Notes under the pieces: generated by a model
What the model was told of the DNA's origin: nothing
The model's input: the letters and a program-made list of their open reading frames with translations, nothing else
Databases searched by the model: none
Shown here: piece after piece, positions 1 through 64,000 of the stretch
Layout: each line of letters begins with the position of its first letter
Numbering within the stretch: the first letter of the stretch is position 1
Assembly (NCBI RefSeq): GCF_004367585.1
Contig: NZ_CP038015.1
Location: 3,354,001 to 3,418,000 of the forward strand
Direction of reading: 5' to 3'
DNA: 64,000 nt
Source of the DNA: Paenisporosarcina antarctica
GTDB lineage: Bacteria; Bacillota; Bacilli; Bacillales_A; Planococcaceae
Translations under genes and position numbers: made by a program

Positions 1-21
1 TACCGTTCCGATCATCGCCAT
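1..21 (-). CDS. 5' end of a gene cut by the window edge (possible eut gene)
   Basis: Only the first seven codons (MAMIGTV) lie in the window. An AGGAGG ribosome site at 30-35 sits 8 nt before the ATG, so the start is convincing. It follows eutV on the same strand, behind an ANTAR-type antiterminator/terminator, so it is probably part of the ethanolamine regulon. Seven residues cannot identify it. The hydrophobic start would suit a permease such as EutH, but that is a guess. Confidence 0.55.
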
Positions 22-109
22 TATATTTTCCTCCTTTAATACATAGTCAACTAATTATTATGTACAACTTACTTTTATTACTTATTCTCTCACTCCTTTC
101 AATGAAAAC

Positions 110-144
110 AAAAAGATGCTTAAAGAAAGTTCTCTTTAAGCATC
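110..144 (-). terminator. Intrinsic terminator between eutV and the next eut-strand gene
   Basis: A perfect 12-bp stem (115-126 with 133-144) and a 6-nt loop are followed on the minus strand by TTTTTGTTTT. It lies in the leader of the gene starting at 21. Its 5' arm is shared with an ANTAR-type hairpin at 138-151, so termination is probably conditional. Confidence 0.85.
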
Positions 145-151
145 ATTGCTT
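138..151 (-). promoter_or_regulatory. ANTAR-type RNA hairpin (EutV antitermination site)
   Basis: On the minus strand the RNA reads AAGC-AATGAT-GCTT: a 4-bp stem closing a hexanucleotide loop with A at position 1 and G at position 4, the signature bound by ANTAR proteins. Its 3' arm overlaps the 5' arm of the terminator at 110-144, so the two structures exclude each other, as in known EutV-controlled leaders. The usual second hairpin just upstream was not identified with confidence. Confidence 0.7.
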
Positions 152-159
152 TTTCCTAT

Positions 160-729
160 TTACTTATATGTTGAAATAATGTCTCCTGCAACGGATTCCA
201 TAGTCATTTGAGTGGACATACTTAAATCCCTCATAGTTTTATATGCTTCCTGTTCTGTTAATTGTCTAACTTGCATAAGTATTCCTTTTGCTCGTTCAAT
301 CATTTTCCGTTTTTCAACTTCTTGTCTTGCATTTATAATGTCCTCTTTAAGCCGTTTAGCTTTTTCCCCTTGATGAATAGCAATTTCAATTGCAGGAATC
401 AAGTTTGATTCTGCTATAGGCTTAACTAGATAACCTACAACATTATCTTGTTGAGCTTTCTCAACGAACTCTTTTTGACTATAAGCTGTAATAATTATTA
501 TAGGTAAATCCAACTGTTTCCCAATAATTTGACTTGCTTGTAATCCATTAATTTTAGGCATTTTAATATCCATCAATATAAGATCTGGTTTATGCATAAA
601 TGCTAGTTCAATTGCCCGATCCCCGTTCCCCGCTTCACCAACAACATCGTAACCGTTATCTTCTAACATCATTCTTAAATCCATTCGAAAAATTGATTCG
701 TCTTCAGCTATCAATATTTTCTTTCTCAT
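160..729 (-). CDS. eutV: EutV-type response regulator with ANTAR RNA-binding domain
   Basis: Predicted antiterminator of ethanolamine utilisation genes. The receiver domain (about residues 1-120) has the acidic pair E9/D10, phospho-acceptor D54 in LILMDIKMP and a conserved lysine in GYLVKP. A linker helix leads to an ANTAR domain (about 130-188, ERAKGILM ... LTEQEAYKTMRDLS). When phosphorylated by its partner kinase, the family dimerises and binds paired RNA hairpins to prevent termination. The ATG at 729 was chosen over an upstream in-frame TTG at 741 because the GGAGG directly abuts that TTG and is better spaced for the ATG. The gene overlaps the end of eutW by 26 nt, indicating translational coupling. 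Confidence 0.92.
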   Translation of the reverse strand: MRKKILIAEDESIFRMDLRMMLEDNGYDVVGEAGNGDRAIELAFMHKPDLILMDIKMPKINGLQASQIIGKQLDLPIIIITAYSQKEFVEKAQQDNVVGYLVKPIAESNLIPAIEIAIHQGEKAKRLKEDIINARQEVEKRKMIERAKGILMQVRQLTEQEAYKTMRDLSMSTQMTMESVAGDIISTYK

Positions 730-2179
730 AATAAATAACAACCTCCGGGCTTACTGGAAATGCTATAACTGCATGTGTCCCTACATCTTCTGGCAAATAT
801 TGAAATTCACCATTTAAATCGTTTACAACCAAATTATGAACAATTTCCAATCCAAGTGAGGTTCTTGGCTTCTTCATTCCAACGCCGTTGTCGAAAATAT
901 GAAGCTCTAAGAAATCCTTATTAGAATGAAATTCAACAATAATTTCCCCTAATATATCTTCAGGAAAGGCATGCTTTAAAGAATTTTGAACAAGTTCATT
1001 AATAATCAATGCAATTGAAACCGCTTTCCTAGATGATGTTAATATTCTATTGCCATTTGACTGAATAATCAAGCTAATATTTTTATGGAGTTCATTTAAT
1101 ACCAGTGTCGAACATACTTTTCTAGTTAATTCAATAATATTTACATCGTCATCATCTGCATCTTCGTTTGCAAGAATAAGTTCATATACAGAGGAAATAC
1201 TATAAATTCTATTTAATGTATCCTCAAAATATGCTTTACTTTCTTCAGGAGATCCCTTTCTCATTTGAAGACGTAGTAGACTGGCAACTGTTTGAAGATT
1301 ATTCTTTACACGATGATGAACTTCTTGGATGAGATAGGATTTCATCATCAACTCTTTCTCCTTCGTTCTAAGTTCAGTAATGTCTTGGATGATTAAAAGG
1401 GTTTCTCCATGCTGTTCTTTGTTTCGTAATCTCACTTTTTTTATCACTAAGTTTTTTCTGTCTAATGTCATATCAAAAACGAATACATCCTCTTTCGAGT
1501 CATACACTTGTTTTAAAAAGGGTAATAACTCTACTAAATTCTTATGTTGTATTTCATCTGTTTGACTCATTTCGGTTATAAACTTAACACCAACAGGATT
1601 AGCATAAATTAAATTATTTTTGTTATCTGTTAACAGTAAAGTTTCCATTAATAAACTCGAAATAATTGGTATTTTACCCATATCATCTCCGAGCATAGTG
1701 CCCAACGTCTCCTGACCAAATGAATACTTTTGCTGTTCGCTTCTAACAAGAGATTGTTGAGACATTTCTTTCTCTTGAATGAGAACGCCAATTATTTGGT
1801 GGGAACCATTTTTTATAGGAACCACGCTTTGTTCAACAATTCGACCATCCTGCGTCACCGCTTGACTAATTAGAGATTTCTTTCCACCTCGATAGCTATA
1901 AAACACACCTGGCTCAAATGATTCAAATACAAATTTACCAACTACAGATTTCTCATAGACAGAATCAGAGGTACTTGGAAACGCTTCCGCTACAACAATT
2001 GCATGGTCATTTTCATTCATTTTACAATCAATATACATATTTGCGTTTGATAGATCTGCATAGATATTCAAAGTAGATTCTACCTTTTTTAGTATATTTA
2101 TATCTTCAGTATTTAATTCCGTATATATTTTACATAGTTGCTCTAAAGTTGATTCACTCAATATTTTCACAGCCCTCAT
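704..2179 (-). CDS. eutW: EutW-type ethanolamine sensor histidine kinase
   Basis: Cytoplasmic sensor kinase expected to detect ethanolamine and phosphorylate EutV. Residues about 5-140 match the EutW/Pdu-type N-terminal sensory region and about 170-270 form a PAS-like domain. They are followed by a HisKA_2-type dimerisation domain (HHRVKNNLQTVASLL, phospho-His about 289) and a HATPase_c domain with an N-box near 395-399 and DNGVGM near 430. No membrane segment is apparent. It overlaps eutV and is divergent from eutA across 257 bp. The first ATG (2179) lies inside the only ribosome-site-like GAGG, so a TTG at 2161 (product beginning MSESTLEQL) may be the real start. Confidence 0.9.
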   Translation of the reverse strand: MRAVKILSESTLEQLCKIYTELNTEDINILKKVESTLNIYADLSNANMYIDCKMNENDHAIVVAEAFPSTSDSVYEKSVVGKFVFESFEPGVFYSYRGGKKSLISQAVTQDGRIVEQSVVPIKNGSHQIIGVLIQEKEMSQQSLVRSEQQKYSFGQETLGTMLGDDMGKIPIISSLLMETLLLTDNKNNLIYANPVGVKFITEMSQTDEIQHKNLVELLPFLKQVYDSKEDVFVFDMTLDRKNLVIKKVRLRNKEQHGETLLIIQDITELRTKEKELMMKSYLIQEVHHRVKNNLQTVASLLRLQMRKGSPEESKAYFEDTLNRIYSISSVYELILANEDADDDDVNIIELTRKVCSTLVLNELHKNISLIIQSNGNRILTSSRKAVSIALIINELVQNSLKHAFPEDILGEIIVEFHSNKDFLELHIFDNGVGMKKPRTSLGLEIVHNLVVNDLNGEFQYLPEDVGTHAVIAFPVSPEVVIYYEKENIDS

Positions 2180-2353
2180 TGTTTTGAATTATTTGAATTT
2201 AGTATACAGATGGTTACATTCTTGGTCAATACAGATATTGGAGATGAAGATTACGATTAATATCTCATCTTAAAAGAACTAATTTGTTCGGGTGACTTTA
2301 CAATTCACTGTATTAAATATATATTTAGAATATTAAATAAAATTATAGTAATT

Positions 2354-2367
2354 AGGCAATGGCGCCT
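2354..2367 (+). promoter_or_regulatory. ANTAR-type RNA hairpin in the eutA leader
   Basis: The sequence AGGC-AATGGC-GCCT forms a 4-bp stem with a hexaloop carrying A1 and G4, the same layout and loop start (AATG) as the hairpin at 138-151. Its 3' arm (2364-2367) is part of the 5' arm of the terminator at 2363-2407, so the two are mutually exclusive. A weak upstream partner with loop ATAGT closed by AATT/AATT lies at 2341-2353 but has a five-base loop, so the first hairpin of the usual pair is uncertain. Confidence 0.75.
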
Positions 2368-2407
2368 CTGATGAATTCTATGGATATAGAATTTTCGGGG
2401 GCGTTTT
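2363..2407 (+). terminator. Conditional terminator in the eutA leader
   Basis: Two-part stem: CGCCTC (2363-2368) with GGGGCG (2398-2403), and GAATTCTAT (2373-2381) with ATAGAATTT (2386-2394), separated by a small internal loop and followed by TTTT. It lies 30 nt before the eutA start and would block eutABC unless the overlapping ANTAR hairpin is held by EutV. An ORF extension starting at 2359 runs through this structure and is therefore unlikely to be translated. Confidence 0.8.
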
Positions 2408-2436
2408 ATGTATTTCTAAAAGGTGGCGTGAATCGA

Positions 2437-3882
2437 ATGAATAGCTCAGCTTCTAAAATAGAGACATTAATGAGTGCTGGTATTGATATTGGAACTAGTA
2501 CGACTAAGTTAGTGATCAGTCGCTTTTCTTTAATGAATGTAGCCGGTGGAACACATGTACCAAGGATTGAAATTATAGATAAAGAGATTCTCTATAGAAG
2601 TCCAATTTTCAGGACCCCTCTCTTATCTCCTACAATCATTGATATTAATAAAATAGAACAGCTTATCCAAAATGAGTATGAGATAGCTGGTGTTTTGTCT
2701 CAGCAAATTCAAACAGGTGCCGTCATCATCACCGGAGAAACGGCAACAATGAAAAATGCGCAGGAGATGGTTCATCATTTGTCAGATGTGGCAGGTGAAT
2801 TTCTCGTAGCTACTGCTGGACCGGATTTAGAGGGAGTCATCGCTGCTAAAGGATCAGGTGCATATGAGTATGCAAAAAAAACACGTAAATCTGTAGCTAA
2901 TATTGATATTGGGGGAGGAACAGCGAATATCGCTGTCTACCAAGGAGATAAAATGGCTGGAACCTGTACGCTTCATATTGGAGGAAGATTGATTGAATTT
3001 GAAAACCAACACGTGAAGAGTATTTCTCCCCCTGTTCAAAAGCTTCTCACCCAAGAAGGATGGTCGCTTGAAATTAATGACAGTAAAAACCATCCGACCA
3101 TTGAAAAAGTGACAGATTGGATGGCCAAACTACTTGCTAGAGTTCTATCAAAATCGACAACCTCTAAAGATGATGTGCTGATTTTAGGGCATCATCCTGA
3201 GTGGAATGGGGACATAGACGTCATTACAATATCCGGAGGTATATCAGAATGTATGTACGGGCTAGAAGACACTGATTACTCAAAAGCTGTTTATGATGAT
3301 ATTGGCATAGAATTGGCACAAGCCCTTCAAAAAAATGAAAATCTTAAGAATTGGGAATGGGTAATTCCAGAAGAAACCGTACGTGCGACAGTTCTTGGAG
3401 CTGGAACACAGACGACAAATATTAGCGGAGCGACTATACAAGTGGATAGTAAAGAACTTCCCCAAAAAAATCTCCCAGTATTTGAGATTTCATTTGAAAA
3501 TCAAATAGAAATTGGTCTAGGGAAATTACAAAGTAGCATGAACCTGGCTATTAGTATGTATGACCCTGGTCGCGAAGGTCAAAATTTTGTTCTTTATTTA
3601 AAAGATTTCCCGTATTTGAATTTCAAGGATATCCAAGAGATTGCTAAGGGATTGTTACAAAGCAGACTGTTGAAACCCAAGCCGGAACAGCCATTAATTA
3701 TAGTCTTACAGAGCGATCATGCAAAAGTGCTAGGACAAACACTCCAGGCACAAGAAGCAAGTCAAAGTATTTTATGTGTAGATCAAGTGGACGTCGAACA
3801 TGGCGACTACATGGATATTGGCAGGATTCTTCAGTCCGGGGTGGTGCCTGTAGTCATCAAAACACTGACTTTCCATTCATAA
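2437..3882 (+). CDS. eutA: Ethanolamine ammonia-lyase reactivating factor EutA
   Basis: Actin/Hsp70-like ATPase that exchanges damaged cobalamin in ethanolamine ammonia-lyase to reactivate it. The 481-residue product opens with an ATP-binding phosphate loop (SAGIDIGTSTTKLVISR) and has a second nucleotide-binding motif (VANIDIGGGTANIAVYQ) near residue 165. The length fits the family. The ATG at 2437 was chosen because AAAGGTGG lies about 10 nt upstream and the longer frame (from 2359) runs through the leader terminator. It is first in a eutA-eutB-eutC cluster, 29 nt before the eutB GTG candidate start and 38 nt before its ATG. Expression is probably controlled by EutV antitermination. Confidence 0.95.
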   Translation: MNSSASKIETLMSAGIDIGTSTTKLVISRFSLMNVAGGTHVPRIEIIDKEILYRSPIFRTPLLSPTIIDINKIEQLIQNEYEIAGVLSQQIQTGAVIITGETATMKNAQEMVHHLSDVAGEFLVATAGPDLEGVIAAKGSGAYEYAKKTRKSVANIDIGGGTANIAVYQGDKMAGTCTLHIGGRLIEFENQHVKSISPPVQKLLTQEGWSLEINDSKNHPTIEKVTDWMAKLLARVLSKSTTSKDDVLILGHHPEWNGDIDVITISGGISECMYGLEDTDYSKAVYDDIGIELAQALQKNENLKNWEWVIPEETVRATVLGAGTQTTNISGATIQVDSKELPQKNLPVFEISFENQIEIGLGKLQSSMNLAISMYDPGREGQNFVLYLKDFPYLNFKDIQEIAKGLLQSRLLKPKPEQPLIIVLQSDHAKVLGQTLQAQEASQSILCVDQVDVEHGDYMDIGRILQSGVVPVVIKTLTFHS

Positions 3883-3920
3883 GTAAGGAAATAAAAAAAC
3901 CGAGGAAAAGAGTGTGTCCG

Positions 3921-5282
3921 ATGAAACTAAGCGGCCGAATAAAAGATCAACATTTTCAATTTTCATCCGTAACTGAGCTGTTAGCTAAAGCAAGTGAAGA
4001 AAAATCGGGTGACCGCATGTCAAAAGTGGCCGCCGAATCTTCTCTAGAACGTGTTGCAGCAAAATGGATTTTGAGTGAACTAACGTTAAAGGATATCTAT
4101 GAAAATCCGGTCATTCCATATGAAAAAGATGAGGTGACACGTGTTATCTACGATCAAATTAATAATCATATATACAATGAAATTGCTCATTGGACAGTCA
4201 GCTATTTGAGAGAATACATTTTAGATCACAGCACGACGTCTTCCGCCTTGAAGAGAATCAGCCGCGGATTAACAAGTGAAATGATTGCAGCTGTTGCAAA
4301 ATTAATGTCAAGCATTGACCTGGTCATGGCTTCACAAAAAATTCGCTATCAGGCACATTGCAATACAACCATTGGGGAACCGGGCAGACTCGCATTCAGA
4401 TGCCAACCCAATCATCCGACGGACAAATCAGAAGGGATTTTGGCGTCGTTAAAAGAGGGGCTTTCATATGGATCAGGAGATGCGGTCATCGGGATTAATC
4501 CAAATAATGATTCAGTGGAATCAGTGTCGCGTCTATTAACAATCTCTCATGAATTCATACAAAAATGGGGAATTCCTACACAAAATTGTGTTCTTGCTCA
4601 TATTACTACCCAGCTCCAGGCTCTTAAGAAGGGAGCTCCGATGGCTTTAATGTTTCAAAGTTTGGCAGGAACGGAGAAAGCCAATCGTGATTTTGGAGTC
4701 AACAAAGAATTATTGGATGAAGCTTCTTATTATATGATGAAAATGGGTACCTCTAGCGGACCGAATGTGATGTATTTTGAAACAGGACAAGGGTCAGAAG
4801 TCTCACTTGATGCCGATCATGGAGTAGATATGCAAACACTAGAATCACGAACATACGGATACGCACGTCATTGGAATCCTTTTATGGTGAATAATGTTTC
4901 TGGTTTCATTGGTCCTGAAACTCTATTTGATGGTCGTCAGATGATACGAGCAGATCTTGAGGATTTATTTATGGGTAAATTGAATGGACTTCCAATGGGG
5001 ATCGCGCCAACCTACACAAACCATATGGAATCTGATCAAAATGACCAAGAAATTGCAGGAATGTTGACAGCTTTAGCTGGAGCAAATTTTTATATGGGTG
5101 TACCAGGTGGAGATGATGTCATGCTTAGTTATCAGGACACTAGTTTTCATGATGATGCTAGTTTACGAGAAATGCTTGGATTCAGACCGCTGCGTGAATT
5201 TGAAATTTGGCTTGAAACGATGGGAATTATGGAAAATGGACGTTTAACCCCTAAGGCAGGAGACTTATCTATTTTTAATTAA
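3921..5282 (+). CDS. eutB: Ethanolamine ammonia-lyase large subunit EutB
   Basis: Catalytic large subunit of adenosylcobalamin-dependent ethanolamine ammonia-lyase, which converts ethanolamine to acetaldehyde and ammonia. From this ATG the product is 453 residues, the length I expect for EutB. It begins MKLSGRIKDQHFQF and contains the conserved N-terminal stretch LLAKASEEKSGD and the characteristic TIGEPGRLAFRCQPNHP and VMYFETGQGSE segments of the TIM-barrel active site. A GTG at 3912 is better spaced from the GAGG at 3902-3905 and would add three residues. The frame stays open upstream into eutA but is not coding there. eutC follows after 17 nt. Confidence 0.96.
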   Translation: MKLSGRIKDQHFQFSSVTELLAKASEEKSGDRMSKVAAESSLERVAAKWILSELTLKDIYENPVIPYEKDEVTRVIYDQINNHIYNEIAHWTVSYLREYILDHSTTSSALKRISRGLTSEMIAAVAKLMSSIDLVMASQKIRYQAHCNTTIGEPGRLAFRCQPNHPTDKSEGILASLKEGLSYGSGDAVIGINPNNDSVESVSRLLTISHEFIQKWGIPTQNCVLAHITTQLQALKKGAPMALMFQSLAGTEKANRDFGVNKELLDEASYYMMKMGTSSGPNVMYFETGQGSEVSLDADHGVDMQTLESRTYGYARHWNPFMVNNVSGFIGPETLFDGRQMIRADLEDLFMGKLNGLPMGIAPTYTNHMESDQNDQEIAGMLTALAGANFYMGVPGGDDVMLSYQDTSFHDDASLREMLGFRPLREFEIWLETMGIMENGRLTPKAGDLSIFN

Positions 5283-5299
5283 CAAAAAGGAGGGGCGAT

Positions 5300-6154
5300 A
5301 TGGATATTGAACAAATTGTTAGAGAAGTAGTGGAACAAATAAGAAAAAAGAAAAATGTACCCCAAGAAATCATACTTGATGTTCCTCTGCTTGAAGAAGG
5401 ATTAGTATATTCGAGAGAAAAAGTGGTTGGTGTAAAAGAACCCACTGATAGCGCTACAATTGCTGAAGCACAGAAAATAACACCAGCACGTATTGGCATA
5501 GGGCGAGCAGGAACACGAATGCGAACAAAAAGTTATCTAGATTTTCAGTTGGACCATGCTGCTGCTCAGGATGCAGTGAAAAAAGAAGTTTCAGAACAAT
5601 TTTTAGAGAAATTAGCTATACCTATTTTGAAAACAAAAGCACAATCATTAAGTGAGTATTTAATGAACCTCGACTCTGGTAGAGTGCTGTGTGACGAGTC
5701 TGTTCACTGGCTACAACAGCATAGTGAGAAAGGAAAGCAGGTACAAATTATTATTTCAGATGGTTTGAGCACAACAGGAATTGAAGAAAATGTCCCCAAT
5801 CTTTTGTCAGCGCTCGAACAAGGGTTAAAAATGAAAAATATTTCAATGGAAAAACCTATTTTTATTAAAAGGAGCCGAGTCTGGGTGCAGGATCATGTGG
5901 CTTCTATAGTCAACTGTGACCTTGTCATTTCTCTGATTGGTGAGCGACCAGGATTGGCTACTTCTAAAAGTGTGAGTGCCTACTTAATTTACAAACCAAC
6001 GAAAGATTCCGTTGAAGCCGATCGGACAGTTATTTCAAATATTCACAAGGGTGGTGTTCAACCGTTAGAAGCAGGCGCCTACTTGTCGGACATGATTGCT
6101 GATATACTGATTAAAAAAGTAAGCGGAGTAAAATATACCCAAACTAAGGAATAA
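5300..6154 (+). CDS. eutC: Ethanolamine ammonia-lyase small subunit EutC
   Basis: Small subunit that completes the cobalamin-binding site of ethanolamine ammonia-lyase. The 284-residue product has a charged N-terminal helix (MDIEQIVREVVEQIRKKK), the conserved ARIGIGRAGTRMRTKSYLDF segment and the C-terminal ISDGLSTTGIEEN and VVISLIGERPGLATSKS-like motifs (here LVISLIGERPGLATSKS) that contact the cofactor. An AAAGGAGG ribosome site precedes the ATG. It is the last gene of the eutABC cluster and is followed by a strong terminator at 6256. No microcompartment shell gene follows on this side. Confidence 0.96.
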   Translation: MDIEQIVREVVEQIRKKKNVPQEIILDVPLLEEGLVYSREKVVGVKEPTDSATIAEAQKITPARIGIGRAGTRMRTKSYLDFQLDHAAAQDAVKKEVSEQFLEKLAIPILKTKAQSLSEYLMNLDSGRVLCDESVHWLQQHSEKGKQVQIIISDGLSTTGIEENVPNLLSALEQGLKMKNISMEKPIFIKRSRVWVQDHVASIVNCDLVISLIGERPGLATSKSVSAYLIYKPTKDSVEADRTVISNIHKGGVQPLEAGAYLSDMIADILIKKVSGVKYTQTKE

Positions 6155-6255
6155 TACTCTTCATATTATTGCTCAAATTCCGACTAATACAATGATATTT
6201 GACAATTTGAACGAGTAAATGAATTAAGAGATTTGGAACTTAAATAATCAGGTTA

Positions 6256-6290
6256 ATGAGCGGTGGCCAAGAACACCGCTCATTTCTTTT
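6256..6290 (+). terminator. Terminator of eutABC
   Basis: A perfect 10-bp stem ATGAGCGGTG/CACCGCTCAT with an 8-nt loop is followed by TTTCTTTTT, about 100 nt after the eutC stop. Confidence 0.9.
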
Positions 6291-6401
6291 TCAGCAGTCA
6301 ACCCTGCGTCGGGTGCGTGTCCTTCGCTTCCCCTTCAACCTGCCGATTCCTTTGAAAAGAATTTTTATTATTGAAATAATAGACTATACTACTACGAACA
6401 A

Positions 6402-6431
6402 TAGTGGCCGAAGGTACAATTTCGGCCGCTA
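6402..6431. repeat. Palindromic GGCCG hairpin, copy 1
   Basis: An 11-bp stem (one G-T wobble) of the form TAGTGGCCGAA ... TTCGGCCGCTA around an 8-nt loop. A second copy with similar flanks (ACGA/TCAATAG before, ATTT after) lies at 8844-8875. There is no T-run, so it is not a standard terminator, though it sits just after the lipoprotein gene on the minus strand. Confidence 0.6.
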
Positions 6432-6441
6432 CCTGCATTTA

Positions 6442-7071
6442 TTAAAAATTAATTTTTATTTTCTGTGATTCGATGATTTTCTCTTCGTCTTTATCAAACA
6501 CATCACTTGTCGTTATTTCAATCCATTCAAGATCATTTGAAGACTCTACAATAAACCCTATATTCCCTTTTTTTGTTTCATTGCCTTCTATTTCCCCGTT
6601 TAAATCTTCAAGATAAATATCATTTTCCCAATTAAATTTTTCCCCTGAGCTGGTTTCAATAAGAGCTATTGGTGCGAAATTCACTTTTTCTGGGTATTTA
6701 TTCTCAATCTCTACAAATACTTTAACAAAATTGAATTCCTCTTCTTGTGTTAACACATGGAAATAATCAATCAAACTGTAGTCTGGTCTTAGATGGATTA
6801 TTTTCATGTCTTTGACTGTGAGTTTTATCGGACCATCTTCATACGTCTTATTCACTTGATTAATGGCCTTTAACGTAGCTTCACCTTTTTCATCTGACAC
6901 GGTTTGATCCACTTCTAGTAGTGTTCGATCGTCTGGGACCTGTGGATTTGAGTAGTAGTCATTCAAATAATCACTATTTGCTGGTTCTTCATTTACAGAG
7001 GCTACAGTATTATTGGAACATCCTGATATTACTAGAGTTAATAGCGCCAATAGGGTAATAAGTTTTTTCAA
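6442..7071 (-). CDS. Secreted lipoprotein of unknown function (DUF4352/DUF5068-like)
   Basis: A 209-residue exported lipoprotein. The N-terminus MKKLITLLALLTLVISGC is a lipoprotein signal with lipobox VISGC, so Cys18 should be lipidated and the protein anchored to the outer face of the membrane. The rest is an acidic linker and a beta-rich domain (IKLTVKDMKIIHLRPDYS ... FNFVKVFVEIENK) that resembles the immunoglobulin-like DUF4352/DUF5068 lipoproteins of Bacilli. That assignment is from pattern memory only. The start is a TTG with GGAGGG 6 nt upstream. It is the first gene downstream of phoA on the minus strand but is separated by a terminator. Its role is unknown. Confidence 0.75.
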   Translation of the reverse strand: MKKLITLLALLTLVISGCSNNTVASVNEEPANSDYLNDYYSNPQVPDDRTLLEVDQTVSDEKGEATLKAINQVNKTYEDGPIKLTVKDMKIIHLRPDYSLIDYFHVLTQEEEFNFVKVFVEIENKYPEKVNFAPIALIETSSGEKFNWENDIYLEDLNGEIEGNETKKGNIGFIVESSNDLEWIEITTSDVFDKDEEKIIESQKIKINF

Positions 7072-7099
7072 AAGTAACCCTCCTACTATACATTCATTT

Positions 7100-7143
7100 T
7101 AAAAAAGAAGGACTGACTTTTTATGTAACAGTCAGATCCTTCT
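7100..7143 (-). terminator. Terminator after alkaline phosphatase
   Basis: The minus strand has AGAAGGATCTGACTG pairing with AGTCAGTCCTTCT (one bulge), followed by TTTTTT. It lies about 30 nt after the phosphatase stop and may also separate the lipoprotein gene from read-through. Confidence 0.85.
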
Positions 7144-7173
7144 ATCTATATTAATCATGTGGCAAGAAAAAAT

Positions 7174-8559
7174 TTATTTATCATCAATACGTGTTTTATT
7201 TTTCCCTTTTTTCAAGACATCAAAAATAATTTTCGCGTTGTCTGTATTGTCAATTTGTCCTGCAAAACGCTCCGCACCAGGTCCGAAGGCATATACAGGA
7301 ACGTCCTCGCCAGTATGACCACTAGTAGTCCATCCTGTGTTTGATCGGCTATCAAATATTTTTTCTATCGCATTATCAATATCTACTGCTTTCTTCGTAG
7401 ATACATCCTTCACAGATTTAATCTCCTCAGTAGTCAAATCAAGATCAATATATTTTTCAAGTGTTTCTTCTACATCTGCACCTTTCACGATTTCATTTGC
7501 CATGAAATCAGGTGTGCGTTTAGCTGCTTTAATGGGCTCACCAAACCAGTTATAAATACCATCTGAACCGATAGAATAACCACCTGTGGAGTGATCAGCA
7601 GTTGCGACAACTAATGTATGCTTATCCTTTTTTGCAAATTCAATAGCTGCTTTAAATGCTTTATCAAAGTCTTCCATTTCACTCATCGCAGAAACGATGT
7701 CATTGTCATGCCCAGCCCAGTCAATTTGGCTTCCTTCAACCATTAAGAAGAAACCATCCTTGTCTTGATTTAAACGATCAATAGCCGAAGTAGTCATGTC
7801 TCCTAAAGAAGGTGTTTCCTCTGAACGGTCAATCATTTTCGGCATTCCACGGTCAGAGAATAGGCCAAGAACTTGTTTATTTGTATCCTTTAATAATTCG
7901 TCTTTACTTGTTATATGGCTATAGCCATCCTTTTTGAATTCTTCAATAAGGTTACGATCTTTTCGCTCAAATAAATCAGTCCCTCCACCAAGAAGAACAT
8001 CCACTTTATGTTTACCATTAATTAGTTCATCATAATAATCATCCGCAATGGCATTCATGTTTTGTCGACTTTCATCATGTGCTCCAAATGAGGCTGGAGT
8101 TGCATGAGTAATTTCAGATGTGGCAACAAGTCCAGTTGCTTTTCCTTGTTCTTTTGCAGCTTCCAATACCGTTTTCACTTCTGAACCATCATTATCCACA
8201 GCGATTGCACTATTGTATGTTTTAATTCCAGCAGACATTGCGGTTGCAGCCGAAGCAGAGTCTGTTATGTTTTGTAATGGATCTTCTGGATACGTCATTT
8301 GCAGACCTACAAGATATTTATCAAGCTCCGTGCGATCTGCGAATTTCGTTTTAGGTGCGTCTTGTAGGTAACGATAGGCAGTTGTATATGAAACTCCCAT
8401 TCCATCACCAATCAAGAAGATGACGTTTTTAATTTCTGGCGTATTCACCTTTTTTTCTTTTGCTTCAGCCATAGAGATAGATCCTCCTAAACTAGCAAAT
8501 GCAACAGACGTCATCACAGCTAAAGGGATAAGTTTCTTTTTGAATTTCTTATTGAACAT
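7174..8559 (-). CDS. Secreted alkaline phosphatase
   Basis: Exported phosphomonoesterase of the PhoA-type alkaline phosphatase superfamily. The 461-residue product has a Lys-rich signal peptide (MFNKKFKKKL then a hydrophobic stretch, with a likely cleavage near SMAEA). It carries the metal-binding VIFLIGDGMG motif (D52) and the nucleophile region ITDSASAATAMSAG (Ser101). The later metal ligands are in SQIDWAGHDND, TADHSTGG and TSGHTGEDVP. Length and motif order fit Bacillus PhoA/PhoB-type enzymes. It is monocistronic: a terminator follows and a 400-bp gap precedes it. A clear PhoP box was not found, so phosphate control is only expected from the family. Confidence 0.93.
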   Translation of the reverse strand: MFNKKFKKKLIPLAVMTSVAFASLGGSISMAEAKEKKVNTPEIKNVIFLIGDGMGVSYTTAYRYLQDAPKTKFADRTELDKYLVGLQMTYPEDPLQNITDSASAATAMSAGIKTYNSAIAVDNDGSEVKTVLEAAKEQGKATGLVATSEITHATPASFGAHDESRQNMNAIADDYYDELINGKHKVDVLLGGGTDLFERKDRNLIEEFKKDGYSHITSKDELLKDTNKQVLGLFSDRGMPKMIDRSEETPSLGDMTTSAIDRLNQDKDGFFLMVEGSQIDWAGHDNDIVSAMSEMEDFDKAFKAAIEFAKKDKHTLVVATADHSTGGYSIGSDGIYNWFGEPIKAAKRTPDFMANEIVKGADVEETLEKYIDLDLTTEEIKSVKDVSTKKAVDIDNAIEKIFDSRSNTGWTTSGHTGEDVPVYAFGPGAERFAGQIDNTDNAKIIFDVLKKGKNKTRIDDK

Positions 8560-8795
8560 TCAACATTCCTCCTAATCCTTGATAGGACAAATATATACTA
8601 GTAGTGTTAATGCTCCATGAAGGTGAAGTAATGGTTTTGTAAACCCAGTTATTTCTAAAAATTTGCTGATAAAACTTGTATTCTACTTGTAACCATGAGT
8701 ACCTTGGCTAAAAGAGGGACATAAGTACATTTTTAATGTGCAAATAAATTAAAAATCCGAAACGGTTTAGGGGTACTTTGCAACGTATGCCTAAA

Positions 8796-8836
8796 GAAAA
8801 AAACGTACAGTGGCTGAGGCCAATGCACGTTTTTTT
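8796..8836 (-). terminator. Terminator of the Met-rich module
   Basis: A stem with outer arms AAAAAAACGT/ACGTTTTTTT and inner TGGC/GCCA is followed on the minus strand by T residues. It can work in both directions. It is the nearest terminator downstream of the small secreted protein gene. The rest of the 8560-8973 gap contains only the hairpin repeat at 8844-8875 and the phosphatase upstream region. Confidence 0.7.
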
Positions 8837-8843
8837 ACGATCA

Positions 8844-8875
8844 ATAGCGGCCAAAGATAAAATTTCGGCCGCTAT
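8844..8875. repeat. Palindromic GGCCG hairpin, copy 2
   Basis: ATAGCGGCC ... GGCCGCTAT forms a 9-bp stem around AAAGATAAAATTTC. It matches the hairpin at 6402-6431, including flanking bases, over about 48 bp. Confidence 0.6.
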
Positions 8876-8973
8876 TTGTATTACTATTCTATTTTACATA
8901 GCCAATTGATGATGCCTTCAGTCGGGTAACACCCATATTGAATTTAGATGAGAAACGACCTTCTACTTACCCT

Positions 8974-9318
8974 TTAGTTTCCCATCATATTTTTAAAATT
9001 GTGGCTGCTAGCTGAACCCGCAGTTCCATGCATTTCTTTATAGTGTTCTAGCAATTCCTTATTACTTAATTCAGGATGCATTTTCTTCATAAAAGGTTTC
9101 ATTTGACCAAAATTCACATTTCCATTTTCCATGAATTCTTTCATGTCCTCGAAATTTTCAGAGTCCATCATGTCATGCATTTGTTCCATACCCATCCCCT
9201 GATGTTGCATTAAGTTCACTGAATTTTCGTTTGCAGATGCTGATGTCATATACATACCAGTACCACCTGCTGTAATAAGAGCTGCTGCTAGTATTCCAGT
9301 AACGATTGTTTTTCTCAT
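8974..9318 (-). CDS. Small exported Met/His-rich protein
   Basis: A 114-residue protein with a signal peptide (MRKTIVTGILAAALITAGG, probable cleavage after TSASA). The mature part is unusually rich in methionine (17 Met in total) and histidine, for example MGMEQMHDMM and MKKMHPELS. Met/His clusters in exported proteins commonly bind copper or silver; this is inference, as no family was recognised. The ATG at 9318 was chosen over a longer in-frame extension, because GGAG lies 12 nt upstream and the signal peptide starts there. It is the last gene of a five-gene minus-strand cluster with a SHOCT protein, a small membrane protein and a two-component system. Confidence 0.75.
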   Translation of the reverse strand: MRKTIVTGILAAALITAGGTGMYMTSASANENSVNLMQHQGMGMEQMHDMMDSENFEDMKEFMENGNVNFGQMKPFMKKMHPELSNKELLEHYKEMHGTAGSASSHNFKNMMGN

Positions 9319-9337
9319 TTTGATTTTTCTCTCCTTA

Positions 9338-9574
9338 TTATAAAATACTTTTTTTAATGTCTTCAAACTCTTCCGACGATATTTCACCTTTGGCAAGCCT
9401 GATTTTAGCAATTTCCATAGCGTCTGGACCCAGGACTTGCTGAGAACTATTTGACCCATTGGCATTTTTGTTTTTCGCGAAGTAGTAAACTACAAAACCG
9501 ATAATTACCAATAATACGATCCACATTAAGACTCCGCCTCCCATTCCCATTCCATAACCCATACCATAGCCCAT
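9338..9574 (-). CDS. SHOCT-domain small membrane protein
   Basis: A 78-residue protein with a Gly/Met/Tyr-rich N-terminus (MGYGMGYGMGMGGG), one membrane segment (VLMWIVLLVIIGFVVYYFA, about 15-33) and a C-terminal SHOCT-type domain (AMEIAKIRLAKGEISSEEFEDIKKSIL), a short helical module often found at the ends of membrane proteins. A ribosome site (GGGGAG) lies just upstream of the ATG. It precedes the Met-rich exported protein by 19 nt and is probably co-transcribed. The Met-rich tip is consistent with metal handling, but no function is established. Confidence 0.8.
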   Translation of the reverse strand: MGYGMGYGMGMGGGVLMWIVLLVIIGFVVYYFAKNKNANGSNSSQQVLGPDAMEIAKIRLAKGEISSEEFEDIKKSIL

Positions 9575-9666
9575 TTTCTTTCTCCCCTTTCGTTTGACTC
9601 GTTGTTGTTCCTATAACTTAACTATAAAGGACAACTATGAAGAAAGTATGGAGACCATATTGATTA

Positions 9667-9707
9667 TAAAAAAAACGTAGATGGCACCTGTTACAATGCC
9701 ATCTACG
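9667..9707 (-). terminator. Terminator after the 79-residue membrane protein gene
   Basis: A perfect 11-bp stem CGTAGATGGCA/TGCCATCTACG is followed on the minus strand by eight T residues. It separates the two-component part of the cluster from the SHOCT and Met-rich genes, so the latter may have their own promoter in 9575-9666. Confidence 0.9.
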
Positions 9708-9723
9708 ATTTCCACATGCTATT

Positions 9724-9963
9724 TTATTTATTCCTTTTTTTCAAATACATCATCGAGACCAACAGTATGATTCCCAACAAAATTAATAAAATCCAAAACA
9801 TTTGGCCAAACCAGAAAGACATGTGATGGAACATTATTTTATGGTCCATCATCATTCCCATCGAACTTGGAGGAAACCAAATCATCCTTACAACAAATAA
9901 TAGAAATGAAATTCCGACTATTACTAATAAAATCAATATTGCCATCCATACGGTTTTTTTCAT
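9724..9963 (-). CDS. Small two-helix membrane protein, Met/His-rich loop
   Basis: A 79-residue protein with two membrane helices (about 5-28 and 52-73) joined by a loop rich in Met and His (MGMMMDHKIMFHHMSFW). The basic C-terminal tail KKRNK is likely cytoplasmic, placing the loop outside. It starts 9 nt after the response regulator gene and is probably co-transcribed with it. The loop composition matches the Met-rich character of the next two genes and suggests a shared metal-related role (inference). No family was recognised. Confidence 0.7.
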   Translation of the reverse strand: MKKTVWMAILILLVIVGISFLLFVVRMIWFPPSSMGMMMDHKIMFHHMSFWFGQMFWILLILLGIILLVSMMYLKKRNK

Positions 9964-9972
9964 ATGCTCACC

Positions 9973-10647
9973 TTATTCCACTTTATATCCAATACCCCAT
10001 ACTGTTTTGACGAGTGATTTTTCAATTTTAGCTTCTTGTAATTTATCCCGAAGATTTTTAATATGGGAGTCAACCGTCCGCTCTTCTCCCATAAATTCTA
10101 TTCCCCAAATGAGCTCCACAAGCTGTTCTCTTGAAAGTACTTTACCACGGTGCACTATGAATGTTTGCAGAAGATCAAATTCAGTTTGGGTTAGGTCTAG
10201 AACTTCTCCTTGATAGATGGCATCACGTGAAGTTAGGTTCAAGATAATGCCTTTGTATTTTAACACTTCATCATCTCTGTCATGGTGATGAGTTCTACGT
10301 AATAAAGCTTGCACCCTTGCCATTAGCTCAGCTTCCTCAAAAGGCTTAACTAAGTAATCATCAGCACCTGTTGATAAGCCTTGTACCTTATCCTGAATCG
10401 AGCCTTTAGCCGTTAGCATCATAATGGGTATATCAGAGATTTTCCTTACTTGCTGTAACGTCTGCCACCCATCCATCAATGGCATCATAACGTCAAGAAT
10501 CATTAGATCATAGTCATTTTTCAACATTTTATCATACGCTTCTCTTCCATCCTCTGCTTCTTCTAGAAGATAGTTTTCTTGTTGCAAATATAGTCGTAAC
10601 AGTTGTCTCATTTCAAATTCATCGTCAACAATCAATATTTTTTTCAT
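9973..10647 (-). CDS. OmpR-family response regulator
   Basis: A 224-residue transcription factor. The receiver domain (1-120) has acidic residues in IVDDEFEM, the phospho-acceptor Asp in DLMILDVMMPLMDGW and a lysine in DDYLVKPF. A winged-helix DNA-binding domain (about 130-224) carries RDAIYQGEVLDLTQTEFDLL and ERTVDSHIKNLRDKL. A GGTGAG ribosome site precedes the ATG. It lies 30 nt downstream of its probable partner kinase, an order (kinase first) less common than the reverse. Its targets likely include the Met-rich neighbours, by context only. Confidence 0.92.
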   Translation of the reverse strand: MKKILIVDDEFEMRQLLRLYLQQENYLLEEAEDGREAYDKMLKNDYDLMILDVMMPLMDGWQTLQQVRKISDIPIMMLTAKGSIQDKVQGLSTGADDYLVKPFEEAELMARVQALLRRTHHHDRDDEVLKYKGIILNLTSRDAIYQGEVLDLTQTEFDLLQTFIVHRGKVLSREQLVELIWGIEFMGEERTVDSHIKNLRDKLQEAKIEKSLVKTVWGIGYKVE

Positions 10648-10677
10648 TTTCTCACCCTACTTATATAAATTATCATC

Positions 10678-12042
10678 TTATAATTTAAGAAAAATAGTAA
10701 ATGTCGACCCTTCATTCTCCGTACTGCTGCCAATTATATTACCATGATGTGATTCAATAATTTGTTTGACCACATATAAGCCCAGTCCAGTTCCTCCTGT
10801 TTTTCGTGTCCTTGATTGGTCTACACGATAGAATCGTTCCCAAATCTTCGGTAACTCTTCTGAAGGAATTCCGATACCAGAGTCTTGAATTTCAATGATA
10901 ACAAAATCACTTTTTAAATAAGAGCGTATTGTAATCTGACCATTAATGGTATATTTAATCGCATTTTCAATAAGATTATAAAAGACTTGCTCCATTCTTT
11001 CTAAGTCCACAGAAATCTCAGGTAAATCAGCCTGGTAGTCAGCTTTAATATCTAACCCCTTTTTTCTCGCTGCAGGTATTAGGTTTGAAACCACTTTTTC
11101 AATAAGTTCATTAATCATGGTTATTTCTTTATTTAATTCAAATTTCCCTACCTCAATCTTGCTCATTTCAAAAAGATCATTCACTAGAAAAGTAAGCCGA
11201 CTAGCTTCTTTATTAATTATGTTCAAGTAATTCTCTTGATCCACTTTATTGGAAACTTTACCCTTTGCAAGAATATCGCTGTATCCCTTAATATACGTTA
11301 ATGGCGTGCGGAGCTCATGAGAAACATCTGCTAAGAATTCATTTCTACTGTTTTCAAAATACTGTAATTGTTCCCCAAGTATTTGTATCGAATTACCAAG
11401 TTGTGCGATTTCATCAGTTCCTTTAACTGAAATAACTTGCTTGTACTTTCCTAATGCTATTTTATTTGTTGCCTCTTTCATGATAACAAGAGGTTTCGTC
11501 AATCTCTGTGAAATAAACCCAATAAGTCCAAAAGCCAGTAACAAGATACCTAAACCTGAGACAATAAATAAAACATTCATGATATAAATAATTTCTCTTA
11601 AGATTTTAGATGGGTAGTACATATACACATAGCCAGTGTTATTTTTCATGGGGGATATCGTAATAATATACTTGTGTTGTCTCCAATCGCTTTCTAAAAC
11701 ACGGGCAGTTTCTTTACTTCCTTTGTCCACCAAATGATTGTCCATATCTTGGTCAGGAGTTTCCGATGATGCGAGCACTTTCTGTTCAATATCTGTTATT
11801 AGTACACTCGTCGAAGCACCTTTTTCCATCTCGATTACATGTCCAATAGTTTCCTTGTTCGGGCTTTCGGCTACGATTCTAGCATGATTATTCCCTCTAA
11901 CTTGCAAATCCTGCTTAATGTAGTCAACAAATAAATTCGTAAATACACCGTACAGTATGGAAGCCAGAATCAAAAACAACCCGATAAAGATTGTGCTAAA
12001 CAATAGACCGATTTTTAACGTGATGCCTACATTATTTTTCAT
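10678..12042 (-). CDS. Membrane sensor histidine kinase
   Basis: A 454-residue kinase with a classic layout. A first membrane helix (about 10-33) is followed by an extracellular sensor of about 120 residues, a second helix (about 153-176) and a HAMP domain (about 177-230). Then come HisKA with DVSHELRTPLTYIKGYSDIL and HATPase_c with an N-box (YNLIENAIKYT), DSGIGI and TGGTGLGLYV. It should phosphorylate the OmpR-type regulator encoded 30 nt downstream. The extracellular domain has no recognisable ligand motif. The Met-rich downstream genes make metal or envelope stress a plausible signal. Confidence 0.92.
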   Translation of the reverse strand: MKNNVGITLKIGLLFSTIFIGLFLILASILYGVFTNLFVDYIKQDLQVRGNNHARIVAESPNKETIGHVIEMEKGASTSVLITDIEQKVLASSETPDQDMDNHLVDKGSKETARVLESDWRQHKYIITISPMKNNTGYVYMYYPSKILREIIYIMNVLFIVSGLGILLLAFGLIGFISQRLTKPLVIMKEATNKIALGKYKQVISVKGTDEIAQLGNSIQILGEQLQYFENSRNEFLADVSHELRTPLTYIKGYSDILAKGKVSNKVDQENYLNIINKEASRLTFLVNDLFEMSKIEVGKFELNKEITMINELIEKVVSNLIPAARKKGLDIKADYQADLPEISVDLERMEQVFYNLIENAIKYTINGQITIRSYLKSDFVIIEIQDSGIGIPSEELPKIWERFYRVDQSRTRKTGGTGLGLYVVKQIIESHHGNIIGSSTENEGSTFTIFLKL

Positions 12043-12215
12043 TCATATGCTCCTTAAAGGTAAACGAGATAAGCCTTTTTTCACTTTATAAATTAAGAAT
12101 AATTTCCTACACTTTTATCATAATCTAAAAATGTTGAGAAAGTATGAAGAATTAGTAATACGCTTATTTTTCACTATCGCTAGATGCAAATAAATAGTAA
12201 GTCTGAAACTTGATT

Positions 12216-12283
12216 ATTCAGGTTTCCGAAGTGCTTCTGATGCAAATACGAAGCAACATAAACTAAAGAACAAAATAATGCTG
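12216..12283 (+). repeat. Diverged repeat, copy 1 (possible gene-tail remnant)
   Basis: About 68 bp resembling 13367-13433. In one frame the copies read GFRSASDANTKQHKLK and GFQGASDPNMKQYKLK, with several differences at third codon positions, as expected of decayed copies of a coding 3' end. No start or intact frame is present. Confidence 0.45.
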
Positions 12284-12556
12284 CGGCTGGTATGTCAATA
12301 ACTCCCCTGGGCACCTGCAGTTACTTGTCGCAGAAGAAACCTTGCAACCTGTCTAATCATATGGATTAATTTTTGGATAATGAACTCTTTTACGATGAAT
12401 AGTGACGTGTGTAACTCTACATATTAGAGGGATTGTCCTGAACAAAGACCATTCTCTCTAACAGTTATTTGAAAATCCCCCATCAGATTCATCCCAATAG
12501 GTACTTAGACGTTATGAGAATCATAATATAGAAGAAATCCGCTATTTTTACAGTCC

Positions 12557-12583
12557 AAAAAACCGATAATTTCTTATCGGTTT
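12557..12583 (-). terminator. Terminator of the UPF0316 gene
   Basis: A 10-bp stem AAACCGATAA/TTATCGGTTT with a 4-nt loop is followed on the minus strand by a T-run, 14 nt after the stop codon. Confidence 0.9.
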
Positions 12584-12596
12584 AAGGTGTTTAATA

Positions 12597-13160
12597 TTAA
12601 AGCATTAAATCTTTGTTAATGGGTTCCTGTATCTTCTTTTTCTTTTTTCGTTTTTTCATTGATTTTACCCAGAAACCGCCTTTGAATGTTTTTGGCTCAT
12701 ACGCAATAATGAAAGCATTTGGTTCATAATCTTGTATTACTTCATACAAACCCTCTTCTTGATTACGCTTTGTTAATATCTCCAGTTTATAGCGTGCTTC
12801 ATCTCTACCTTGACCAACAAATGTAGTAACCCCATATCCTTCGCTGCGAAGTTGTTCTATAAGTGTTTCATTGTTATTGGTAAGAATTACTTGTAGTGTA
12901 GTGTACCCTATCGCAAGTTCATGTTCGATTTTTGTACCAATTAATATCCCTACTCCAAAACCTAGAGCATACACAAACATTGTCATAAAGCTCTGATCTC
13001 CACTGAACACTATTGACAAACCAAACACATAAATCAATGCTTCTGCAAAACCTAAGAGTGAAGCAGCTGCGGACCTTCCCTTTACCAGCATGATTGTTCT
13101 CAGTGTGAAAGTTGGAACATAAATCAATTGTAATACTAATATAAATAAAATATCTTTCAT
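12597..13160 (-). CDS. UPF0316 membrane protein (DUF5698 plus DUF2179)
   Basis: A 187-residue protein with three predicted membrane helices in the first 90 residues (ILFILVLQLIYVPTFTLRTI, LLGFAEALIYVFGLSIVF, FVYALGFGVGILIGTKIE). They are followed by a soluble DUF2179-type domain (about 100-165: LRSEGYGVTTFVGQGRDEARYKLEI) and a lysine-rich tail. This is the conserved UPF0316/YebE family of Firmicutes, whose function is unknown; DUF2179 domains may bind small ligands. A GGAGG ribosome site precedes the ATG. It is monocistronic. Confidence 0.88.
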   Translation of the reverse strand: MKDILFILVLQLIYVPTFTLRTIMLVKGRSAAASLLGFAEALIYVFGLSIVFSGDQSFMTMFVYALGFGVGILIGTKIEHELAIGYTTLQVILTNNNETLIEQLRSEGYGVTTFVGQGRDEARYKLEILTKRNQEEGLYEVIQDYEPNAFIIAYEPKTFKGGFWVKSMKKRKKKKKIQEPINKDLML

Positions 13161-13366
13161 CTTTATCCTCCTATTACCTCAATAACTAAAAGAAAGTGTA
13201 TCACGATTCAAACCCTTCCGCACTTAATTCCTAATTAAAACCTTTTATGTTTTTCACTTCACCTTTATTGAAAGTCTTTCCTTCATTTTGTAAGTAATCT
13301 CTGTCAGATCGAATTCTAATGTTAAAAGTCTCTTGATTGAAACAAGTGGGATGAAGATGTAGTTTA

Positions 13367-13433
13367 GTGCGAAAGGTTTCCAGGGCGCTTCGGATCCAAA
13401 CATGAAGCAATATAAGCTAAAGAAAATAAACGA
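13367..13433 (+). repeat. Diverged repeat, copy 2
   Basis: Partner of 12216-12283. In the plus frame it ends KQYKLKKINER then a TAG inside the long palindrome at 13417-13470, so it looks like the fossil tail of a gene that once converged on the siderophore operon. Confidence 0.45.
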
Positions 13434-13470
13434 GCGGTAGGCAATCCCACCGCTCGTTTATTTTCTTTAG
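13417..13470 (-). terminator. Very long bidirectional terminator of the siderophore operon
   Basis: A perfect 22-bp inverted repeat (13417-13438 with 13449-13470) with a 10-nt centre. It includes TTTATTTTC tracts on both strands. The stop codon of the decarboxylase-like gene lies inside the right arm. Confidence 0.85.
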
Positions 13471-14726
13471 GGCACTCCTGCCGCTGGTGTTCTATCCGAT
13501 TTATTTGATGCTTCCATTTTCGACCCAGAACCGCTAATTGTGTCCGCTTCTATGTAATAATAATCCGGATGTGGATGACTAAGAAAGTCGTGATGGGAAA
13601 TAGCCCAGCCGTATGCGCCTACATAGCTAAAAAGCAGGATATCTCCCGCTTTTAGACTTGGTACGTTGATATCTCTAGCCAATATGTCATTTGGTGTACA
13701 CAACTCTCCTGCCACTGTCACGACCGCTTCATTTATTTTGGGACGGATAAAGGGGTATGGCCATTTTTCTATTGGTATGATCGTAAATGGGTGACTCTGT
13801 TTCCAGGCTGCGGGAAGTCTGAGATGATGACTTCCGCCCCGTACTACGCAAAAGTATTCGCCATGATTTTGTTTGATATCTAATACCTCCGCTGCATAGT
13901 ATCCGCACGAAGACGTGATGTAACGACCGCATTCAAACAGCACTTCCCAATTGGCATCTTTGTGCTTTGCTAGTACTCTGTTTAAACGATCCATAAAGTC
14001 CATCCAGTTGAACTGATTTTCTATATCTTGATAATTGATACCGATGCCTCCCCCTACGTTTAAGTAGAAAATATCAAAATCAAAGTTTTCCTCCCATGTT
14101 TTTGATAGTTCAAAACAACGGTCCACAAATTCAGCATGTCCTTTGGAATCAAGATTATTGGACATCGCATGAAAATGAAAACCTCGAAGGGTAATATTCA
14201 ACAGACTTTTAGCCAATAAAATCGCAATCGGTATGTTTACTTCATCAATCCCAAATTGTGTCGGAACGCCTGCCATCTTCAATCGAGCATTTGGTACTGA
14301 ACTACGTAAATTAACGCGCAGCAAAATATCCACAGTGGTCCCTTTTTGACTGGCGATGTAATTAACCAGTTGTAACTCATGTACACTCTCGACATTTATG
14401 AGCGTCACTTTGTGATCAATAGCTCCTTCAATTTCATCCTGCGTTTTCCCAGGCCCTCCGAAGAGAATAGGAATGTCTTTGTCTACAGCTCGAACTTTTT
14501 CTATTTCCCCTAGTGAAGCCACTTCAAATCCATGAACGATTGGCGCTAATGTTCTTAGAAGTGTCTCATCTGAGTTAGCTTTTATCGCATAAAATAAACG
14601 ACTTACTGAAGGAAGTGATGTGGTCAGCTGATGAACATGGTTGCGAAGCTTTGGTAAGTCATATAAATAGGCACAAAACGGTTTCTTTTGTTCCATTCTG
14701 AGAGATTTCACAGTATTTTCCATCAT
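13467..14726 (-). CDS. PLP-dependent decarboxylase/racemase-like protein of siderophore operon (SfaC/SbnH-like)
   Basis: A 419-residue type III-fold PLP enzyme of the ornithine/diaminopimelate decarboxylase family. The PLP lysine is in FYAIKAN (Lys49). Other motifs are a glycine-rich phosphate-binding segment (LNVGGGIGINY) and the active-site FECGRYITSSCGYYAAEV. It is the last gene of a minus-strand operon with two IucA/IucC synthetases and an MFS exporter. In staphyloferrin A loci the equivalent protein (SfaC) supplies D-ornithine by racemisation, while SbnH in staphyloferrin B decarboxylates. Which reaction occurs here cannot be read from sequence alone. The start (MMENTV) was chosen for the AGGGGAG upstream; the longer frame overlaps the exporter. 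Confidence 0.85.
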   Translation of the reverse strand: MMENTVKSLRMEQKKPFCAYLYDLPKLRNHVHQLTTSLPSVSRLFYAIKANSDETLLRTLAPIVHGFEVASLGEIEKVRAVDKDIPILFGGPGKTQDEIEGAIDHKVTLINVESVHELQLVNYIASQKGTTVDILLRVNLRSSVPNARLKMAGVPTQFGIDEVNIPIAILLAKSLLNITLRGFHFHAMSNNLDSKGHAEFVDRCFELSKTWEENFDFDIFYLNVGGGIGINYQDIENQFNWMDFMDRLNRVLAKHKDANWEVLFECGRYITSSCGYYAAEVLDIKQNHGEYFCVVRGGSHHLRLPAAWKQSHPFTIIPIEKWPYPFIRPKINEAVVTVAGELCTPNDILARDINVPSLKAGDILLFSYVGAYGWAISHHDFLSHPHPDYYYIEADTISGSGSKMEASNKSDRTPAAGVP

Positions 14727-14743
14727 AAAAAATGAACACTCCC

Positions 14744-15967
14744 CTATAAATTCCATATTTGACGACTTACCGTTAATATAATTGATGTAATCGCAATACA
14801 GCCTCCCCCCATCACAATACCTGCCCAAGAAGTCCCAGCCCATGTGGCAATAGCGCCTAAAAGGATTGCTCCTAACGGAATAAACCCTCTATCCATTAAC
14901 GCGATACTCAAAACCCTGCCTCGAAGTTGGTCAGGAACATGCATTTGAAGCGTAATACGGCTCATCGTTCTGTACGTTTGACTTGTTAAACCGACAAGAA
15001 ACATAGCGAGTCCTGCTTGTAAGAAGTTTTGAGCAGCGATAAAGAACAGCAAAGATAAACCAAATCCCATAATAGAACATATCAACCACTTGCCTGCACC
15101 CTTAATTTCTTTGCCAAGAGACAGCCAGGTTCCCCCTGCCAAAGCACCGATTGAAGAAATAGACAAAAGCAGTCCAAAACCTTCTGGCCCAAGATTTAAT
15201 AGGTCCCGGGCGAATAACGGCATCATTGTTGTGTAAGGAAAACCAAAAATCATGGGTACTATAGCAAACATGAGCAATGATTGAACGGAAGGCTGATTCT
15301 TCACATAATCTACAGCCTCTCTGAACGTTGTTTTTTCTCTATTCTTTTTAGTGAATTTTGGGACAGCATGAGAACGAATCATGACTAAAGATATGAGTAC
15401 ACCTAACGTCCCCCATGCATTAATATAAAATATATTGGCAATATCCGTGATTGCAAGCAACATTCCTGCAAGCGCCGGTCCAATAATACGAGAAAGATTG
15501 ATGACGAGCGTATTAATAGCAATTGCACTAGACATAGCGTTTGGCGACACAAGGTTTGGCACTAAAGCATTACGGATGGGCGAATCCATAGCTGCAAGCA
15601 TAGATCGCAGCGTGACAATTAGAATAAATGCCCAAAATAATGTTGGACCTATATCTACAAGATATCCTAAGCAAAACGTCAAGAACATCATTCCTATTTG
15701 AATGAAGATTAATAGTTTTCGTCGATCATAACGATCAGCCAATAACCCAGCTGGTACGCTAAGTAGGAAAGTAGGAAGTAGACGGCAAGCATTAACCACC
15801 CCTAACATCAGCGGAGAATTTGTTAATTGAAGCACCGCCCAATTCAATGCGACTAAATCCATCCAATCTCCTACCCGTGTCACCAAGCTGCCCGACATGA
15901 AAATCTGAAAAACTCTTGAATTCATGGCAAAACGTGACGTCTGAGATTGAATATCTAAGTTTGACAT
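14744..15967 (-). CDS. MFS transporter, probable siderophore exporter
   Basis: A 407-residue major facilitator protein with about 12 membrane helices and the loop 2-3 signature GLLADRYDRRKLL. It resembles the EntS/SfaA-type drug and siderophore exporters (MFS_3-like). It starts 7 nt after the second synthetase gene and ends 17 nt before the PLP gene, so it belongs to the siderophore operon. Its expected role is secretion of the finished citrate-type siderophore. A GGAAGG ribosome site is 13 nt before the ATG. Confidence 0.88.
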   Translation of the reverse strand: MSNLDIQSQTSRFAMNSRVFQIFMSGSLVTRVGDWMDLVALNWAVLQLTNSPLMLGVVNACRLLPTFLLSVPAGLLADRYDRRKLLIFIQIGMMFLTFCLGYLVDIGPTLFWAFILIVTLRSMLAAMDSPIRNALVPNLVSPNAMSSAIAINTLVINLSRIIGPALAGMLLAITDIANIFYINAWGTLGVLISLVMIRSHAVPKFTKKNREKTTFREAVDYVKNQPSVQSLLMFAIVPMIFGFPYTTMMPLFARDLLNLGPEGFGLLLSISSIGALAGGTWLSLGKEIKGAGKWLICSIMGFGLSLLFFIAAQNFLQAGLAMFLVGLTSQTYRTMSRITLQMHVPDQLRGRVLSIALMDRGFIPLGAILLGAIATWAGTSWAGIVMGGGCIAITSIILTVSRQIWNL

Positions 15968-15973
15968 GTAAAG

Positions 15974-18088
15974 TTATACTTCCTTCCGATGACATACAAA
16001 AAGAGGATTAGGTACGCTTGTATACGAATAATCCTTTCCTTCCGGTTCCAACCTCATTTTTGTCAGTGCTTTATAATCTACTTTTTCCTGATAAAAAGCT
16101 GCTCTGTCTATACGGGCATTTTTAGCATATGTTGTGGTTTCAAGCCGATCAAAAACTGTTTCACAGATCACATGAATTTCCTGCCACAACTCTTCTTCTT
16201 TCAGTCCGAATTGTTGGCACACTTGCAATAACAGCTCTCCACAGTGATTTTGCAATACCGTATAAAAAACTTTGTTATGCATTTCTTTTAAACAATTTGT
16301 TGCTGTTGCTGAATTTGGATAAAATTCGGTTTGTAATCCTGATTGTTCGAGCCTGTTTAGATGGATTCTGCTACCTCCCCAGTCTCTGAACAGCATTCGA
16401 ACAGGGCGACCATTTTTGAACACCATCACACTGTTTTGCAAATGACCTTCCAGACCAATTCCATACTTTACCATGAGTGTCAGAAAGCCTGGCAGTGCAA
16501 TTGATGCATATTCGGAAACGAATTGAAACGCAGCATTTCGGAGGGAAGGTTCCTTACGTTCTTCTGCGTACTTCTCAATTAACTCAACAAGAATTGTTTT
16601 TTCGGTGATTGGTGATTGACCAAAAAGTGAGCTGCCAACGATAGCTACTTCGTCCAAGGTAACGAATGTTTCTACATTCTCCCGTAACACTGCAGATAAA
16701 TTCCTGTTCTTTAATTTTTGATTATCTGAAAGATCTCCTGTTTTGTTCAGTTTAAAATTAAAACCTGCGCATTCACATACTGGAACAAATGTCTTAGACA
16801 GCTCTTGTTCCCTCTCCATTACTAAACGAATAAGTCGTGTAATTACCGCAGCATTATTGGTCGTATTAGCCGATATAGAGCGGACAGTAGATGTCATTTG
16901 GCTGTTGATCGCTACTTTTATCGAGTGTTTAGTCCCTGCCTTCAGAGGCACTAAGGTTCTAAAAGAAGAGGTTGCCCCACTTGGAATCTTTAGACCATGT
17001 ATAGGTATGACTATTCGTTGTTGAATTTCAGTTTCATAAATATCAGGTATCGCATGTTCCATTTGCCAAGGATGCACTGGGACAAACACATAATCATTTA
17101 CTTGAAGTTGGCATTTTGCAAATTGTTTTTCGATTGTTCTTGGTAACTCTGGATACTCGTTAAAAAGAAAAGCATTTGCATTCTTTTCCTTCTCTTCTTC
17201 CTGTTTCCATTCTGCGTATTCTTTTCTAATCCCGACAAACTGTAAATCCGCTGCTCCATCAAATTCAGGGGAATAACGAAACACATCTTCTGGGTCCATG
17301 CCTACTTTCGTCTTCGTGCCTGGGTGGAGGTTATGTCCTTCAATACTTAGTTGTTCAAAAAATAGACTCGAATCAAATCCAGGGTCTTGTTTCTTTCTGA
17401 ACAAAACCCAATCAATTGTATTGGTAATTTCATGTTCTCCTGCTTTTTGCTGAAGTTCTTTTTTCTTCAGTTCCCAGTAGGCATAGGAAAGTGACAGATT
17501 CGCACTACCATTCGTTAATTCTTCCTCTAGTTTCACCCATGAGCTTTGCCCTTTTTCCTGGTAAGTCTGTTCTTTCTCACTCATAAAATGAAGCAGTTCC
17601 ACCGCGTTTTCAATTGGGTTAATTCCGAGTTCTGAAACTTGTAAAATCTGTCCATCTACTTCTGCCCGGTTAAACGCATAGGTTTGACCGACCGGAATCA
17701 TGAGAAAATTCTTCTCAGAAAGAGGATATAGTTTGTAAGTGTCACCATTTTTCAAGCCATATGTATGGAGTTCCTTCATTACTTTTTTCCAGTAATCATT
17801 AATGACTGGAACGTTTATTGCATAAGTAGTGTCCATCACGAACAAATCATATGAGTCTGACGTCAGCCCCATAATATCTTCACGTACCATCGATCCCGCC
17901 AGGCGCTTTAATATTCCTTGTCGTCCTTTTTCAACTGAGCATTCATAAGCAGGTGCCATGTCCGGGAAATTGTCCTTCAAGAAATGCAGAATGGTAAATT
18001 CATCACTGAATAAATGCTCCTGGCTGAAGGTCTTATCTTCTGTTGGGATCGTATTTATTTCAGGACGTTCTGTTGAAATTGTCGTCAT
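15974..18088 (-). CDS. IucA/IucC-family NIS siderophore synthetase (second in operon)
   Basis: A 704-residue non-ribosomal-peptide-independent siderophore synthetase that activates a carboxylate (usually citrate or a citryl intermediate) with ATP and joins it to an amine. Family motifs are HPGTKTKVGM, VHPWQMEH, PSGATSSFRTLVPL, HSIKVAINSQMTSTVRSI and HLQNSVMVFKNGRPVRMLFR, with a C-terminal FhuF-like region. The ATG at 18088 overlaps the upstream stop (ATGA) and has GGAGAG 8 nt before it, so the longer frame is not used. By analogy with SfaB/SfaD, the two synthetases would add two ornithine-like amines to citrates. Confidence 0.93.
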   Translation of the reverse strand: MTTISTERPEINTIPTEDKTFSQEHLFSDEFTILHFLKDNFPDMAPAYECSVEKGRQGILKRLAGSMVREDIMGLTSDSYDLFVMDTTYAINVPVINDYWKKVMKELHTYGLKNGDTYKLYPLSEKNFLMIPVGQTYAFNRAEVDGQILQVSELGINPIENAVELLHFMSEKEQTYQEKGQSSWVKLEEELTNGSANLSLSYAYWELKKKELQQKAGEHEITNTIDWVLFRKKQDPGFDSSLFFEQLSIEGHNLHPGTKTKVGMDPEDVFRYSPEFDGAADLQFVGIRKEYAEWKQEEEKEKNANAFLFNEYPELPRTIEKQFAKCQLQVNDYVFVPVHPWQMEHAIPDIYETEIQQRIVIPIHGLKIPSGATSSFRTLVPLKAGTKHSIKVAINSQMTSTVRSISANTTNNAAVITRLIRLVMEREQELSKTFVPVCECAGFNFKLNKTGDLSDNQKLKNRNLSAVLRENVETFVTLDEVAIVGSSLFGQSPITEKTILVELIEKYAEERKEPSLRNAAFQFVSEYASIALPGFLTLMVKYGIGLEGHLQNSVMVFKNGRPVRMLFRDWGGSRIHLNRLEQSGLQTEFYPNSATATNCLKEMHNKVFYTVLQNHCGELLLQVCQQFGLKEEELWQEIHVICETVFDRLETTTYAKNARIDRAAFYQEKVDYKALTKMRLEPEGKDYSYTSVPNPLFVCHRKEV

Positions 18089-20079
18089 GATTGAATCTCT
18101 CCATTCCATTTCATCAAGGGGTTCTGAACTTGGGTAAATGTGTAAGCGGTGATGTCCCCCTGCAGACGCATAGTCGTCAATGCTTTTAAATGTATCGTTG
18201 GCTGAAAAAGTTCGTACTCATCTGCCTCAGCCTGTTGTGCAATAGAAGAATCCTTCTTAAGGTCTTCAAATACAGCTTTACAAACGATCGCTACTTCCTC
18301 CCATAGCCTGTCCTCTTCTATTTCCAAAGATCGTACAAGGCATGTAATCAATTCGGCAAAATGGTTTTGAATCACGGAATACGAAATAATGTTTCTTAAC
18401 TGGTCTACTTGATCTGTGACGATCGATGAGCCTGGATAAAACTTCGCATCATACCCATGTTTCTCTAATCTTTCCGGCAAAATTCTGATACCACCGAAGT
18501 CCCTTAATAGAATACGTACCAGCTCGCCATTCCGAAAAACACTCACACTATTTTGCATATGTCCTTCTAAACTAATTCCATACCGAACCATTAACGTCAG
18601 AAATCCTGGTAGCGATGCCTCAGCATATTTCTGGATAAATAGAGAAGCTGCCTCTTTCTGATCTGACAACTGATAGTGGACAGCCAGTTCCTCAACCAGT
18701 TCAACGGCAATTAACTTACCGCTTATGGGTGACTCCGCAAGAAGCGCTGCAGCAGCCATCGGTATTTCATTTTCTTCTTTGATATGGTTCTCAGGATTCT
18801 CCCGTAAAAGTGATCCTAAATTCGCTTTAAATGTCCAGTTTTCTTCTTCTGACAGCGATTCTTTAAGTGATTTGTAATAAGCACCTGCCCGTTCCTGTAT
18901 TACTACAAAACGACCATCAAAATTATTCTCTTTTTCTAAAATGCTTGCCATTATTTTCGAAAGAATAGGTCCGTTCTCTACCGAATTGGGAGAAACGGTA
19001 CGAACAGCACTGGTAGTTTGAATATTGACCGCTGTTTTAATATGGTGCCTTCCCTGTCCGCGATTTTGGATGGGGGCTAACGAACGAAAAGAAACCAACG
19101 ACTGAGTAGGAATACGAAAACTTAAAATAGGAACGATTCTCTTCATCTCGATTTCTTCTTTGTACAAAGTAGGTAATGTATATTCAAACTGCCAAGGGTG
19201 AACGGGAATTACTTCAAACTGATCAACCTTCAATCCCAATATATGTAAAGTTTCATCCACAACGGAGTGTAATCCCTCATATTCTTGATATAAAAGGCTT
19301 GTAACGGATTGTTCATCGATTGATGTGGTGTGGCAATGCTTTTTCGAAACAGCTACAAATGCAACCTCCGGATTACCGCCCCACTCTGGTGAGTACTTGA
19401 TGACATCTGCAGTACTAACACCGAACTTAGTTTTGGTTCCTGGATGGAGTGGATGGCCTTCTACGACCCATTGTTCATAAAAAGCAAGAGGGCTGAACCT
19501 TTTATCGACTTTTTTCTGATGCATAACCCACTCAAGTGAAGTCTGAATATGCAATAAATGAGCAGTAGAAGTTAAGTCTTTTTTTCTTCGATCGGCACCT
19601 GTTAAGGCTAATGTGAAGTTAGCTGCCCCATTTAGAATCTCCAATTTAAAGCGATGATACTGTTCTGCTGTTGCTTCTTTTAATAAGCCTTCATTCCTTA
19701 ACAACTCAACAAGCTCCACGGGATGTAAGAGAATCTTAGAATACTGTTCATCTTGAACAAATAAATCACCATCTACATCAAATCGTCCCAGTGAATGCCA
19801 TTTTTTAATGTCAGCGTGAAGCACTTTTCCACTAGTTAGTTTTATGGAAATGCTGTTATCCATTCCTGTCAGCCATAAAATCCGCTCGTCATCTATTATT
19901 TGTTCTCTGATAAGTGCTTGAAAAAGACGTTGAGAGATTCCTCTTCTTCCTGCTTGCATATTTTTTATATAGGATTCTTCCAGATCAGATTCTTCCCGAT
20001 TAAGGTAATCCAACGTTTCGGATTCTTCATCACTCAAAAAATTTATCAGTTCTGTATTTTCAGTCTGGATCATAGTCAT
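18085..20079 (-). CDS. IucA/IucC-family NIS siderophore synthetase (first in operon)
   Basis: A 664-residue synthetase of the same family as the next gene. Motifs include HPGTKTKFGVS, VHPWQFEYTLP, IPTQSLVSFRSLAP, HHIKTAVNIQTTSAVRTVSPN and EGHMQNSVSVFRNGELVRILLRD. The ATG at 20079 was chosen over a TTG at 20097, because GAGAG is 5 nt upstream of it and inside the longer frame. It is the first gene of the operon, with a near-perfect Fur box 58-76 nt upstream of the start. Iron-repressed expression is therefore expected. A staphyloferrin A-like product is the best guess from the operon content. Confidence 0.93.
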   Translation of the reverse strand: MTMIQTENTELINFLSDEESETLDYLNREESDLEESYIKNMQAGRRGISQRLFQALIREQIIDDERILWLTGMDNSISIKLTSGKVLHADIKKWHSLGRFDVDGDLFVQDEQYSKILLHPVELVELLRNEGLLKEATAEQYHRFKLEILNGAANFTLALTGADRRKKDLTSTAHLLHIQTSLEWVMHQKKVDKRFSPLAFYEQWVVEGHPLHPGTKTKFGVSTADVIKYSPEWGGNPEVAFVAVSKKHCHTTSIDEQSVTSLLYQEYEGLHSVVDETLHILGLKVDQFEVIPVHPWQFEYTLPTLYKEEIEMKRIVPILSFRIPTQSLVSFRSLAPIQNRGQGRHHIKTAVNIQTTSAVRTVSPNSVENGPILSKIMASILEKENNFDGRFVVIQERAGAYYKSLKESLSEEENWTFKANLGSLLRENPENHIKEENEIPMAAAALLAESPISGKLIAVELVEELAVHYQLSDQKEAASLFIQKYAEASLPGFLTLMVRYGISLEGHMQNSVSVFRNGELVRILLRDFGGIRILPERLEKHGYDAKFYPGSSIVTDQVDQLRNIISYSVIQNHFAELITCLVRSLEIEEDRLWEEVAIVCKAVFEDLKKDSSIAQQAEADEYELFQPTIHLKALTTMRLQGDITAYTFTQVQNPLMKWNGEIQS

Positions 20080-20136
20080 TTCAACTCTCACTTTCAACTA
20101 TCGAATAATTTTTATTAATCAGTTCAAGATAACATT

Positions 20137-20155
20137 GATAATGATAATCGTTATC
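20137..20155 (-). promoter_or_regulatory. Fur box of the siderophore operon
   Basis: GATAATGATAATCGTTATC matches the 19-bp Fur consensus (GATAATGATAATCATTATC) at 18 of 19 positions. It lies 58 nt upstream of the first synthetase start, in the promoter region. Confidence 0.93.
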
Positions 20156-20302
20156 AATTACACTGGTAATGTTAAATGATTACAATACTCTTCGTCAACA
20201 TGCAAAAGTACCAGGAACTTAGACTACAAAAGTGTAATTTATCCCATTTTGTTGACGCTCCTACAACTATGGGTAAGCCCCGACATAGCTATTAACAAGC
20301 AT

Positions 20303-20343
20303 AAAAAATCCCCCAGCAAACAGAGTTTGTTGGGGGATTTTTT
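20303..20343. terminator. Strong bidirectional terminator-like hairpin
   Basis: AAAAAATCCCCCA pairs with TGGGGGATTTTTT, with a further CAAAC/GTTTG stem inside. No gene ends close by on the plus strand. On the minus strand it could shield the siderophore promoter from read-through of the pseudogenes at 20.7-22.6 kb. Confidence 0.8.
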
Positions 20344-20598
20344 CTAGAAAATTATCATTTTCAACCATCCACATTTCATAAAACTTCAAAACTTGTTTAA
20401 CTTAAATAAATCATTTTTAAAATAATTTTAATATAATGGTTTAAACATTGAGTAGCAATATGAAAGAAAAGGAGACATTTCGTTCAGTGCCCTCGAAATT
20501 CGAACGACTTTAAGGTTTTTAACTGTGCCATCTATCTATCTAACATATCAGGTGCCCACAAAAAACTCCTAATAACTATCAGTTATTGATAAAGTTAT

Positions 20599-20636
20599 GC
20601 TGAAATTAGGGACAGCCATTTCAGCCTCTTTTTTTT
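20599..20636 (+). terminator. Terminator-like hairpin in the 20.1-20.7 kb gap
   Basis: GCTGAAAT/ATTTCAGC stem followed by CC-TC-T8. No plus-strand gene upstream could be supported; the 20344-20598 stretch shows nothing recognisable. Confidence 0.55.
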
Positions 20637-20650
20637 GAAGCAATCTTAAA

Positions 20651-20686
20651 GAAAAAATCCAGTAACACTCTTAGTTACTGGATTTC
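20651..20686 (-). terminator. Terminator of the YheC/D-like pseudogene
   Basis: An 11-bp stem AATCCAGTAAC/GTTACTGGATT is followed on the minus strand by TTTTC, overlapping the end of the pseudogene. Confidence 0.75.
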
Positions 20687-21575
20687 TTCATCTAATCTAT
20701 ACGATTGAGGTGAATAATCAACACCGAAGGGTTCTTCGACAATTAGTTCACCACATATTTCCTTACTTTTCTCTAGTTCATCATTACTTTCAATACTAAA
20801 ACCTGCTAATGCGCTTGCGTAAAGAAATGGATTTCGTATTATTTCACCATATAATGTTGAATCTTCCATTATAGAGAAACTCCTATATCCATACCTATTA
20901 TTCATTTCCAATATCCAGACATGTAAATTATTATCTAGGATAAAGTCAACTGCTAGGTCCCCAAAGCAACCATATTGATCCAGAGCCTAGCATGTATCCC
21001 TACAAATATTTATAATCTTTTGTTCTAGTAACTCTAAATCATGTTGGTTTAGACTGAAAAGTTTCTCAAGAGCTTCTTTTCCAGGAAGTATATAGTCAAG
21101 ATGATGCAAATTGGTAGTAATGCTCCCTGGTTTAGCAAATCTAGCAATTAACCCAGTACACTTCCATTGTTTTGTTTCATCTTTTTGCATGTAAATCCGA
21201 AAATCAACATTTCTAGAATCATGCTTTACAGGAACTCCTTGCTGAATTATATATTTTCTATTCCTCTTTAATACACTTTCTATTATCGGGTGACTACCTA
21301 TAACTTCCACCTGTGTTGCTATATTTTTATCGTCAGTTATCTGTAGTATTTATTTCATAAAATAGGTCATCAGGAATGAAGACCTCGTCTCTTAAATTTC
21401 TAGAAAGGCCAATTACATCATCAGAAAGTTCGTCTAAGAATTGCACAGTTAGTTGTTTTTCCCAGGAACCGAAGTTAAAATTAATTTTTCCAGAAATGGC
21501 CATTTCCCCTCCTTGGAAATTTGTTGGAAAATAAATTTCATCTATCTCCTCGCTTGTTATCCATTTTATATACAA
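20675..21575 (-). pseudogene. YheC/YheD-type ATP-grasp pseudogene, copy B
   Basis: Remains of an endospore coat-associated YheC/D-like protein. An N-terminal piece (21575-21333, WITSEEIDEIYFPTNFQGG ... DEVFIPDDLFYEI) is out of frame with the rest. The middle of the ATP-grasp fold, roughly 100 residues or more by family expectation, is missing. The C-terminal piece (21310-20675) reads through RKYIIQQGVPVKHDSRNVDF, FGDLAVDFILDNNLHVWILE and MNNRYGYRSF but contains an in-frame TAG at about 20987. A deletion, a frame change and a stop together make it non-functional. It lies directly behind a second, differently broken copy. Confidence 0.85.
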
Positions 21576-22645
21576 GACTCTTTCCCCCTTTCTGCTAACT
21601 TGTGTGCATAATCCATCAATAATATAGTTGAATTAGAATAAATTCCATATTCTCCAGCATCGACTGCCATTCGATGCCCTGGATTTCGATGATTTATTTC
21701 AATGATCCATAGATGTTGATTCCTATCTAACCCCAAGTCAATTCCCAAATTCCCTAAATTCCCTTACACCCTCTGTAGTTTTCCATTTCCTTAGCAGCAT
21801 CTAAAGAGACTTGTGTCATCTTTTTTCTGATTTCAATAGCTTTATTATCTGATATTGACAATAAATTTTGAAATGCTAAATTTCCACTTCTCACGAAACC
21901 TATGTTACTCACGATTCCGTTTTCACTACCTTTTCGAGCGATTATACCTAATTCCTTCCAGTCTTCCATACCATCCTTTACCATAATTAATCTAAAATCA
22001 ATTGGACTATTTCCAACATATAAATCGATCACCTGTTGAATAATATATTTCCTCATTTTGCATTTGGGTTTAAAGAAAACCTCTAACTCTTCTTGATTTA
22101 AATATAATGAATTTTTTTCTCCTTCTGATAAAGACTAGTGTCCACTTTAAAGTTTACTGCTTGCTTAGAAACTTTAAAAATATCCTCCCCATAACTTCCA
22201 TTAATAGGTTTAATAATTCCTTCAATATATTTTCCAAGAAAACCGATAATATCTTGAAGACTATTAACTAATCGCGTGATCGGTAAATGTTTGCTTAGAT
22301 TTGAATTGGTTGACAGCCATTTATACATTTCCCATTTATTAAATGTAAATTATTGATCATTCTTCTACCTACTGTTTTTCTAAAAAAACTTTCCCATTTA
22401 CAATTTAAAGAGACTCGATTAATAATTGCATCAGGCATCGAAAAAGTTGATGGGTTCCACATTCCTTCATTGTATAAATACCCTTTAATCATTTGGTTAT
22501 CACGGTTTATTCCTTCAAGTGAAAAAGCTGCTACCTGACCTTTTGTATAGATTCCCCCTATGTCACTCAACTTATTAAGGGACTCTTTTAACTTCCTATC
22601 AGACTTAGAAACTAAAATTCCTATCACAAAAAAATTCTCAACCAC
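21566..22645 (-). pseudogene. YheC/YheD-type ATP-grasp pseudogene, copy A
   Basis: A second relic of the same family, broken by at least three frame changes into pieces at 22645-22295, 22328-22098, 22056-21754 and 21748-21566. Read together they give a nearly complete protein: an N-terminal beta domain (GGIYTKGQVAAFSLEGINRD), a linker (MYKWLSTNSNLSKHLPITR), a strand with IIKPINGSYGEDIF, then IIQQVIDLYVGNSPIDFRL and finally the ATP-grasp metal site LGIDLGLDRNQHLWIIEIN. The family acts in spore coat or envelope modification in Bacillus, of uncertain biochemistry. Confidence 0.85.
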
Positions 22646-23190
22646 GTCACTTTTTACAGCTTCCTCCTTTGAATTGCTTTTGTAATCAAAGTAGGTACGC
22701 TCCTTTTCTATTTAATCTCACATCCACTTCTTGTCCTAGATAAAAATTCTAAACTAGTAGACTAAAAAACTTTCCGCTTGGTATAATATATGTTTTCTAT
22801 TTAAGGAATAAATAGGCAGTAATCTCATATCTACTTTTTCTTTATAGAATTAATACTATCTTGCGTGATACCACAACCAGTCACTATTCTTAAACACATA
22901 AACAGATATAATTGACGAAAAGGAGGGAGAAATAGTGAGAATGCTTGTTTTTCCTTATTTCCCCTTTACTAGGGACGCAATAGTTCTTCTAGAAAATGCA
23001 AAAGCACGTACACATGACAAAGTCGTCAAGTGTACGTGCTTTTGGAGTAGTGTTGAATCTATTATTGAGTATTTGACATAAACTCACTGATCGAAGGATT
23101 GACTAGTAAGCATGGTTATCATATGAAATCACAACCCTACTGAATCATCAGCGTCCCTCGGTCAAAAATTTTCATGATTGTTTCTGTTCC
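22646..23190. other. Gene-free region with one hairpin
   Basis: Apart from a terminator-like hairpin at 23001-23043, only a 49-codon plus-strand frame starting at GTG 22935 behind AAGGAGGG is visible. It runs through that hairpin and resembles nothing known, so it may be the stump of a lost gene. Confidence 0.4.
23001..23043. terminator. Bidirectional terminator-like hairpin
   Basis: A perfect stem AAAGCACGTACAC/GTGTACGTGCTTT with a 16-nt loop. T-tracts are short on both sides. Confidence 0.65.
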
Positions 23191-23316
23191 ATGGACTACT
23201 TAAATGCTTCTGTCATTACCAATGAATTAATAGCGCGAAGCAACACCATAAAGTGGGCATACATGATAGACTATAGAATGCACAAAATTCATATTTTCAA
23301 GAGCGGGGGACAAGAC

Positions 23317-23508
23317 ATGATGATTGTAAGTTTTCTTTTAATCGGTTGGATCTTAAGTTGGTTTAAGTTTAATAACTTGTTCATTCAGGCAGTTAAAGAG
23401 CTGTTTAATAAGGAAATTTCTATTGCTAGTTATTACTTTGTGTTTTTTTGTGTTGGTACAATTGGCGACTTGATATTATTTATTAATGGAACATATAAGG
23501 TTACATAA
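23317..23508 (+). CDS. Small hypothetical membrane protein
   Basis: A 63-residue protein with two likely membrane segments (MMIVSFLLIGWILSW and YYFVFFCVGTIGDLILFI) joined by an amphipathic stretch. The ATG at 23317 was picked because GCGGGGG lies 7 nt upstream; the frame extends 42 codons further upstream without a better start. It matches no family I recognise. It stands alone between a pseudogene region and the convergent flavin reductase gene. Confidence 0.5.
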   Translation: MMIVSFLLIGWILSWFKFNNLFIQAVKELFNKEISIASYYFVFFCVGTIGDLILFINGTYKVT

Positions 23509-23611
23509 ATCTACTAGATTAACAGGGGTCGTTGATAGGTGGCACCCATCTTAGAACTCTTCCCTTTAACAGGAATAGTAGTTTTTTCAAGAATTCCTTT
23601 TTACTTCTGTT

Positions 23612-24178
23612 TCAAAAATCATATGTCGCTTCTTTTGCTTCTCGCATTTTTGTATACGTTTTTGTTAACACAACCGTATCCTCAACTAAACGCTCAATTC
23701 GAAATAAGACGTCATCATTCACAATTTCCTTACGCTGGAAGTCTTTTTCCTCTATAAATACATACGTTTGGACAATCTGTGCTTTCATATAAGCCAAAAT
23801 CGGCTTTAACTGTTGCTCCGCAATTAAATAATGCTTTGGTGATCCAGCTGTTACTAGCATACTCACGACTTTATCGCGAAATGCATTAACCGGTAGTAAA
23901 TCGAAAATATTCTTTAATGTCGCTGGAATAGATGCTTGAAAAATAGGTGTCCCCATAATAATCGCATCTGCTTCCATAATTTTTCTAGTCACGAATCCCG
24001 TATCGCCTTCATATTCCAAGTAATTGCGTCCATCACTAAACTGAACATGATAGTCTGCTAAATCTAATAAAGTCACTTCAACGTCTGGATATTTCTTAAT
24101 GAGATCTTTTACCATATAGTTCATGGAAGTGCGTGTTTTTGACCCCACAATTGAACCAGACAAACCGACAATTTTCAT
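23612..24178 (-). CDS. NADPH-dependent FMN reductase
   Basis: A 188-residue flavodoxin-fold reductase of the SsuE/azoreductase type. The N-terminal phosphate loop GLSGSIVGSKTRTSMNYM binds FMN, and MGTPIFQASIPATLKNIFDLLP is the conserved second flavin-binding loop. It would supply reduced FMN to the luciferase-like monooxygenase encoded immediately upstream (12 nt between the stop and the chosen ATG). The ATG was chosen for GAGGTG 6 nt before it; a GTG three codons earlier is possible. A divergent HxlR regulator gene lies beyond the monooxygenase, suggesting redox or electrophile control. Confidence 0.9.
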   Translation of the reverse strand: MKIVGLSGSIVGSKTRTSMNYMVKDLIKKYPDVEVTLLDLADYHVQFSDGRNYLEYEGDTGFVTRKIMEADAIIMGTPIFQASIPATLKNIFDLLPVNAFRDKVVSMLVTAGSPKHYLIAEQQLKPILAYMKAQIVQTYVFIEEKDFQRKEIVNDDVLFRIERLVEDTVVLTKTYTKMREAKEATYDF

Positions 24179-24190
24179 GTTAAGCACCTC

Positions 24191-25249
24191 TTATTTTTTC
24201 GCTGTATATTTTTTAATTGCTGGCAAAATTTCAGTACCAATGAGCTCAATATTTTTTACTAGTTTTTCATATGGCACACCACCAAAATCCATTTGCGCGA
24301 TATAACGCTGGTGACCAAATAGCTCATGTTGATAGAGTATTTTTTCAATGACTTGCTGTGGACTACCAATATTCATCACATCACGCGAATCTGCCCCTTG
24401 TGCAAAATGTTGCTTCGGATAACCCTGTCCGTTTATTAACTGCATTCCTTGGTTAATGTGAGGATATGCCTCGCTTTGTGCCTGCTGAGTGGTTTCTGCA
24501 ACATGGAAAAAGCCCGCTGTTGCTATCGGAAGGGTCGCTGTATCAAACCCACTTCTCTTTGCAGCCTCCCGGTAAGCATCAATTGTTGCCTTAAAACTTG
24601 TAGCAGGTCCGCCTAAAGTGGCCAGGAACATTGGGACACCAGCATTGCCAGCCTTAATCGCACTTGCAGCATGCCCTCCAACTGCACGCCAAATAGGCAT
24701 TGAACCGTTTTGGGGACGCGGTATCACTCTCGCGTTATTTAATGGAGCACGGAAATCCCCACTCCAATTGACTACTTCTTCTTTACTAATCTTTAATAAC
24801 AACTCAAATTTTTCTTCATATAACTCTTCATAGTCACGTACGTCATAGCCTAATAAATCAAACAGACCAATTCTCGAAGCACGGCCTGCAATAATCTCTG
24901 CACGCCCCCTCGAAATCAAATCAATCGTCGAAAAATCCTCAAACACTCGAACTGGATCGGATGTACTAATGATTGTGGAAGAGCTGGCGATTTTAATTTT
25001 ACTAGTCGCCTGGGCAATGGCTGCTAACACAACTGAATGCGCTTGCGTCGCAAAATACTCCTGATGGCTTTCACCAACACTAAAAAAATCAATGCCTACT
25101 TGCTCCGCTAGTTTTGCTAAGTCAATGATTTCATGAATACGCTGCTGTGCAGAAATGCGTTCTCCTGTAAGTGGATGTGGGATATGGTCCCCTAGTGTAT
25201 AAAGTCCAAATTCTAAACCTTCACTTTGATCAATTCTATAATTTTCCAT
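24191..25249 (-). CDS. Luciferase-like (LLM-class) flavin-dependent monooxygenase
   Basis: A 352-residue bacterial-luciferase-fold oxidoreductase. Typical segments are LEFGLYTLGDHIPHP at the N-terminus, DFFSVGESHQEYFATQAHSV, a conserved core IKIASSSTIISTSDPVRVFEDFSTIDLISRGRAEIIAGR and VPMFLATLGG. It oxidises an unknown organic substrate with reduced FMN and oxygen. The paired FMN reductase gene directly downstream makes a two-component monooxygenase likely. Substrate (sulfonate, aldehyde or xenobiotic) cannot be told. Its promoter shares a 120-bp interval with the divergent HxlR gene. Confidence 0.9.
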   Translation of the reverse strand: MENYRIDQSEGLEFGLYTLGDHIPHPLTGERISAQQRIHEIIDLAKLAEQVGIDFFSVGESHQEYFATQAHSVVLAAIAQATSKIKIASSSTIISTSDPVRVFEDFSTIDLISRGRAEIIAGRASRIGLFDLLGYDVRDYEELYEEKFELLLKISKEEVVNWSGDFRAPLNNARVIPRPQNGSMPIWRAVGGHAASAIKAGNAGVPMFLATLGGPATSFKATIDAYREAAKRSGFDTATLPIATAGFFHVAETTQQAQSEAYPHINQGMQLINGQGYPKQHFAQGADSRDVMNIGSPQQVIEKILYQHELFGHQRYIAQMDFGGVPYEKLVKNIELIGTEILPAIKKYTAKK

Positions 25250-25369
25250 TCATCTTATCCCCCTTCAATTACCTACTTATATCGTTAGTATAAGTCGTAA
25301 GAACATTTAATGTAAGTACATACTTTTAAGTGGTATAGTATACAAAAGGATACTTAGGAGGAAATGAAG

Positions 25370-25726
25370 ATGGACATTCAGCCAGAATTATGCAAAGTAG
25401 ACGATGCTCTTGGGATATTAGTGGGGAAGTGGAAACCGATAATTTTATTAACCCTTTTGAAGGAAGGAACGAAAAGATTCAGCGATTTAAAACGAAGTGT
25501 GCCTGGAATCACTCAAAAAATGTTAACTAACCAATTGCGTGATTTGGAAGATGAGGACATTATTACACGTAAAGTGTATGCCCAGGTACCTCCAAAAGTA
25601 GAGTATTCGATGACGGAATATGGAAAAAGCTTAGAACCTATTTTAATAGCTATGCATGAATGGGGAACAGCACACACATTGCATAAAATGAGAAAAATTA
25701 GTACACAAAGTTTAGACATGGAATGA
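25370..25726 (+). CDS. HxlR-family transcriptional regulator
   Basis: A 118-residue winged-helix regulator (LGILVGKWKPIILLTLLKEGTKRFSDLKRSVPGITQKMLTNQLRDLE). It has a single cysteine, at residue 8 just before the first helix (PELCKVDDAL), at the position used for thiol-based sensing by YodB/CatR/HypR-type members. It is divergent from the luciferase-like monooxygenase and FMN reductase pair and probably represses or activates it in response to electrophiles or oxidants (inference). The second ATG was chosen because GGAGG is 8 nt before it but only 2 nt before the first. Confidence 0.9.
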   Translation: MDIQPELCKVDDALGILVGKWKPIILLTLLKEGTKRFSDLKRSVPGITQKMLTNQLRDLEDEDIITRKVYAQVPPKVEYSMTEYGKSLEPILIAMHEWGTAHTLHKMRKISTQSLDME

Positions 25727-25966
25727 GTATTTTTCGTTTCTGGTACAGATACATTAAACATATACAAAACGCTGTGCCAATCAGTCTAACAACAGAGTAA
25801 TCGGGATATTGTTTATGTTATGGTAGTGAATGATCATAATTACTCCTTGTTGGTCACTCCTTTCTTAAAAATTGAACTTCTTTATCTATGCCAATATAGA
25901 ATCACCATGTATCCTTTGAAAATATGAATAAAAGCAATTCCTACAATTAATAATTGAAAATATAAT

Positions 25967-25997
25967 GGCATTGGATTTAAATCCAATGCCTTTTTTT
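25967..25997 (+). terminator. Intrinsic terminator
   Basis: A 24-bp perfect palindrome GGCATTGGATTTAAATCCAATGCC is followed by seven T residues. It is 240 nt downstream of the HxlR gene, with nothing recognisable between. Confidence 0.85.
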
Positions 25998-26109
25998 CAT
26001 TATAGTACTATGGTCTCACTTCTTACATAACTCAACGACTAAAGGTAATTCCTCATATTTAATGTTTTCCTATCTATTAATGACTATAATCAATTTTTAC
26101 ATTCGCATA

Positions 26110-26309
26110 CTACTCACTGAATTCTTTATATTCATCAATATATAAAGCTACATAACCACAATTTGAACAAACGGCTGCTTTTGATTTTGCAGATACATTA
26201 TTGTAAAGTCCCTTCCACTTTTTTTACTTATTCTAATTCCTGGCGTATCATATTCAACATTAACATTACAATCTTTTACCATTTCGTTTTGACATTGATT
26301 ACAGTTCAT
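26110..26309 (-). pseudogene. Small zinc-ribbon protein gene with an A7-tract frameshift
   Basis: The start MNCNQCQNEMVKDCNVNVEYD follows GGTGG by 7 nt. After ISKKS the frame is lost at a run of seven A (minus strand). With eight A the reading continues as KKKWKGLYNNVSAKSKAAVC and ends CSNCGYVALYIDEYKEFSE, giving a two-CxxC zinc ribbon of about 66 residues, a common small Firmicute protein of unknown role. The break is a single homopolymer base, so sequencing error or slippage is as likely as true inactivation. Confidence 0.75.
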
Positions 26310-26458
26310 CTTGATTCCACCTTTTTTAAAAAACTTGCTAATTTATAAATACTAACGGACTAAATATAAAGTTTCATAATGCATAGAAAGAACATCCCTC
26401 TTATTGCAAATGAGTTTTCTATCACTAGATGACATCTAGCTTTGTTTTACTATATGAT

Positions 26459-29400
26459 TTAATCATTTTGCTCATGGCATTGATAAACCGCCATCATATC
26501 TCGTTTATTTAACTGACGAATACGATTAAAAATTGGAATATCTGCAACAGCCTCAATATTTAAGCTACCAGCAACAACATCACTTATTGTTCCAGTTAAC
26601 CATTGTTTTACTTCTATACCTTCAATAATATCCATAAGACCCTCTTCATTAATACCACTTTCATAACAACTCACACATGGAATTGTTACTTTAAACACGC
26701 CATCATGCAAATTATCTTCTGATATAACTTTCTTGCCTTTACAGAATGGACATGGTTGGCTTTTTTTAATTTTATTAACTTGGGTGACAATTTTTTTGTA
26801 ACCAAACGCTTCATATACATACGTTAGTTTTTTGTATTTTCCATTAGTGAAATACTGATCAATGATGGTTTCTCTCGTTTCGTTGATATTGGCAAAATCA
26901 CAGATGGTGATCCGGTTATTCATGCTAATGGATTCCAAATTACCGCTAATACTATCAGAGAAAGGCAGGACATTTTGTAAAACCATTTCATAGTGGGCAA
27001 AGCTTGCCTGCTCCAGTTCAAGCATTTTCAGAGCGACTTGTGTTTCCCTAGGTAACAGGGAGACGTCTTGTGTCAAAGTCATATCGCCACCAACAATGGT
27101 TTTCAATTTTTCAAGTTCTGGTAACTCCCCTACTGTTTTCAGAACTTGATCAATCGACTGATGAATAATCTCACGAATATCTGTGTTACTAAATTTGAGC
27201 TTTTTATGATGGTTTAGCACGGTTCCTTGACAGACAGGGCAGGTAATCATTTCTTTGGATACTTTCATATGCTCTTTAATAATCGATTTTGATATAAACA
27301 TATAGCGCCCAATGATGAGGTTAAAGCCTTCCCAAGTTCTTGACGCCTTGCCTGCTTTATCATAGAACGACTTTTCCCAATACCCGTATAAAAAGGTATG
27401 TTTTTCTGCTGCTGACATCTCATTAAAGCTTTTACTAATATCGTGACCGAGTTCATTGTTAATCTCATCAAAGAGGAATTGCAATTTTGGATATTGATAA
27501 TATTTTAATACTTCCATCACGTCTGGGTGCAATTGGCCATCCCAGAATGGCACGGTTTTGTCCAAAATCACAACATCAATATCAAATTTTTCAATCATCC
27601 TGCGACCCGAGCAGCATGGACAATGATTTTCCTGAAAATAGAAATCGAAGCTACTTGTATCTTTATTGGTCGGATGCGCCGCCACAATATGGTTGATCAA
27701 ACCTCCAATTTCATAAAGAAAACTATATTGACTATACAAATGCCGTTCCAGATCAATGGCGATGACTGGTGCAATAGTTTCAGATTCGTATTCACCATAA
27801 ATCACCCGGGCCATTGGTGATAAGCTTTTTAAAATACCGCCCTTATAGATGTTTTCTGCATCTTTAAAATACTCGATATGATTATCTTTTAAATAGGTAA
27901 TGCCATTTTGCTGCTTGAGTGTTGACGAAATACGCAATGGGTCAATTCTATCTGAACTACTTTTTTGACGATAAAAATCATCATAATTGACTACATCAAG
28001 ATTTTGAACAGGTGCAAGCTGTCTTTTACCAAAATCAACGATGAAATCAGAGCTTTCGATCATATAAGCATTATGTTCAATCATTAGGATTGAGACGGCT
28101 TCATCTTGCAAAATGACCCGAATACTATCAATGAATTGGTTTAAAATATTTTGTGATAAACCTTTTGAAGGCTCGTCAAAAATAAAAAGCGTATGTGGAT
28201 TTTTTGAGTTTGCAAACAGCTCCGAAACTAAATGAACGCATTGATATTCACCAGTTGATAACGATTGTGTCTTTCTTTCTAATGTCAAATAACCAAGTCC
28301 AAGTTTTATTAATAAGCTCAAGCGTTTATGAGCGATGTCTTGAGTTGGTAGTTCTTCAATAATATCTTCAATTGAGCTCTGAAAAATATCATCAATATCT
28401 TCACTATATTTTGTAAGTCTCTTTTTAATATCAAGAAAAGTCGCAACAGTTGATCGACTAGTAATCGATTGGTTTCGATTTTGCCCCACCATTACCAGTT
28501 TATCTTTAGGATATCGCTTCAGAAAATCTGTGGCTATACACTCATTAACTAGAGTTGATTTTCCACATCCAGACTCACCAGTAAAGGTTACAAGTCTATT
28601 TCTGGGAATCTGAATTTCAGCCATTTGAATATTACGACAGTAAAGATCATGAAATTGATAGTATTCTGTTGGCATTGCCTGGTTTCGTTCCCAAAGGATT
28701 GGTTGTGGACGTGGTGATTCATCCACAATTTCCCCTCCATATTTTCCACTTCCCGGTCCAAAGAATAATTGCTCATCGGTTGTATTGAGCGCTGTGTCGG
28801 AATGATCAATAAGCCAAATTTGATTCTTATAGCCTAATTGTTTAATCTGATCTAAAATTTTCAATAGTGTTTGGTGATCAAGACCCACGGAGATTTCATC
28901 AATAATAATAACGGTATTTTCACTTGCTGCCATGAATTCTGCCAAGTAAAGTCGTGTTAATTCTCCACCTGACAATGTACCCATAATGCGATTTAATGTT
29001 AAGTAACCAATATTCATATTGATAATATTTTTAAGTATATGTTGTTTCGTTTCACTAATATGTAATTCTTCTCCAAGGGATAGAATCGATTCAATGTTTA
29101 AGTTGTTGATATCGGAAATGCTATGTGGTTGCTCTAATAGTTCTATTTTATATTGCTCAACTTCTGGATTATAGCGCTTGCCCTCACACTTTTTACATTC
29201 GACATTTTTGGTAGTACCTCGTCCTTTACACGCAGGACACCAGCCTAATTCATTATTAAATGAAAAAACTTCTGGAGAAAGATTAAATTTTTCGGCAAGT
29301 GTTACACGAATCTCTTTAAAAACGCCAGTATGTGTGCCAATTGTTGAACGCGGATTGGCAGAGATTGATGATTTACCTAGAAAAAGGACTAAAGGAATTT

Positions 29401-29629
29401 CTTCCATCTTAATGGCACTGAAATTCGTTTCCATAATAGTAGAAAATAAATACTGATATTCAGCCTTTGGCAATAAGGAAACGAGACGCTTCTTGGATTC
29501 TTCACCAATTGTTTGACAAAAAGATGTTTTACCAGATCCAGACAATCCAGCAATTCCTATCGATTTATCCACTGGTAATACGGCATCTAATTTGTTAATA
29601 TTGTTCGCAATTAATCTATTTATCTTCAT
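26459..29629 (-). CDS. UvrA-like tandem ABC ATPase with long zinc-finger C-terminal extension
   Basis: A 1056-residue relative of excinuclease subunit A. First ATPase: Walker A GLSGSGKTS (Lys34), a zinc finger of the CPACKGRG ... CKKCEGKRY type, signature LSGGELTRLYLAEF and Walker B VIIIDEISVGLDH. Second ATPase: Walker A GESGCGKSTLV, signature LSTGEYQCVHL and Walker B LFIFDEPSKGLS. About 470 residues follow with further UvrA-style CxxCxG modules (CPCCSGRR, CPVCQGTV, CPFCKGKK ... CVSC), where known UvrA proteins end soon after the second ATPase. No uvrB or uvrC lies nearby. The ATG at 29629 has GGAGAG 8 nt upstream. UvrA paralogues often give resistance to DNA-binding antibiotics; the role here is unproven. 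Confidence 0.85.
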   Translation of the reverse strand: MKINRLIANNINKLDAVLPVDKSIGIAGLSGSGKTSFCQTIGEESKKRLVSLLPKAEYQYLFSTIMETNFSAIKMEEIPLVLFLGKSSISANPRSTIGTHTGVFKEIRVTLAEKFNLSPEVFSFNNELGWCPACKGRGTTKNVECKKCEGKRYNPEVEQYKIELLEQPHSISDINNLNIESILSLGEELHISETKQHILKNIINMNIGYLTLNRIMGTLSGGELTRLYLAEFMAASENTVIIIDEISVGLDHQTLLKILDQIKQLGYKNQIWLIDHSDTALNTTDEQLFFGPGSGKYGGEIVDESPRPQPILWERNQAMPTEYYQFHDLYCRNIQMAEIQIPRNRLVTFTGESGCGKSTLVNECIATDFLKRYPKDKLVMVGQNRNQSITSRSTVATFLDIKKRLTKYSEDIDDIFQSSIEDIIEELPTQDIAHKRLSLLIKLGLGYLTLERKTQSLSTGEYQCVHLVSELFANSKNPHTLFIFDEPSKGLSQNILNQFIDSIRVILQDEAVSILMIEHNAYMIESSDFIVDFGKRQLAPVQNLDVVNYDDFYRQKSSSDRIDPLRISSTLKQQNGITYLKDNHIEYFKDAENIYKGGILKSLSPMARVIYGEYESETIAPVIAIDLERHLYSQYSFLYEIGGLINHIVAAHPTNKDTSSFDFYFQENHCPCCSGRRMIEKFDIDVVILDKTVPFWDGQLHPDVMEVLKYYQYPKLQFLFDEINNELGHDISKSFNEMSAAEKHTFLYGYWEKSFYDKAGKASRTWEGFNLIIGRYMFISKSIIKEHMKVSKEMITCPVCQGTVLNHHKKLKFSNTDIREIIHQSIDQVLKTVGELPELEKLKTIVGGDMTLTQDVSLLPRETQVALKMLELEQASFAHYEMVLQNVLPFSDSISGNLESISMNNRITICDFANINETRETIIDQYFTNGKYKKLTYVYEAFGYKKIVTQVNKIKKSQPCPFCKGKKVISEDNLHDGVFKVTIPCVSCYESGINEEGLMDIIEGIEVKQWLTGTISDVVAGSLNIEAVADIPIFNRIRQLNKRDMMAVYQCHEQND

Positions 29630-29683
29630 AGTGATGTCTCTCCATTCTCTACATTTATTATTGCCATGTTTGTAAAACTTCAA

Positions 29684-30012
29684 ATGAATCGGTTGTATTT
29701 TTTTCGAATCGACAAACTTATACTAATGGTAGACGAAGATTTCTAAATTTCTTATTATGTATTCACTTATACCGTTTTGAAGAATCAATTTCATGGCTCA
29801 AATCCAATAACTAATGGACCTTTTTTAACGTTGTAAATTGAAAATCTAATGATACATCTGAATTCATTTTTTTCCTCCAATACTAGATTAAATTTAACAA
29901 TTCCTTCATTCCAAAATCCTTTATAAAAAGATACCCAATCTTGAATTTCTTTAAAGGGCGCATACTACTTGCAACTACTGAATGGCAACGCTAGTCGGTA
30001 CTTGGTAATAAT
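29684..30012. other. Gene-free region upstream of the UvrA-like gene
   Basis: Only a 17-18-codon minus-strand frame behind TTGGAGG (start about 29865, MNSDVSLDFQFTTLKK) is visible. One extra A in its A6 tract would extend it to GPLVIGFEP, so it may be a relic. Nothing else recognisable. Confidence 0.4.
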
Positions 30013-30177
30013 TTAATCAAAATTATGATTCTTATAAATAATCATAGAAGAAAAATAGAACATGGTGCTGCTGAATTTAATATCTATTACTTCAATATCG
30101 TCATTACTAGATAAAAATTCATTAATTTTTTCGTCTAATTTTTCATTATTCCACGCAAAGAAAGAATTAACTTTCAT
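30013..30177 (-). CDS. Cse60-like small sporulation protein
   Basis: A 54-residue protein with the layout of sporulation protein Cse60: a basic start (MKVNSFFAWNNEKLDEKINEFL), then VIDIKFSS and a C-terminal YFSSMIIYKNHNFD that matches the family's SAMIIY ending. AAAGGAG lies 8 nt before the chosen ATG (30177). In Bacillus, cse60 is expressed under the late mother-cell factor sigma-E; no promoter of that kind was confirmed here. Confidence 0.6.
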   Translation of the reverse strand: MKVNSFFAWNNEKLDEKINEFLSSNDDIEVIDIKFSSTMFYFSSMIIYKNHNFD

Positions 30178-30309
30178 TTTTATTACTCCTTTCACCGAAA
30201 CCTGTATGTTGCAAACAAAATTAGGCTTGCATCTGATCTATAGAATCAAGTTTACTTGTATTTTAGCTATTTCGGCATTTGATTTTTTTAAAAAGGAACC
30301 TCTATATAA

Positions 30310-30495
30310 TTAAGGAATTTGATCTATCATATTAAAAATCCTTGCATAAACTTCTTTTATATTTTGTTCGTACAACTTCTGATCAGTTCTACTATGTAAA
30401 TCGAATTTTTTGGATAGTTTAATTAGAGTTACCAATAATTTACCACACCTCGTGTTGTTTAATAATTTTTTTCTTTTATTATTATTGACCGTCAT
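30310..30495 (-). CDS. Small hypothetical protein
   Basis: A possible 61-residue basic protein (MTVNNNKRKKLLNNTR ... ARIFNMIDQIP). The ATG at 30495 has no good ribosome site (AGGAAA is 17 nt away), and the frame overlaps the start of an opposing broken gene. It could be spurious. Confidence 0.3.
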   Translation of the reverse strand: MTVNNNKRKKLLNNTRCGKLLVTLIKLSKKFDLHSRTDQKLYEQNIKEVYARIFNMIDQIP

Positions 30496-30537
30496 CGAGA
30501 CATTTGTCGTTTCCTGTCGAAAACAGTAAAAACATAC

Positions 30538-30865
30538 ATGATTTTGATCACACGATTTTACCAAGCTGGCAATGAATTTAAATTTTTTTTTACAAATGAT
30601 GCCTTTGTATTTGATGAAGGGAAGGAAATGTTAAGCATTGAAGCAATAGAAAAATGGTCTAAAAACAACATTTTCAAACCTAAAATACAATTTTACACAT
30701 TGTCCTTTAGAGAGGTTGATCGTTATATCGTTGTTACTTCAAAAGTTGATGGCAATTTTGACAAAACGGATTTACCAGATCCATCCTTTGCTTCTAGACA
30801 CTCACTTTTTAATCAAAGAAGAAAACACAACAGAACTAATTTGCACAGACTTCAGTGAAGATTAA
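30538..30865 (+). pseudogene. NTF2/SnoaL-like protein gene, truncated and frameshifted
   Basis: The frame carries the core of an NTF2-like fold (FTNDAFVFDEGKEMLSIEAIEKW ... VDRYIVVTSKVDGNFDKTDLPDP). The expected N-terminal helix is missing, no ribosome site is present, and after SFASRHS the frame shifts. The other frame continues THFLIKEENTTELICTDFSED to a TAA at 30863. The 5' truncation and the frame change mark it as a remnant. Confidence 0.7.
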
Positions 30866-30931
30866 TACGGGGTCTTCATAACAGTAACGGGGTCCCTGGC
30901 AAGTGCGTTAAGCATTCCTCCTTGGCGCACT

Positions 30932-30969
30932 AAAAAAGCTTGTAGAGAAAAATCTCTACAAGCTTTTTT
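30932..30969 (-). terminator. Terminator of the subtilase gene
   Basis: A perfect 17-bp stem AAAAAAGCTTGTAGAGA/TCTCTACAAGCTTTTTT with a 4-nt loop, just after the protease stop on the minus strand; active in both directions. Confidence 0.92.
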
Positions 30970-30977
30970 GTTACAAG

Positions 30978-33900
30978 TTATTCAAATAATGATTCAACTA
31001 ACGATTTAGGCAGAGCAATTTCTCCTCCGATGATGTAGTATTTTTCAGCTAAATCAGCATACTTAGAAATTGTATTTTTCGTTGTTTGCTGAACAACAGA
31101 TGGGTTTGTTAAAATCAACGGATTGCCTTGAACAGCTGCTAAAGCAGAGCTAGACAATGCATCGGGATAATTTGAACCAGTTGCAATAAACGGACTGGTC
31201 ATATCAAGTTCATTAGCAAAATAAGTAATAATGCTACTATTAGTATCGTAACGAGTTGTACCACTGATTCGTTTATGGTTTGGTAAACCATTTGCAATCT
31301 TATTTGGAACAACAGATGTCCCACCAATAACAAAAGTCTGCTTAAATTTACTAGATTTCACATATTGGCTAACGGAATCTGGAAGTGTATTTTTCTTCGT
31401 TAAAAGAATCGGCATTTTAAGTGATGCAGCAATTGGTGCGATTGAAAGAGCATCTGCGAAACTTTCACCAGTCACCACTACTGCCTGATCTGTACTTCCA
31501 AGTTGTTTAGCTATATTGACAGATGTTTCATATCGATTTGCCCCGCTGATTCTTGAGATATTCGTAATTCCTAATCCTATAATATCTTTTTCAACATTAG
31601 TTGCAATGGCAGATTTTCCGCCAACTAATATTACTTTTTTAACTTTTAGACGTTTAAGCTCAGCCTTCACAGTTGCTGGAAGTGCGTTTGTATTTGTTAA
31701 TAAAAGAGGTGCTTTATTTTTATAGGCAAGCGGTGTTGCACTTAATGCATCCGGATAATTTCTTCCTGTCGCAATGACCGCAACGTCTGATATATCCCAG
31801 CCTTTAGTTGACACATTTACTGCCGTTTTATAACGATCCGTCCCGAAAATACGTTCCATTGAGACTTCCTTTTTATCAAGATAACTTACTGCACTGTTCG
31901 CATCAAGTCTCCCCCAGCCGGAAACATTATCGTATCCTGGTACAGGCTCTTCAATGGGGTAAGGATCCTCTTCATCAATTGGATAATACCCAATATCATC
32001 TCCCGGATTATCTTGCTCATCAAATGTAACGTCACTTGCAGTTTTTGTTAAAATCTTTTCTATTTCACTTGGCAATAATTCTGAATTTCGCGAGAGAAGA
32101 AGTCCCGCTACTGCAGCCACATGAGGAGTAGCCATAGAGGTTCCGCTCATAATCGTGACATTGCCATCAGGCATAAGACTCGGTATTTCTGTACCTGGTG
32201 CAACAAGGTCTAGTCCACTTCCAAAATTGGAATAGTCCGAAACAATATCAAGACGATTAGTTGCTCCAACTGAAATAGCATACTGAGAAGATGCAGGATA
32301 AGAGATTTCTTCATATCCATCATTTCCGCTTGCTGCTACAACGGTTACATCATGATCATTTGCATATTTGAGTGCATATTCGAGCACCCTGCTGTACGAT
32401 CCACCAAGACTAAGATTAATGACATTAGCCCCATTGTCCACAGCATATTTAATGCCATACGCAATTTGTTCCGTGTCGCCACTACCACTATCGTCAAGCA
32501 CTTTAACTGGCAGAATTTTAGTGTATGCATTGATGCCAGCCATCGAATACTGATTATTTGCTTCAGCTGCAATGATGCCTGAAACATGAGTACCATGGCC
32601 ATTACCATCCATTGCATTTGAGCTATTATTTATAAAATCATAGCCAGAATTTGCTAATACACTGCCACTTAAATCTGAAAGCGTATGATCAACCCCGGTA
32701 TCTAACACTGCAATAATCGAATCTTTCATTTGCTTTCCTTTTAGTAATTCCTGAAGCTTTTCAAATTGAATATCAGCATCCGGTATTCCTAGACTACTTC
32801 CATCGTTCTTTAACGACCATTGATAAGGAAATTGTGAATCAGCTGATAATGCATGATATTGCTGAACGGGTTCAACAAATTCCACATCAGAAAGCTTTGA
32901 AACCTGTTTAGATGTTGCCTTTAAAGTATTGGATGATACATTAAAATCAGATGAGCTACCTCCGACTTCCATCACATACATATTCGGGAAGACTGAACCC
33001 TTCGCTTCAAAAGGAGTAATTGACTCTATACCAAATGACTTTGTTTTCGGTAGGATGTTGCTTAGTTTTTTACCATCTTTAATTTTAACAATTAAACGAT
33101 TTTCATTGCTACTTACATTAGATTTAGCAAATCCTCCCTTTGTCAGAATCGAAGAGACCGTTTTATTTGTTAAATTCGAAATATCTATGCTCTTTCCAGT
33201 TTTCAAGATTTGATCTTTTAAGAAGTCTGGAACAGACTCTAGAGAAGTTTCATACAAATTGTTGATTGATTTCTGATCTTCTTTTGTAATTTTGTAGGCA
33301 CTCGCACTGCCATTTGCTGCAACGTCAGTAAATAATCCCTTCAATTGCATTAAATCATTATAAACGTTTTCTCTTAGCGTTTTACTGAATACCATTTTTG
33401 AGCTTAAGAATGGGGCCATTTTATAGTACATAGCAGACAAATCTTTTCCTTTATCTGTTTTTGCTAGAATGTTTTCACGGATCGTTCTTAAATCTTTTAA
33501 TATATTTTTGCCGTTTTCTCTTTGTTTAGTGCTTAATTCCACAGGGCACTCTTCTGTGCCTTCTGCAACTGGATTAGTTGGAGGGAGTGTAACTCCATCA
33601 TAGCTAATCGTGTAAGGGGTAACCGGATCCAGATTTTGCGGCTGTTCTATTTCACTCTCACTATTTTCTTCACCATAATATTCAACCTTTATGTAATAAG
33701 GTCCAACCCATGCAATTGGAAAATCAATGATAGCAGGTTGATTTTGATATGAATACCCCATGTATCTATCAAATGCTCGATTTTCTATCGCATTTTCTAG
33801 ACTAGAGAAAATTATAATGTTTAACTCTTGTTCAGATTGAAGCTTCATGCGTAAATGGGTAAAATCAGTAATTTCACCTTCAGTTGGGTTAACTTTATAC

Positions 33901-34079
33901 CAATGAATTTGTTCTGAGGATTCAAAAATACCTTCTACTGGAGATGAAATAGTTAATGTTGTTTCCTCTTTCGGCACAGTTGCTTCAGCTGCCTTAACTT
34001 CCTTTAATGAAAGTTGGCTGAAGAATATTACTGAAATTAAAATAACAACCATCAACCTGGTAAATTTTTTCTTGTTCAT
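30978..34079 (-). CDS. Secreted S8 subtilisin-like protease with three CWB2 cell-wall-binding repeats
   Basis: A 1033-residue exported serine protease. Signal peptide 1-31 (cleavage near VKAAE). An N-terminal beta region (about 40-160) may be a pre-peptidase-type domain. Next comes a long prodomain-like helical segment with an inhibitor-type IKDGKKL ... FVEPVQQYHA end. The subtilase domain (about 440-700) has the triad Asp460 (VLDTGVDH), His495 (GNGHGTHVSG) and Ser648 (SGTSMATPH) with oxyanion Asn586. Residues about 755-1033 hold three CWB2 (PF04122) repeats, each starting RI(F/S)G(T/A)xRYxT, which attach proteins to wall polymers. GGAGG is 8 nt before the ATG. It is monocistronic and likely acts at the cell surface. 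Confidence 0.95.
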   Translation of the reverse strand: MNKKKFTRLMVVILISVIFFSQLSLKEVKAAEATVPKEETTLTISSPVEGIFESSEQIHWYKVNPTEGEITDFTHLRMKLQSEQELNIIIFSSLENAIENRAFDRYMGYSYQNQPAIIDFPIAWVGPYYIKVEYYGEENSESEIEQPQNLDPVTPYTISYDGVTLPPTNPVAEGTEECPVELSTKQRENGKNILKDLRTIRENILAKTDKGKDLSAMYYKMAPFLSSKMVFSKTLRENVYNDLMQLKGLFTDVAANGSASAYKITKEDQKSINNLYETSLESVPDFLKDQILKTGKSIDISNLTNKTVSSILTKGGFAKSNVSSNENRLIVKIKDGKKLSNILPKTKSFGIESITPFEAKGSVFPNMYVMEVGGSSSDFNVSSNTLKATSKQVSKLSDVEFVEPVQQYHALSADSQFPYQWSLKNDGSSLGIPDADIQFEKLQELLKGKQMKDSIIAVLDTGVDHTLSDLSGSVLANSGYDFINNSSNAMDGNGHGTHVSGIIAAEANNQYSMAGINAYTKILPVKVLDDSGSGDTEQIAYGIKYAVDNGANVINLSLGGSYSRVLEYALKYANDHDVTVVAASGNDGYEEISYPASSQYAISVGATNRLDIVSDYSNFGSGLDLVAPGTEIPSLMPDGNVTIMSGTSMATPHVAAVAGLLLSRNSELLPSEIEKILTKTASDVTFDEQDNPGDDIGYYPIDEEDPYPIEEPVPGYDNVSGWGRLDANSAVSYLDKKEVSMERIFGTDRYKTAVNVSTKGWDISDVAVIATGRNYPDALSATPLAYKNKAPLLLTNTNALPATVKAELKRLKVKKVILVGGKSAIATNVEKDIIGLGITNISRISGANRYETSVNIAKQLGSTDQAVVVTGESFADALSIAPIAASLKMPILLTKKNTLPDSVSQYVKSSKFKQTFVIGGTSVVPNKIANGLPNHKRISGTTRYDTNSSIITYFANELDMTSPFIATGSNYPDALSSSALAAVQGNPLILTNPSVVQQTTKNTISKYADLAEKYYIIGGEIALPKSLVESLFE

Positions 34080-34651
34080 ATGAAAAACCTCCTAGTATAT
34101 TAAATACCTACATTTTCCATTAAACAATAAACAACTAATATATGTCAATAAATATTTTTGAATTCATAAACTATAATCAGTGATAGATTTCACTTTTCCT
34201 TTAACAGTTTAACCGAATATATGCGAATTCAAGTTTCTTCGATTTTAGCCTCTTTTAAAATGGAAAGAGGAGCTGCTCTAGAAGGAGCATGGATAATTGA
34301 ATTGACTTCAAATTATAATAATAATTGGAAGCTATTATTTATCACTTCTTGAACAAATCTATCCCGGATAGTTCAAGATGCGAAGGACACCGACCATAAA
34401 AACCCATAATATTCCTATTCAGAAGGTTTAGTCTGCCTCCCTTTTATATAGGAAGAAACACTCCCACAATAAAAAGCCTGAAGCAATTTCAGGCTTTTTA
34501 TTGATTTATATTATGAATAAACTTCTTTATCCCGTCTTTACTTATCCATACACAACCAAACCTCACGATTTTTTTTAGAAACTTCCGTTAATTGTACATA
34601 CTTAGGGTTGATTTGGAATGCAATAAAAATTCTATGAATATAATTAACGTG
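34080..34651. other. Gene-free 570-bp region
   Basis: Holds the subtilase upstream region and a terminator at 34467-34502. No supported gene or recognisable regulatory site beyond these. Confidence 0.5.
34467..34502 (-). terminator. Bidirectional terminator
   Basis: AATAAAAAGCCTGAA pairs with TTTCAGGCTTTTTATT around GCAA, about 150 nt downstream of the 168-residue hypothetical gene. Confidence 0.85.
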
Positions 34652-35158
34652 TTAATTATATCCACACCAAACAACAATTTTAGATGGTGTGGTTTGGGCT
34701 GGAATACTTCTAGTTGTAGGACCATAAATAACAATTAGATTTCGGTTTGCAGGATTTTTTGTAAAGGCTTGCCCATTTGTCCCTACTATTTGAGTGTACG
34801 GAGAAATATTTAATATTAATTGACCATCACTACTCAACAATTGGCTTTTAAAATAGGCTACTTTCACATTTTGATATGGACTATCTTTTACCATAACAAG
34901 TGCCCGATACTGTGGTGGAAAAATAAGTGGAACAGGTGCATTGCCATCGTAATAGCCAGTTACCCTATCCCCTACTGCTACCATTACATGGTCTACAAAA
35001 TAAGTAGTCGGTGACACCACAAAGTTCACTAAATCGCCATAGCCGTTATCTACAGACAGTAATGTATAACACCCTTCTCCTTCACCATTAACGCTTGTCA
35101 TAAACTCACTAATCATGGTGACAGTACCACGAAAAGATTGAAAATTCACCATATTCAT
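34652..35158 (-). CDS. Conserved hypothetical protein
   Basis: A 168-residue soluble protein without signal peptide or membrane segment. It is rich in beta-type and Gly/Pro/Asn segments (FRGTVTMISEFMTSVNGEGEGCYTLLSV, NFVVSPTTYFVDHVMVAVGD, YYDGNAPVPLIFPPQYRALVMV, FTKNPANRNLIVIYGPTTRS). I recall very similar proteins in Bacilli and Clostridia, all of unknown function. The pattern of short extended strands suggests an OB-like or beta-barrel fold (inference). It is monocistronic, with a plausible start MNMVNF behind a weak GGAGG. Confidence 0.75.
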   Translation of the reverse strand: MNMVNFQSFRGTVTMISEFMTSVNGEGEGCYTLLSVDNGYGDLVNFVVSPTTYFVDHVMVAVGDRVTGYYDGNAPVPLIFPPQYRALVMVKDSPYQNVKVAYFKSQLLSSDGQLILNISPYTQIVGTNGQAFTKNPANRNLIVIYGPTTRSIPAQTTPSKIVVWCGYN

Positions 35159-35365
35159 ACCTCCATCACATCTTAAACATATCCTTATATATATGCTATG
35201 TATCCCTAAGACTCTGTGTTATCTGTAGTAAATTTTTCGGAATGTGAATACTTGAAAGCACCTTACTGAGATTATCAGGGATATCCACAGCATAAAATAT
35301 CATAAATAAAGCCTTGGTTTGAAGGGCTATCCATGAGTACCAAACTTATGTTGGTGAAACACGAA

Positions 35366-35394
35366 TTGACATATCGAGAATTATCGATTAGTAT
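35366..35394 (+). promoter_or_regulatory. Promoter of the ArsR-type gene with operator in the spacer
   Basis: TTGACA (35366-35371), 17-bp spacer and TAGTAT (35389-35394) form a near-consensus housekeeping promoter. The expected transcript start, 6-7 nt further on, is the A of the ATG at 35401. The spacer contains a perfect inverted repeat ATCGA-N6-TCGAT (35373-35388), a likely autorepressor site. Confidence 0.7.
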
Positions 35395-35400
35395 TTAATT

Positions 35401-35718
35401 ATGGAAAACCAAATTGAGATTTTCAAAGTGTTAGCAAATGAAACGAGATTAGATATGTTGAAGTGGTTGAAAGATCCAATGAATCATTTCGATAAGACGA
35501 CTGCACATCTTGCGAAAAATATCAGTGAAAAAGGGGGCGTATGTGTAGGTGACATCCAAGAGAAAGCAAATATGTCACAATCTACAGTTTCGCATTATTT
35601 AACGATGATGCAGAGGGTTGGTCTTTTAGAATCAGAGCGTCATGGGAAATGGACATACTACCGTCGAAATGATGAACGCATACAAGAAATAGCGGAATTC
35701 ATAAAAAAGGAGCTTTAG
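35401..35718 (+). CDS. ArsR-family winged-helix regulator
   Basis: A 105-residue repressor with the ArsR fold: FKVLANETRLDMLKWL, a recognition region AHLAKNISEKGGVCVGDIQEKANMSQSTVSHYLTMM and wing LLESERHGKWTYYRRN. Only one cysteine is present and the usual ArsR metal-site CxC is absent, so it is not a classical arsenite sensor. There is no ribosome site before the ATG, and the promoter places the transcript start on the start codon, so the mRNA is probably leaderless. A terminator overlaps its stop. The next two genes have their own promoter with a matching operator and are its likely targets. Confidence 0.88.
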   Translation: MENQIEIFKVLANETRLDMLKWLKDPMNHFDKTTAHLAKNISEKGGVCVGDIQEKANMSQSTVSHYLTMMQRVGLLESERHGKWTYYRRNDERIQEIAEFIKKEL

Positions 35719-35731
35719 GCTCCCTTTTTTT
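35703..35731 (+). terminator. Terminator of the ArsR gene
   Basis: GGAGC/GCTCC stem flanked by A6 and T-run; the stop codon lies in the loop. Confidence 0.8.
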
Positions 35732-35735
35732 ATCG

Positions 35736-35765
35736 TCGACATATCGATGATACTCGAATTATAGA
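35736..35765 (+). promoter_or_regulatory. Promoter/operator of the YdcZ-type transporter pair
   Basis: TCGACA (35736-35741) and TATAGA (35760-35765), 18 bp apart, resemble -35 and -10 elements. Between them lies ATCGA-N6-TCGAA (35743-35758), one base different from the operator in the ArsR promoter, in the same position relative to -35. Confidence 0.6.
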
Positions 35766-35784
35766 TATGAAAGGAGGAATACAT

Positions 35785-36213
35785 ATGAAAATTTGGGTTT
35801 ACATCATTGCATTAGTAGCTGGCCTATCACTAAGTGTAGAAGGCGCAATATATGGCGAACTCGGAAAATCTATAGGCAAGCTAGAAAGTAGCTTTTATAA
35901 CTTTTTCGTTGGGACCATTATCATTGCGATTGTTCTTTTATTTCTAGGGAAGGGTTCACTGTCCTACACATTTAAAGCGCCAAAGTGGCAGCTAACTGGA
36001 GGACTACTTGGCATTATCTATTTAACCATTCTTGTCATCAGCATTCCGATTGTCGGCGTTGGTCTGGCAATGATCAGCGTGATCGTAGGACAAATGGCGA
36101 TGAGTATGATCATTGAACATAATGGATGGTTAGGCAGTCGTACATCAAAACTAAATAAGGAAAAACTAGCAGCTGTTGCGTTGATGGCTGTATCATTACT
36201 TCTCATCTTTTAA
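35785..36213 (+). CDS. DMT-type transporter, YdcZ/DUF606 family, subunit 1
   Basis: A 142-residue membrane protein with about five helices of the YdcZ (DUF606) branch of the drug/metabolite transporter superfamily, with the family's repeated sequence KAPKWQLTGGLLGIIYL and GQMAMSMIIEHNGW. Such short proteins often come in pairs that probably pair in the membrane. GGAGG is 7 nt before the chosen ATG. A second, similar gene follows after 20 nt. Control by the upstream ArsR-type repressor is suggested by the shared operator; the substrate is unknown. Confidence 0.88.
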   Translation: MKIWVYIIALVAGLSLSVEGAIYGELGKSIGKLESSFYNFFVGTIIIAIVLLFLGKGSLSYTFKAPKWQLTGGLLGIIYLTILVISIPIVGVGLAMISVIVGQMAMSMIIEHNGWLGSRTSKLNKEKLAAVALMAVSLLLIF

Positions 36214-36233
36214 TTATTATTGGAGGTCATATC

Positions 36234-36713
36234 ATGTCTATTATCATATTATTGGCTTCTGTTATAGGAGGTATTTTATTAAGTGCTCAATCATCAATAA
36301 ATGGAGCTTTCAGTAAGCATGCGGGTACTTATGAAAGTACATTCCTAACATTTATCACAGGAGCGTTGTTACTCGCCGTTGTCATCTTGTTTTTTGGTAC
36401 CGGTGATTTACTTGCCATACTAGAAGCACCAAAGTGGCAATTAAGTGCTGTTTGGTTTGGTGTCGGTTACTTGTTTTTGACCATTATAGCGGTCCCAAAA
36501 ATCGGAATAATTGCAACCAGTATCTCGACAGTCATCGGACAGCTATCGATGGGTATGTTAATCGATCACTTTGGCTGGTTTGGCGGCGTGCAAGTCTCGT
36601 TTGATTTTAATCGTTTCATAGCTATCATATTAATGTTGATTGCACTGCGCTTAATATATATTGCAAATACGAAAACTCGCTCACAGGTAGAAAATCCTGC
36701 AATTGAATCCTGA
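36234..36713 (+). CDS. DMT-type transporter, YdcZ/DUF606 family, subunit 2
   Basis: A 159-residue paralogue of the preceding gene with the same fold and motifs (LEAPKWQLSAVWFGVGYLFL, GQLSMGMLIDHFGWFGG). TTGGAGG precedes the ATG. The two genes are almost certainly co-transcribed and co-assemble. No terminator is obvious downstream; the 260-bp gap to the cupin gene shows nothing clear. Confidence 0.88.
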   Translation: MSIIILLASVIGGILLSAQSSINGAFSKHAGTYESTFLTFITGALLLAVVILFFGTGDLLAILEAPKWQLSAVWFGVGYLFLTIIAVPKIGIIATSISTVIGQLSMGMLIDHFGWFGGVQVSFDFNRFIAIILMLIALRLIYIANTKTRSQVENPAIES

Positions 36714-36975
36714 CATGTTTCAGTCTTGTTTAAGTTCTTGAATCCCCCCTATTCCATTCTAAATCATCATTCTTTTACTTGGTTAAAACAGATGCTATTG
36801 AAGCAACCATCGATTAAGTAAATGTTTTTTGGTTGTATTAATATTCTCTATCTGTAAAACTTCCTTACTCATTAAAAAAATGACAATAGCTCATCCTTAC
36901 ATGGAAATCCTACATATCATGTATCAAATGTTCTAACTATGTACATTTGAATTGATTAAATGAAAGGATGTTATT

Positions 36976-37689
36976 ATGAGTTCAAATATGGATTACACTT
37001 TACCAACAACACAGTACACTTTTGATGTTAATAACAGCACACTTTTCAAGAAGGACAATCAAAATTTTATTAATATACTAGGCATCAACCAATTAAACAC
37101 ATTAGACAATGTATCATTACTTGATATTTTTCTCAGTGCTAATAATGTTGTAGAGCCCCATTACCACCAAAATGCTGCAGAGTTAGTTTACTGTATTTCT
37201 GGAGCTGTTATTGTGTCATTACTGAACCCTTTTACAAAACAAACTCAAAATTACCCCATTTCACCTGGTCAGGTAGCAAACGTCCCTCAAGGTTGGTGGC
37301 ATTACGAAATTGCTGCTGTCGATAACACACATATACTGGCTATTTTTAATGCTCCAACTCCCGAGGTAATTCTTGGTTCAGATATTTTAAAATTAACACC
37401 TGCGAGTGTGATGGCTCACACTTACTGTATTGATGAAAGTGTATGGAAAAAAGCAGTTGCTCCAGTTATTCCATCAACATATATTGGTCCTCCTAGAGAT
37501 TGTGACAAAGCCAATGAAAGTATTTCAAATACACATCCATATATAAATCATTACAATAACCAAAACTATGCAGATCAATCACATAATCAGCACTACTATC
37601 AACCTCCACCATCCCCCCCAGCATTATCAATACTAGGCATGGATAGGAGCATAAGATTGTGCTCAATTACACACTTTATTCCAATCTAA
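36976..37689 (+). CDS. Cupin-domain protein with Asn/His/Pro-rich tail
   Basis: A 237-residue protein. Residues about 25-150 form a cupin barrel with metal-binding residues in EPHYHQNAAELVYCISG (HxH and Glu) and a later His in VPQGWWHYEI. It is close to single-domain oxalate decarboxylase/germin-like cupins, but the reaction is not known. The last 60 residues are low complexity (YINHYNNQNYADQSHNQHYYQPPPSPP), unlike the barrel. The final 25 residues look like non-coding read-through, so the original end may have been altered. AAAGGATG precedes the ATG. Confidence 0.75.
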   Translation: MSSNMDYTLPTTQYTFDVNNSTLFKKDNQNFINILGINQLNTLDNVSLLDIFLSANNVVEPHYHQNAAELVYCISGAVIVSLLNPFTKQTQNYPISPGQVANVPQGWWHYEIAAVDNTHILAIFNAPTPEVILGSDILKLTPASVMAHTYCIDESVWKKAVAPVIPSTYIGPPRDCDKANESISNTHPYINHYNNQNYADQSHNQHYYQPPPSPPALSILGMDRSIRLCSITHFIPI

Positions 37690-37935
37690 ACAGTGGAAGG
37701 AAATTCAAATGCTAATACCTCTCAGAAATTACAACATACCATTAAGCTACAGTCCCTGGGTCAGAAACAAACGTGAATGTTTACACTTTCATGTATTCTT
37801 CTGTCTATCGCAAGAAACATATGAAGTTTAAAGACGAAGGTTTCTTCAGTAGGAAGTACTACTTTTTAATTATTTGAGTCAACTATTCATCTGAATAGAC
37901 AACTTTCCCTTTGATTACAGCACCTTCTTTGTCCT

Positions 37936-38013
37936 ATTGGGGCAACTTTTGCTTTGAATGGGGCAACTTTGGTGCTGATTGGGGCAACTTTCAGTCCTAT
38001 TCGGGCAACTAAC
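37936..38013. repeat. 21-bp tandem repeat (GGGGCAACTTT units)
   Basis: Four units start at 37936, 37957, 37978 and 37999, each with A(T/A)TGGGGCAACTTT or a close variant. On the minus strand they read as repeated KVAPI heptapeptides. Similar intergenic KVAPI-type repeats occur in other Bacilli, as I recall. Confidence 0.8.
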
Positions 38014-38283
38014 AAATTACCTCCTAATTTCCGGCTCTTTAATAGAGGATTCATGACCACTAAAAAACAACCTCTCCATGTTAGAGGCCACTGAAAGAAA
38101 TTCAAGGCGACATTTCGTTCGTATTGAATACTCTAATCCTTAAGTAAGGTCAAAATTCATAGTCTATGCTTCAATTCCCTATTTTCGCTTCTTTATATAG
38201 TGTGATGCATCTTCTATCGAAATGAGATAGTTTATGAAATACTTTGGCATAAAGCTATTCACTATTTAAAATTGAAATATATT

Positions 38284-38432
38284 CTAATCCACTTCATCAA
38301 AACTATTAAATAAATTATTTTGATCAATGTATTGAAAGCCTAGTTTGACTGGAGTAACCCCCTTTAAACCGTAGGCAGCTATAGATTGATACGCATATTC
38401 ACCTTTTGTAGAATACAATTGATTGTTCGGTG
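38284..38432 (-). pseudogene. Orphan 3' fragment of an unidentified gene
   Basis: A minus-strand frame bounded by stops reads like real protein (EYAYQSIAAYGLKGVTPVKL then DQNNLFNSFDEVD and TAG) but has no start. Origin unrecognised. Confidence 0.4.
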
Positions 38433-38538
38433 GTCATATAAAGATAGCCAATTCTGTTATTAAATTAACACCAAAGCAGGATAGTACAGCAAGAAAAAAG
38501 AATATGTAGAAGTATAGGTTAAGTGAGAGGTGGTCATC

Positions 38539-39012
38539 ATGGTTCAGAAATTTTCTAAAGAGGATATTTAATCATTTAACCGATACCGAAGAATCAGAAA
38601 AAAGACTATATTTAACGTATCCAGGATAGTGGGAAAGAACCTAAGATTAAAATTCTTACACATGGCATGGAAGATAATCATACAGCTCTAAAAGTTGCAG
38701 CAGCAATTATAGATTTAATAGGGAAAGACAAATTAATAAATAGAGCCCGTGGTTGGCATAAGTGGTGTTTTTGGAAGAGTAGAAGTGAATCAGTTGATAT
38801 CACATTATGAAAGACAGCAAGTTAAAATAGACGAACCAGTAGTTTTAAAACGTTTAAATCTTTTGTTCCGATATAACATGACAGATATTGAACTATATGA
38901 CGAAACAAGACGTGCTTGGAGAGTAAGAGCTGATAGAGAAAAAGCAAAATATGCTTTCTCAGTATTTGTTGGAATTGTTCATGAAGTATACACGATACTT
39001 ACAATATTATGA
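38539..39012 (+). pseudogene. GIY-YIG (LEM-3-like) nuclease pseudogene
   Basis: A start MVQKFSKEDI behind GAGAGGTGG breaks after ten codons. Pieces in several frames continue HLTDTEESEKRLYLTYPG, then KILTHGMEDNHTALKVAAAI and IDLIGKDKLINRARGWHKW, and finally ETRRAWRVRADREKAKYAFS to the stop at 39010. The order and motifs match LEM-3-like GIY-YIG domain proteins. The catalytic N-terminal half is largely deleted, so this is a dead gene. Confidence 0.7.
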
Positions 39013-39273
39013 TGACTCAAGAAATACAAATACAACACAATATAAAATGATTTATAAATAGACACTTTAATTTTAGATTCCCGAAATAGGCATCAAATAA
39101 GAGTACAACCGAATTCCTATTTTCAGTAACACTTCAGGTTATAGGAATTTTTTCTGTTACTTGTCCATATGGTAAAGATGAAATACACTGAAAGGATATT
39201 AATTCGTTAGCATCACGCAGCACTTCACATATGTCGTATATGGCAAAAACTCCAAAAAAGGAAGTGTTAAACA

Positions 39274-39981
39274 ATGAATTTAGAATTGGTTATGCAGGAA
39301 CTTGAAGCTCTCGGCAAGGATCGCACAAAGAAAATGTACGGATCCAATGGAGCGCAAGAACCATTTTTTGGCGTGGCAACAGGTGCTATGAAGCCCATCG
39401 CCAAGAAAATTAAAAAAAATCAACCTTTGGCGGAGCAACTATACACCACAGGTAACTATGATGCCATGTACTTTGCCGGTATAATTGCGGACCCAAAAGC
39501 AATGACTGAAGCGGATTTTGAGCGATGGATAGATGCTGCTTATTTTTATATGCTGTCCGATTATGTGGTTGCAGTAACCTTGTCAGAAACAGATATTGCA
39601 CAAGAAGTAGCAGATAAATGGATCGCAAGTGGTGAGGAACTGAGAATGTCAGCTGGCTGGAATTGTTACTGTTGGCTTTTGGGTAGTCGCCCGGACGGTG
39701 AATTTTCTGAAAGCAAAATTAACAATATGCTTGAACTTGTACGAAATACGATTCAAGATTCTCCTGAACGAACTAAATATGCTATGAATAATTTCATTTA
39801 CACTGTAGGGGTCTCTTATTTGCCGTCCCATGATAAGGCGGTAGATACCGCAAAGTCAGTTGGCCCAGTAGAAGTCAATCTGGACAAGAAAAAAAGCAAT
39901 TTCATAGTCGCTTCTGAAAATATTCAAAAGCAAGTAGATAAAGGGAAAATTGGTTTCAAACGCAAACACGTCAGATGTTAA
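39274..39981 (+). CDS. DNA alkylation repair (AlkD-like HEAT-repeat) protein
   Basis: A 235-residue all-helical protein of the DNA alkylation repair family (PF08713). Segments seen include YGSNGAQEPFFGVATGAMKPIAKKI, LAEQLYTTGNYDAMYFAGIIADP, ADKWIASGEELRMSAGWNCYCWLL and AMNNFIYTVGVSYLP. Classical AlkD glycosylases remove alkylated bases; this short subfamily has not been clearly shown to do so, and the catalytic residues could not be mapped by eye. AAAAAGGAAG precedes the ATG. It is monocistronic. Confidence 0.85.
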   Translation: MNLELVMQELEALGKDRTKKMYGSNGAQEPFFGVATGAMKPIAKKIKKNQPLAEQLYTTGNYDAMYFAGIIADPKAMTEADFERWIDAAYFYMLSDYVVAVTLSETDIAQEVADKWIASGEELRMSAGWNCYCWLLGSRPDGEFSESKINNMLELVRNTIQDSPERTKYAMNNFIYTVGVSYLPSHDKAVDTAKSVGPVEVNLDKKKSNFIVASENIQKQVDKGKIGFKRKHVRC

Positions 39982-40096
39982 ACTACTTCTTTGTCTGATT
40001 CATTTAAGTTGATCATTGAATGTACAAGCATTGTCGGATTACAAGTTTTAATTAAAGCAGCAAAACACACTATTTTTTAACGAAAGGAGTCTTATT

Positions 40097-40621
40097 ATGC
40101 GATTACAAGGGAAAAAAATTATTGCTCTAGTGCATCATGAATTTGAGGATTTAGAGCTTTGGTATCCAATTCTTAGGCTCCAAGAAGAAGGCGCAATTGT
40201 TCATCTTGTTGGAGAAGAAGCAAAAATAAAATATATTGGGAAATACGGTGTACCTGCCCTTTCCGACCTAGCATATAGAGATATTAATCCAGAAGAATAT
40301 GATGCGATTTTGGTACCAGGAGGTTGGGCACCAGATAAAATACGACGATTTCCTGAAGTAATTTCTTTAATTCAACATATGGATGCAAATAAAAAGCCGA
40401 TTGGCCAAATTTGTCACGCAGGATGGGTATTAATTTCGGCTAGAATTTTACAAGGTAAAAAAGTTACTAGTACACCAGGAATTAAAGATGATATGGAAAA
40501 CGCAGGGGCGATTTGGTATGACGAGCCCGTTGTGATAGACGGACATCTCGTATCAAGTCGCCGTCCACCCGATCTTCCGGATTATTTAAGAGAGTTTATC
40601 AATGTATTGGAACAAAAATGA
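40097..40621 (+). CDS. DJ-1/PfpI-family protein (type 1 glutamine amidotransferase-like)
   Basis: A 174-residue member of the DJ-1/PfpI superfamily, close to the general stress protein 18 / YraA branch. The nucleophile elbow is GQICHAGWVLISA (Cys about 109 then His), and the conserved DAILVPGGWAPDKIRR forms the oxyanion region. The family includes deglycase-like and chaperone activities; exact function is unsettled. AAAGGAG is 8 nt before the ATG. It stands alone, and the 400-bp gap that follows has no supported gene. Confidence 0.9.
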   Translation: MRLQGKKIIALVHHEFEDLELWYPILRLQEEGAIVHLVGEEAKIKYIGKYGVPALSDLAYRDINPEEYDAILVPGGWAPDKIRRFPEVISLIQHMDANKKPIGQICHAGWVLISARILQGKKVTSTPGIKDDMENAGAIWYDEPVVIDGHLVSSRRPPDLPDYLREFINVLEQK

Positions 40622-41025
40622 ATCTCCTTAAGAGACATTGTAAGGTTGGCTATATGAAATTATAATTAAAGGTGATTCTAACGATTTTCTATCAGAATCT
40701 CTATGTGTTTGGAACCCGGAAATATCTCTATGTATTTATGTAATACCGATAATTCCCTTCTAAAATCTCCATAAATAAGACACCACTTATCTGAAATAAA
40801 GCAGATCGATGGTGTCCAATAATGGTGATTCTTTGTTCAGAACAATCATGTTCTCGCAACGTTATTTGTACAGAAAACTATTCTGTTTTTCATATACTAA
40901 TACAAAAGATACCTCAAAATGGCTAACAGCAAATTGGAGGTGTCTTCTTGTTTATACCAATAGAAGTAAACAATCATATTTACTTTTACCCCATGGACGC
41001 TCACTAAATGGATTGTATCCCCATG
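40622..41025. other. Gene-free region before asparagine synthetase end
   Basis: The only structure is an imperfect stem AAGATACCTC/GAGGTGTCTT (about 40908-40950) that may terminate the asparagine synthetase transcript on the minus strand. The short frames here are not supported. Confidence 0.45.
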
Positions 41026-42906
41026 TTAAATTTTAGTCAATTGTTTGATTTGATCAGAATTGGTTTCAACAAAAGGTAGTGAATCGGATTCAAAGTATAC
41101 TTTGTACCACACTAAGAACATGAAAATTGTCCAAACTTTTCTTCCATTATTCTTCTTACCTTGATAATGCTCTTCAAGAAGTGCCACTATTTTAGCTTGA
41201 TTGAAAAATATTGTTGCAGCATTTCCTGTGAAATATTGCTTGATTTCCTGATAGTATTTATCCGTTCGGATCCAATGACGAATTGGTACAGGAAAACCGA
41301 TTTTTTTACGGTTTGCAGACTTTTTAGGTAGGGCTCTACCAGCAGCCAATCGAAAAGCATATTTTGTGTTAATATGATTCACTCGATATTTGGAAGGAAT
41401 CTTTGAAGCAGTTGCCATTACATCCTTATCTAAGAATGGAACACGCAATTCAATTGAATGTGCCATGCTCATTTTGTCAGCTTTTAATAGAATATCATCA
41501 ACAAGCCAGAGGTGGAGATCAAGATATTGCATCTTGGTCACATCATCTTCATGCTTAACTTGATCATAAATTGGTTTAACAATTTCTTTTACTTTTAAAG
41601 ATTTGCTATAGTCTGAATTAACTATGCCTGTTGCCTCTTCTTCAGAAAATATTTTTGCTTGTCCAATAAACCAATCCTCTACGGGAAGTCCGCCCTTAAT
41701 TAAGAAGTTTTTCCCTTTCATTTCTGGCATCCACTTTGCAACTACACCTAATGGTTTTCTAATAAGTCGTGAGATTTTTTTATATTTTTTCAATGCCGGA
41801 GCTGTTTTATAATCCTCATAACCACCGAAAAGTTCATCTGCACCTTCGCCTGACAGGACAACCGTAACATGATTGCTAGCCAGTTCAGCCAGGAAATAAA
41901 GTGGTACAATGGACGGATTTGAATGTGGTTCATCCATCATATATTGAATCTCAGGCAGCTTGCTAAAACAAGTATCCGCGTCCAAAATTTCACTAATATT
42001 TTGAATACCCAATTCATTTGACAGTTCTTTGGCATTATCAATTTCTGAAAAGTTTTCATCACTGAAACCAACTGTAAATGTTTTGTCCGGCTTCACAAGG
42101 GCGGCTACATAACTAGAGTCAACACCACTTGATAGGAATGACCCTAGTTTCACATCACTTATTTGATGGGCAATAACAGAATCGCGAACAACATCATCGA
42201 TTTCATCAACCAGTTCTTCCAATGGCTGATTACTTGGCTTGAATTTCGGAGACCAGTATCGTTTTATTTCAACATGACCTTTCTCGAAAGTCATGTAATG
42301 CGCTGAAGGCAATTTATATACGCCCTTAAAAAAAGTTTCATTCATAACGGGATATTGAAAAGTCAAATATGGTTTCAATGCATTTTCATTAAATTCCTTT
42401 AGAAAATGAGGGTGTGGGATCAAACTTTTGATTTCTGAGCCAAATAAAAGCGTTCCATTCATTTGAGCATAATAGAACGGTTTAATGCCAAACATATCGC
42501 GTGCCGCAAAAAGTTTTTTCTCGCTGCGATCCCAGATGACAAAAGCAAACATACCACGCAGTTTCCCTACCAAATCTGTTCCATATTCTTCGTATCCATG
42601 TATAAGCACTTCACTATCCGTATGGGTCTTGAAGACATGTCCTCGTGCAACCAAATCTTCTCTGAGTTCAATAAAATTATAGATTTCACCATTGAAAATT
42701 AAAACAATAGATTCATCTTCATTATAAATAGGTTGGCTCCCTGCTTCTAAGTCAATAATACTTAATCTGCGGAAACCAAGAGCAACTCCATCTTCAACAA
42801 ACTTTCCAGAAGAATCAGGGCCACGATGAACTATTCTGTCCATCATTTCTTTTAACACTTTAAACTCATTATCAGTATTCCCAATAAAACCCGTAAATCC
42901 ACACAT
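41026..42906 (-). CDS. Asparagine synthetase (glutamine-hydrolysing)
   Basis: A 626-residue class B asparagine synthetase that makes Asn from Asp, Gln and ATP. The start was set so that Cys2 (MCGFTGFIG) is the nucleophile of the N-terminal glutaminase domain, which also shows HRGPDSSGKF and FNGEIYNF. The synthetase domain has the pyrophosphate loop LSSGVDSSYVAAL and VVLSGEGADELFGGYEDY. The upstream in-frame codons are ignored because processing needs Cys2. Of the Bacillus paralogues it is most like the AsnO/YisO type in length, but this was not tested. It is monocistronic. Confidence 0.93.
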   Translation of the reverse strand: MCGFTGFIGNTDNEFKVLKEMMDRIVHRGPDSSGKFVEDGVALGFRRLSIIDLEAGSQPIYNEDESIVLIFNGEIYNFIELREDLVARGHVFKTHTDSEVLIHGYEEYGTDLVGKLRGMFAFVIWDRSEKKLFAARDMFGIKPFYYAQMNGTLLFGSEIKSLIPHPHFLKEFNENALKPYLTFQYPVMNETFFKGVYKLPSAHYMTFEKGHVEIKRYWSPKFKPSNQPLEELVDEIDDVVRDSVIAHQISDVKLGSFLSSGVDSSYVAALVKPDKTFTVGFSDENFSEIDNAKELSNELGIQNISEILDADTCFSKLPEIQYMMDEPHSNPSIVPLYFLAELASNHVTVVLSGEGADELFGGYEDYKTAPALKKYKKISRLIRKPLGVVAKWMPEMKGKNFLIKGGLPVEDWFIGQAKIFSEEEATGIVNSDYSKSLKVKEIVKPIYDQVKHEDDVTKMQYLDLHLWLVDDILLKADKMSMAHSIELRVPFLDKDVMATASKIPSKYRVNHINTKYAFRLAAGRALPKKSANRKKIGFPVPIRHWIRTDKYYQEIKQYFTGNAATIFFNQAKIVALLEEHYQGKKNNGRKVWTIFMFLVWYKVYFESDSLPFVETNSDQIKQLTKI

Positions 42907-43095
42907 CTCCCAATCCCCTTTTAACATTCACTATCTAACTCTAACGTAATCTAAATATCTATATATGGTAATTCCTTATTCTGAATTCTGGTCGACTAAT
43001 TTCTCCCGTGAAATCATTTTTTCACTCTCACAGGAAGATGAGAAGTTATGGGAATTCCTGAGATTATCTCATGGACAGCCTATTTTCTTTTGTTT

Positions 43096-45087
43096 TTACT
43101 TCACAATACTGTAATACACTTTCGAAGTCACCCGGTAAATCATCCAATAAATTGCCGCGAATGCGAGTACTACTCCGATAAACGACATCAGCCAGGTTGT
43201 TTCATTGGTGACGCCAAACATCAGTAGCAATTTCCTTACAATCGGGTAAGCGAAACTCACATGAATCGTAGCGATGACAATCGGCAGAAGGAACATCCAG
43301 ACAATCTGGGAACGCGTCGATTCCTGAATCATTTCCTTGTCGAGGCCGACTTTCTGCATGATCTGGAATTTCTCCCGGTCGTCAAATCCTTCAGACACTT
43401 GCTTGAAGTAAGTGATTAAAACGGTACCGATGGTAAACAGCAGCCCTAGGAAAATTCCAAGGAACAGGAATCCGCCGTTCGTGCTATACCATTCCTCGCG
43501 CTGGAGAAGACGTGAATTGTATAGATTCATGCCGCCTGCATCCCAACCATATTCGTCATTCAACTGTTCGGCGAACTCATTTTTCTCTTCCTCAGTGCCT
43601 GACGTGTTCCAACCTATTTCAGCATCAATAGTAAAATAATTTGTATCTGGAAATTGTTTTTTAAAATCTGCCTGGATATTCATAAGATGTGAAATATCAG
43701 GCAGGACCAGTGCCATCGATTCTGTTAAATCCATTTCCTCACTGAATTCATTGTCAACTTCAGTGAGTCGGTAAGTCTTATCTCCGACTGTCAGCTCATC
43801 TTCTCTGTATGTTTTTGTCGAATGGTAATACAGTGCTTCATCGTCTGCCAGGGAATACGAATTCCCAGTCATTTTGTTGAAATCTTCTAGCGGCAGGACC
43901 ATCATATTAATAGACTTTTCCGGTTCCGCAAGGTTCCCGTCAATGACAAATTGATTTCCCTGCAGTCCGCCGGATAAGGATTCATAGCGGTAGCTCTCGA
44001 TTTCCGTCACTTCAAGGCCCATTGTTTCTGTTTTCTCGCGTAACCGTTCCTGGAGATTGAAAAACCGGGAATTCATTTCATCGAAGTTCTCAGGATCACC
44101 AAAAAGTTTCATATTGTTCTCGTATGGAAAGCGGTTCTCCAAAGTTTCCTCTGACTCGACAAAAATCGTCACCGTCGTGGAAACCGCAATGATGACCATC
44201 GACGCCAAAATACAGATATTCGCCAAGCCTACTGCGTTTTGCTTCATGCGAAATAGCATACCCGAGATCGAAATAAAAGCGCCCGGACGGTAGTAGATTC
44301 GCTTATTTTTCTTCAAAGCCTTCAAGATGAATATCGAGCCTGAAATAAACAGTAAGTATGTGCCAATGATAACAAGCAGTACTGCTAAAAAGAACTTGGA
44401 AATTGCACTGAGCGGGTCTGGAATCGTCAAGGAAATTCCGTATCCCCATCCCAGGAAAATCAGCGATAAGATGAAAAGTATAAGCGAGCCTTTCGGTTCC
44501 TTTTCCCCTTCCTGTTTTCCTTTCAACAATTTAATCGGATTGGCAAAAGTAAACTGGCTGACATTATAAAGGAATGTGATACCAAAGATCATGATGAACA
44601 GTGCAACTGTTGCCAAAACGGTAATGGGAGAACTCGAATACGTGATATCCGTCGGCAGCCGCAGCAAATAATTCAGCATCATAAAGACCAGACGACCGAA
44701 AACCAATCCCGCTAGCAACCCTGCCGCAATGCTCAAAAGACTTGTAAAAAGGGTTTCGAAAAACAGCATTTTGGCTACATGCTTTTTCTCCAGTCCCAAA
44801 ATCCCGTAAAGACCAATTTCCTTTTTTCTTCTCTTGATAAGGAAACTATTGGTGTACAAGATGAAAATCACCGAAAAGATTCCGATGACAATGGTTCCAA
44901 TCAAAAATAAGGGCGACAATGAACTTGAACGTTCCTGAACGAATTTATTCGTCAATAAGGACGCCATTAAATAAAGCATCATGATAATCGCTGTCGAAGA
45001 CAAGAGATACGGAATGTACAATTGTTTGTTCGACTTGATATTGCGCAGCGCCAGTGAAGAAAAGAAGCGGTTATTCATCTTTCTCAC
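43096..45087 (-). CDS. Bce-type ABC transporter permease
   Basis: A 663-residue permease with the BceB layout: ten membrane helices with two FtsX-like regions and a large extracellular domain of about 200 residues (about 300-510) between helices 7 and 8, which binds peptide antibiotics in the family. Helix-rich ends include NNRFFSSLALRNIKSNKQLY at the start and LLMFGVTNETTWLMSFIGVV near the end. It overlaps the ATPase gene by 17 nt. Together with the kinase and regulator further right, it forms a detoxification and sensing module for cell-wall-active peptides such as bacitracin. Confidence 0.93.
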   Translation of the reverse strand: MRKMNNRFFSSLALRNIKSNKQLYIPYLLSSTAIIMMLYLMASLLTNKFVQERSSSLSPLFLIGTIVIGIFSVIFILYTNSFLIKRRKKEIGLYGILGLEKKHVAKMLFFETLFTSLLSIAAGLLAGLVFGRLVFMMLNYLLRLPTDITYSSSPITVLATVALFIMIFGITFLYNVSQFTFANPIKLLKGKQEGEKEPKGSLILFILSLIFLGWGYGISLTIPDPLSAISKFFLAVLLVIIGTYLLFISGSIFILKALKKNKRIYYRPGAFISISGMLFRMKQNAVGLANICILASMVIIAVSTTVTIFVESEETLENRFPYENNMKLFGDPENFDEMNSRFFNLQERLREKTETMGLEVTEIESYRYESLSGGLQGNQFVIDGNLAEPEKSINMMVLPLEDFNKMTGNSYSLADDEALYYHSTKTYREDELTVGDKTYRLTEVDNEFSEEMDLTESMALVLPDISHLMNIQADFKKQFPDTNYFTIDAEIGWNTSGTEEEKNEFAEQLNDEYGWDAGGMNLYNSRLLQREEWYSTNGGFLFLGIFLGLLFTIGTVLITYFKQVSEGFDDREKFQIMQKVGLDKEMIQESTRSQIVWMFLLPIVIATIHVSFAYPIVRKLLLMFGVTNETTWLMSFIGVVLAFAAIYWMIYRVTSKVYYSIVK

Positions 45088-45838
45088 CTCGGTCAGACAA
45101 GACCTTCAGAGACTGTGAAATGCGATCCATGAATTCTTCAGCGGTTTGATCGCCCCGGTAGATTTCATGGTAAACTGCGCCGTCCTGGATAAATAGGACG
45201 CGGTTCGAATAGCTCGCCGCCCGCGTGCTGTGCGTCACCATCAAGATCGTCTGGCCAATTTCGCTGATTCCTTTCAGGATTTCCATCAAATTCTGGGAAG
45301 CTTTCGAATCGAGCGCTCCTGTCGGTTCATCCGCCAAAATGATTTTCGGCTGTGTGATGAGTGCCCGCGCCACTGCCACCCGCTGCTTCTGACCACCGGA
45401 TACTTCATAGGGGAACTTTTTGATATGAGTTTCAATACCAAGTTTTTTGACAATGGGCATCAAGCGGCGTTCCATTTCATCAACCGGTGTTCTTGACAAC
45501 ACCAACGGCAGTAGAATATTATCTTTGATGGTGAAGTTATCCAATAGATTGAAATCCTGGAATACAAAGCCCAGCGTATTTCTGCGGAATGCGGAAATTT
45601 CCTTGTCTTTGATTGCCGATAGCGGATTTCCGTCGAGGTAGACTTCGCCACCCGTTGCATCGTCCAATGTTGAAATAATATTCAAAAGCGTCGTCTTGCC
45701 TGATCCGGATTCTCCCATAATCGAGACAAACTCCCCTTCTTTCACCGAGAAATTGACCGACTTCAATGCTTCTGTCTTCTGATTTGAAAACCGAGCTGTA
45801 TATACTTTTTTAAGATTTTTAATTTTTAATAAGGTCAT
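45071..45838 (-). CDS. Bce-type ABC transporter ATP-binding protein
   Basis: A 255-residue MacB/LolD-like ATPase. Walker A GESGSGKTTLL, Q-loop FVFQDFNLLDNFT, signature VSGGQKQRVAVARAL, Walker B IILADEPTGALD and H-loop MVTHSTRAASYS are all intact. It powers the BceB-type permease encoded 3' to it. AAGGAGGGG precedes the ATG. A perfect 10-bp inverted repeat 76-99 nt upstream of the start is the probable BceR-type operator. Confidence 0.95.
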   Translation of the reverse strand: MTLLKIKNLKKVYTARFSNQKTEALKSVNFSVKEGEFVSIMGESGSGKTTLLNIISTLDDATGGEVYLDGNPLSAIKDKEISAFRRNTLGFVFQDFNLLDNFTIKDNILLPLVLSRTPVDEMERRLMPIVKKLGIETHIKKFPYEVSGGQKQRVAVARALITQPKIILADEPTGALDSKASQNLMEILKGISEIGQTILMVTHSTRAASYSNRVLFIQDGAVYHEIYRGDQTAEEFMDRISQSLKVLSDRGEKDE

Positions 45839-45913
45839 GCTAACCCCTCCTTGCTTCTAATGATACGACAGAAAAGAAAGGGCTGCCTGTACCTATTCTT
45901 ACAAACGGTATTG

Positions 45914-45937
45914 CAATCTTACGGTTTCGTAAGATTG
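45914..45937 (-). promoter_or_regulatory. Probable BceR-type operator
   Basis: CAATCTTACG-GTTT-CGTAAGATTG, perfect 10-bp arms with a 4-bp centre, upstream of the bceAB-like genes. Bce-type regulators bind inverted repeats of this spacing just upstream of the -35 region. Confidence 0.75.
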
Positions 45938-46173
45938 TGATTTGGAATTTCTCGGTCTTGCATTTTGCAATCGATATTCCGCAAAACTGCTGCGCTGTCC
46001 ACAATTTGCGCCGAACTTTCTTAGGCTTAGCGCCAAAGTTGATTTTGTCACTTCGCTATCCCGCAGGAGTTTTCGCCGTTGCTTTATATCTATTAAAAAA
46101 CAGAAAAAAAACTATCATCTCCATTAAATGGCCTTGAACATTGGTTTCTAAGAGCTGATTCACCAGCTTCAAC

Positions 46174-46209
46174 CCAAAAAAATTGCCCCAAAATCTCTTT
46201 GGGACAATT
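46174..46209 (-). terminator. Terminator after the Bce-type kinase
   Basis: AATTGTCCCAAA/TTTGGGGCAATT stem (one wobble) followed on the minus strand by TTTTTTT. It separates the kinase transcript from the transporter promoter. Confidence 0.85.
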
Positions 46210-46214
46210 CTCTC

Positions 46215-47234
46215 TCAATCAAAAACTTCCAATTCTTTTCTCGACATATCAATCAAGACACGCGTCCCTGTGCCTTGTTCCGACTGGATATCCAGTTGAT
46301 GGCCGAGGCGCTGACAGATTTTCTTACTGAGAAAGAGACCGAGGCCAGTAGATTTTTCGTGGAGGCGTCCGTTTAGACCGGAATAGCCTTTATTGAATAT
46401 CTTTGGTAAATCTTCCGGCCTGATGCCGATTCCATTATCTTCGATGACCAAGGTCTGTTCATTATTCGTATCCTTATAAATATAAATCGTGCCGCTGCTC
46501 GGTGTGTATTTGAGGCTGTTCGACAGGATTTGTTCCAATAGATTTTGCAGCCACTGGCCGTCGGATAAGACCTGCATCCCCACTGTCCGATAATCAAGCT
46601 TGATTCCTTTATAGATAAACAGGATGGAATACTTTTTTACCGCTTTTTTGATAATCTCGTCCATATCCACTTCTTCCAAATCCATCTCCGCTCCGGATTC
46701 TTCTAGCTTCACATAATTCAAGGCCATATGAGTATAATCTTCCAGCCGCAATAATTCCTGGGCAATCTGTTTCACTTCTTTTGATGCTGAACTCTGGTTC
46801 AATAAGCTGATTGCTGAAATCGGCGTCTTGATCTGATGGAGCCACAATATGAAATAATCAAGTTGATCCGCCTGGCGGTCCGCATGCAGATTTTCCAGTT
46901 CCCGCAAATCACGCAAGAGTGAATCCAACTTTTCCATATACATCCAGTCTCTAGGATCCGCCCCTTGTGAAACCTCTTCCAAGCTCGACACATTTGCGGT
47001 CTGCAGATTCTTTATCAATTCATACCGCTTGGCATATCTGACATATTGGGCAATCAAATAAGCAATAAAAAGAAAAACTGCCAGTTCAAGGCTGTATAAA
47101 AAAAGATCCAGAGGCAGCCTTGCCAGCACATACACCAGACCGAAAATTACAATCATCCCCGCAAAAACGAAAAGCTGCGGACGCACCGCCAAGAGAAAGT
47201 TTTTCAAAGCTGCAATTTTCGAGGTTTTATTCAT
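46215..47234 (-). CDS. Bce-type intramembrane-sensing histidine kinase
   Basis: A 339-residue kinase with two closely spaced membrane helices (about 17-35 and 40-62) and almost no extracellular part, typical of BceS-type kinases that read the state of their ABC transporter. The H-box is FILWLHQIKTPISAISLL, and the ATPase domain has EQILSNSLKYT, EDNGIGI and STGLGLFL. It overlaps the regulator gene by 8 nt. The transporter genes lie downstream on the same strand behind a separate operator. Confidence 0.93.
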   Translation of the reverse strand: MNKTSKIAALKNFLLAVRPQLFVFAGMIVIFGLVYVLARLPLDLFLYSLELAVFLFIAYLIAQYVRYAKRYELIKNLQTANVSSLEEVSQGADPRDWMYMEKLDSLLRDLRELENLHADRQADQLDYFILWLHQIKTPISAISLLNQSSASKEVKQIAQELLRLEDYTHMALNYVKLEESGAEMDLEEVDMDEIIKKAVKKYSILFIYKGIKLDYRTVGMQVLSDGQWLQNLLEQILSNSLKYTPSSGTIYIYKDTNNEQTLVIEDNGIGIRPEDLPKIFNKGYSGLNGRLHEKSTGLGLFLSKKICQRLGHQLDIQSEQGTGTRVLIDMSRKELEVFD

Positions 47235-47916
47235 GAACGGTCTCCTTATTTAGCGCATACCCAATTCCTTTTTTCGTCATAATGAATCCCACCAAACCGA
47301 CCTTCGCTAGCTTTTTCCGCAGTCTCGCAATGTTCACCGCCAACGTATTATCATCAATGAACGACTCATCTTCCCATAAGTTGACCATGATTTCTTCCCG
47401 GCTAACATATTCTCCTTTCTGCAAAAATAATAATTCGAGAATCTTCAGTTCCGTCCGCGTCAGATCCACTTCCTGGCTGTCGTAATATAGTTTCGATTCA
47501 CCCGGCTTCAGCACTGTCCGGTTGAAGTTTAGGAAATTATCCGATTCATTGAAATCATAGGTCCGTCTCAAGAGTGCCTGCATCTTGGCAACCGCCACCG
47601 TTAAATCAAACGGTTTGGAGATGAAATCATCCGCTCCCATCTGGATTGCCATGACGATATCCATGTTTTCATTTCTTGAAGAAATAAAAATGATCGGCAC
47701 TTGCGAGACTTTGCGGATTTCCTGGCACCAATAATAGCCATTGAATGATGGCAATGAAATATCCATCAGCACCAATTGCGGCGCATTATTTTTGAACTCT
47801 TCCATGACAAGGCTAAAATCTTCCACCAGAAAAGCTTCATGATTCCATTTCCCCAACTCTTCTCTCAGAACACCGGCTATTGTCAAATCATCTTCAACAA
47901 TCATAATTTTAAACAT
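47227..47916 (-). CDS. Bce-type OmpR-family response regulator
   Basis: A 229-residue regulator. Receiver domain: VEDDLTIAGVL, phospho-Asp in LVLMDISLPSFNGYYW, Lys in DDFISKPFD. The DNA-binding domain (about 125-229) includes DLTRTELKILELLFLQKGEYVSRE and DDNTLAVNIARLRKKL. Partner of the following kinase and likely activator of the bceAB-like genes through the inverted repeat at 45914-45937. Confidence 0.94.
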   Translation of the reverse strand: MFKIMIVEDDLTIAGVLREELGKWNHEAFLVEDFSLVMEEFKNNAPQLVLMDISLPSFNGYYWCQEIRKVSQVPIIFISSRNENMDIVMAIQMGADDFISKPFDLTVAVAKMQALLRRTYDFNESDNFLNFNRTVLKPGESKLYYDSQEVDLTRTELKILELLFLQKGEYVSREEIMVNLWEDESFIDDNTLAVNIARLRKKLAKVGLVGFIMTKKGIGYALNKETVHE

Positions 47917-47996
47917 TATCTCATCCCATTTCTGGATTACTTTAATCCGTATGGTTTTATCTTATCGGAATTTCGCCGTGCTAACTAGAGGGAGAA

Positions 47997-48026
47997 AACG
48001 CCCCTGATGGAGGAATCAGGGGCGTT
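47997..48026. terminator. Terminator between the c-di-GMP block and the Bce module
   Basis: A perfect 12-bp GC-rich stem AACGCCCCTGAT/ATCAGGGGCGTT with a short loop. On the minus strand TTTTC follows. Confidence 0.85.
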
Positions 48027-48111
48027 CACTTTTTATTAATTTACGAGGAGCATTTTCATTGAATAAACTAATTATTTCTTTACACATTGGTCGACACTTG
48101 TAATTTTCAAC

Positions 48112-50160
48112 CTATTTACCCAATGCCTTTTCAATAAATACGGTTACCAATTCCGGATCAAATTGAATACCTGCATTTTTTTGCAATTCTACTAGTGCAG
48201 CTTCCGCTGACAGTGCAATGCTATATGTCCTTTCACTGGTCATCGCATCGTATGCATCCGCAATAGCTATGATTCTTGACTCAAAGGGTATTTCATTCTC
48301 CTTCAAGCCTCTAGGATAGCCTTTCCCATCCCACCTTTCATGATGAGCTAATACATAATCCGCCATTTTAGACATATCATTGGCTGTACTTAGAATTCTA
48401 TAACCTATTTCTGAATGACGCTTAATTTCTTTCCATTCATCTACAGTAAGTTTACCTGGCTTATTAAGTATATTTTCATTTATAGCTATTTTGCCTATAT
48501 CGTGAAGTAATCCAACTGTAGCGAGTTCCTCAATTTGATAGTCAAACATTCCAAGAACTTGTCCCATTCTTTCGCATAATTTTGAAACTCTTTGGGAGTG
48601 CTGTTCCAACCTTTTGTTTTTATCCTGGAAAGCCTTAATGATCATATCAACTGTATTTCCCCTAATTTTTGGGCTTTCAAATAGTTTAAACGTATACATA
48701 TGTTTGTCTGCTTTTTTGAATACTTCTTGTATTTTATCTTCTTTATGCTTCTTTGTTTCATAACCAAATGAAATAGAAATATCAATTAAACCTGCTTTTT
48801 CTAGTGATGCCAGTTCCAGGATACGTTTAATAATAACCTGCGCTTCAAAAGCATTCGTTTTAGGTAACAGGATAACAAATTCATCCCCACCAATTCTGGA
48901 AACAATATCATCAGCCCTGCAACCTTGTTTAATTATTTCTGCAGTTTTTTTCAACAACTCATCACCCATGGCATGTCCAAAAAAATCATTGATTAGCTTT
49001 AAACTATTTAGATCACCAATTAAGATAGTCAAAGGTAAGTTTCTAGGCGTATCCAGTCTCTTTAACTCTTCTTCATAAAATCTTCTGTTATATAAACCTG
49101 TTAATTGATCATGGTAGCTAAGATATGAAATCTCTTCGTTTTGAAAGGCTAGCTCTTTATTCGCAAAGATTAACTCTTCTGAGCGTTTATCTTTCTCTTT
49201 GTTTTGAACGGCCAGTTCTTCATTCGCAATAATTAACTCTGCTGCTCGTTTATCTTTCTCTTTGTTTTGAAAGGCTAGTTCTTCATTCGCAATAATTAAT
49301 TCTGCTGCTCGGGCTGCCTTCTCTTCGTTCTGAAAGGCCAGTTCTTTATTTGCAATGACTAACTCTGCTGCTCGTTTATCCTTCTCTTTGTTTTGAAAGG
49401 CTAGTTCTTCATTCGCAATAATTAATTCTGCTGCTCGGGCTGCCTTCTCTTCGTTCTGAAAAGCGAGCTCTTTATTTGCAATGACTAACTCTGCTGCTCG
49501 TTTATCTTTCTCTTTGTTTTGAAAAGCTAGTTCTTCATTCGCAATAATTAATTCTGCTGCTCGGGCTGCTTTCTCTTCATTCTGATAAGCAAGCTCTTTA
49601 TTTGCAATGACTAACTCTGCTGCTCGTTTATCTTTCTCTTTGTTTTGAAAAGCCAGCTCTTTATTCGCAATAATTAATTCTGCTGCTCGGGATGCCTTCT
49701 CTTCGTTCTGAAAGTCTAGCTCTTTATTTGCAACGATTAATTCTGTTGCTCGTTTTTCTTTCTCTTTGTTTTGAAAAGCCATGTCTTCATTCGCAATATT
49801 TAATTCTGCTGCTCGGGCTGCCTTCTCTTCGTTCTGAAAGGCTAGCTCCTTATTTGCAATGACTAACTCTGCTGCTCGTTTATCTTTCTCTTTGTTTTGA
49901 AAAGCCAGTTCTTTATTTGCAATATTTAATTCTGCTGCCCGGGCTGCCTTCTCTTCGTTCTGAAAGGCTAGCTCTTTATTTGCAACGATTAATTCTGTTG
50001 CTCGTTTATCTTTCTCTTTGTTTTGAAAAGCCAGTTCTTCATTCGCAATATTTAATTCTGCTGCTTGGGCTGCCTTCTCTTCGTTCTGAAAGGCTAGCTC
50101 TTTATTTGCAATGACTAACTGTTCGGCATAGTCTGCTTTCTTTTCGGTTTGAAAAACCAA
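48112..50160 (-). CDS. Coiled-coil repeat GGDEF and HD-GYP protein
   Basis: A 682-residue cyclic-di-GMP protein. Residues about 15-345 are some sixteen copies of a 21-residue coiled-coil unit (ANKELAFQNEEKAARAAEL alternating with ANEELAFQNKEKDKRAAEL). A GGDEF domain follows (about 350-510) with intact SRIGGDEFVILL, then an HD-GYP domain (about 515-680) with LLHDIGKIAIN and HHERWDGKGYPRG. It could both make and degrade cyclic-di-GMP. No membrane segment or input domain other than the repeats. The start is a TTG with GGAGG 7 nt upstream. It lies 54 nt behind a PAS-GGDEF gene and is probably co-transcribed. Confidence 0.93.
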   Translation of the reverse strand: MVFQTEKKADYAEQLVIANKELAFQNEEKAAQAAELNIANEELAFQNKEKDKRATELIVANKELAFQNEEKAARAAELNIANKELAFQNKEKDKRAAELVIANKELAFQNEEKAARAAELNIANEDMAFQNKEKEKRATELIVANKELDFQNEEKASRAAELIIANKELAFQNKEKDKRAAELVIANKELAYQNEEKAARAAELIIANEELAFQNKEKDKRAAELVIANKELAFQNEEKAARAAELIIANEELAFQNKEKDKRAAELVIANKELAFQNEEKAARAAELIIANEELAFQNKEKDKRAAELIIANEELAVQNKEKDKRSEELIFANKELAFQNEEISYLSYHDQLTGLYNRRFYEEELKRLDTPRNLPLTILIGDLNSLKLINDFFGHAMGDELLKKTAEIIKQGCRADDIVSRIGGDEFVILLPKTNAFEAQVIIKRILELASLEKAGLIDISISFGYETKKHKEDKIQEVFKKADKHMYTFKLFESPKIRGNTVDMIIKAFQDKNKRLEQHSQRVSKLCERMGQVLGMFDYQIEELATVGLLHDIGKIAINENILNKPGKLTVDEWKEIKRHSEIGYRILSTANDMSKMADYVLAHHERWDGKGYPRGLKENEIPFESRIIAIADAYDAMTSERTYSIALSAEAALVELQKNAGIQFDPELVTVFIEKALGK
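49126..50125. repeat. 63-bp tandem repeats encoding the coiled coil
   Basis: About sixteen 63-bp units inside the GGDEF/HD-GYP gene. Two unit types (NEEKAAR and NKEKDKR) alternate, giving a 126-bp higher-order period, with near-identical units in the middle (about 49.2-49.6 kb) and more divergence at the edges. One pair of adjacent NKEKDKR units near the 3' end breaks the alternation. Confidence 0.9.
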
Positions 50161-50214
50161 CTCTTATCCTCCTCACTTAGAGTCCATTCGAAATAACCTC
50201 TTTATTGGATGTAA

Positions 50215-52242
50215 TTAGTAGGTACAATATTTATTTCTCCCACTTTCTTTTGCTTTATACAAGGCCTGATCTGCATGTTTAATTAAATCGTCCATTATCA
50301 AACCATCTTCCGGGTAAAAAGCAATTCCAATACTCGAGTTAGTTTTATGCATAAATTCTCCCACCTGCACCTCTTGCTGTAAACTAGCTATTATTCTTTC
50401 TACGCAATTCAATGCGTCTTCTCTATTTGTTATTTCGGTTAGAAGAATTGTAAATTCATCGCCACCCTGACGTGCTAAAATGTCACACTCGCGGAGTGTA
50501 GTGGCCACTTTCCTCGCGAATCTTATTAATAATTCATCCCCTATGGAATGTCCAAATTCATCATTTATCGATTTAAAGTTATCGATATCCATATATAAGA
50601 GAGCAAACTTCCTATTATGTCTTTTCGCTTCAGATAATGTTTGTTGCATTTTTTCTTGAAATAATCTTCGATTTGGTAATTCAGTCAATTCATCATGGAA
50701 GGCAAGAAATTCCAACTTTTCTTGGAAGGCCTTCCTTTCTTCAATATCACGAGAGACAATCAATAGATGTGGTTTCCCATTTTCTTCATCGATAAAAAAG
50801 GAAACTTTTGATTCAACCCACACCCAGCCTTTTGTTTTATGTTTAAATCTGAATTCTGTTTCACTCGGTTCTGTAGAGCGTAACGCTTCGTTAAACTGCT
50901 CAATTGCGGTTGGTAAGTCTTCAGAAATGACAATATCCACCGCTGATTTTCCTTCAATTGATTCTACTGGAAAGCCTAAAACGGTAAAAAATGAGGGTGA
51001 TGCATATTTAACGATACTATTTTCATCAATTATGGCAACTAAGTCTGTCATATTGTCAGCAATTAGTCTGTACTTTTCTTCACTTCGAACTAAAGCCTCC
51101 TCTACCGTTTTCCTTTCTGAAATGTCCCTAAATATCATTTGGACAGAGGCTTCACCTTCATACTCAATACCCGTTGCTGTTCCCTCAATTATGAACGAAG
51201 AACCGTCTGCACGAATCATTTTTTGTTCTACTTTTTCTTTAGGAATGATTGTATTATTAATAGTGCGCTGAATACGGTCACTTGCAATTTTCTTTGAATC
51301 ACTATGAACAAAATCTAGAATATTTCGACCAAGTAAGCGCTTTGGTTCGCTATAACCAAAGATCCGAATTCCACTTTCATTGATATAACGTATTACACCT
51401 TTACATTGAACATAAATGGGTTCTGGTGATGCGTTTAATAAGGTCTTATACCTATCTTTACTTTCTCTTAAATCAATTTCTTGCTGTTTACTTCTAGAAA
51501 TATCTCTGGATATTCCAGAGAATGCATTCACGTTCCCATGTTCATCATACAAAGGGGATATGGTAATACTTGCCATAAAAGATTCCCCATCTTTTCTCAT
51601 GCAAATTACTTCCAACTCTTTTATAGGAATTCCTTTTTTTAATTTTTCACGCCTCTTATGCATTGCATTCATTCTTTCTTTTGGGATCGTAGGCATGGGT
51701 TTACCTGAAATTTCTTTTAATTTCCAACCATACAAATTTTCAAATGCCGAATTAACCATTAAGACATTTCCATTCAAGTCGATTACATCCATGGCATCTA
51801 CTGATGACTCGTAAATTGAACGTAGTCTTTCGGAAGTCTCATGCAATGATATTCTCGTCTTAACCAGGTCAGTTACATCTTTTGCCACAATCATCACACC
51901 CACTAGTTTCTGATTGTCGTTAACTGGAACATTCTTCACTTGTAAATGAAGAATGTGTCCGTTTTTGTGATTTACACTTACTTGATAAGTAAGAGATTCC
52001 CCCCGTAAAGTTTTGATGAATATACGCTTAGCATTCACTTTTGGATTTAAAATTAACATGTTTTGATAGGTCAATTTTTTTAATTCGTTTAATGTATAGC
52101 CAAACATATTAGTACATGTCATGTTACTATCAAGGACATTCCCATGTGTATCTAAAAATATAATAGAATCTGGATTATTGCTTATCAAAGAATAATACAC
52201 CTCCAGAGACAACCTGTTGAATAATGTCTCCATTCGCTTCAT
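50215..52242 (-). CDS. Multi-PAS diguanylate cyclase
   Basis: A 675-residue cytoplasmic protein with four PAS/PAC modules (about 15-130, 135-255, 260-375 and 385-500; each ending in a DIS/DIE/DVT-type PAC motif) and a C-terminal GGDEF domain (about 510-675). The catalytic motif ARQGGDEFTILL is intact, and the domain opens with DELTELPNRRLF. It is expected to make cyclic-di-GMP in response to signals read by the PAS domains (ligands unknown). No EAL domain. It precedes the GGDEF/HD-GYP gene by 54 nt. Confidence 0.93.
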   Translation of the reverse strand: MKRMETLFNRLSLEVYYSLISNNPDSIIFLDTHGNVLDSNMTCTNMFGYTLNELKKLTYQNMLILNPKVNAKRIFIKTLRGESLTYQVSVNHKNGHILHLQVKNVPVNDNQKLVGVMIVAKDVTDLVKTRISLHETSERLRSIYESSVDAMDVIDLNGNVLMVNSAFENLYGWKLKEISGKPMPTIPKERMNAMHKRREKLKKGIPIKELEVICMRKDGESFMASITISPLYDEHGNVNAFSGISRDISRSKQQEIDLRESKDRYKTLLNASPEPIYVQCKGVIRYINESGIRIFGYSEPKRLLGRNILDFVHSDSKKIASDRIQRTINNTIIPKEKVEQKMIRADGSSFIIEGTATGIEYEGEASVQMIFRDISERKTVEEALVRSEEKYRLIADNMTDLVAIIDENSIVKYASPSFFTVLGFPVESIEGKSAVDIVISEDLPTAIEQFNEALRSTEPSETEFRFKHKTKGWVWVESKVSFFIDEENGKPHLLIVSRDIEERKAFQEKLEFLAFHDELTELPNRRLFQEKMQQTLSEAKRHNRKFALLYMDIDNFKSINDEFGHSIGDELLIRFARKVATTLRECDILARQGGDEFTILLTEITNREDALNCVERIIASLQQEVQVGEFMHKTNSSIGIAFYPEDGLIMDDLIKHADQALYKAKESGRNKYCTY

Positions 52243-52442
52243 CCCCCTTTTAGATGTATAGTAGATTTTTTTGGAATACGATTGATATCCAATTCAAAGA
52301 AATTATGTCCGCATATTCCTATGAGATTGAGCAAATGAATTTAAATAACCTTATCAATAGGATTAATTGCTAATGTCAGTCGAAAAAGCGCTTTTTATAT
52401 AACACCCCGGCTTAGATTGCGCATTATATTGCAGAACGATAA

Positions 52443-52476
52443 GAAAAACCAACCTCAAAATTTATAGTTGGTTTTC
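52443..52476 (-). terminator. Terminator after the kinase remnant
   Basis: AAAACCAAC/GTTGGTTTT stem followed by T residues on the minus strand, 9 nt after the stop of the ATPase fragment. Confidence 0.8.
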
Positions 52477-52484
52477 AATTTTAC

Positions 52485-52894
52485 TCAACAATTCTTATGT
52501 GTAATAAAGGGTAGTTTAACTTCAACTTTGGTTCCTGAATTAAGTTTACTCTCAATGAAAATTTCACCTTTATGTTCAATAATAATTTTATAACTACTCA
52601 TTAATCCAAGGACCATTCCCTTTTCTTTGTTGCTATAGAAAGGCTCTCCTAGTTTTTTAACAGGATCTTCATTCATCCCGCATCCTAGGTCACTAACAAG
52701 AACAATAATCATTTCTTCATCTTTTTCTCCATTGAAACGTTGAGTACTCCACCATTAGTCATGGATTCAATCAAGGAGCTGGAAAAATCGTTTAATCGAT
52801 GTCAACGGGTTACGAATTTCATGGGATACGCCTTCGGCTAACTCTCCAACTACAGATAATTTTTCCCATTTTCTCAAATGGTCATAAGCCCTTT
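52485..52894 (-). pseudogene. Severed histidine-kinase C-terminus of the MHYT protein
   Basis: Out-of-frame continuation of the gene to the right. It reads [20 protein letters not shown], then [19 protein letters not shown] (an H-box). After a deletion it resumes [18 protein letters not shown] and, in another frame, VLVSDLGCGMNEDPVKKLGE with GTKVEVKLP. The HisKA-to-N-box stretch is missing and the G2 box is altered (KGMVLGL), so no active kinase can be made. Confidence 0.8.
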
Positions 52895-55800
52895 TTATTC
52901 TGTTATATCTCGAATAACAACAACGAAATGTTCAATGTCACCGTTATCCCCCATGACAGGTGTAATTTTTGCTTCTAAGTTAATCAATGACTGGTTTTTA
53001 TGAATAAAACGATATTGAACAAGATTTGAAGTTTTCGTTAACATGATTTTACTGAAAGCGTTCTCAACCAACGGCAAATCTTCTGGATAGACGAATAAAA
53101 ACCCTGAAGAACCAATTAATTGATCTACTGGATATCCTTTTACAATTTCACTAGATGGGGAAGTGTATAGGACTACCCCATCTTTATCCACAACAGTGAT
53201 GATATCGCTCGTATTTTCAGCGATTAACCGGTAGTTAATTTCACTATACCTAAGGGCTTCTTCTATCCGTTTCCTTTCCGTAATGTCAACGCAGGAGGCA
53301 ATAACTTCCACCACTTTCCCCATTCTAAACACCGGTCGTAAAGTGGCCAGGTAAACAATGCCATTTTCACTTCCTTCGTAGGAAACATCCTCCTCCCCTT
53401 GCCACGCTCTTTGATAAAACGCTTCTTTTCTTACAGCTTTTTCCAAAGGCAACATTTCTGAAAGTTCTTTTCCAATAACTTTTTCAGGAGATAATCCAAT
53501 CCGATAAATTAATTTCCCTTCACACATGGTATGAATTAATTTCCCATCTTTTAATTTGTATTTAAGCGTCATACCAGCCTGTTGACGAATCGTTTCTTGC
53601 AACTCTTGTTTCGCCATTTCTAATTCTCTTTCCAACCATAGACGATGGCTTATTTTGCTGGTTAATCCAAATCTTCTGATGATTTTTTGCAAGTCAAGGA
53701 ATTGTATCTCTATGTTTTCTGCTGGTATAGGCTTACTCATTAAATAACCTTGTACTGCGTCACATAGATTTTGTTGGAGAAAGTCCAGATGTTCTTTCGT
53801 CTCAACACCTTCAGCAATTACTTGGATATTCAAGTGATGAGCCATTGAAATGATAGTTTTGACAATTGTGGCATTGCTTTGGTCAAGATGGCAATCTCGA
53901 ATAAAGGACTGATCAATTTTTAAGCAATCAATCGGAAATTCTTTCAAGTAAGACAACGAACTATAGCCCGTACCAAAGTCATCAATACTAATTTTCACAC
54001 CTAATTTTTTCAATGCCTGCAAAATGCTGATCGTTCGGTCTACATCCATGGTCATACTTTCAGTAATTTCAAGGTCTAGGTACTTCGCATCCAATTTTGT
54101 TTCAGCTAGTATTCGCTCCACAACTTCCACTAGATTAGTTTGAGCAAACTGACGAGAGGAAAGATTGACCGAAACTACGATTGGTGGGAAACCAGCCATT
54201 TGCCACGCTTTATTTTGAGCGCAAGCCGTTTTCAATACCCACTCCCCAATCGGAATAATGAGCCCTGTTTCTTCTGCGATTGGAATGAAGTGTAACGGTG
54301 AAACTAACCCTCTTTTTGGGTGATTCCATCGAATTAGTGCTTCATTGCCAATATACTCTCCCGTACTTAAATGGAATTGAGGTTGATAATGCAGCATAAA
54401 CTCTTTCATATCAATCGCTTTATATAAATCCATTTCGAGTTTAAGATTCTCTCTTGATTTCCCATTCAGGTCCACTGTATAAAAGTGAAAGCTATTGTTG
54501 CCATGCTTTTTTGCATAGTTTAGAGCAGAATTGGCCATATCCAATAAGTTTTCAGTTGTATCCCCGTCAGTCGGATACAGACTTATTCCCATACTCGGGT
54601 TCACATACAAGTCATGTTGGACATTGGTCAAAGGTTGGGCGATGGCCCTTAAAATCGTTTTTGCTAGTTGTGTCGTGCGTTCATGATCTGTATTAGGCAA
54701 AAGAATGACAAATTTATCTTCCTGCCATCGAGTCAGAATATCCCCGTCTCCCAGCACCTGCTTGATTCGTTCACTTGCCAACAGTACAAGGGAATTTCCT
54801 GTTTCCTGACCGACAGTATCTTTAATCGTTTTCAGTCGATCCAATTCGAGCAATAAGACAGCCATTTCTTTATGGTCTTGTACTAATTCTTCTAATCGTT
54901 CATTCAAAAAATTACTATTAGGTAGTCCTGTCAAATAATCGTAATAGGCCATATGTTGAATGGTTTCTTCCGATTTTTTGCGATCTGTAATATCGACAAT
55001 TGTTCCGATTAACGCATTTTCCCCTCGATATCTTGCTGTAGATCCGTAGACTTCCAAATACACGATTGTTCCATCTTTTTTTATGGCCCGATATTCGTAT
55101 CGAATCGATTGTACGATGTTGTTCATTCTTTTTGAAATATTTTCGGTAACAAGTGGAATATCTTCTTCATATACATAATCTTTAAGCTTAAGTACGGATA
55201 GTTCTTCCTGGCTATAACCAAAGATTTCCTCCAAGCGCGGATTTGAATAGACAACTTTATCATCCTGGAAAATATATACACCCATTATGGATTGTTCTAC
55301 TAAACTTCGATATTTCGATTCAGCTTCAATAAGCGCCTCTTTTGCATGTTTGGATTCGGTAATGTCAGTGAAGATACCAAAGACGCCCACTACTTTACCC
55401 TCAACAATAACAGGGATATTCTTCACTCTCAAATCCATTTGATAGCCGTATTTATGGAGAACCGCAGCTTCATAAGTGGTTACAGTACCTTCTGCTGCTA
55501 AGTTGAATTGGTGGATAATAAGTTCCTGATCTTCCGGAATAAAGAGTGAAGTGAAATTTTCATGAAACAACTCTTCAAACGAGTAGCCAAAAATTTCATT
55601 TACCGATTTATTGTAGTCTTCGAAATGACCTTTCAAATCAAATAATAATATGGCCTCCGAATTATCTTCGAATAGGGACTTATAGTATTGTTCATTGACT
55701 TTAAACCGAGCCGTTTGATTCGATAATTTAGCGTCCAGATACGAACTTATGAGGACCAATATGACCATAAAAATTGATCCTATGCCGATGAACGTTGCTA

Positions 55801-56011
55801 GTTGGCTGGCATCTATCGTTTGAAAATTAGTGCTTTCTGGATATGAATGGTAAGTTAATTCACCGCTAAACATCGTTATGTAATGCATGATCGATATAGA
55901 TAGCCCCATAAGAATGCCACTGAATAACTTAGTATGTATAGATAGGATTGTTTCTTTTATGCGGGTATCGTAGATAACTTTATAAAAAAATGACAGATGG
56001 AATAAATGCAA
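52895..56011 (-). CDS. PAS-GGDEF-EAL-PAS-PAS protein (central part of a broken larger gene)
   Basis: The longest open part (1038 codons) of a former MHYT-PAS-PAS-GGDEF-EAL-PAS-PAS-kinase gene. The frame begins with the end of an MHYT membrane sensor ([13 protein letters not shown]), then two PAS domains (about 100-345) and a GGDEF domain whose active site is degenerate (RWQEDKF in place of R-GGDEF). An EAL domain (about 500-750) keeps [20 protein letters not shown] and KIDQSF, and two more PAS domains end in RDITE. Cyclic-di-GMP hydrolysis would be possible if translated. The apparent TTG start at 56011 has no ribosome site; it arises from a frameshift in a T7 tract near 55985. Both ends are frameshifted, so it may not be made. 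Confidence 0.7.
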
Positions 56012-56450
56012 AAAGAACTGATAGTAGAAGTATTAACGGGTTATAAGAAATGTCGGCGTTCATATGGATAGATTTCAGCCCACTGTAATGCATGCCTACA
56101 AGACTGCCCGCCATAATAAAACAACCAAAAATAAAATTATTTTCACTTATCTTATCTTGGGAAACAATCAATAAAGTAATGAATGATGAAAAAACGGAAA
56201 TAGCAAAAGAAATACTTAAAGTCATGATGTTGTAATTAATAGTGGCGGGCATATACGCAAGCATTCCAATAAAATGCAATGCCCAAATTCCTCCACCCAT
56301 TGTTAAAGAACCAACAATTAACCACAATCCCCTTTTACGTCTGCTTACATGAAACATTCGAGCACTAACATCAAATACCGTAAATGAGGTAAGCAAGATA
56401 ATGATAAAGGATAACAAAACAATTAAAATATTATAATCACCAACTAATGT
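55980..56450 (-). pseudogene. N-terminal MHYT sensor fragment
   Basis: Encodes the first membrane helices of an MHYT sensor with motifs WALHFIGM and GMHYSGLKSI. The frame extends upstream to EHTLVGDYNILIVLLSF, the normal family start. The codon that should be ATG there is ATC, 5 nt after AGGGG. Downstream it loses frame at seven T (six would join it to [13 protein letters not shown] in the next frame). Start-codon loss plus frameshift support inactivation. Confidence 0.75.
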
Positions 56451-56642
56451 GTGTTCGATAAAGACCCCTACTTTTCTATAATCAATATTTTCTACTTACT
56501 TTATAAAATTTGTTCGAATAAACTTCGAATTTCTTGTCATTACTCTAATGATCCTTTTGCATTTCCTGTTTGGTTTTAATCACTCAAATCAAACTTAGTT
56601 TACTTTAAGTGAACTATAAGAGAAAAAAAAAAGAACAAATGA

Positions 56643-57002
56643 TTATCCGATATTCATTTGTACATTTTTTGTTTTGCGAGATTCTTGAGTCTTATTAACC
56701 AATAATTCAACAACCTGTTGAATTATTGCTAATTCCTTTTCATTTAAGAGAATCCCCTCCCAATATAGGTGCTTCTTATGAAGAGAGTTAACAGGGTCCG
56801 GAATATCCGTTAGTCCAAGAATGAAATCCGTCGAAACTTGAAAAAGCTGAGCTAAAGCTATCAATTTATCGACGGGAGGATTTCTATACCCTCCTTCGTA
56901 ACCCGCATAAGAGGATTTGGCCAGTCCAATTTTGATGGCAACTTCTTGCATAGTGAACCTTCGTTCCAAGCGAAGGTTTTTAAGGCGTCCTCCAGAAGTC
57001 AT
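56643..57002 (-). CDS. XRE-family helix-turn-helix regulator
   Basis: A 119-residue regulator. Residues 5-62 form a Cro/CI-type HTH (LKNLRLERRFTMQEVAIKIG ... SSYAGYEGGYRNPPVDKLIALAQLFQVSTDFILGL). A C-terminal helical part (about 75-119) has no known domain. It resembles SinR-like or phage-type repressors found alone in Bacilli. The ATG at 57002 was chosen for AAGGA 7 nt before it rather than the TTG two codons upstream. No partner gene is adjacent. Confidence 0.85.
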   Translation of the reverse strand: MTSGGRLKNLRLERRFTMQEVAIKIGLAKSSYAGYEGGYRNPPVDKLIALAQLFQVSTDFILGLTDIPDPVNSLHKKHLYWEGILLNEKELAIIQQVVELLVNKTQESRKTKNVQMNIG

Positions 57003-57008
57003 ACTCAA

Positions 57009-57890
57009 TTCCTTCTTTCTACTTAGATGGTATGACCAATTTGGGTGTGCTCATGAAGACGATCAGAAATAATATGTACTTAATCACGGTACATATATAT
57101 TTTTTCTTGAATCATAGACACTTCATCGTAAGTGAATATGAGTAGATGGCGTACGTTCCAGCCAGTCATCCTGTACTTGTATAGAATGGAATCGAAGCAC
57201 AAGACTTGAAGCTAACTTCAAGGGGATAATCCTTAAAGTTTGACCAGAAAGGGCTAGTTTCAATACCCTTTTGGACGTTTCAAAAACAACCTTTCCACAT
57301 TAGCTAAAGCAATTAAAGTGGACCTTTAAATCTGCTACTTTATTGCACAAAAGAGGGTTAATTATTAATTGAGCTTTTATGCTTTTCTTTAAGATTTTCA
57401 ACGATATTTTGATAATTTGAGTTATTTTAAAAACCCCATCTTCAAATCTATTAAGATTTATATAAAGTATAGCACATAATTTAGATACGGTATTAACACC
57501 TAGAATTATCGTAAAACGAGTACCCACTAGGGTTGCATCGCAGTAAAATCATTAAAACGGGTACCTATTATGCTAAATAGATAGATGAACGACTGACCAT
57601 TATTACGAAGACTTAGTTAGGAAATGTATGGATAAAGGTTACATCGTCCGGATATTGAATGCGACGACCGCTAGAGAAAGAGAAACCGTGTTAAATTATA
57701 CGTAAAGCGTAGATTCCATTACTTGAACTTGAAACGCTAAAAACATTGACAAGAGCCAGACGAACACTTGTGAATGCTCTAACAAGGACGATCAATCATC
57801 TGCGATTGTATATGAATCACATCTTCCGTGAGTTTCCTCGGCAGAGCTGTGTAATAAACTAAGTTTGTCGTCACGAATTTATTCCACTTA
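57009..57890. other. Gene-free region with transposase remnants
   Basis: The left half (57009-57590) shows nothing supported; a 75-codon minus-strand frame at 57300-57527 has no ribosome site or recognisable family. The right half holds the IS110-like remnant. Confidence 0.5.
57600..57862 (+). pseudogene. IS110-type transposase remnant
   Basis: The plus frame reads IPLLELETLKTLTRARRTLV then NALTRTINHLRLYMNHIFRE before a stop. The order (ELETLK, TRARRTLV, TRxINxL, FxEFP) fits the conserved middle of IS110-family transposases. The upstream part is full of stops, and no catalytic domain or ends remain. Confidence 0.5.
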
Positions 57891-58042
57891 ACTCACTAAG
57901 AGTATTAGAGCAAAATAAAAGAGCGCTAAACCTTTCATTTTCAAGGTGTAGCGCTCTTTTCGAATGAGATTATATCGTGGTGTTCATCTAAAATGACGTA
58001 TAAATTCTGAATATCTTATTAAAATTTATAAACTGAAATTTT
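57891..58042. repeat. Duplicated 3' region, copy 1 (left of surE)
   Basis: About 150 bp in direct orientation similar to 59218-59365, starting ACTCACTAAGAG. It includes the terminator hairpin and a downstream stretch (GTGGTGTTCATCTAAAATG). Roughly three quarters of bases match by eye. Confidence 0.75.
57917..57960 (-). terminator. Terminator in repeat copy 1
   Basis: AAAAGAGCGCTAAACCTT pairs with AAGGTGTAGCGCTCTTTT (one wobble) around TCATTTTC. It is the first terminator downstream of surE on the minus strand. Confidence 0.85.
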
Positions 58043-58209
58043 ACTTTACCTACCATAACATAAAAAAACATAATAGGTACTAGACACTAAAAAACCTCTG
58101 CAATTGCAACACGCTATTTTTGGCATCCTGATAGATCCTTGTACCCCACAGGATTCAGCATCTCTTCAACACGAGCGCTTTTATGATTTTTCAACGACTA
58201 TTTACAAAT

Positions 58210-59034
58210 CTATGATGTTTTAATGGAAAATGGATTTCTTCCTTCACTTTCATATGTGGCCAAAGTGCTAAAGCTTGAAAAACTTTCAATTTCATTTGTA
58301 TAGTTTTGATCCGTCAGGCGAACTTCTAAAGGCGTCACCGTAATAAAGCCTTGTTGAAGCAATATAATATCACTTGTGGAAGTAGTTAACGGGAGTTGCA
58401 TTTGGTGGTCTTTCAATAAATAATAAACTGGACCACTTGGTTCGTTCACTTCGTTAAGTTTATATTGATGAATACTATAATCTAACTCCGCAAACCTTAT
58501 TCCTTTGTACTGTGATTCATCGATGTGAGGAATGTTAATATTAAGTAAAAGATTAGAAGTATGCTGTTTACTCAATATTGTTTCTAATACATTCGAGAAA
58601 AGTTTTTTTGACGAGCTAAAATCAGTAAGATCTTCATTAAAAATATCTAACGATACGGCAATGGCTGGTATTTTGAAAAATGACGCTTCCCGAGCTCCAG
58701 CTATTGTCCCTGAATAATAGATATCCCGTCCCGTATTCGATCCCATGTTCATGCCAGAAACAACTAAATCAATTTCGTTCGGTAATAACACTTCGAGTGC
58801 CATCTTCACACAGTCCGCAGGTGTTCCATTTACCGTCCATGCCTTCACTTCTTCACCGAAAACACTTGTTTCATTAACGTATAAAGGTTTCAAAAGTGTA
58901 ATTGAATGACCCGCTGCACTTTTATCTTGATTAGGACAAACAACATTTACTTCCCCATACTGTTGCAAAACCTCAACGATTGCAGCTAAACCGGGAGAAA
59001 ATACCCCATCATCATTCGTCACAAGAAACCTCAT
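58210..59034 (-). CDS. surE: SurE-type 5'/3'-nucleotidase
   Basis: A 274-residue survival protein E, a metal-dependent nucleoside-monophosphate phosphatase. The metal site is MRFLVTNDDGVFSPGL (Asp8, Asp9), with Ser in DKSAAGHSIT, Asn in VVSGMNMGSNTGRDIYYSGTIAGA, and VNGTPADCVKMAL. The ATG at 59034 was chosen for AAGGGG 7 nt upstream. It is not in the usual pcm/nlpD/rpoS-type context and stands alone between two copies of a 150-bp repeat. Remnants of an IS lie 350 bp away, so local rearrangement is possible. Confidence 0.94.
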   Translation of the reverse strand: MRFLVTNDDGVFSPGLAAIVEVLQQYGEVNVVCPNQDKSAAGHSITLLKPLYVNETSVFGEEVKAWTVNGTPADCVKMALEVLLPNEIDLVVSGMNMGSNTGRDIYYSGTIAGAREASFFKIPAIAVSLDIFNEDLTDFSSSKKLFSNVLETILSKQHTSNLLLNINIPHIDESQYKGIRFAELDYSIHQYKLNEVNEPSGPVYYLLKDHQMQLPLTTSTSDIILLQQGFITVTPLEVRLTDQNYTNEIESFSSFSTLATYESEGRNPFSIKTS

Positions 59035-59217
59035 ACAATTACCCCTTTCTTTCAATTAGTTTTTCTATCTTTAACTATAGTTACTAATTATTAAGGACAT
59101 AATAAATTTGTTTAAAGATATTGTGAAGTTTACAAGAATTACGCAAACAGTTACCTATTTAATAATCCTAAATGCAAAAAGAACCTTACTTTCTCTCAGC
59201 TGTTTTTATACCAATTT

Positions 59218-59365
59218 ACTCACTAAGAGTCTAAATACAAATAAAAGAGCGTTAAACCTTTTATTTCAAGGTTTAGCGCTCTTTTAGAATGATATTGCAT
59301 CATGGTGTTTATCTAAGATGACGTATAGCTCTAAAAATCTTATAAAAATTTGCAAACTACAATTT
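59218..59365. repeat. Duplicated 3' region, copy 2 (right of surE)
   Basis: Partner of 57891-58042. Both copies carry a terminator followed by a similar 80-bp tail. This copy ends the heme-copper reductase operon. Confidence 0.75.
59243..59285 (-). terminator. Terminator in repeat copy 2
   Basis: AAAAGAGCGTTAAACCTT/AAGGTTTAGCGCTCTTTT stem, almost identical to that at 57917-57960; about 260 nt downstream of the last gene of the heme-copper operon. Confidence 0.85.
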
Positions 59366-59545
59366 ACAACCAATTGGAAGGGTTCCTCTGTAGTGTATTT
59401 TACAGCAGATATGTGTTATTTCTTTCCCCATCTCACACACTAAAAAAAGAAGCGAATTCCCTGCACGGTTATAAAATAACAGAGAGCTTTTCGTTTTAAC
59501 TAGGATAAATCTATAGAGAAACACCTCTATCGGTCAGAGCTAAAT

Positions 59546-60112
59546 TTATTGTGCTTCTTCATATTCTGTTAGATCGACAAAATATAATTGTAAAAGATAG
59601 ATGGTCGTGCAAACCCCCATCGCTAGCGAGCTCCATCCAAGCATTTTTTGTTCGACAATTAGGTAGTTGTTACATAATTGATCGTCTGCTATAAGATATA
59701 AGGATCCTACCAAATATAACATTACTGTAATAAAGATAAAGATCACGTTTTTCCAAGATGAAGTGAGTTTCTTCCAACTATCACCAAGTGGCAAACCTGC
59801 TAAAAAGGGCAGGCTGATAAATTTAAATACTTGTACCGCCTGAATCGTTAAAGCATCATCCATTGCTCTAGGGATCATCCAATAACTCCAAATAATCATA
59901 AATAATAAAATTCCCGGAATACCATTACGATTCCACATTTTTAAAAAACGAGGAAATCTCCTTTGAAAAAATGGTGCCATTAAAAACCCAGCTAGCATTA
60001 ACAAAGGCATTTGCATATGCATATGCAAGACCATAATTGATTCTAACAAATTGGCAACTGGAGGAAGAATTAATACAATATAAAGGATTAATCCGTATAC
60101 TGTTGATTTCAT
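59546..60112 (-). CDS. Membrane protein of the heme-copper reductase operon
   Basis: A 188-residue protein with five to six membrane helices. It has a Met/His-rich segment at the start of helix 2 (MVLHMHMQMPLLMLAGFLMAP) and a second helix group ending in FVDLTEYEEAQ. It overlaps the SCO gene by 4 nt (ATGA) and so is translationally coupled to it. The Met/His motif and position suggest a role in copper delivery or assembly, comparable in position to the extra membrane ORF of norSY-senC-orf1 loci or CtaG-like proteins (inference). No family was firmly recognised. Confidence 0.75.
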   Translation of the reverse strand: MKSTVYGLILYIVLILPPVANLLESIMVLHMHMQMPLLMLAGFLMAPFFQRRFPRFLKMWNRNGIPGILLFMIIWSYWMIPRAMDDALTIQAVQVFKFISLPFLAGLPLGDSWKKLTSSWKNVIFIFITVMLYLVGSLYLIADDQLCNNYLIVEQKMLGWSSLAMGVCTTIYLLQLYFVDLTEYEEAQ

Positions 60113-60753
60113 TGATTATTCCCCTCATTATTCAAATATGATAGAACAGTATTGGTTGCTTCCTCGATTTTAGAAAAGTCCATGACTTCAAGTAAATGTC
60201 CTTGTTTACCAAACAAATAAAACGCTACGTTATGCTGAAAATCTCCCTGACCATCTGGTATGACTGTAATACCAAGATCATCTAAAACTGTATCCAATTC
60301 GAATTGATCATTTATTCGGGCCATCCGCCAGGTCTCACCATCACTGCCAAAATAAGAGCCATATTGAGCTAACGTTTCTGGATCATCACGTTCTGCATCA
60401 AAACTAATACTTAAAAATACAATATCCTTTCCTAAAAATTCACTAGGTAGTAAATCATAGACCTCGGCCATATTCATCTCTAATATAGGGCATACGGTAC
60501 CGCAGTTTGTATACATAAAAGTAACAAGCACATATTTACCATCAGCAAACTTATCAAATGTAAATGTTCGTTCGCTACTATCCTCTAAAGTGACTTCTGG
60601 AAAGAAAGATTTGTTGTTAACGAGTTTATATGTCCTGGCACTTTCAGAAGTAAAGGCATGGAATCCATCAGTTCCTACATAGAACACGAGAATTCCAAAC
60701 AATAAAACTAGAGCACTAGCGATGGTGGTCTTATTCTTAAGCATGTTAAGCAC
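60109..60753 (-). CDS. SCO1/SenC-type copper chaperone
   Basis: A 214-residue membrane-anchored thioredoxin-fold protein that inserts copper into the CuA site of heme-copper enzymes. An N-terminal helix (about 10-28) anchors it outside the membrane. The copper ligands are YTNCGTVCPILEMN (CxxxC) and a distal His in GDFQHNVAFYLFG, all present. It follows the subunit I gene after 114 nt containing a weak hairpin and overlaps the membrane protein gene. Its presence shows that the linked oxidoreductase has a CuA subunit. Confidence 0.93.
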   Translation of the reverse strand: MLNMLKNKTTIASALVLLFGILVFYVGTDGFHAFTSESARTYKLVNNKSFFPEVTLEDSSERTFTFDKFADGKYVLVTFMYTNCGTVCPILEMNMAEVYDLLPSEFLGKDIVFLSISFDAERDDPETLAQYGSYFGSDGETWRMARINDQFELDTVLDDLGITVIPDGQGDFQHNVAFYLFGKQGHLLEVMDFSKIEEATNTVLSYLNNEGNNQ

Positions 60754-60811
60754 ACCCTTTGATTATTTCTCTTTGACATCATCATGATATTTATTACCAT
60801 TTGATAGGAAT

Positions 60812-60848
60812 AAAAGAGGAGCACCTAGCTTTGCCCTAGCGCTCCTCG
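60812..60848 (-). terminator. Attenuator-like hairpin between subunit I and SCO genes
   Basis: GAGGAGC/GCTCCTC stem with a partial inner TAG/CTA-type stem, followed by TTTTATT on the minus strand. It may lower expression of the two accessory genes relative to the catalytic subunits. Confidence 0.65.
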
Positions 60849-60867
60849 TATATATTGAATCACATGG

Positions 60868-62553
60868 TTACCATGTTTTAAAAGGTGGTGATCCTGGAGG
60901 TGCATTATAGATTAAACTCATAATTGGAGCATAGGCCATCACGACAACTAAAAGTAATAGTACAATCCACAGACCCCAACGCTCAGTCCATAAAGGTGTA
61001 AGTAATGCATCATCCTCAGGCTCAGCAATTGGAAATTCTGTATAGCCTTTTGGAGAAAGAAACATCATGTGAAAAACAGCGTAAACTTGAATGATGACAC
61101 CAATCATTAATAACGTCCCTCCAATGGCGAACACATACTCATAAGGCACCCAACTTAATGCTACTTCGTGATCGCCATATGTCGTATTAGAAGTTCGTCT
61201 TGGGTCACCCAGCAACCCAACTAAATGCATTGAACCAGCCATTAAAATCATACCTATAGTCCAAATATAAGTTTGGATGAGTCCTAGTTTATTCATTTGT
61301 GGAGTGAATTCACGTTTGGATAAGTAGGGAATTAACCAATAGCAAATTCCAAAGAATGTGAGCACGACTGACGTTCCGACTGTTATATGGAAGTGTCCGA
61401 CTACCCACATGGTGTTATGAATAACTTGATTTAATTGATTACTAGTATTAACAATCCCTCCTGCCCCACCAGGAATAAAGGATATCATTGCAATCATTGG
61501 TGCCAGGAAACGAACATCCTTCCATGGGAGTTTCTTAATCCAACCAAATAATCCTTTTCCACCTAGCTTTCTGCCTGTACGTTCAAAGACAGCAAACATT
61601 GCAAAAGCAGTCATTAGTGAAGGAATACCGATTGAGATACTCATAATAAGATGTAAGAATTTAACGTTTTGTGTGATACCCGGGTCAACAATTGTATGGT
61701 GAAATCCACCGGGTATATTTAATATAACTAATGCAATCACAACAACCCGAGCTAGTTTATCACTAAATAATCTCCCACCGATAATTTTTGGAATAACTAC
61801 ATACCATGCTGAAATCGCAACTATGTACCAGATGTTTACCAATGTGTGACCGAAGCTCCAGAACAGTGTTCGACTAAGCATGACATTAATGGTTTCTATC
61901 CACCCTAAAGACCAGGCAATCAGCATAAACACTTCTACAGTTACACTAATACTTCCGAAAAACCATAAGACAAACACACCCATTGTAAAAAAGGCAAATA
62001 GCGGAGTTACTTGGCCGCGATGGGTCTTTCTCCAATGACGGTAGTTGACAAATACTCCAAAACAGCACGCCCATATTCCCAGTACAATAAAAACCAAGCC
62101 GATGTAAAACATTGGCGCAGCGGCAAGTGGTGGATAGAAAGTGTACATCACAGATGCATCACCCATGACGATCGTTGTAACTACAAGTACTACACCAATC
62201 ACCATTAAAACAAAGCCAACCCAAGCCATTTTCCGAACCTTTGCTAATAGTCCTCCCAATGTGTGAGAAAACCCAGCATATAGATAACCAATACTAAAAG
62301 TAGCTGTAAAGACAATAAGTAATAAAATTCCGTGTGCTGTTAACACTTGATAATAATTAAGCCATGATGGTAACTGTAATAAGCCTGATCGTTCTAAACC
62401 TTGTAATAAGCCTAAAACCCCACCAATGAGCAGTGATATAAATGATACAGTTAGGAATGCTAGTGATAATTTTGCATCTTTTGTGTTTACACCTAATATT
62501 TTTTTTGAATGTTTTTCTACTGTTTCATGTGTTTCACGGTTTTTCAGTACCAT
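60868..62553 (-). CDS. Heme-copper reductase subunit I, ba3-like, lacking the active-site tyrosine
   Basis: A 561-residue catalytic subunit with about 13 membrane helices. Heme and copper ligands line up with Thermus ba3 oxidase at a constant offset: His74 (low-spin heme, TAHGILL), His236, His285 and His286 (CuB), His387 (high-spin heme) and His389 (GHFH). The Tyr normally four residues after the first CuB His (HPxVY, cross-linked and needed to reduce oxygen) is Asn240 here (GHTLVN). This fits a nitric oxide reductase of the sNOR type better than an oxidase (inference). It is preceded by the subunit II gene (18 nt) and followed by an SCO chaperone gene. Confidence 0.9.
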   Translation of the reverse strand: MVLKNRETHETVEKHSKKILGVNTKDAKLSLAFLTVSFISLLIGGVLGLLQGLERSGLLQLPSWLNYYQVLTAHGILLLIVFTATFSIGYLYAGFSHTLGGLLAKVRKMAWVGFVLMVIGVVLVVTTIVMGDASVMYTFYPPLAAAPMFYIGLVFIVLGIWACCFGVFVNYRHWRKTHRGQVTPLFAFFTMGVFVLWFFGSISVTVEVFMLIAWSLGWIETINVMLSRTLFWSFGHTLVNIWYIVAISAWYVVIPKIIGGRLFSDKLARVVVIALVILNIPGGFHHTIVDPGITQNVKFLHLIMSISIGIPSLMTAFAMFAVFERTGRKLGGKGLFGWIKKLPWKDVRFLAPMIAMISFIPGGAGGIVNTSNQLNQVIHNTMWVVGHFHITVGTSVVLTFFGICYWLIPYLSKREFTPQMNKLGLIQTYIWTIGMILMAGSMHLVGLLGDPRRTSNTTYGDHEVALSWVPYEYVFAIGGTLLMIGVIIQVYAVFHMMFLSPKGYTEFPIAEPEDDALLTPLWTERWGLWIVLLLLVVVMAYAPIMSLIYNAPPGSPPFKTW

Positions 62554-62571
62554 TAGGTTTCCCTCCCTCCC

Positions 62572-63033
62572 TTACTTCACCACAATTGTCGTGTACATCG
62601 ACTGGTGACCAACACCACAATATTCATTACATAAAAATAAATATTCACCCGGTTCCGTAAACGTATGTGATATTTGCTGAATATGTCCTGGTGTAACCAT
62701 GGCATTTATATTCGTGCCTGGAACCTGAACTCCATGAGTTACATCCTTTGATGTCATTTTGAAATGTACTTCTGATCCTACCGGAATTTCTATATTACTT
62801 GGATTAAACGCAAATACCTCTAATGTCATGATTACTTCATACTCGTTCTCACCAATTTCATAAATACCAGGTTTATCAAATGGAGCTGTTTGATCTACTT
62901 TCTGTGGATCAATCGTCTCCATACCACTCGGCGGTCCCATACTCAATGCAAATGTTTGATAACCCAGGATCACCATGAAAAGTATTAACACGCCTACAAT
63001 TATCGAAATCCAAATTTCTTCTGCTCTATGCAT
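62572..63033 (-). CDS. Heme-copper reductase subunit II with CuA centre
   Basis: A 153-residue subunit with one N-terminal membrane helix (about 8-30) and a cupredoxin domain outside the membrane. The CuA ligands are complete: His in DVTHGVQVPG, and Cys-x3-Cys-x3-His-x2-Met in LFLCNEYCGVGHQSM. It should accept electrons from cytochrome c and pass them to the heme of subunit I. Length and single helix match ba3-type subunit II. AGGAGG precedes the ATG. The 50-residue subunit 2A gene lies 12 nt upstream. Confidence 0.94.
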   Translation of the reverse strand: MHRAEEIWISIIVGVLILFMVILGYQTFALSMGPPSGMETIDPQKVDQTAPFDKPGIYEIGENEYEVIMTLEVFAFNPSNIEIPVGSEVHFKMTSKDVTHGVQVPGTNINAMVTPGHIQQISHTFTEPGEYLFLCNEYCGVGHQSMYTTIVVK

Positions 63034-63045
63034 CTCATTGACCTC

Positions 63046-63198
63046 CTATACTCTTGACATAAATAACCAGAACACACCAATCCACATCACGATAATAACA
63101 GTACTAACAAATCCTACTGATACCAGCGTACCCCACAAGGAATTTTCCTCTTCCGACTTACTCTTTTTTTCTTTAGAAAACTGACCAACAGTCATCAT
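63046..63198 (-). CDS. Heme-copper reductase small subunit 2A
   Basis: A 50-residue protein: an acidic/basic cytoplasmic start (MMTVGQFSKEKKSKSEEENS) and one membrane helix (GTLVSVGFVSTVIIVMWIGVF, about 23-43) ending FWLFMSRV. The layout matches the COX2A family that replaces the first helix of subunit II in ba3-type enzymes. GGGAG is 5 nt before the ATG. It is the first gene of the operon and is easily missed because of its size. Confidence 0.85.
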   Translation of the reverse strand: MMTVGQFSKEKKSKSEEENSLWGTLVSVGFVSTVIIVMWIGVFWLFMSRV

Positions 63199-63270
63199 AA
63201 TCACTCCCTTCATCTTGAACTTATCTATTTAGCGTAGATGGTGGAAAACCATTATTAATGTAAAGATGAA

Positions 63271-63492
63271 TTAATAACCGCAGCTATTATTTGGCAACGC
63301 TATGTCGCTAGCACTGTACTGTACCCACACTTCATGACCAAAACAGCCACTGACGAATTTTATCCTAAGTCCACAAGATGATTTACTGTTTTGAATTACT
63401 CCATAGAAAGCAATTTCAACTGATAAATTCTCGCAAAATGGTAACAGTCTACTCCTCTTCAGATATCGTTTTTTCAGTATTACTGGTATCAT
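63271..63492 (-). CDS. Doubtful 73-residue frame
   Basis: A possible cysteine-containing product (MIPVILKKRYLKRSRLLPFC ... GCFGHEVWVQYS). The ATG overlaps the stop of the YwiC-like gene (ATGA), which would allow coupling, but no ribosome site, family or codon pattern supports it. It may simply be the leader of the reductase operon. Confidence 0.25.
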   Translation of the reverse strand: MIPVILKKRYLKRSRLLPFCENLSVEIAFYGVIQNSKSSCGLRIKFVSGCFGHEVWVQYSASDIALPNNSCGY

Positions 63493-64000
63493 GAATAAAA
63501 GTGTATACTCATGACGATAAAGAAGATTAACGCATTAACTATTTCCAAAATCCCCATTTTCATAGGGCGCATTGGTATTCTTGGACCCCCAATAGCTCGG
63601 ATTAAACTGGGCAAAAATGCAAGAGCAATCAACCATTTTCCAATAACCAGAAAAGCTAAAGGGACTAAGCTATGATAGATCCACGATAACCAGCGAAACT
63701 TTTGATTCTTTTTTTCTCGTAACACTGTTTTCACGAAAAATGTACTACCAACGAAGAATAATACAGATACACCTACTATCAGCCAGGCTAGTGTGTTAAT
63801 TTGGTTGGCTCCAAGCATATAAGTAGCAATCGAGCTTAGGGAAAAAGCAATAATTGCACTAATATCATTCCAGAAATATCTGTCTTTATTTCGAATTCCG
63901 AAATAGATGTTTAATAAAAAGAAAGGTATCATTAACAACCCAACGAATCCAATGGAAGGTCTCATCACGACCACTGGAATTATAAATACAATTGCAGTAA
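63489..64000 (-). CDS. YwiC-like membrane protein (5' end beyond the window)
   Basis: The frame stays open to the window edge, so the first part is missing. The visible 170 residues have five membrane segments and end GILEIVNALIFFIVMSIHFYS. Segments such as RNKDRYFWNDISAIIAFSL, VKTVLREKKNQKFRWLSWIYHSL and LAFLPSLIRAIGG match the YwiC family (PF14256). In Bacillus subtilis ywiC lies, as I recall, within the nitrate-respiration region (narK-fnr to narGHJI). That context would agree with a nitrogen-oxide role for the reductase operon that follows. Confidence 0.8.
   Translation of the reverse strand, partial: TAIVFIIPVVVMRPSIGFVGLLMIPFFLLNIYFGIRNKDRYFWNDISAIIAFSLSSIATYMLGANQINTLAWLIVGVSVLFFVGSTFFVKTVLREKKNQKFRWLSWIYHSLVPLAFLVIGKWLIALAFLPSLIRAIGGPRIPMRPMKMGILEIVNALIFFIVMSIHFYS

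Follow-up and report, generated by a model that had tools for sequence, protein, structure and literature searches.

The operon near the end of the window, the 64,000-nt stretch of Paenisporosarcina antarctica DNA analyzed here, encodes, with a probability of about 0.92, a bNOR (type I qCuANOR), that is, a B-family heme-copper enzyme akin to the ba3-type oxidases that would act as a nitric oxide reductase. Its five genes run in the order IIa, II (CuA), I, SenC, membrane protein, which is the gene order of bNOR operons (Table 1). The first-pass annotation had called the enzyme a probable sNOR-like nitric oxide reductase. Residues, operon, and clade all point to nitric oxide reduction, so that this part of the call appears well supported, but the family label is not well supported, and bNOR fits better by gene order, by the active-site Asn, and by phylogeny.

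Table 1. Features of the window operon and its surroundings, with cupredoxin genes found near related operons
Feature	Position	Strand	Details
Subunit I, CbaA1-like bNOR/CuANOR catalytic subunit	60868..62553	-	ATG start, 561 aa; H74/H236/H285/H286/H387/H389, T237, N240
Small single-helix subunit IIa (CoxIIa)	63046..63213	-	PF08113
CuA subunit II, one N-terminal hydrophobic stretch (hydropathy)	62572..63033	-	PF00116
SCO1/SenC copper chaperone	60109..60753	-	PF02630; GTG start, CGTVCP motif
Membrane protein, positional counterpart of CbaD1/DUF1404	59546..60112	-	DUF1404 match below threshold
Hairpin and T-rich run between subunit I and SenC, possible terminator or processing site	60816..60847	-	
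YwiC-like membrane protein gene, runs off the window end	63489..64000	-	PF14256; upstream of the operon, same direction
Cupredoxin genes	L036:9037-9411; L037:9093-9461 and 9981-10469; L044:4714-5088; L050:4792-5181		
Cupredoxin genes, continued	L052:10662-11144; L053:10729-11181; L111:10578-11054		

We aligned subunit I of the Thermus ba3 oxidase with residues 26 to 557 of the window protein (phmmer, E = 2.2e-103). The window protein is about 36% identical to the Thermus subunit and about 50% identical to a Tyr-type copy in the same genome (locus L002). The six Thermus ligand histidines, for which counterparts had been claimed, all have them: in Thermus numbering, His 72, 233, 282, 283, 384, and 386 align with window His 74, 236, 285, 286, 387, and 389. 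The same alignment confirmed that Asn240 occupies the position of Tyr237 and that Thr237 occupies that of the adjacent Pro234. The window subunit I therefore lacks the His-cross-linked Tyr on helix VI of ba3 oxygen reductases and has the combination that characterizes bNOR/type I qCuANOR, an Asn for this Tyr with all six His intact. It is not a NorB-type subunit as in cNOR and qNOR (C-family kin with a Glu in the site), since its best kin are B-family ba3 proteins. By fold, Thermus ba3 entries are the top solved matches (TM 0.82 to 0.85). In a predicted model of subunit I (mean pLDDT 79, pTM 0.85), the pLDDT is below 50 close to the ligands, at residues 136 to 140, 287 to 292, and 367 to 378. 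We did not find a bNOR structure among the 27 solved sequence matches and the best 50 of 490 fold matches, all of which are named oxidases or respiratory supercomplexes.

Asn240 and Thr237 are invariant in all 111 Asn rows of our subunit I alignment. A whole-protein search of the host's family gave 36 other places at E ≤ 1e-190, and all 30 of the loci read carry the Asn motif (25 HTLVN and 5 HTFVN). By identity to the window, 24 of these belong to the main clade (64 to 71%) and 6 to a sister clade (52 to 53%). The best 80 of 223 confirmed loci, referred to here as the named relatives, also have Asn (79 HTLVN and 1 HTAVN), although they are not independent evidence because they were found with peptide patterns that contain the Asn motif. 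Three loci outside the host's family (L007, L008, and L010) are 51 to 52% identical to the window and score about as high as the sister clade, yet they read HPLVY, which shows that Asn follows clade and not score. The eight plasmid matches read, out of 245 records, are all Tyr-type. As far as the sequences go, the Asn swap is neither chance nor sequencing noise.

For the phylogeny, we used 96 (88 distinct) of 147 subunit I rows, thinned and with the trait columns left out. A single branch with 99% SH-aLRT support separated 75 Asn rows from 21 Tyr rows, with the genome's own ba3 protein on the Tyr side. A position of the window subunit I inside the Tyr-bearing B-family proteins had been named as a result that would speak against nitric oxide reduction, and the 96-row tree does not place it there. 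The window falls in a 69-row main clade (support 100) together with L055, which we matched to BABA_00225 of Neobacillus bataviensis (contig02, match at about 46755 to 45070, against cbaA1 at 46749 to 45067 in PMC3475470), so that it groups with a published member of the family and apart from the Tyr oxidases. The program warned that some long branches meet (the outgroup and some Tyr rows), and no flagged row joins the Asn clade. The sister Asn clade (L009 and L137 to L141, all from the host's family) has the gene order IIa-II-I and Met in place of Tyr243. Within it, L009 combines a long subunit I with a short subunit II, a mismatch with the published type II. Two records titled Arthrobacter and Pseudomonas (L047 and L102) contain Bacilli-like bNOR operons and may be mislabelled or contaminated; the subunit I of L047 is identical to one from a genome of the host's family.

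The first-pass annotation had likened the operon to norS-norY-senC-orf1 of ammonia oxidisers, here in a low-GC Gram-positive, and the novelty that this implied is not supported. PMC3475470 shows that the replacement of Tyr by Asn, the CuA and small subunits, SenC, and a six-helix protein were already described in 2012. That paper traced the purified Bacillus azotoformans qCuANOR to a gene cluster that opens with a small subunit of 46 residues. The CuA subunit II comes next, then subunit I, in which Asn stands in for the cross-linked Tyr, and after it SenC and a protein predicted to have six helices; B. bataviensis has this cluster too. BABA_00225 is 70% identical to the B. azotoformans subunit I (PMC3475470), and the window subunit I is 66% identical to L055, so the link to B. 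azotoformans runs via the N. bataviensis copy. The B. azotoformans CuANOR is described as an electrogenic nitric oxide reductase with very high NO activity (PMC5826923) that uses menaquinol and cytochrome c551 as donors (PMC3475470 and PMC5826923). The match to a described and biochemically characterized family makes the window operon a further member of it. Annotation as a ba3 oxidase had been predicted, and according to PMC11388526, KEGG labels both bNOR and sNOR as coxA; the window subunit I stays below the cut-off of every NCBIfam model.

Domain matches bore out the other genes that had been proposed for the locus, a CuA subunit II, subunit 2A, SCO/SenC, an extra membrane frame, and a YwiC-like neighbor. 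Subunit II has a single N-terminal hydrophobic stretch, a predicted helix, and the residues of a CuA site, as expected of bNOR. Its residues E5, H100, C135, E137, C139, H143, and M146 are identical in all 80 named relatives and in the genome's own ba3 protein; we take the last six to be the CuA-site residues, and Glu5 may match Glu15 of Thermus subunit II at the K-channel entrance. The membrane protein scored 20.8 bits for DUF1404 against a cut-off of 29.4, and a crude hydropathy scan gave just two strong hydrophobic stretches, so that six helices are not confirmed. SenC is present in 77/80 and the membrane protein in 76/80 named relatives, and both occur in 17 of the 24 main-clade relatives of the host's family, compared with no SenC-DUF1404 pair in 27 Tyr-type Bacilli loci with about 1.2 to 1.5 kb of downstream sequence. 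In the stretches examined, we saw no SenC or DUF1404 gene at the other 7 main-clade loci of the family or at any of the 6 sister-clade loci read. These two genes are therefore no defining trait of the Asn proteins.

The hairpin that follows subunit I is strong (-20.6 kcal/mol, z = -2.94) and has a T-rich tail, although the terminator scan was overall no richer than shuffled sequence (2 sites against a mean of 3.0). It is possibly a terminator or processing site that divides the operon, and SenC and the membrane protein may therefore be transcribed less. We also scanned the roughly 480 bp that precede subunit II for a Crp/Fnr-type box (TGTGA-N6-TCACA with at most one mismatch). Such a box precedes 66 of the 80 named operons, against 1.4 expected from simple base shuffles, and it occurs in 16/24 main-clade relatives of the host's family and 1/6 of the sister clade. 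The window operon has none in the roughly 500 bp scanned, where the best site has three mismatches. We considered the box as a sign of nitric oxide reductase function and rejected it, since 21 of 35 Tyr-type loci carry it (20 of them perfect), among them the Tyr-type operon of the same genome. The box precedes oxidase operons too, and regulation therefore does not single out nitric oxide reductases.

The proton path differs between the two groups of proteins. In Thermus ba3, the K channel includes Tyr244, Tyr248, Thr312, Ser309, and Thr315. We compared these positions, in Thermus numbering, between the 111 Asn rows and 36 Tyr rows. Tyr237 is Asn in 111/111 Asn rows and Tyr in 36/36 Tyr rows, and Tyr244 is likewise Tyr in every Tyr row and Val, Ile, Thr, or Leu in every Asn row. 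Thr315 is Ala throughout the Asn rows and Ser or Thr in 31/36 Tyr rows (Ala in 4 and Asn in 1). Tyr248, Ser309, and Thr312 are conserved in all 111 Asn rows and Ser261 is conserved in 84. The complete K channel of a ba3 oxidase is therefore not found in the window protein, which has Ile247 for Tyr244 and Ala318 for Thr315. The Asn clade also has residues of its own (in window numbering, Ser248, Asn279, and Gly282, each in 111/111). Position 243, a helical turn below Asn240, holds Tyr in 104 of 105 main-clade Asn rows, Met in 6/6 sister-clade rows, and Leu in 35/36 Tyr-type rows. With the lower half kept and the upper half lost, protons must cover the last stretch to the site by another route than in the oxidase. 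In earlier work, CuANOR is said to keep many features of the K pathway (PMC5826923), and one proton channel is listed for CuANor and none for sNOR (Table A4 of PMC8756737). Loss of the upper K channel in all aligned Asn rows is a detail that we add here, with no claim that it is unpublished.

We tentatively propose that the path from ba3 to bNOR took more than the change of Tyr to Asn. The upper K channel (Tyr237, Tyr244, and Thr315) would have been dismantled while Tyr248, Ser309, and Thr312 were kept, and polar Asn240, Ser248, and Asn279, with Gly282 by the metal ligands and Tyr243 of the main clade, might form a rebuilt proton route that gives electrogenic NO reduction. As a part of the same speculative proposal, hosts without nirK might use the enzyme mainly on NO that their nitrate reductase and NO synthase produce.

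The genome (3.97 Mb, 2 contigs) has three PF00115 heme-copper subunit I genes, one above the CtaD cut-off (aa3) and two of the B family. The second B-family gene, at L002, lies in a Tyr-type operon (HPLVY), and together with the CtaD-type aa3 gene, it covers O2 reduction. We identified narG (1,861 bits), NO synthase (496 bits), and a globin in a flavohaemoglobin-sized frame of 398 residues. The genome search found no nirS, no nrfA, no further heme-copper nitric oxide reductase, and neither nirK nor nosZ above the cut-off. The genome's own nirK match (73 bits, in a 511-residue frame) was rejected as nirK, since its length and score are unlike the 23 stronger matches in other genomes (153 to 204 bits, frames of about 340 to 390 residues). 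None of the 50 genomes passed the curated nirK cut-off, but the match in G081 nonetheless coincides with the nirK published for N. bataviensis (PMC3475470). Three nosZ matches below the cut-off were also rejected; they cover the cupredoxin end only, and two of them are the subunits II of the window operon and the ba3 operon. With no nirK or nirS above the cut-off, the NO source would be indirect.

The neighborhood of the operon also bears on the supply of NO. A RIC/ScdA iron-sulfur repair gene (TIGR03652, above cut-off) lies about 3.4 kb past the window end, and within 12 kb past this end there are also a Crp-type regulator, protoporphyrinogen oxidase, a TIGR04053 radical SAM protein, a metal P-type ATPase, flavodoxin, and a second Crp/Fnr-like protein. 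At L150:3487-4540 (about 3.4 to 4.4 kb past the window end), the RIC/ScdA gene and the TIGR04053 gene are neighbors, and a perfect TGTGA-N6-TCACA palindrome lies in the gap that separates them. Within flanks of up to 6 kb around the 80 named loci, a similar Crp protein occurs near 20, a radical SAM protein near 11, RIC near 4, and a YwiC-like protein near 3. From narG, NO synthase, the globin, and the RIC context, NO is expected as a substrate, but not from nirK-type denitrification. Among 50 genomes less one duplicate (the named genomes being 46 of 80, and one NO synthase being in two pieces), NO synthase was found in 11 of 26 without nirK and in 3 of 23 with nirK (Fisher p = 0.03, uncorrected for relatedness), so that the greater frequency of NO synthase in genomes without nirK is only suggestive. 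It has been reported that Bacillus vireti, a nitrate ammonifier with NrfA, produces N2O via a CuANor/CbaA enzyme and that Bacillus licheniformis strains without nirK and nirS still produce N2O (PMC4719734 and PMC6079178). Near the bNOR operons of several named Bacilli, we observed small lipoprotein-like cupredoxins with a CuA-like CxxxCxxxH motif, which are possible electron donors (Table 1).

Several lines of evidence suggest that the window copy was probably acquired horizontally. Its best named match, among the best 80 of 223 loci, is from Lentibacillus populi (79%), whereas the 260 other genomes of the host's family give 72% at best, and matches at E ≤ 1e-190 are confined to the window genome among nine genomes of the genus. 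The tree puts the window in a group of 16 rows (support 99) that includes Lentibacillus, Virgibacillus, and Aquibacillus among others. Forcing it into the 19-row clade that contains Sporosarcina, a group picked after seeing the tree, was rejected (p-AU = 7.7e-12). No close copy of the neighboring Crp-type regulator was found in the other eight genomes of the genus (best identity about 32%), and its best copies among the loci are near Oceanobacillus bNOR operons (up to 65%).

We weighed three other readings of the operon. That it encodes a strict sNOR (NorSY) as in ammonia oxidisers is quite improbable. sNOR has Asn at the same site (Table A4 of PMC8756737) and a CuA subunit too, and PMC3475470 gives type I both names and points out its kinship and common organization with the nitrifier sNOR. 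However, the closest relatives found are Bacillota (save the possibly mislabelled Arthrobacter and Pseudomonas records), the window's clade contains the qCuANOR published for N. bataviensis, and PMC11388526 keeps bNOR (formerly CuANOR) apart from sNOR and knows it from Bacillota only. No Nitrosomonas locus appears among the best 80 of 223 Asn-pattern loci; the tree contained no Nitrosomonas NorY. We therefore set sNOR aside as a label in favor of bNOR.

An O2 reductase without the cross-linked Tyr, for instance a high-affinity oxidase in which Tyr243 gives the missing electron and proton, would account for the near invariance of this Tyr in the main clade and its replacement by Leu in Tyr-type proteins, and the Nitrosomonas sNOR has been argued from transcriptomics to be a possible high-affinity oxidase (PMC6967387). 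We consider this hardly credible, given the Met of the sister Asn clade at this position, the NO activity of the characterized B. azotoformans enzyme, and the aa3-type and Tyr-type oxidase genes already in the genome. Least likely of all is a degenerating ba3 paralogue without function: although the operon is confined to one genome of the genus and lacks the box that most named relatives share, the frame is intact, all ligands and all five genes are present, and Asn240 and Thr237 are invariant across the Asn rows.

As a bNOR, the window enzyme would catalyze the reaction 2 NO + 2 e- + 2 H+ -> N2O + H2O. Electrons would pass from CuA in subunit II to a low-spin heme (H74, H389) and on to a high-spin heme (H387) and a three-histidine metal site (H236, H285, H286), roles that we assume to carry over from the Thermus counterparts. 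With Asn for the cross-linked Tyr, the site would be without the extra electron and proton donor for O-O cleavage, and NO reduction would still be feasible. This catalytic activity, the electron donor, the heme type, FeB or CuB as the metal, and electrogenicity are what we infer for the window enzyme. Some energy might be conserved, given that electrogenic activity has been reported for the B. azotoformans enzyme. The window enzyme might serve to clear NO, both that formed as a by-product when nitrate and nitrite are reduced and that made by the cell's NO synthase.

Because such genes carry the coxA label, counts of NO reduction and N2O release among Gram-positive bacteria of soil and saline habitats come out too low. 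The genome also encodes both a Tyr oxidase and an Asn reductase, a clean natural comparison for what the upper K channel and the cross-linked Tyr do, and the points that most merit testing are the proposed rebuilding of the proton path and how bNOR is used where nirK is missing. Elsewhere in the window, a PAS-GGDEF-EAL frame (52895-56011) overlaps by a few codons with an MHYT-repeat membrane frame (55980-56417) that is read in another frame, like one long gene that has been split. Two more cyclic-di-GMP-domain genes, for a GGDEF-HD protein and a multi-PAS GGDEF protein, lie in a row at 48112-52242.

Among known systems, the bNOR/type I qCuANOR of B. azotoformans and N. bataviensis (cbaC-cbaB-cbaA-senC-cbaD) is the closest, with the same five-gene order, six His, and Asn. 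Unlike the hosts of those enzymes, the window host has no detected nirK, nirS, or qNOR gene. The window copy also differs in standing near YwiC-like, Crp-type regulator, and RIC genes and in having no Crp/Fnr box within about 500 bp, and its host is in the family of Sporosarcina, Ureibacillus, and Psychrobacillus, yet the protein is nearest to that of Lentibacillus. We place the host in this family because some rows of its family in the tree are identical to rows under these names. The sNOR of ammonia oxidisers (NorSY-SenC-Orf1) also has Asn at the Tyr site, a CuA subunit, and a SenC neighbor (PMC3475470, PMC8756737, and PMC6967387); it is a distinct family by the description in PMC11388526, and our comparison with it is one of published features. 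With the ba3 oxidases of Thermus and of the same genome, the window enzyme shares the fold, the metal ligands, CuA, and the lower K-channel residues. It differs from Thermus ba3 in the change of Tyr237, Tyr244, and Thr315 to Asn240, Ile247, and Ala318, and its operon adds SenC and the membrane protein.
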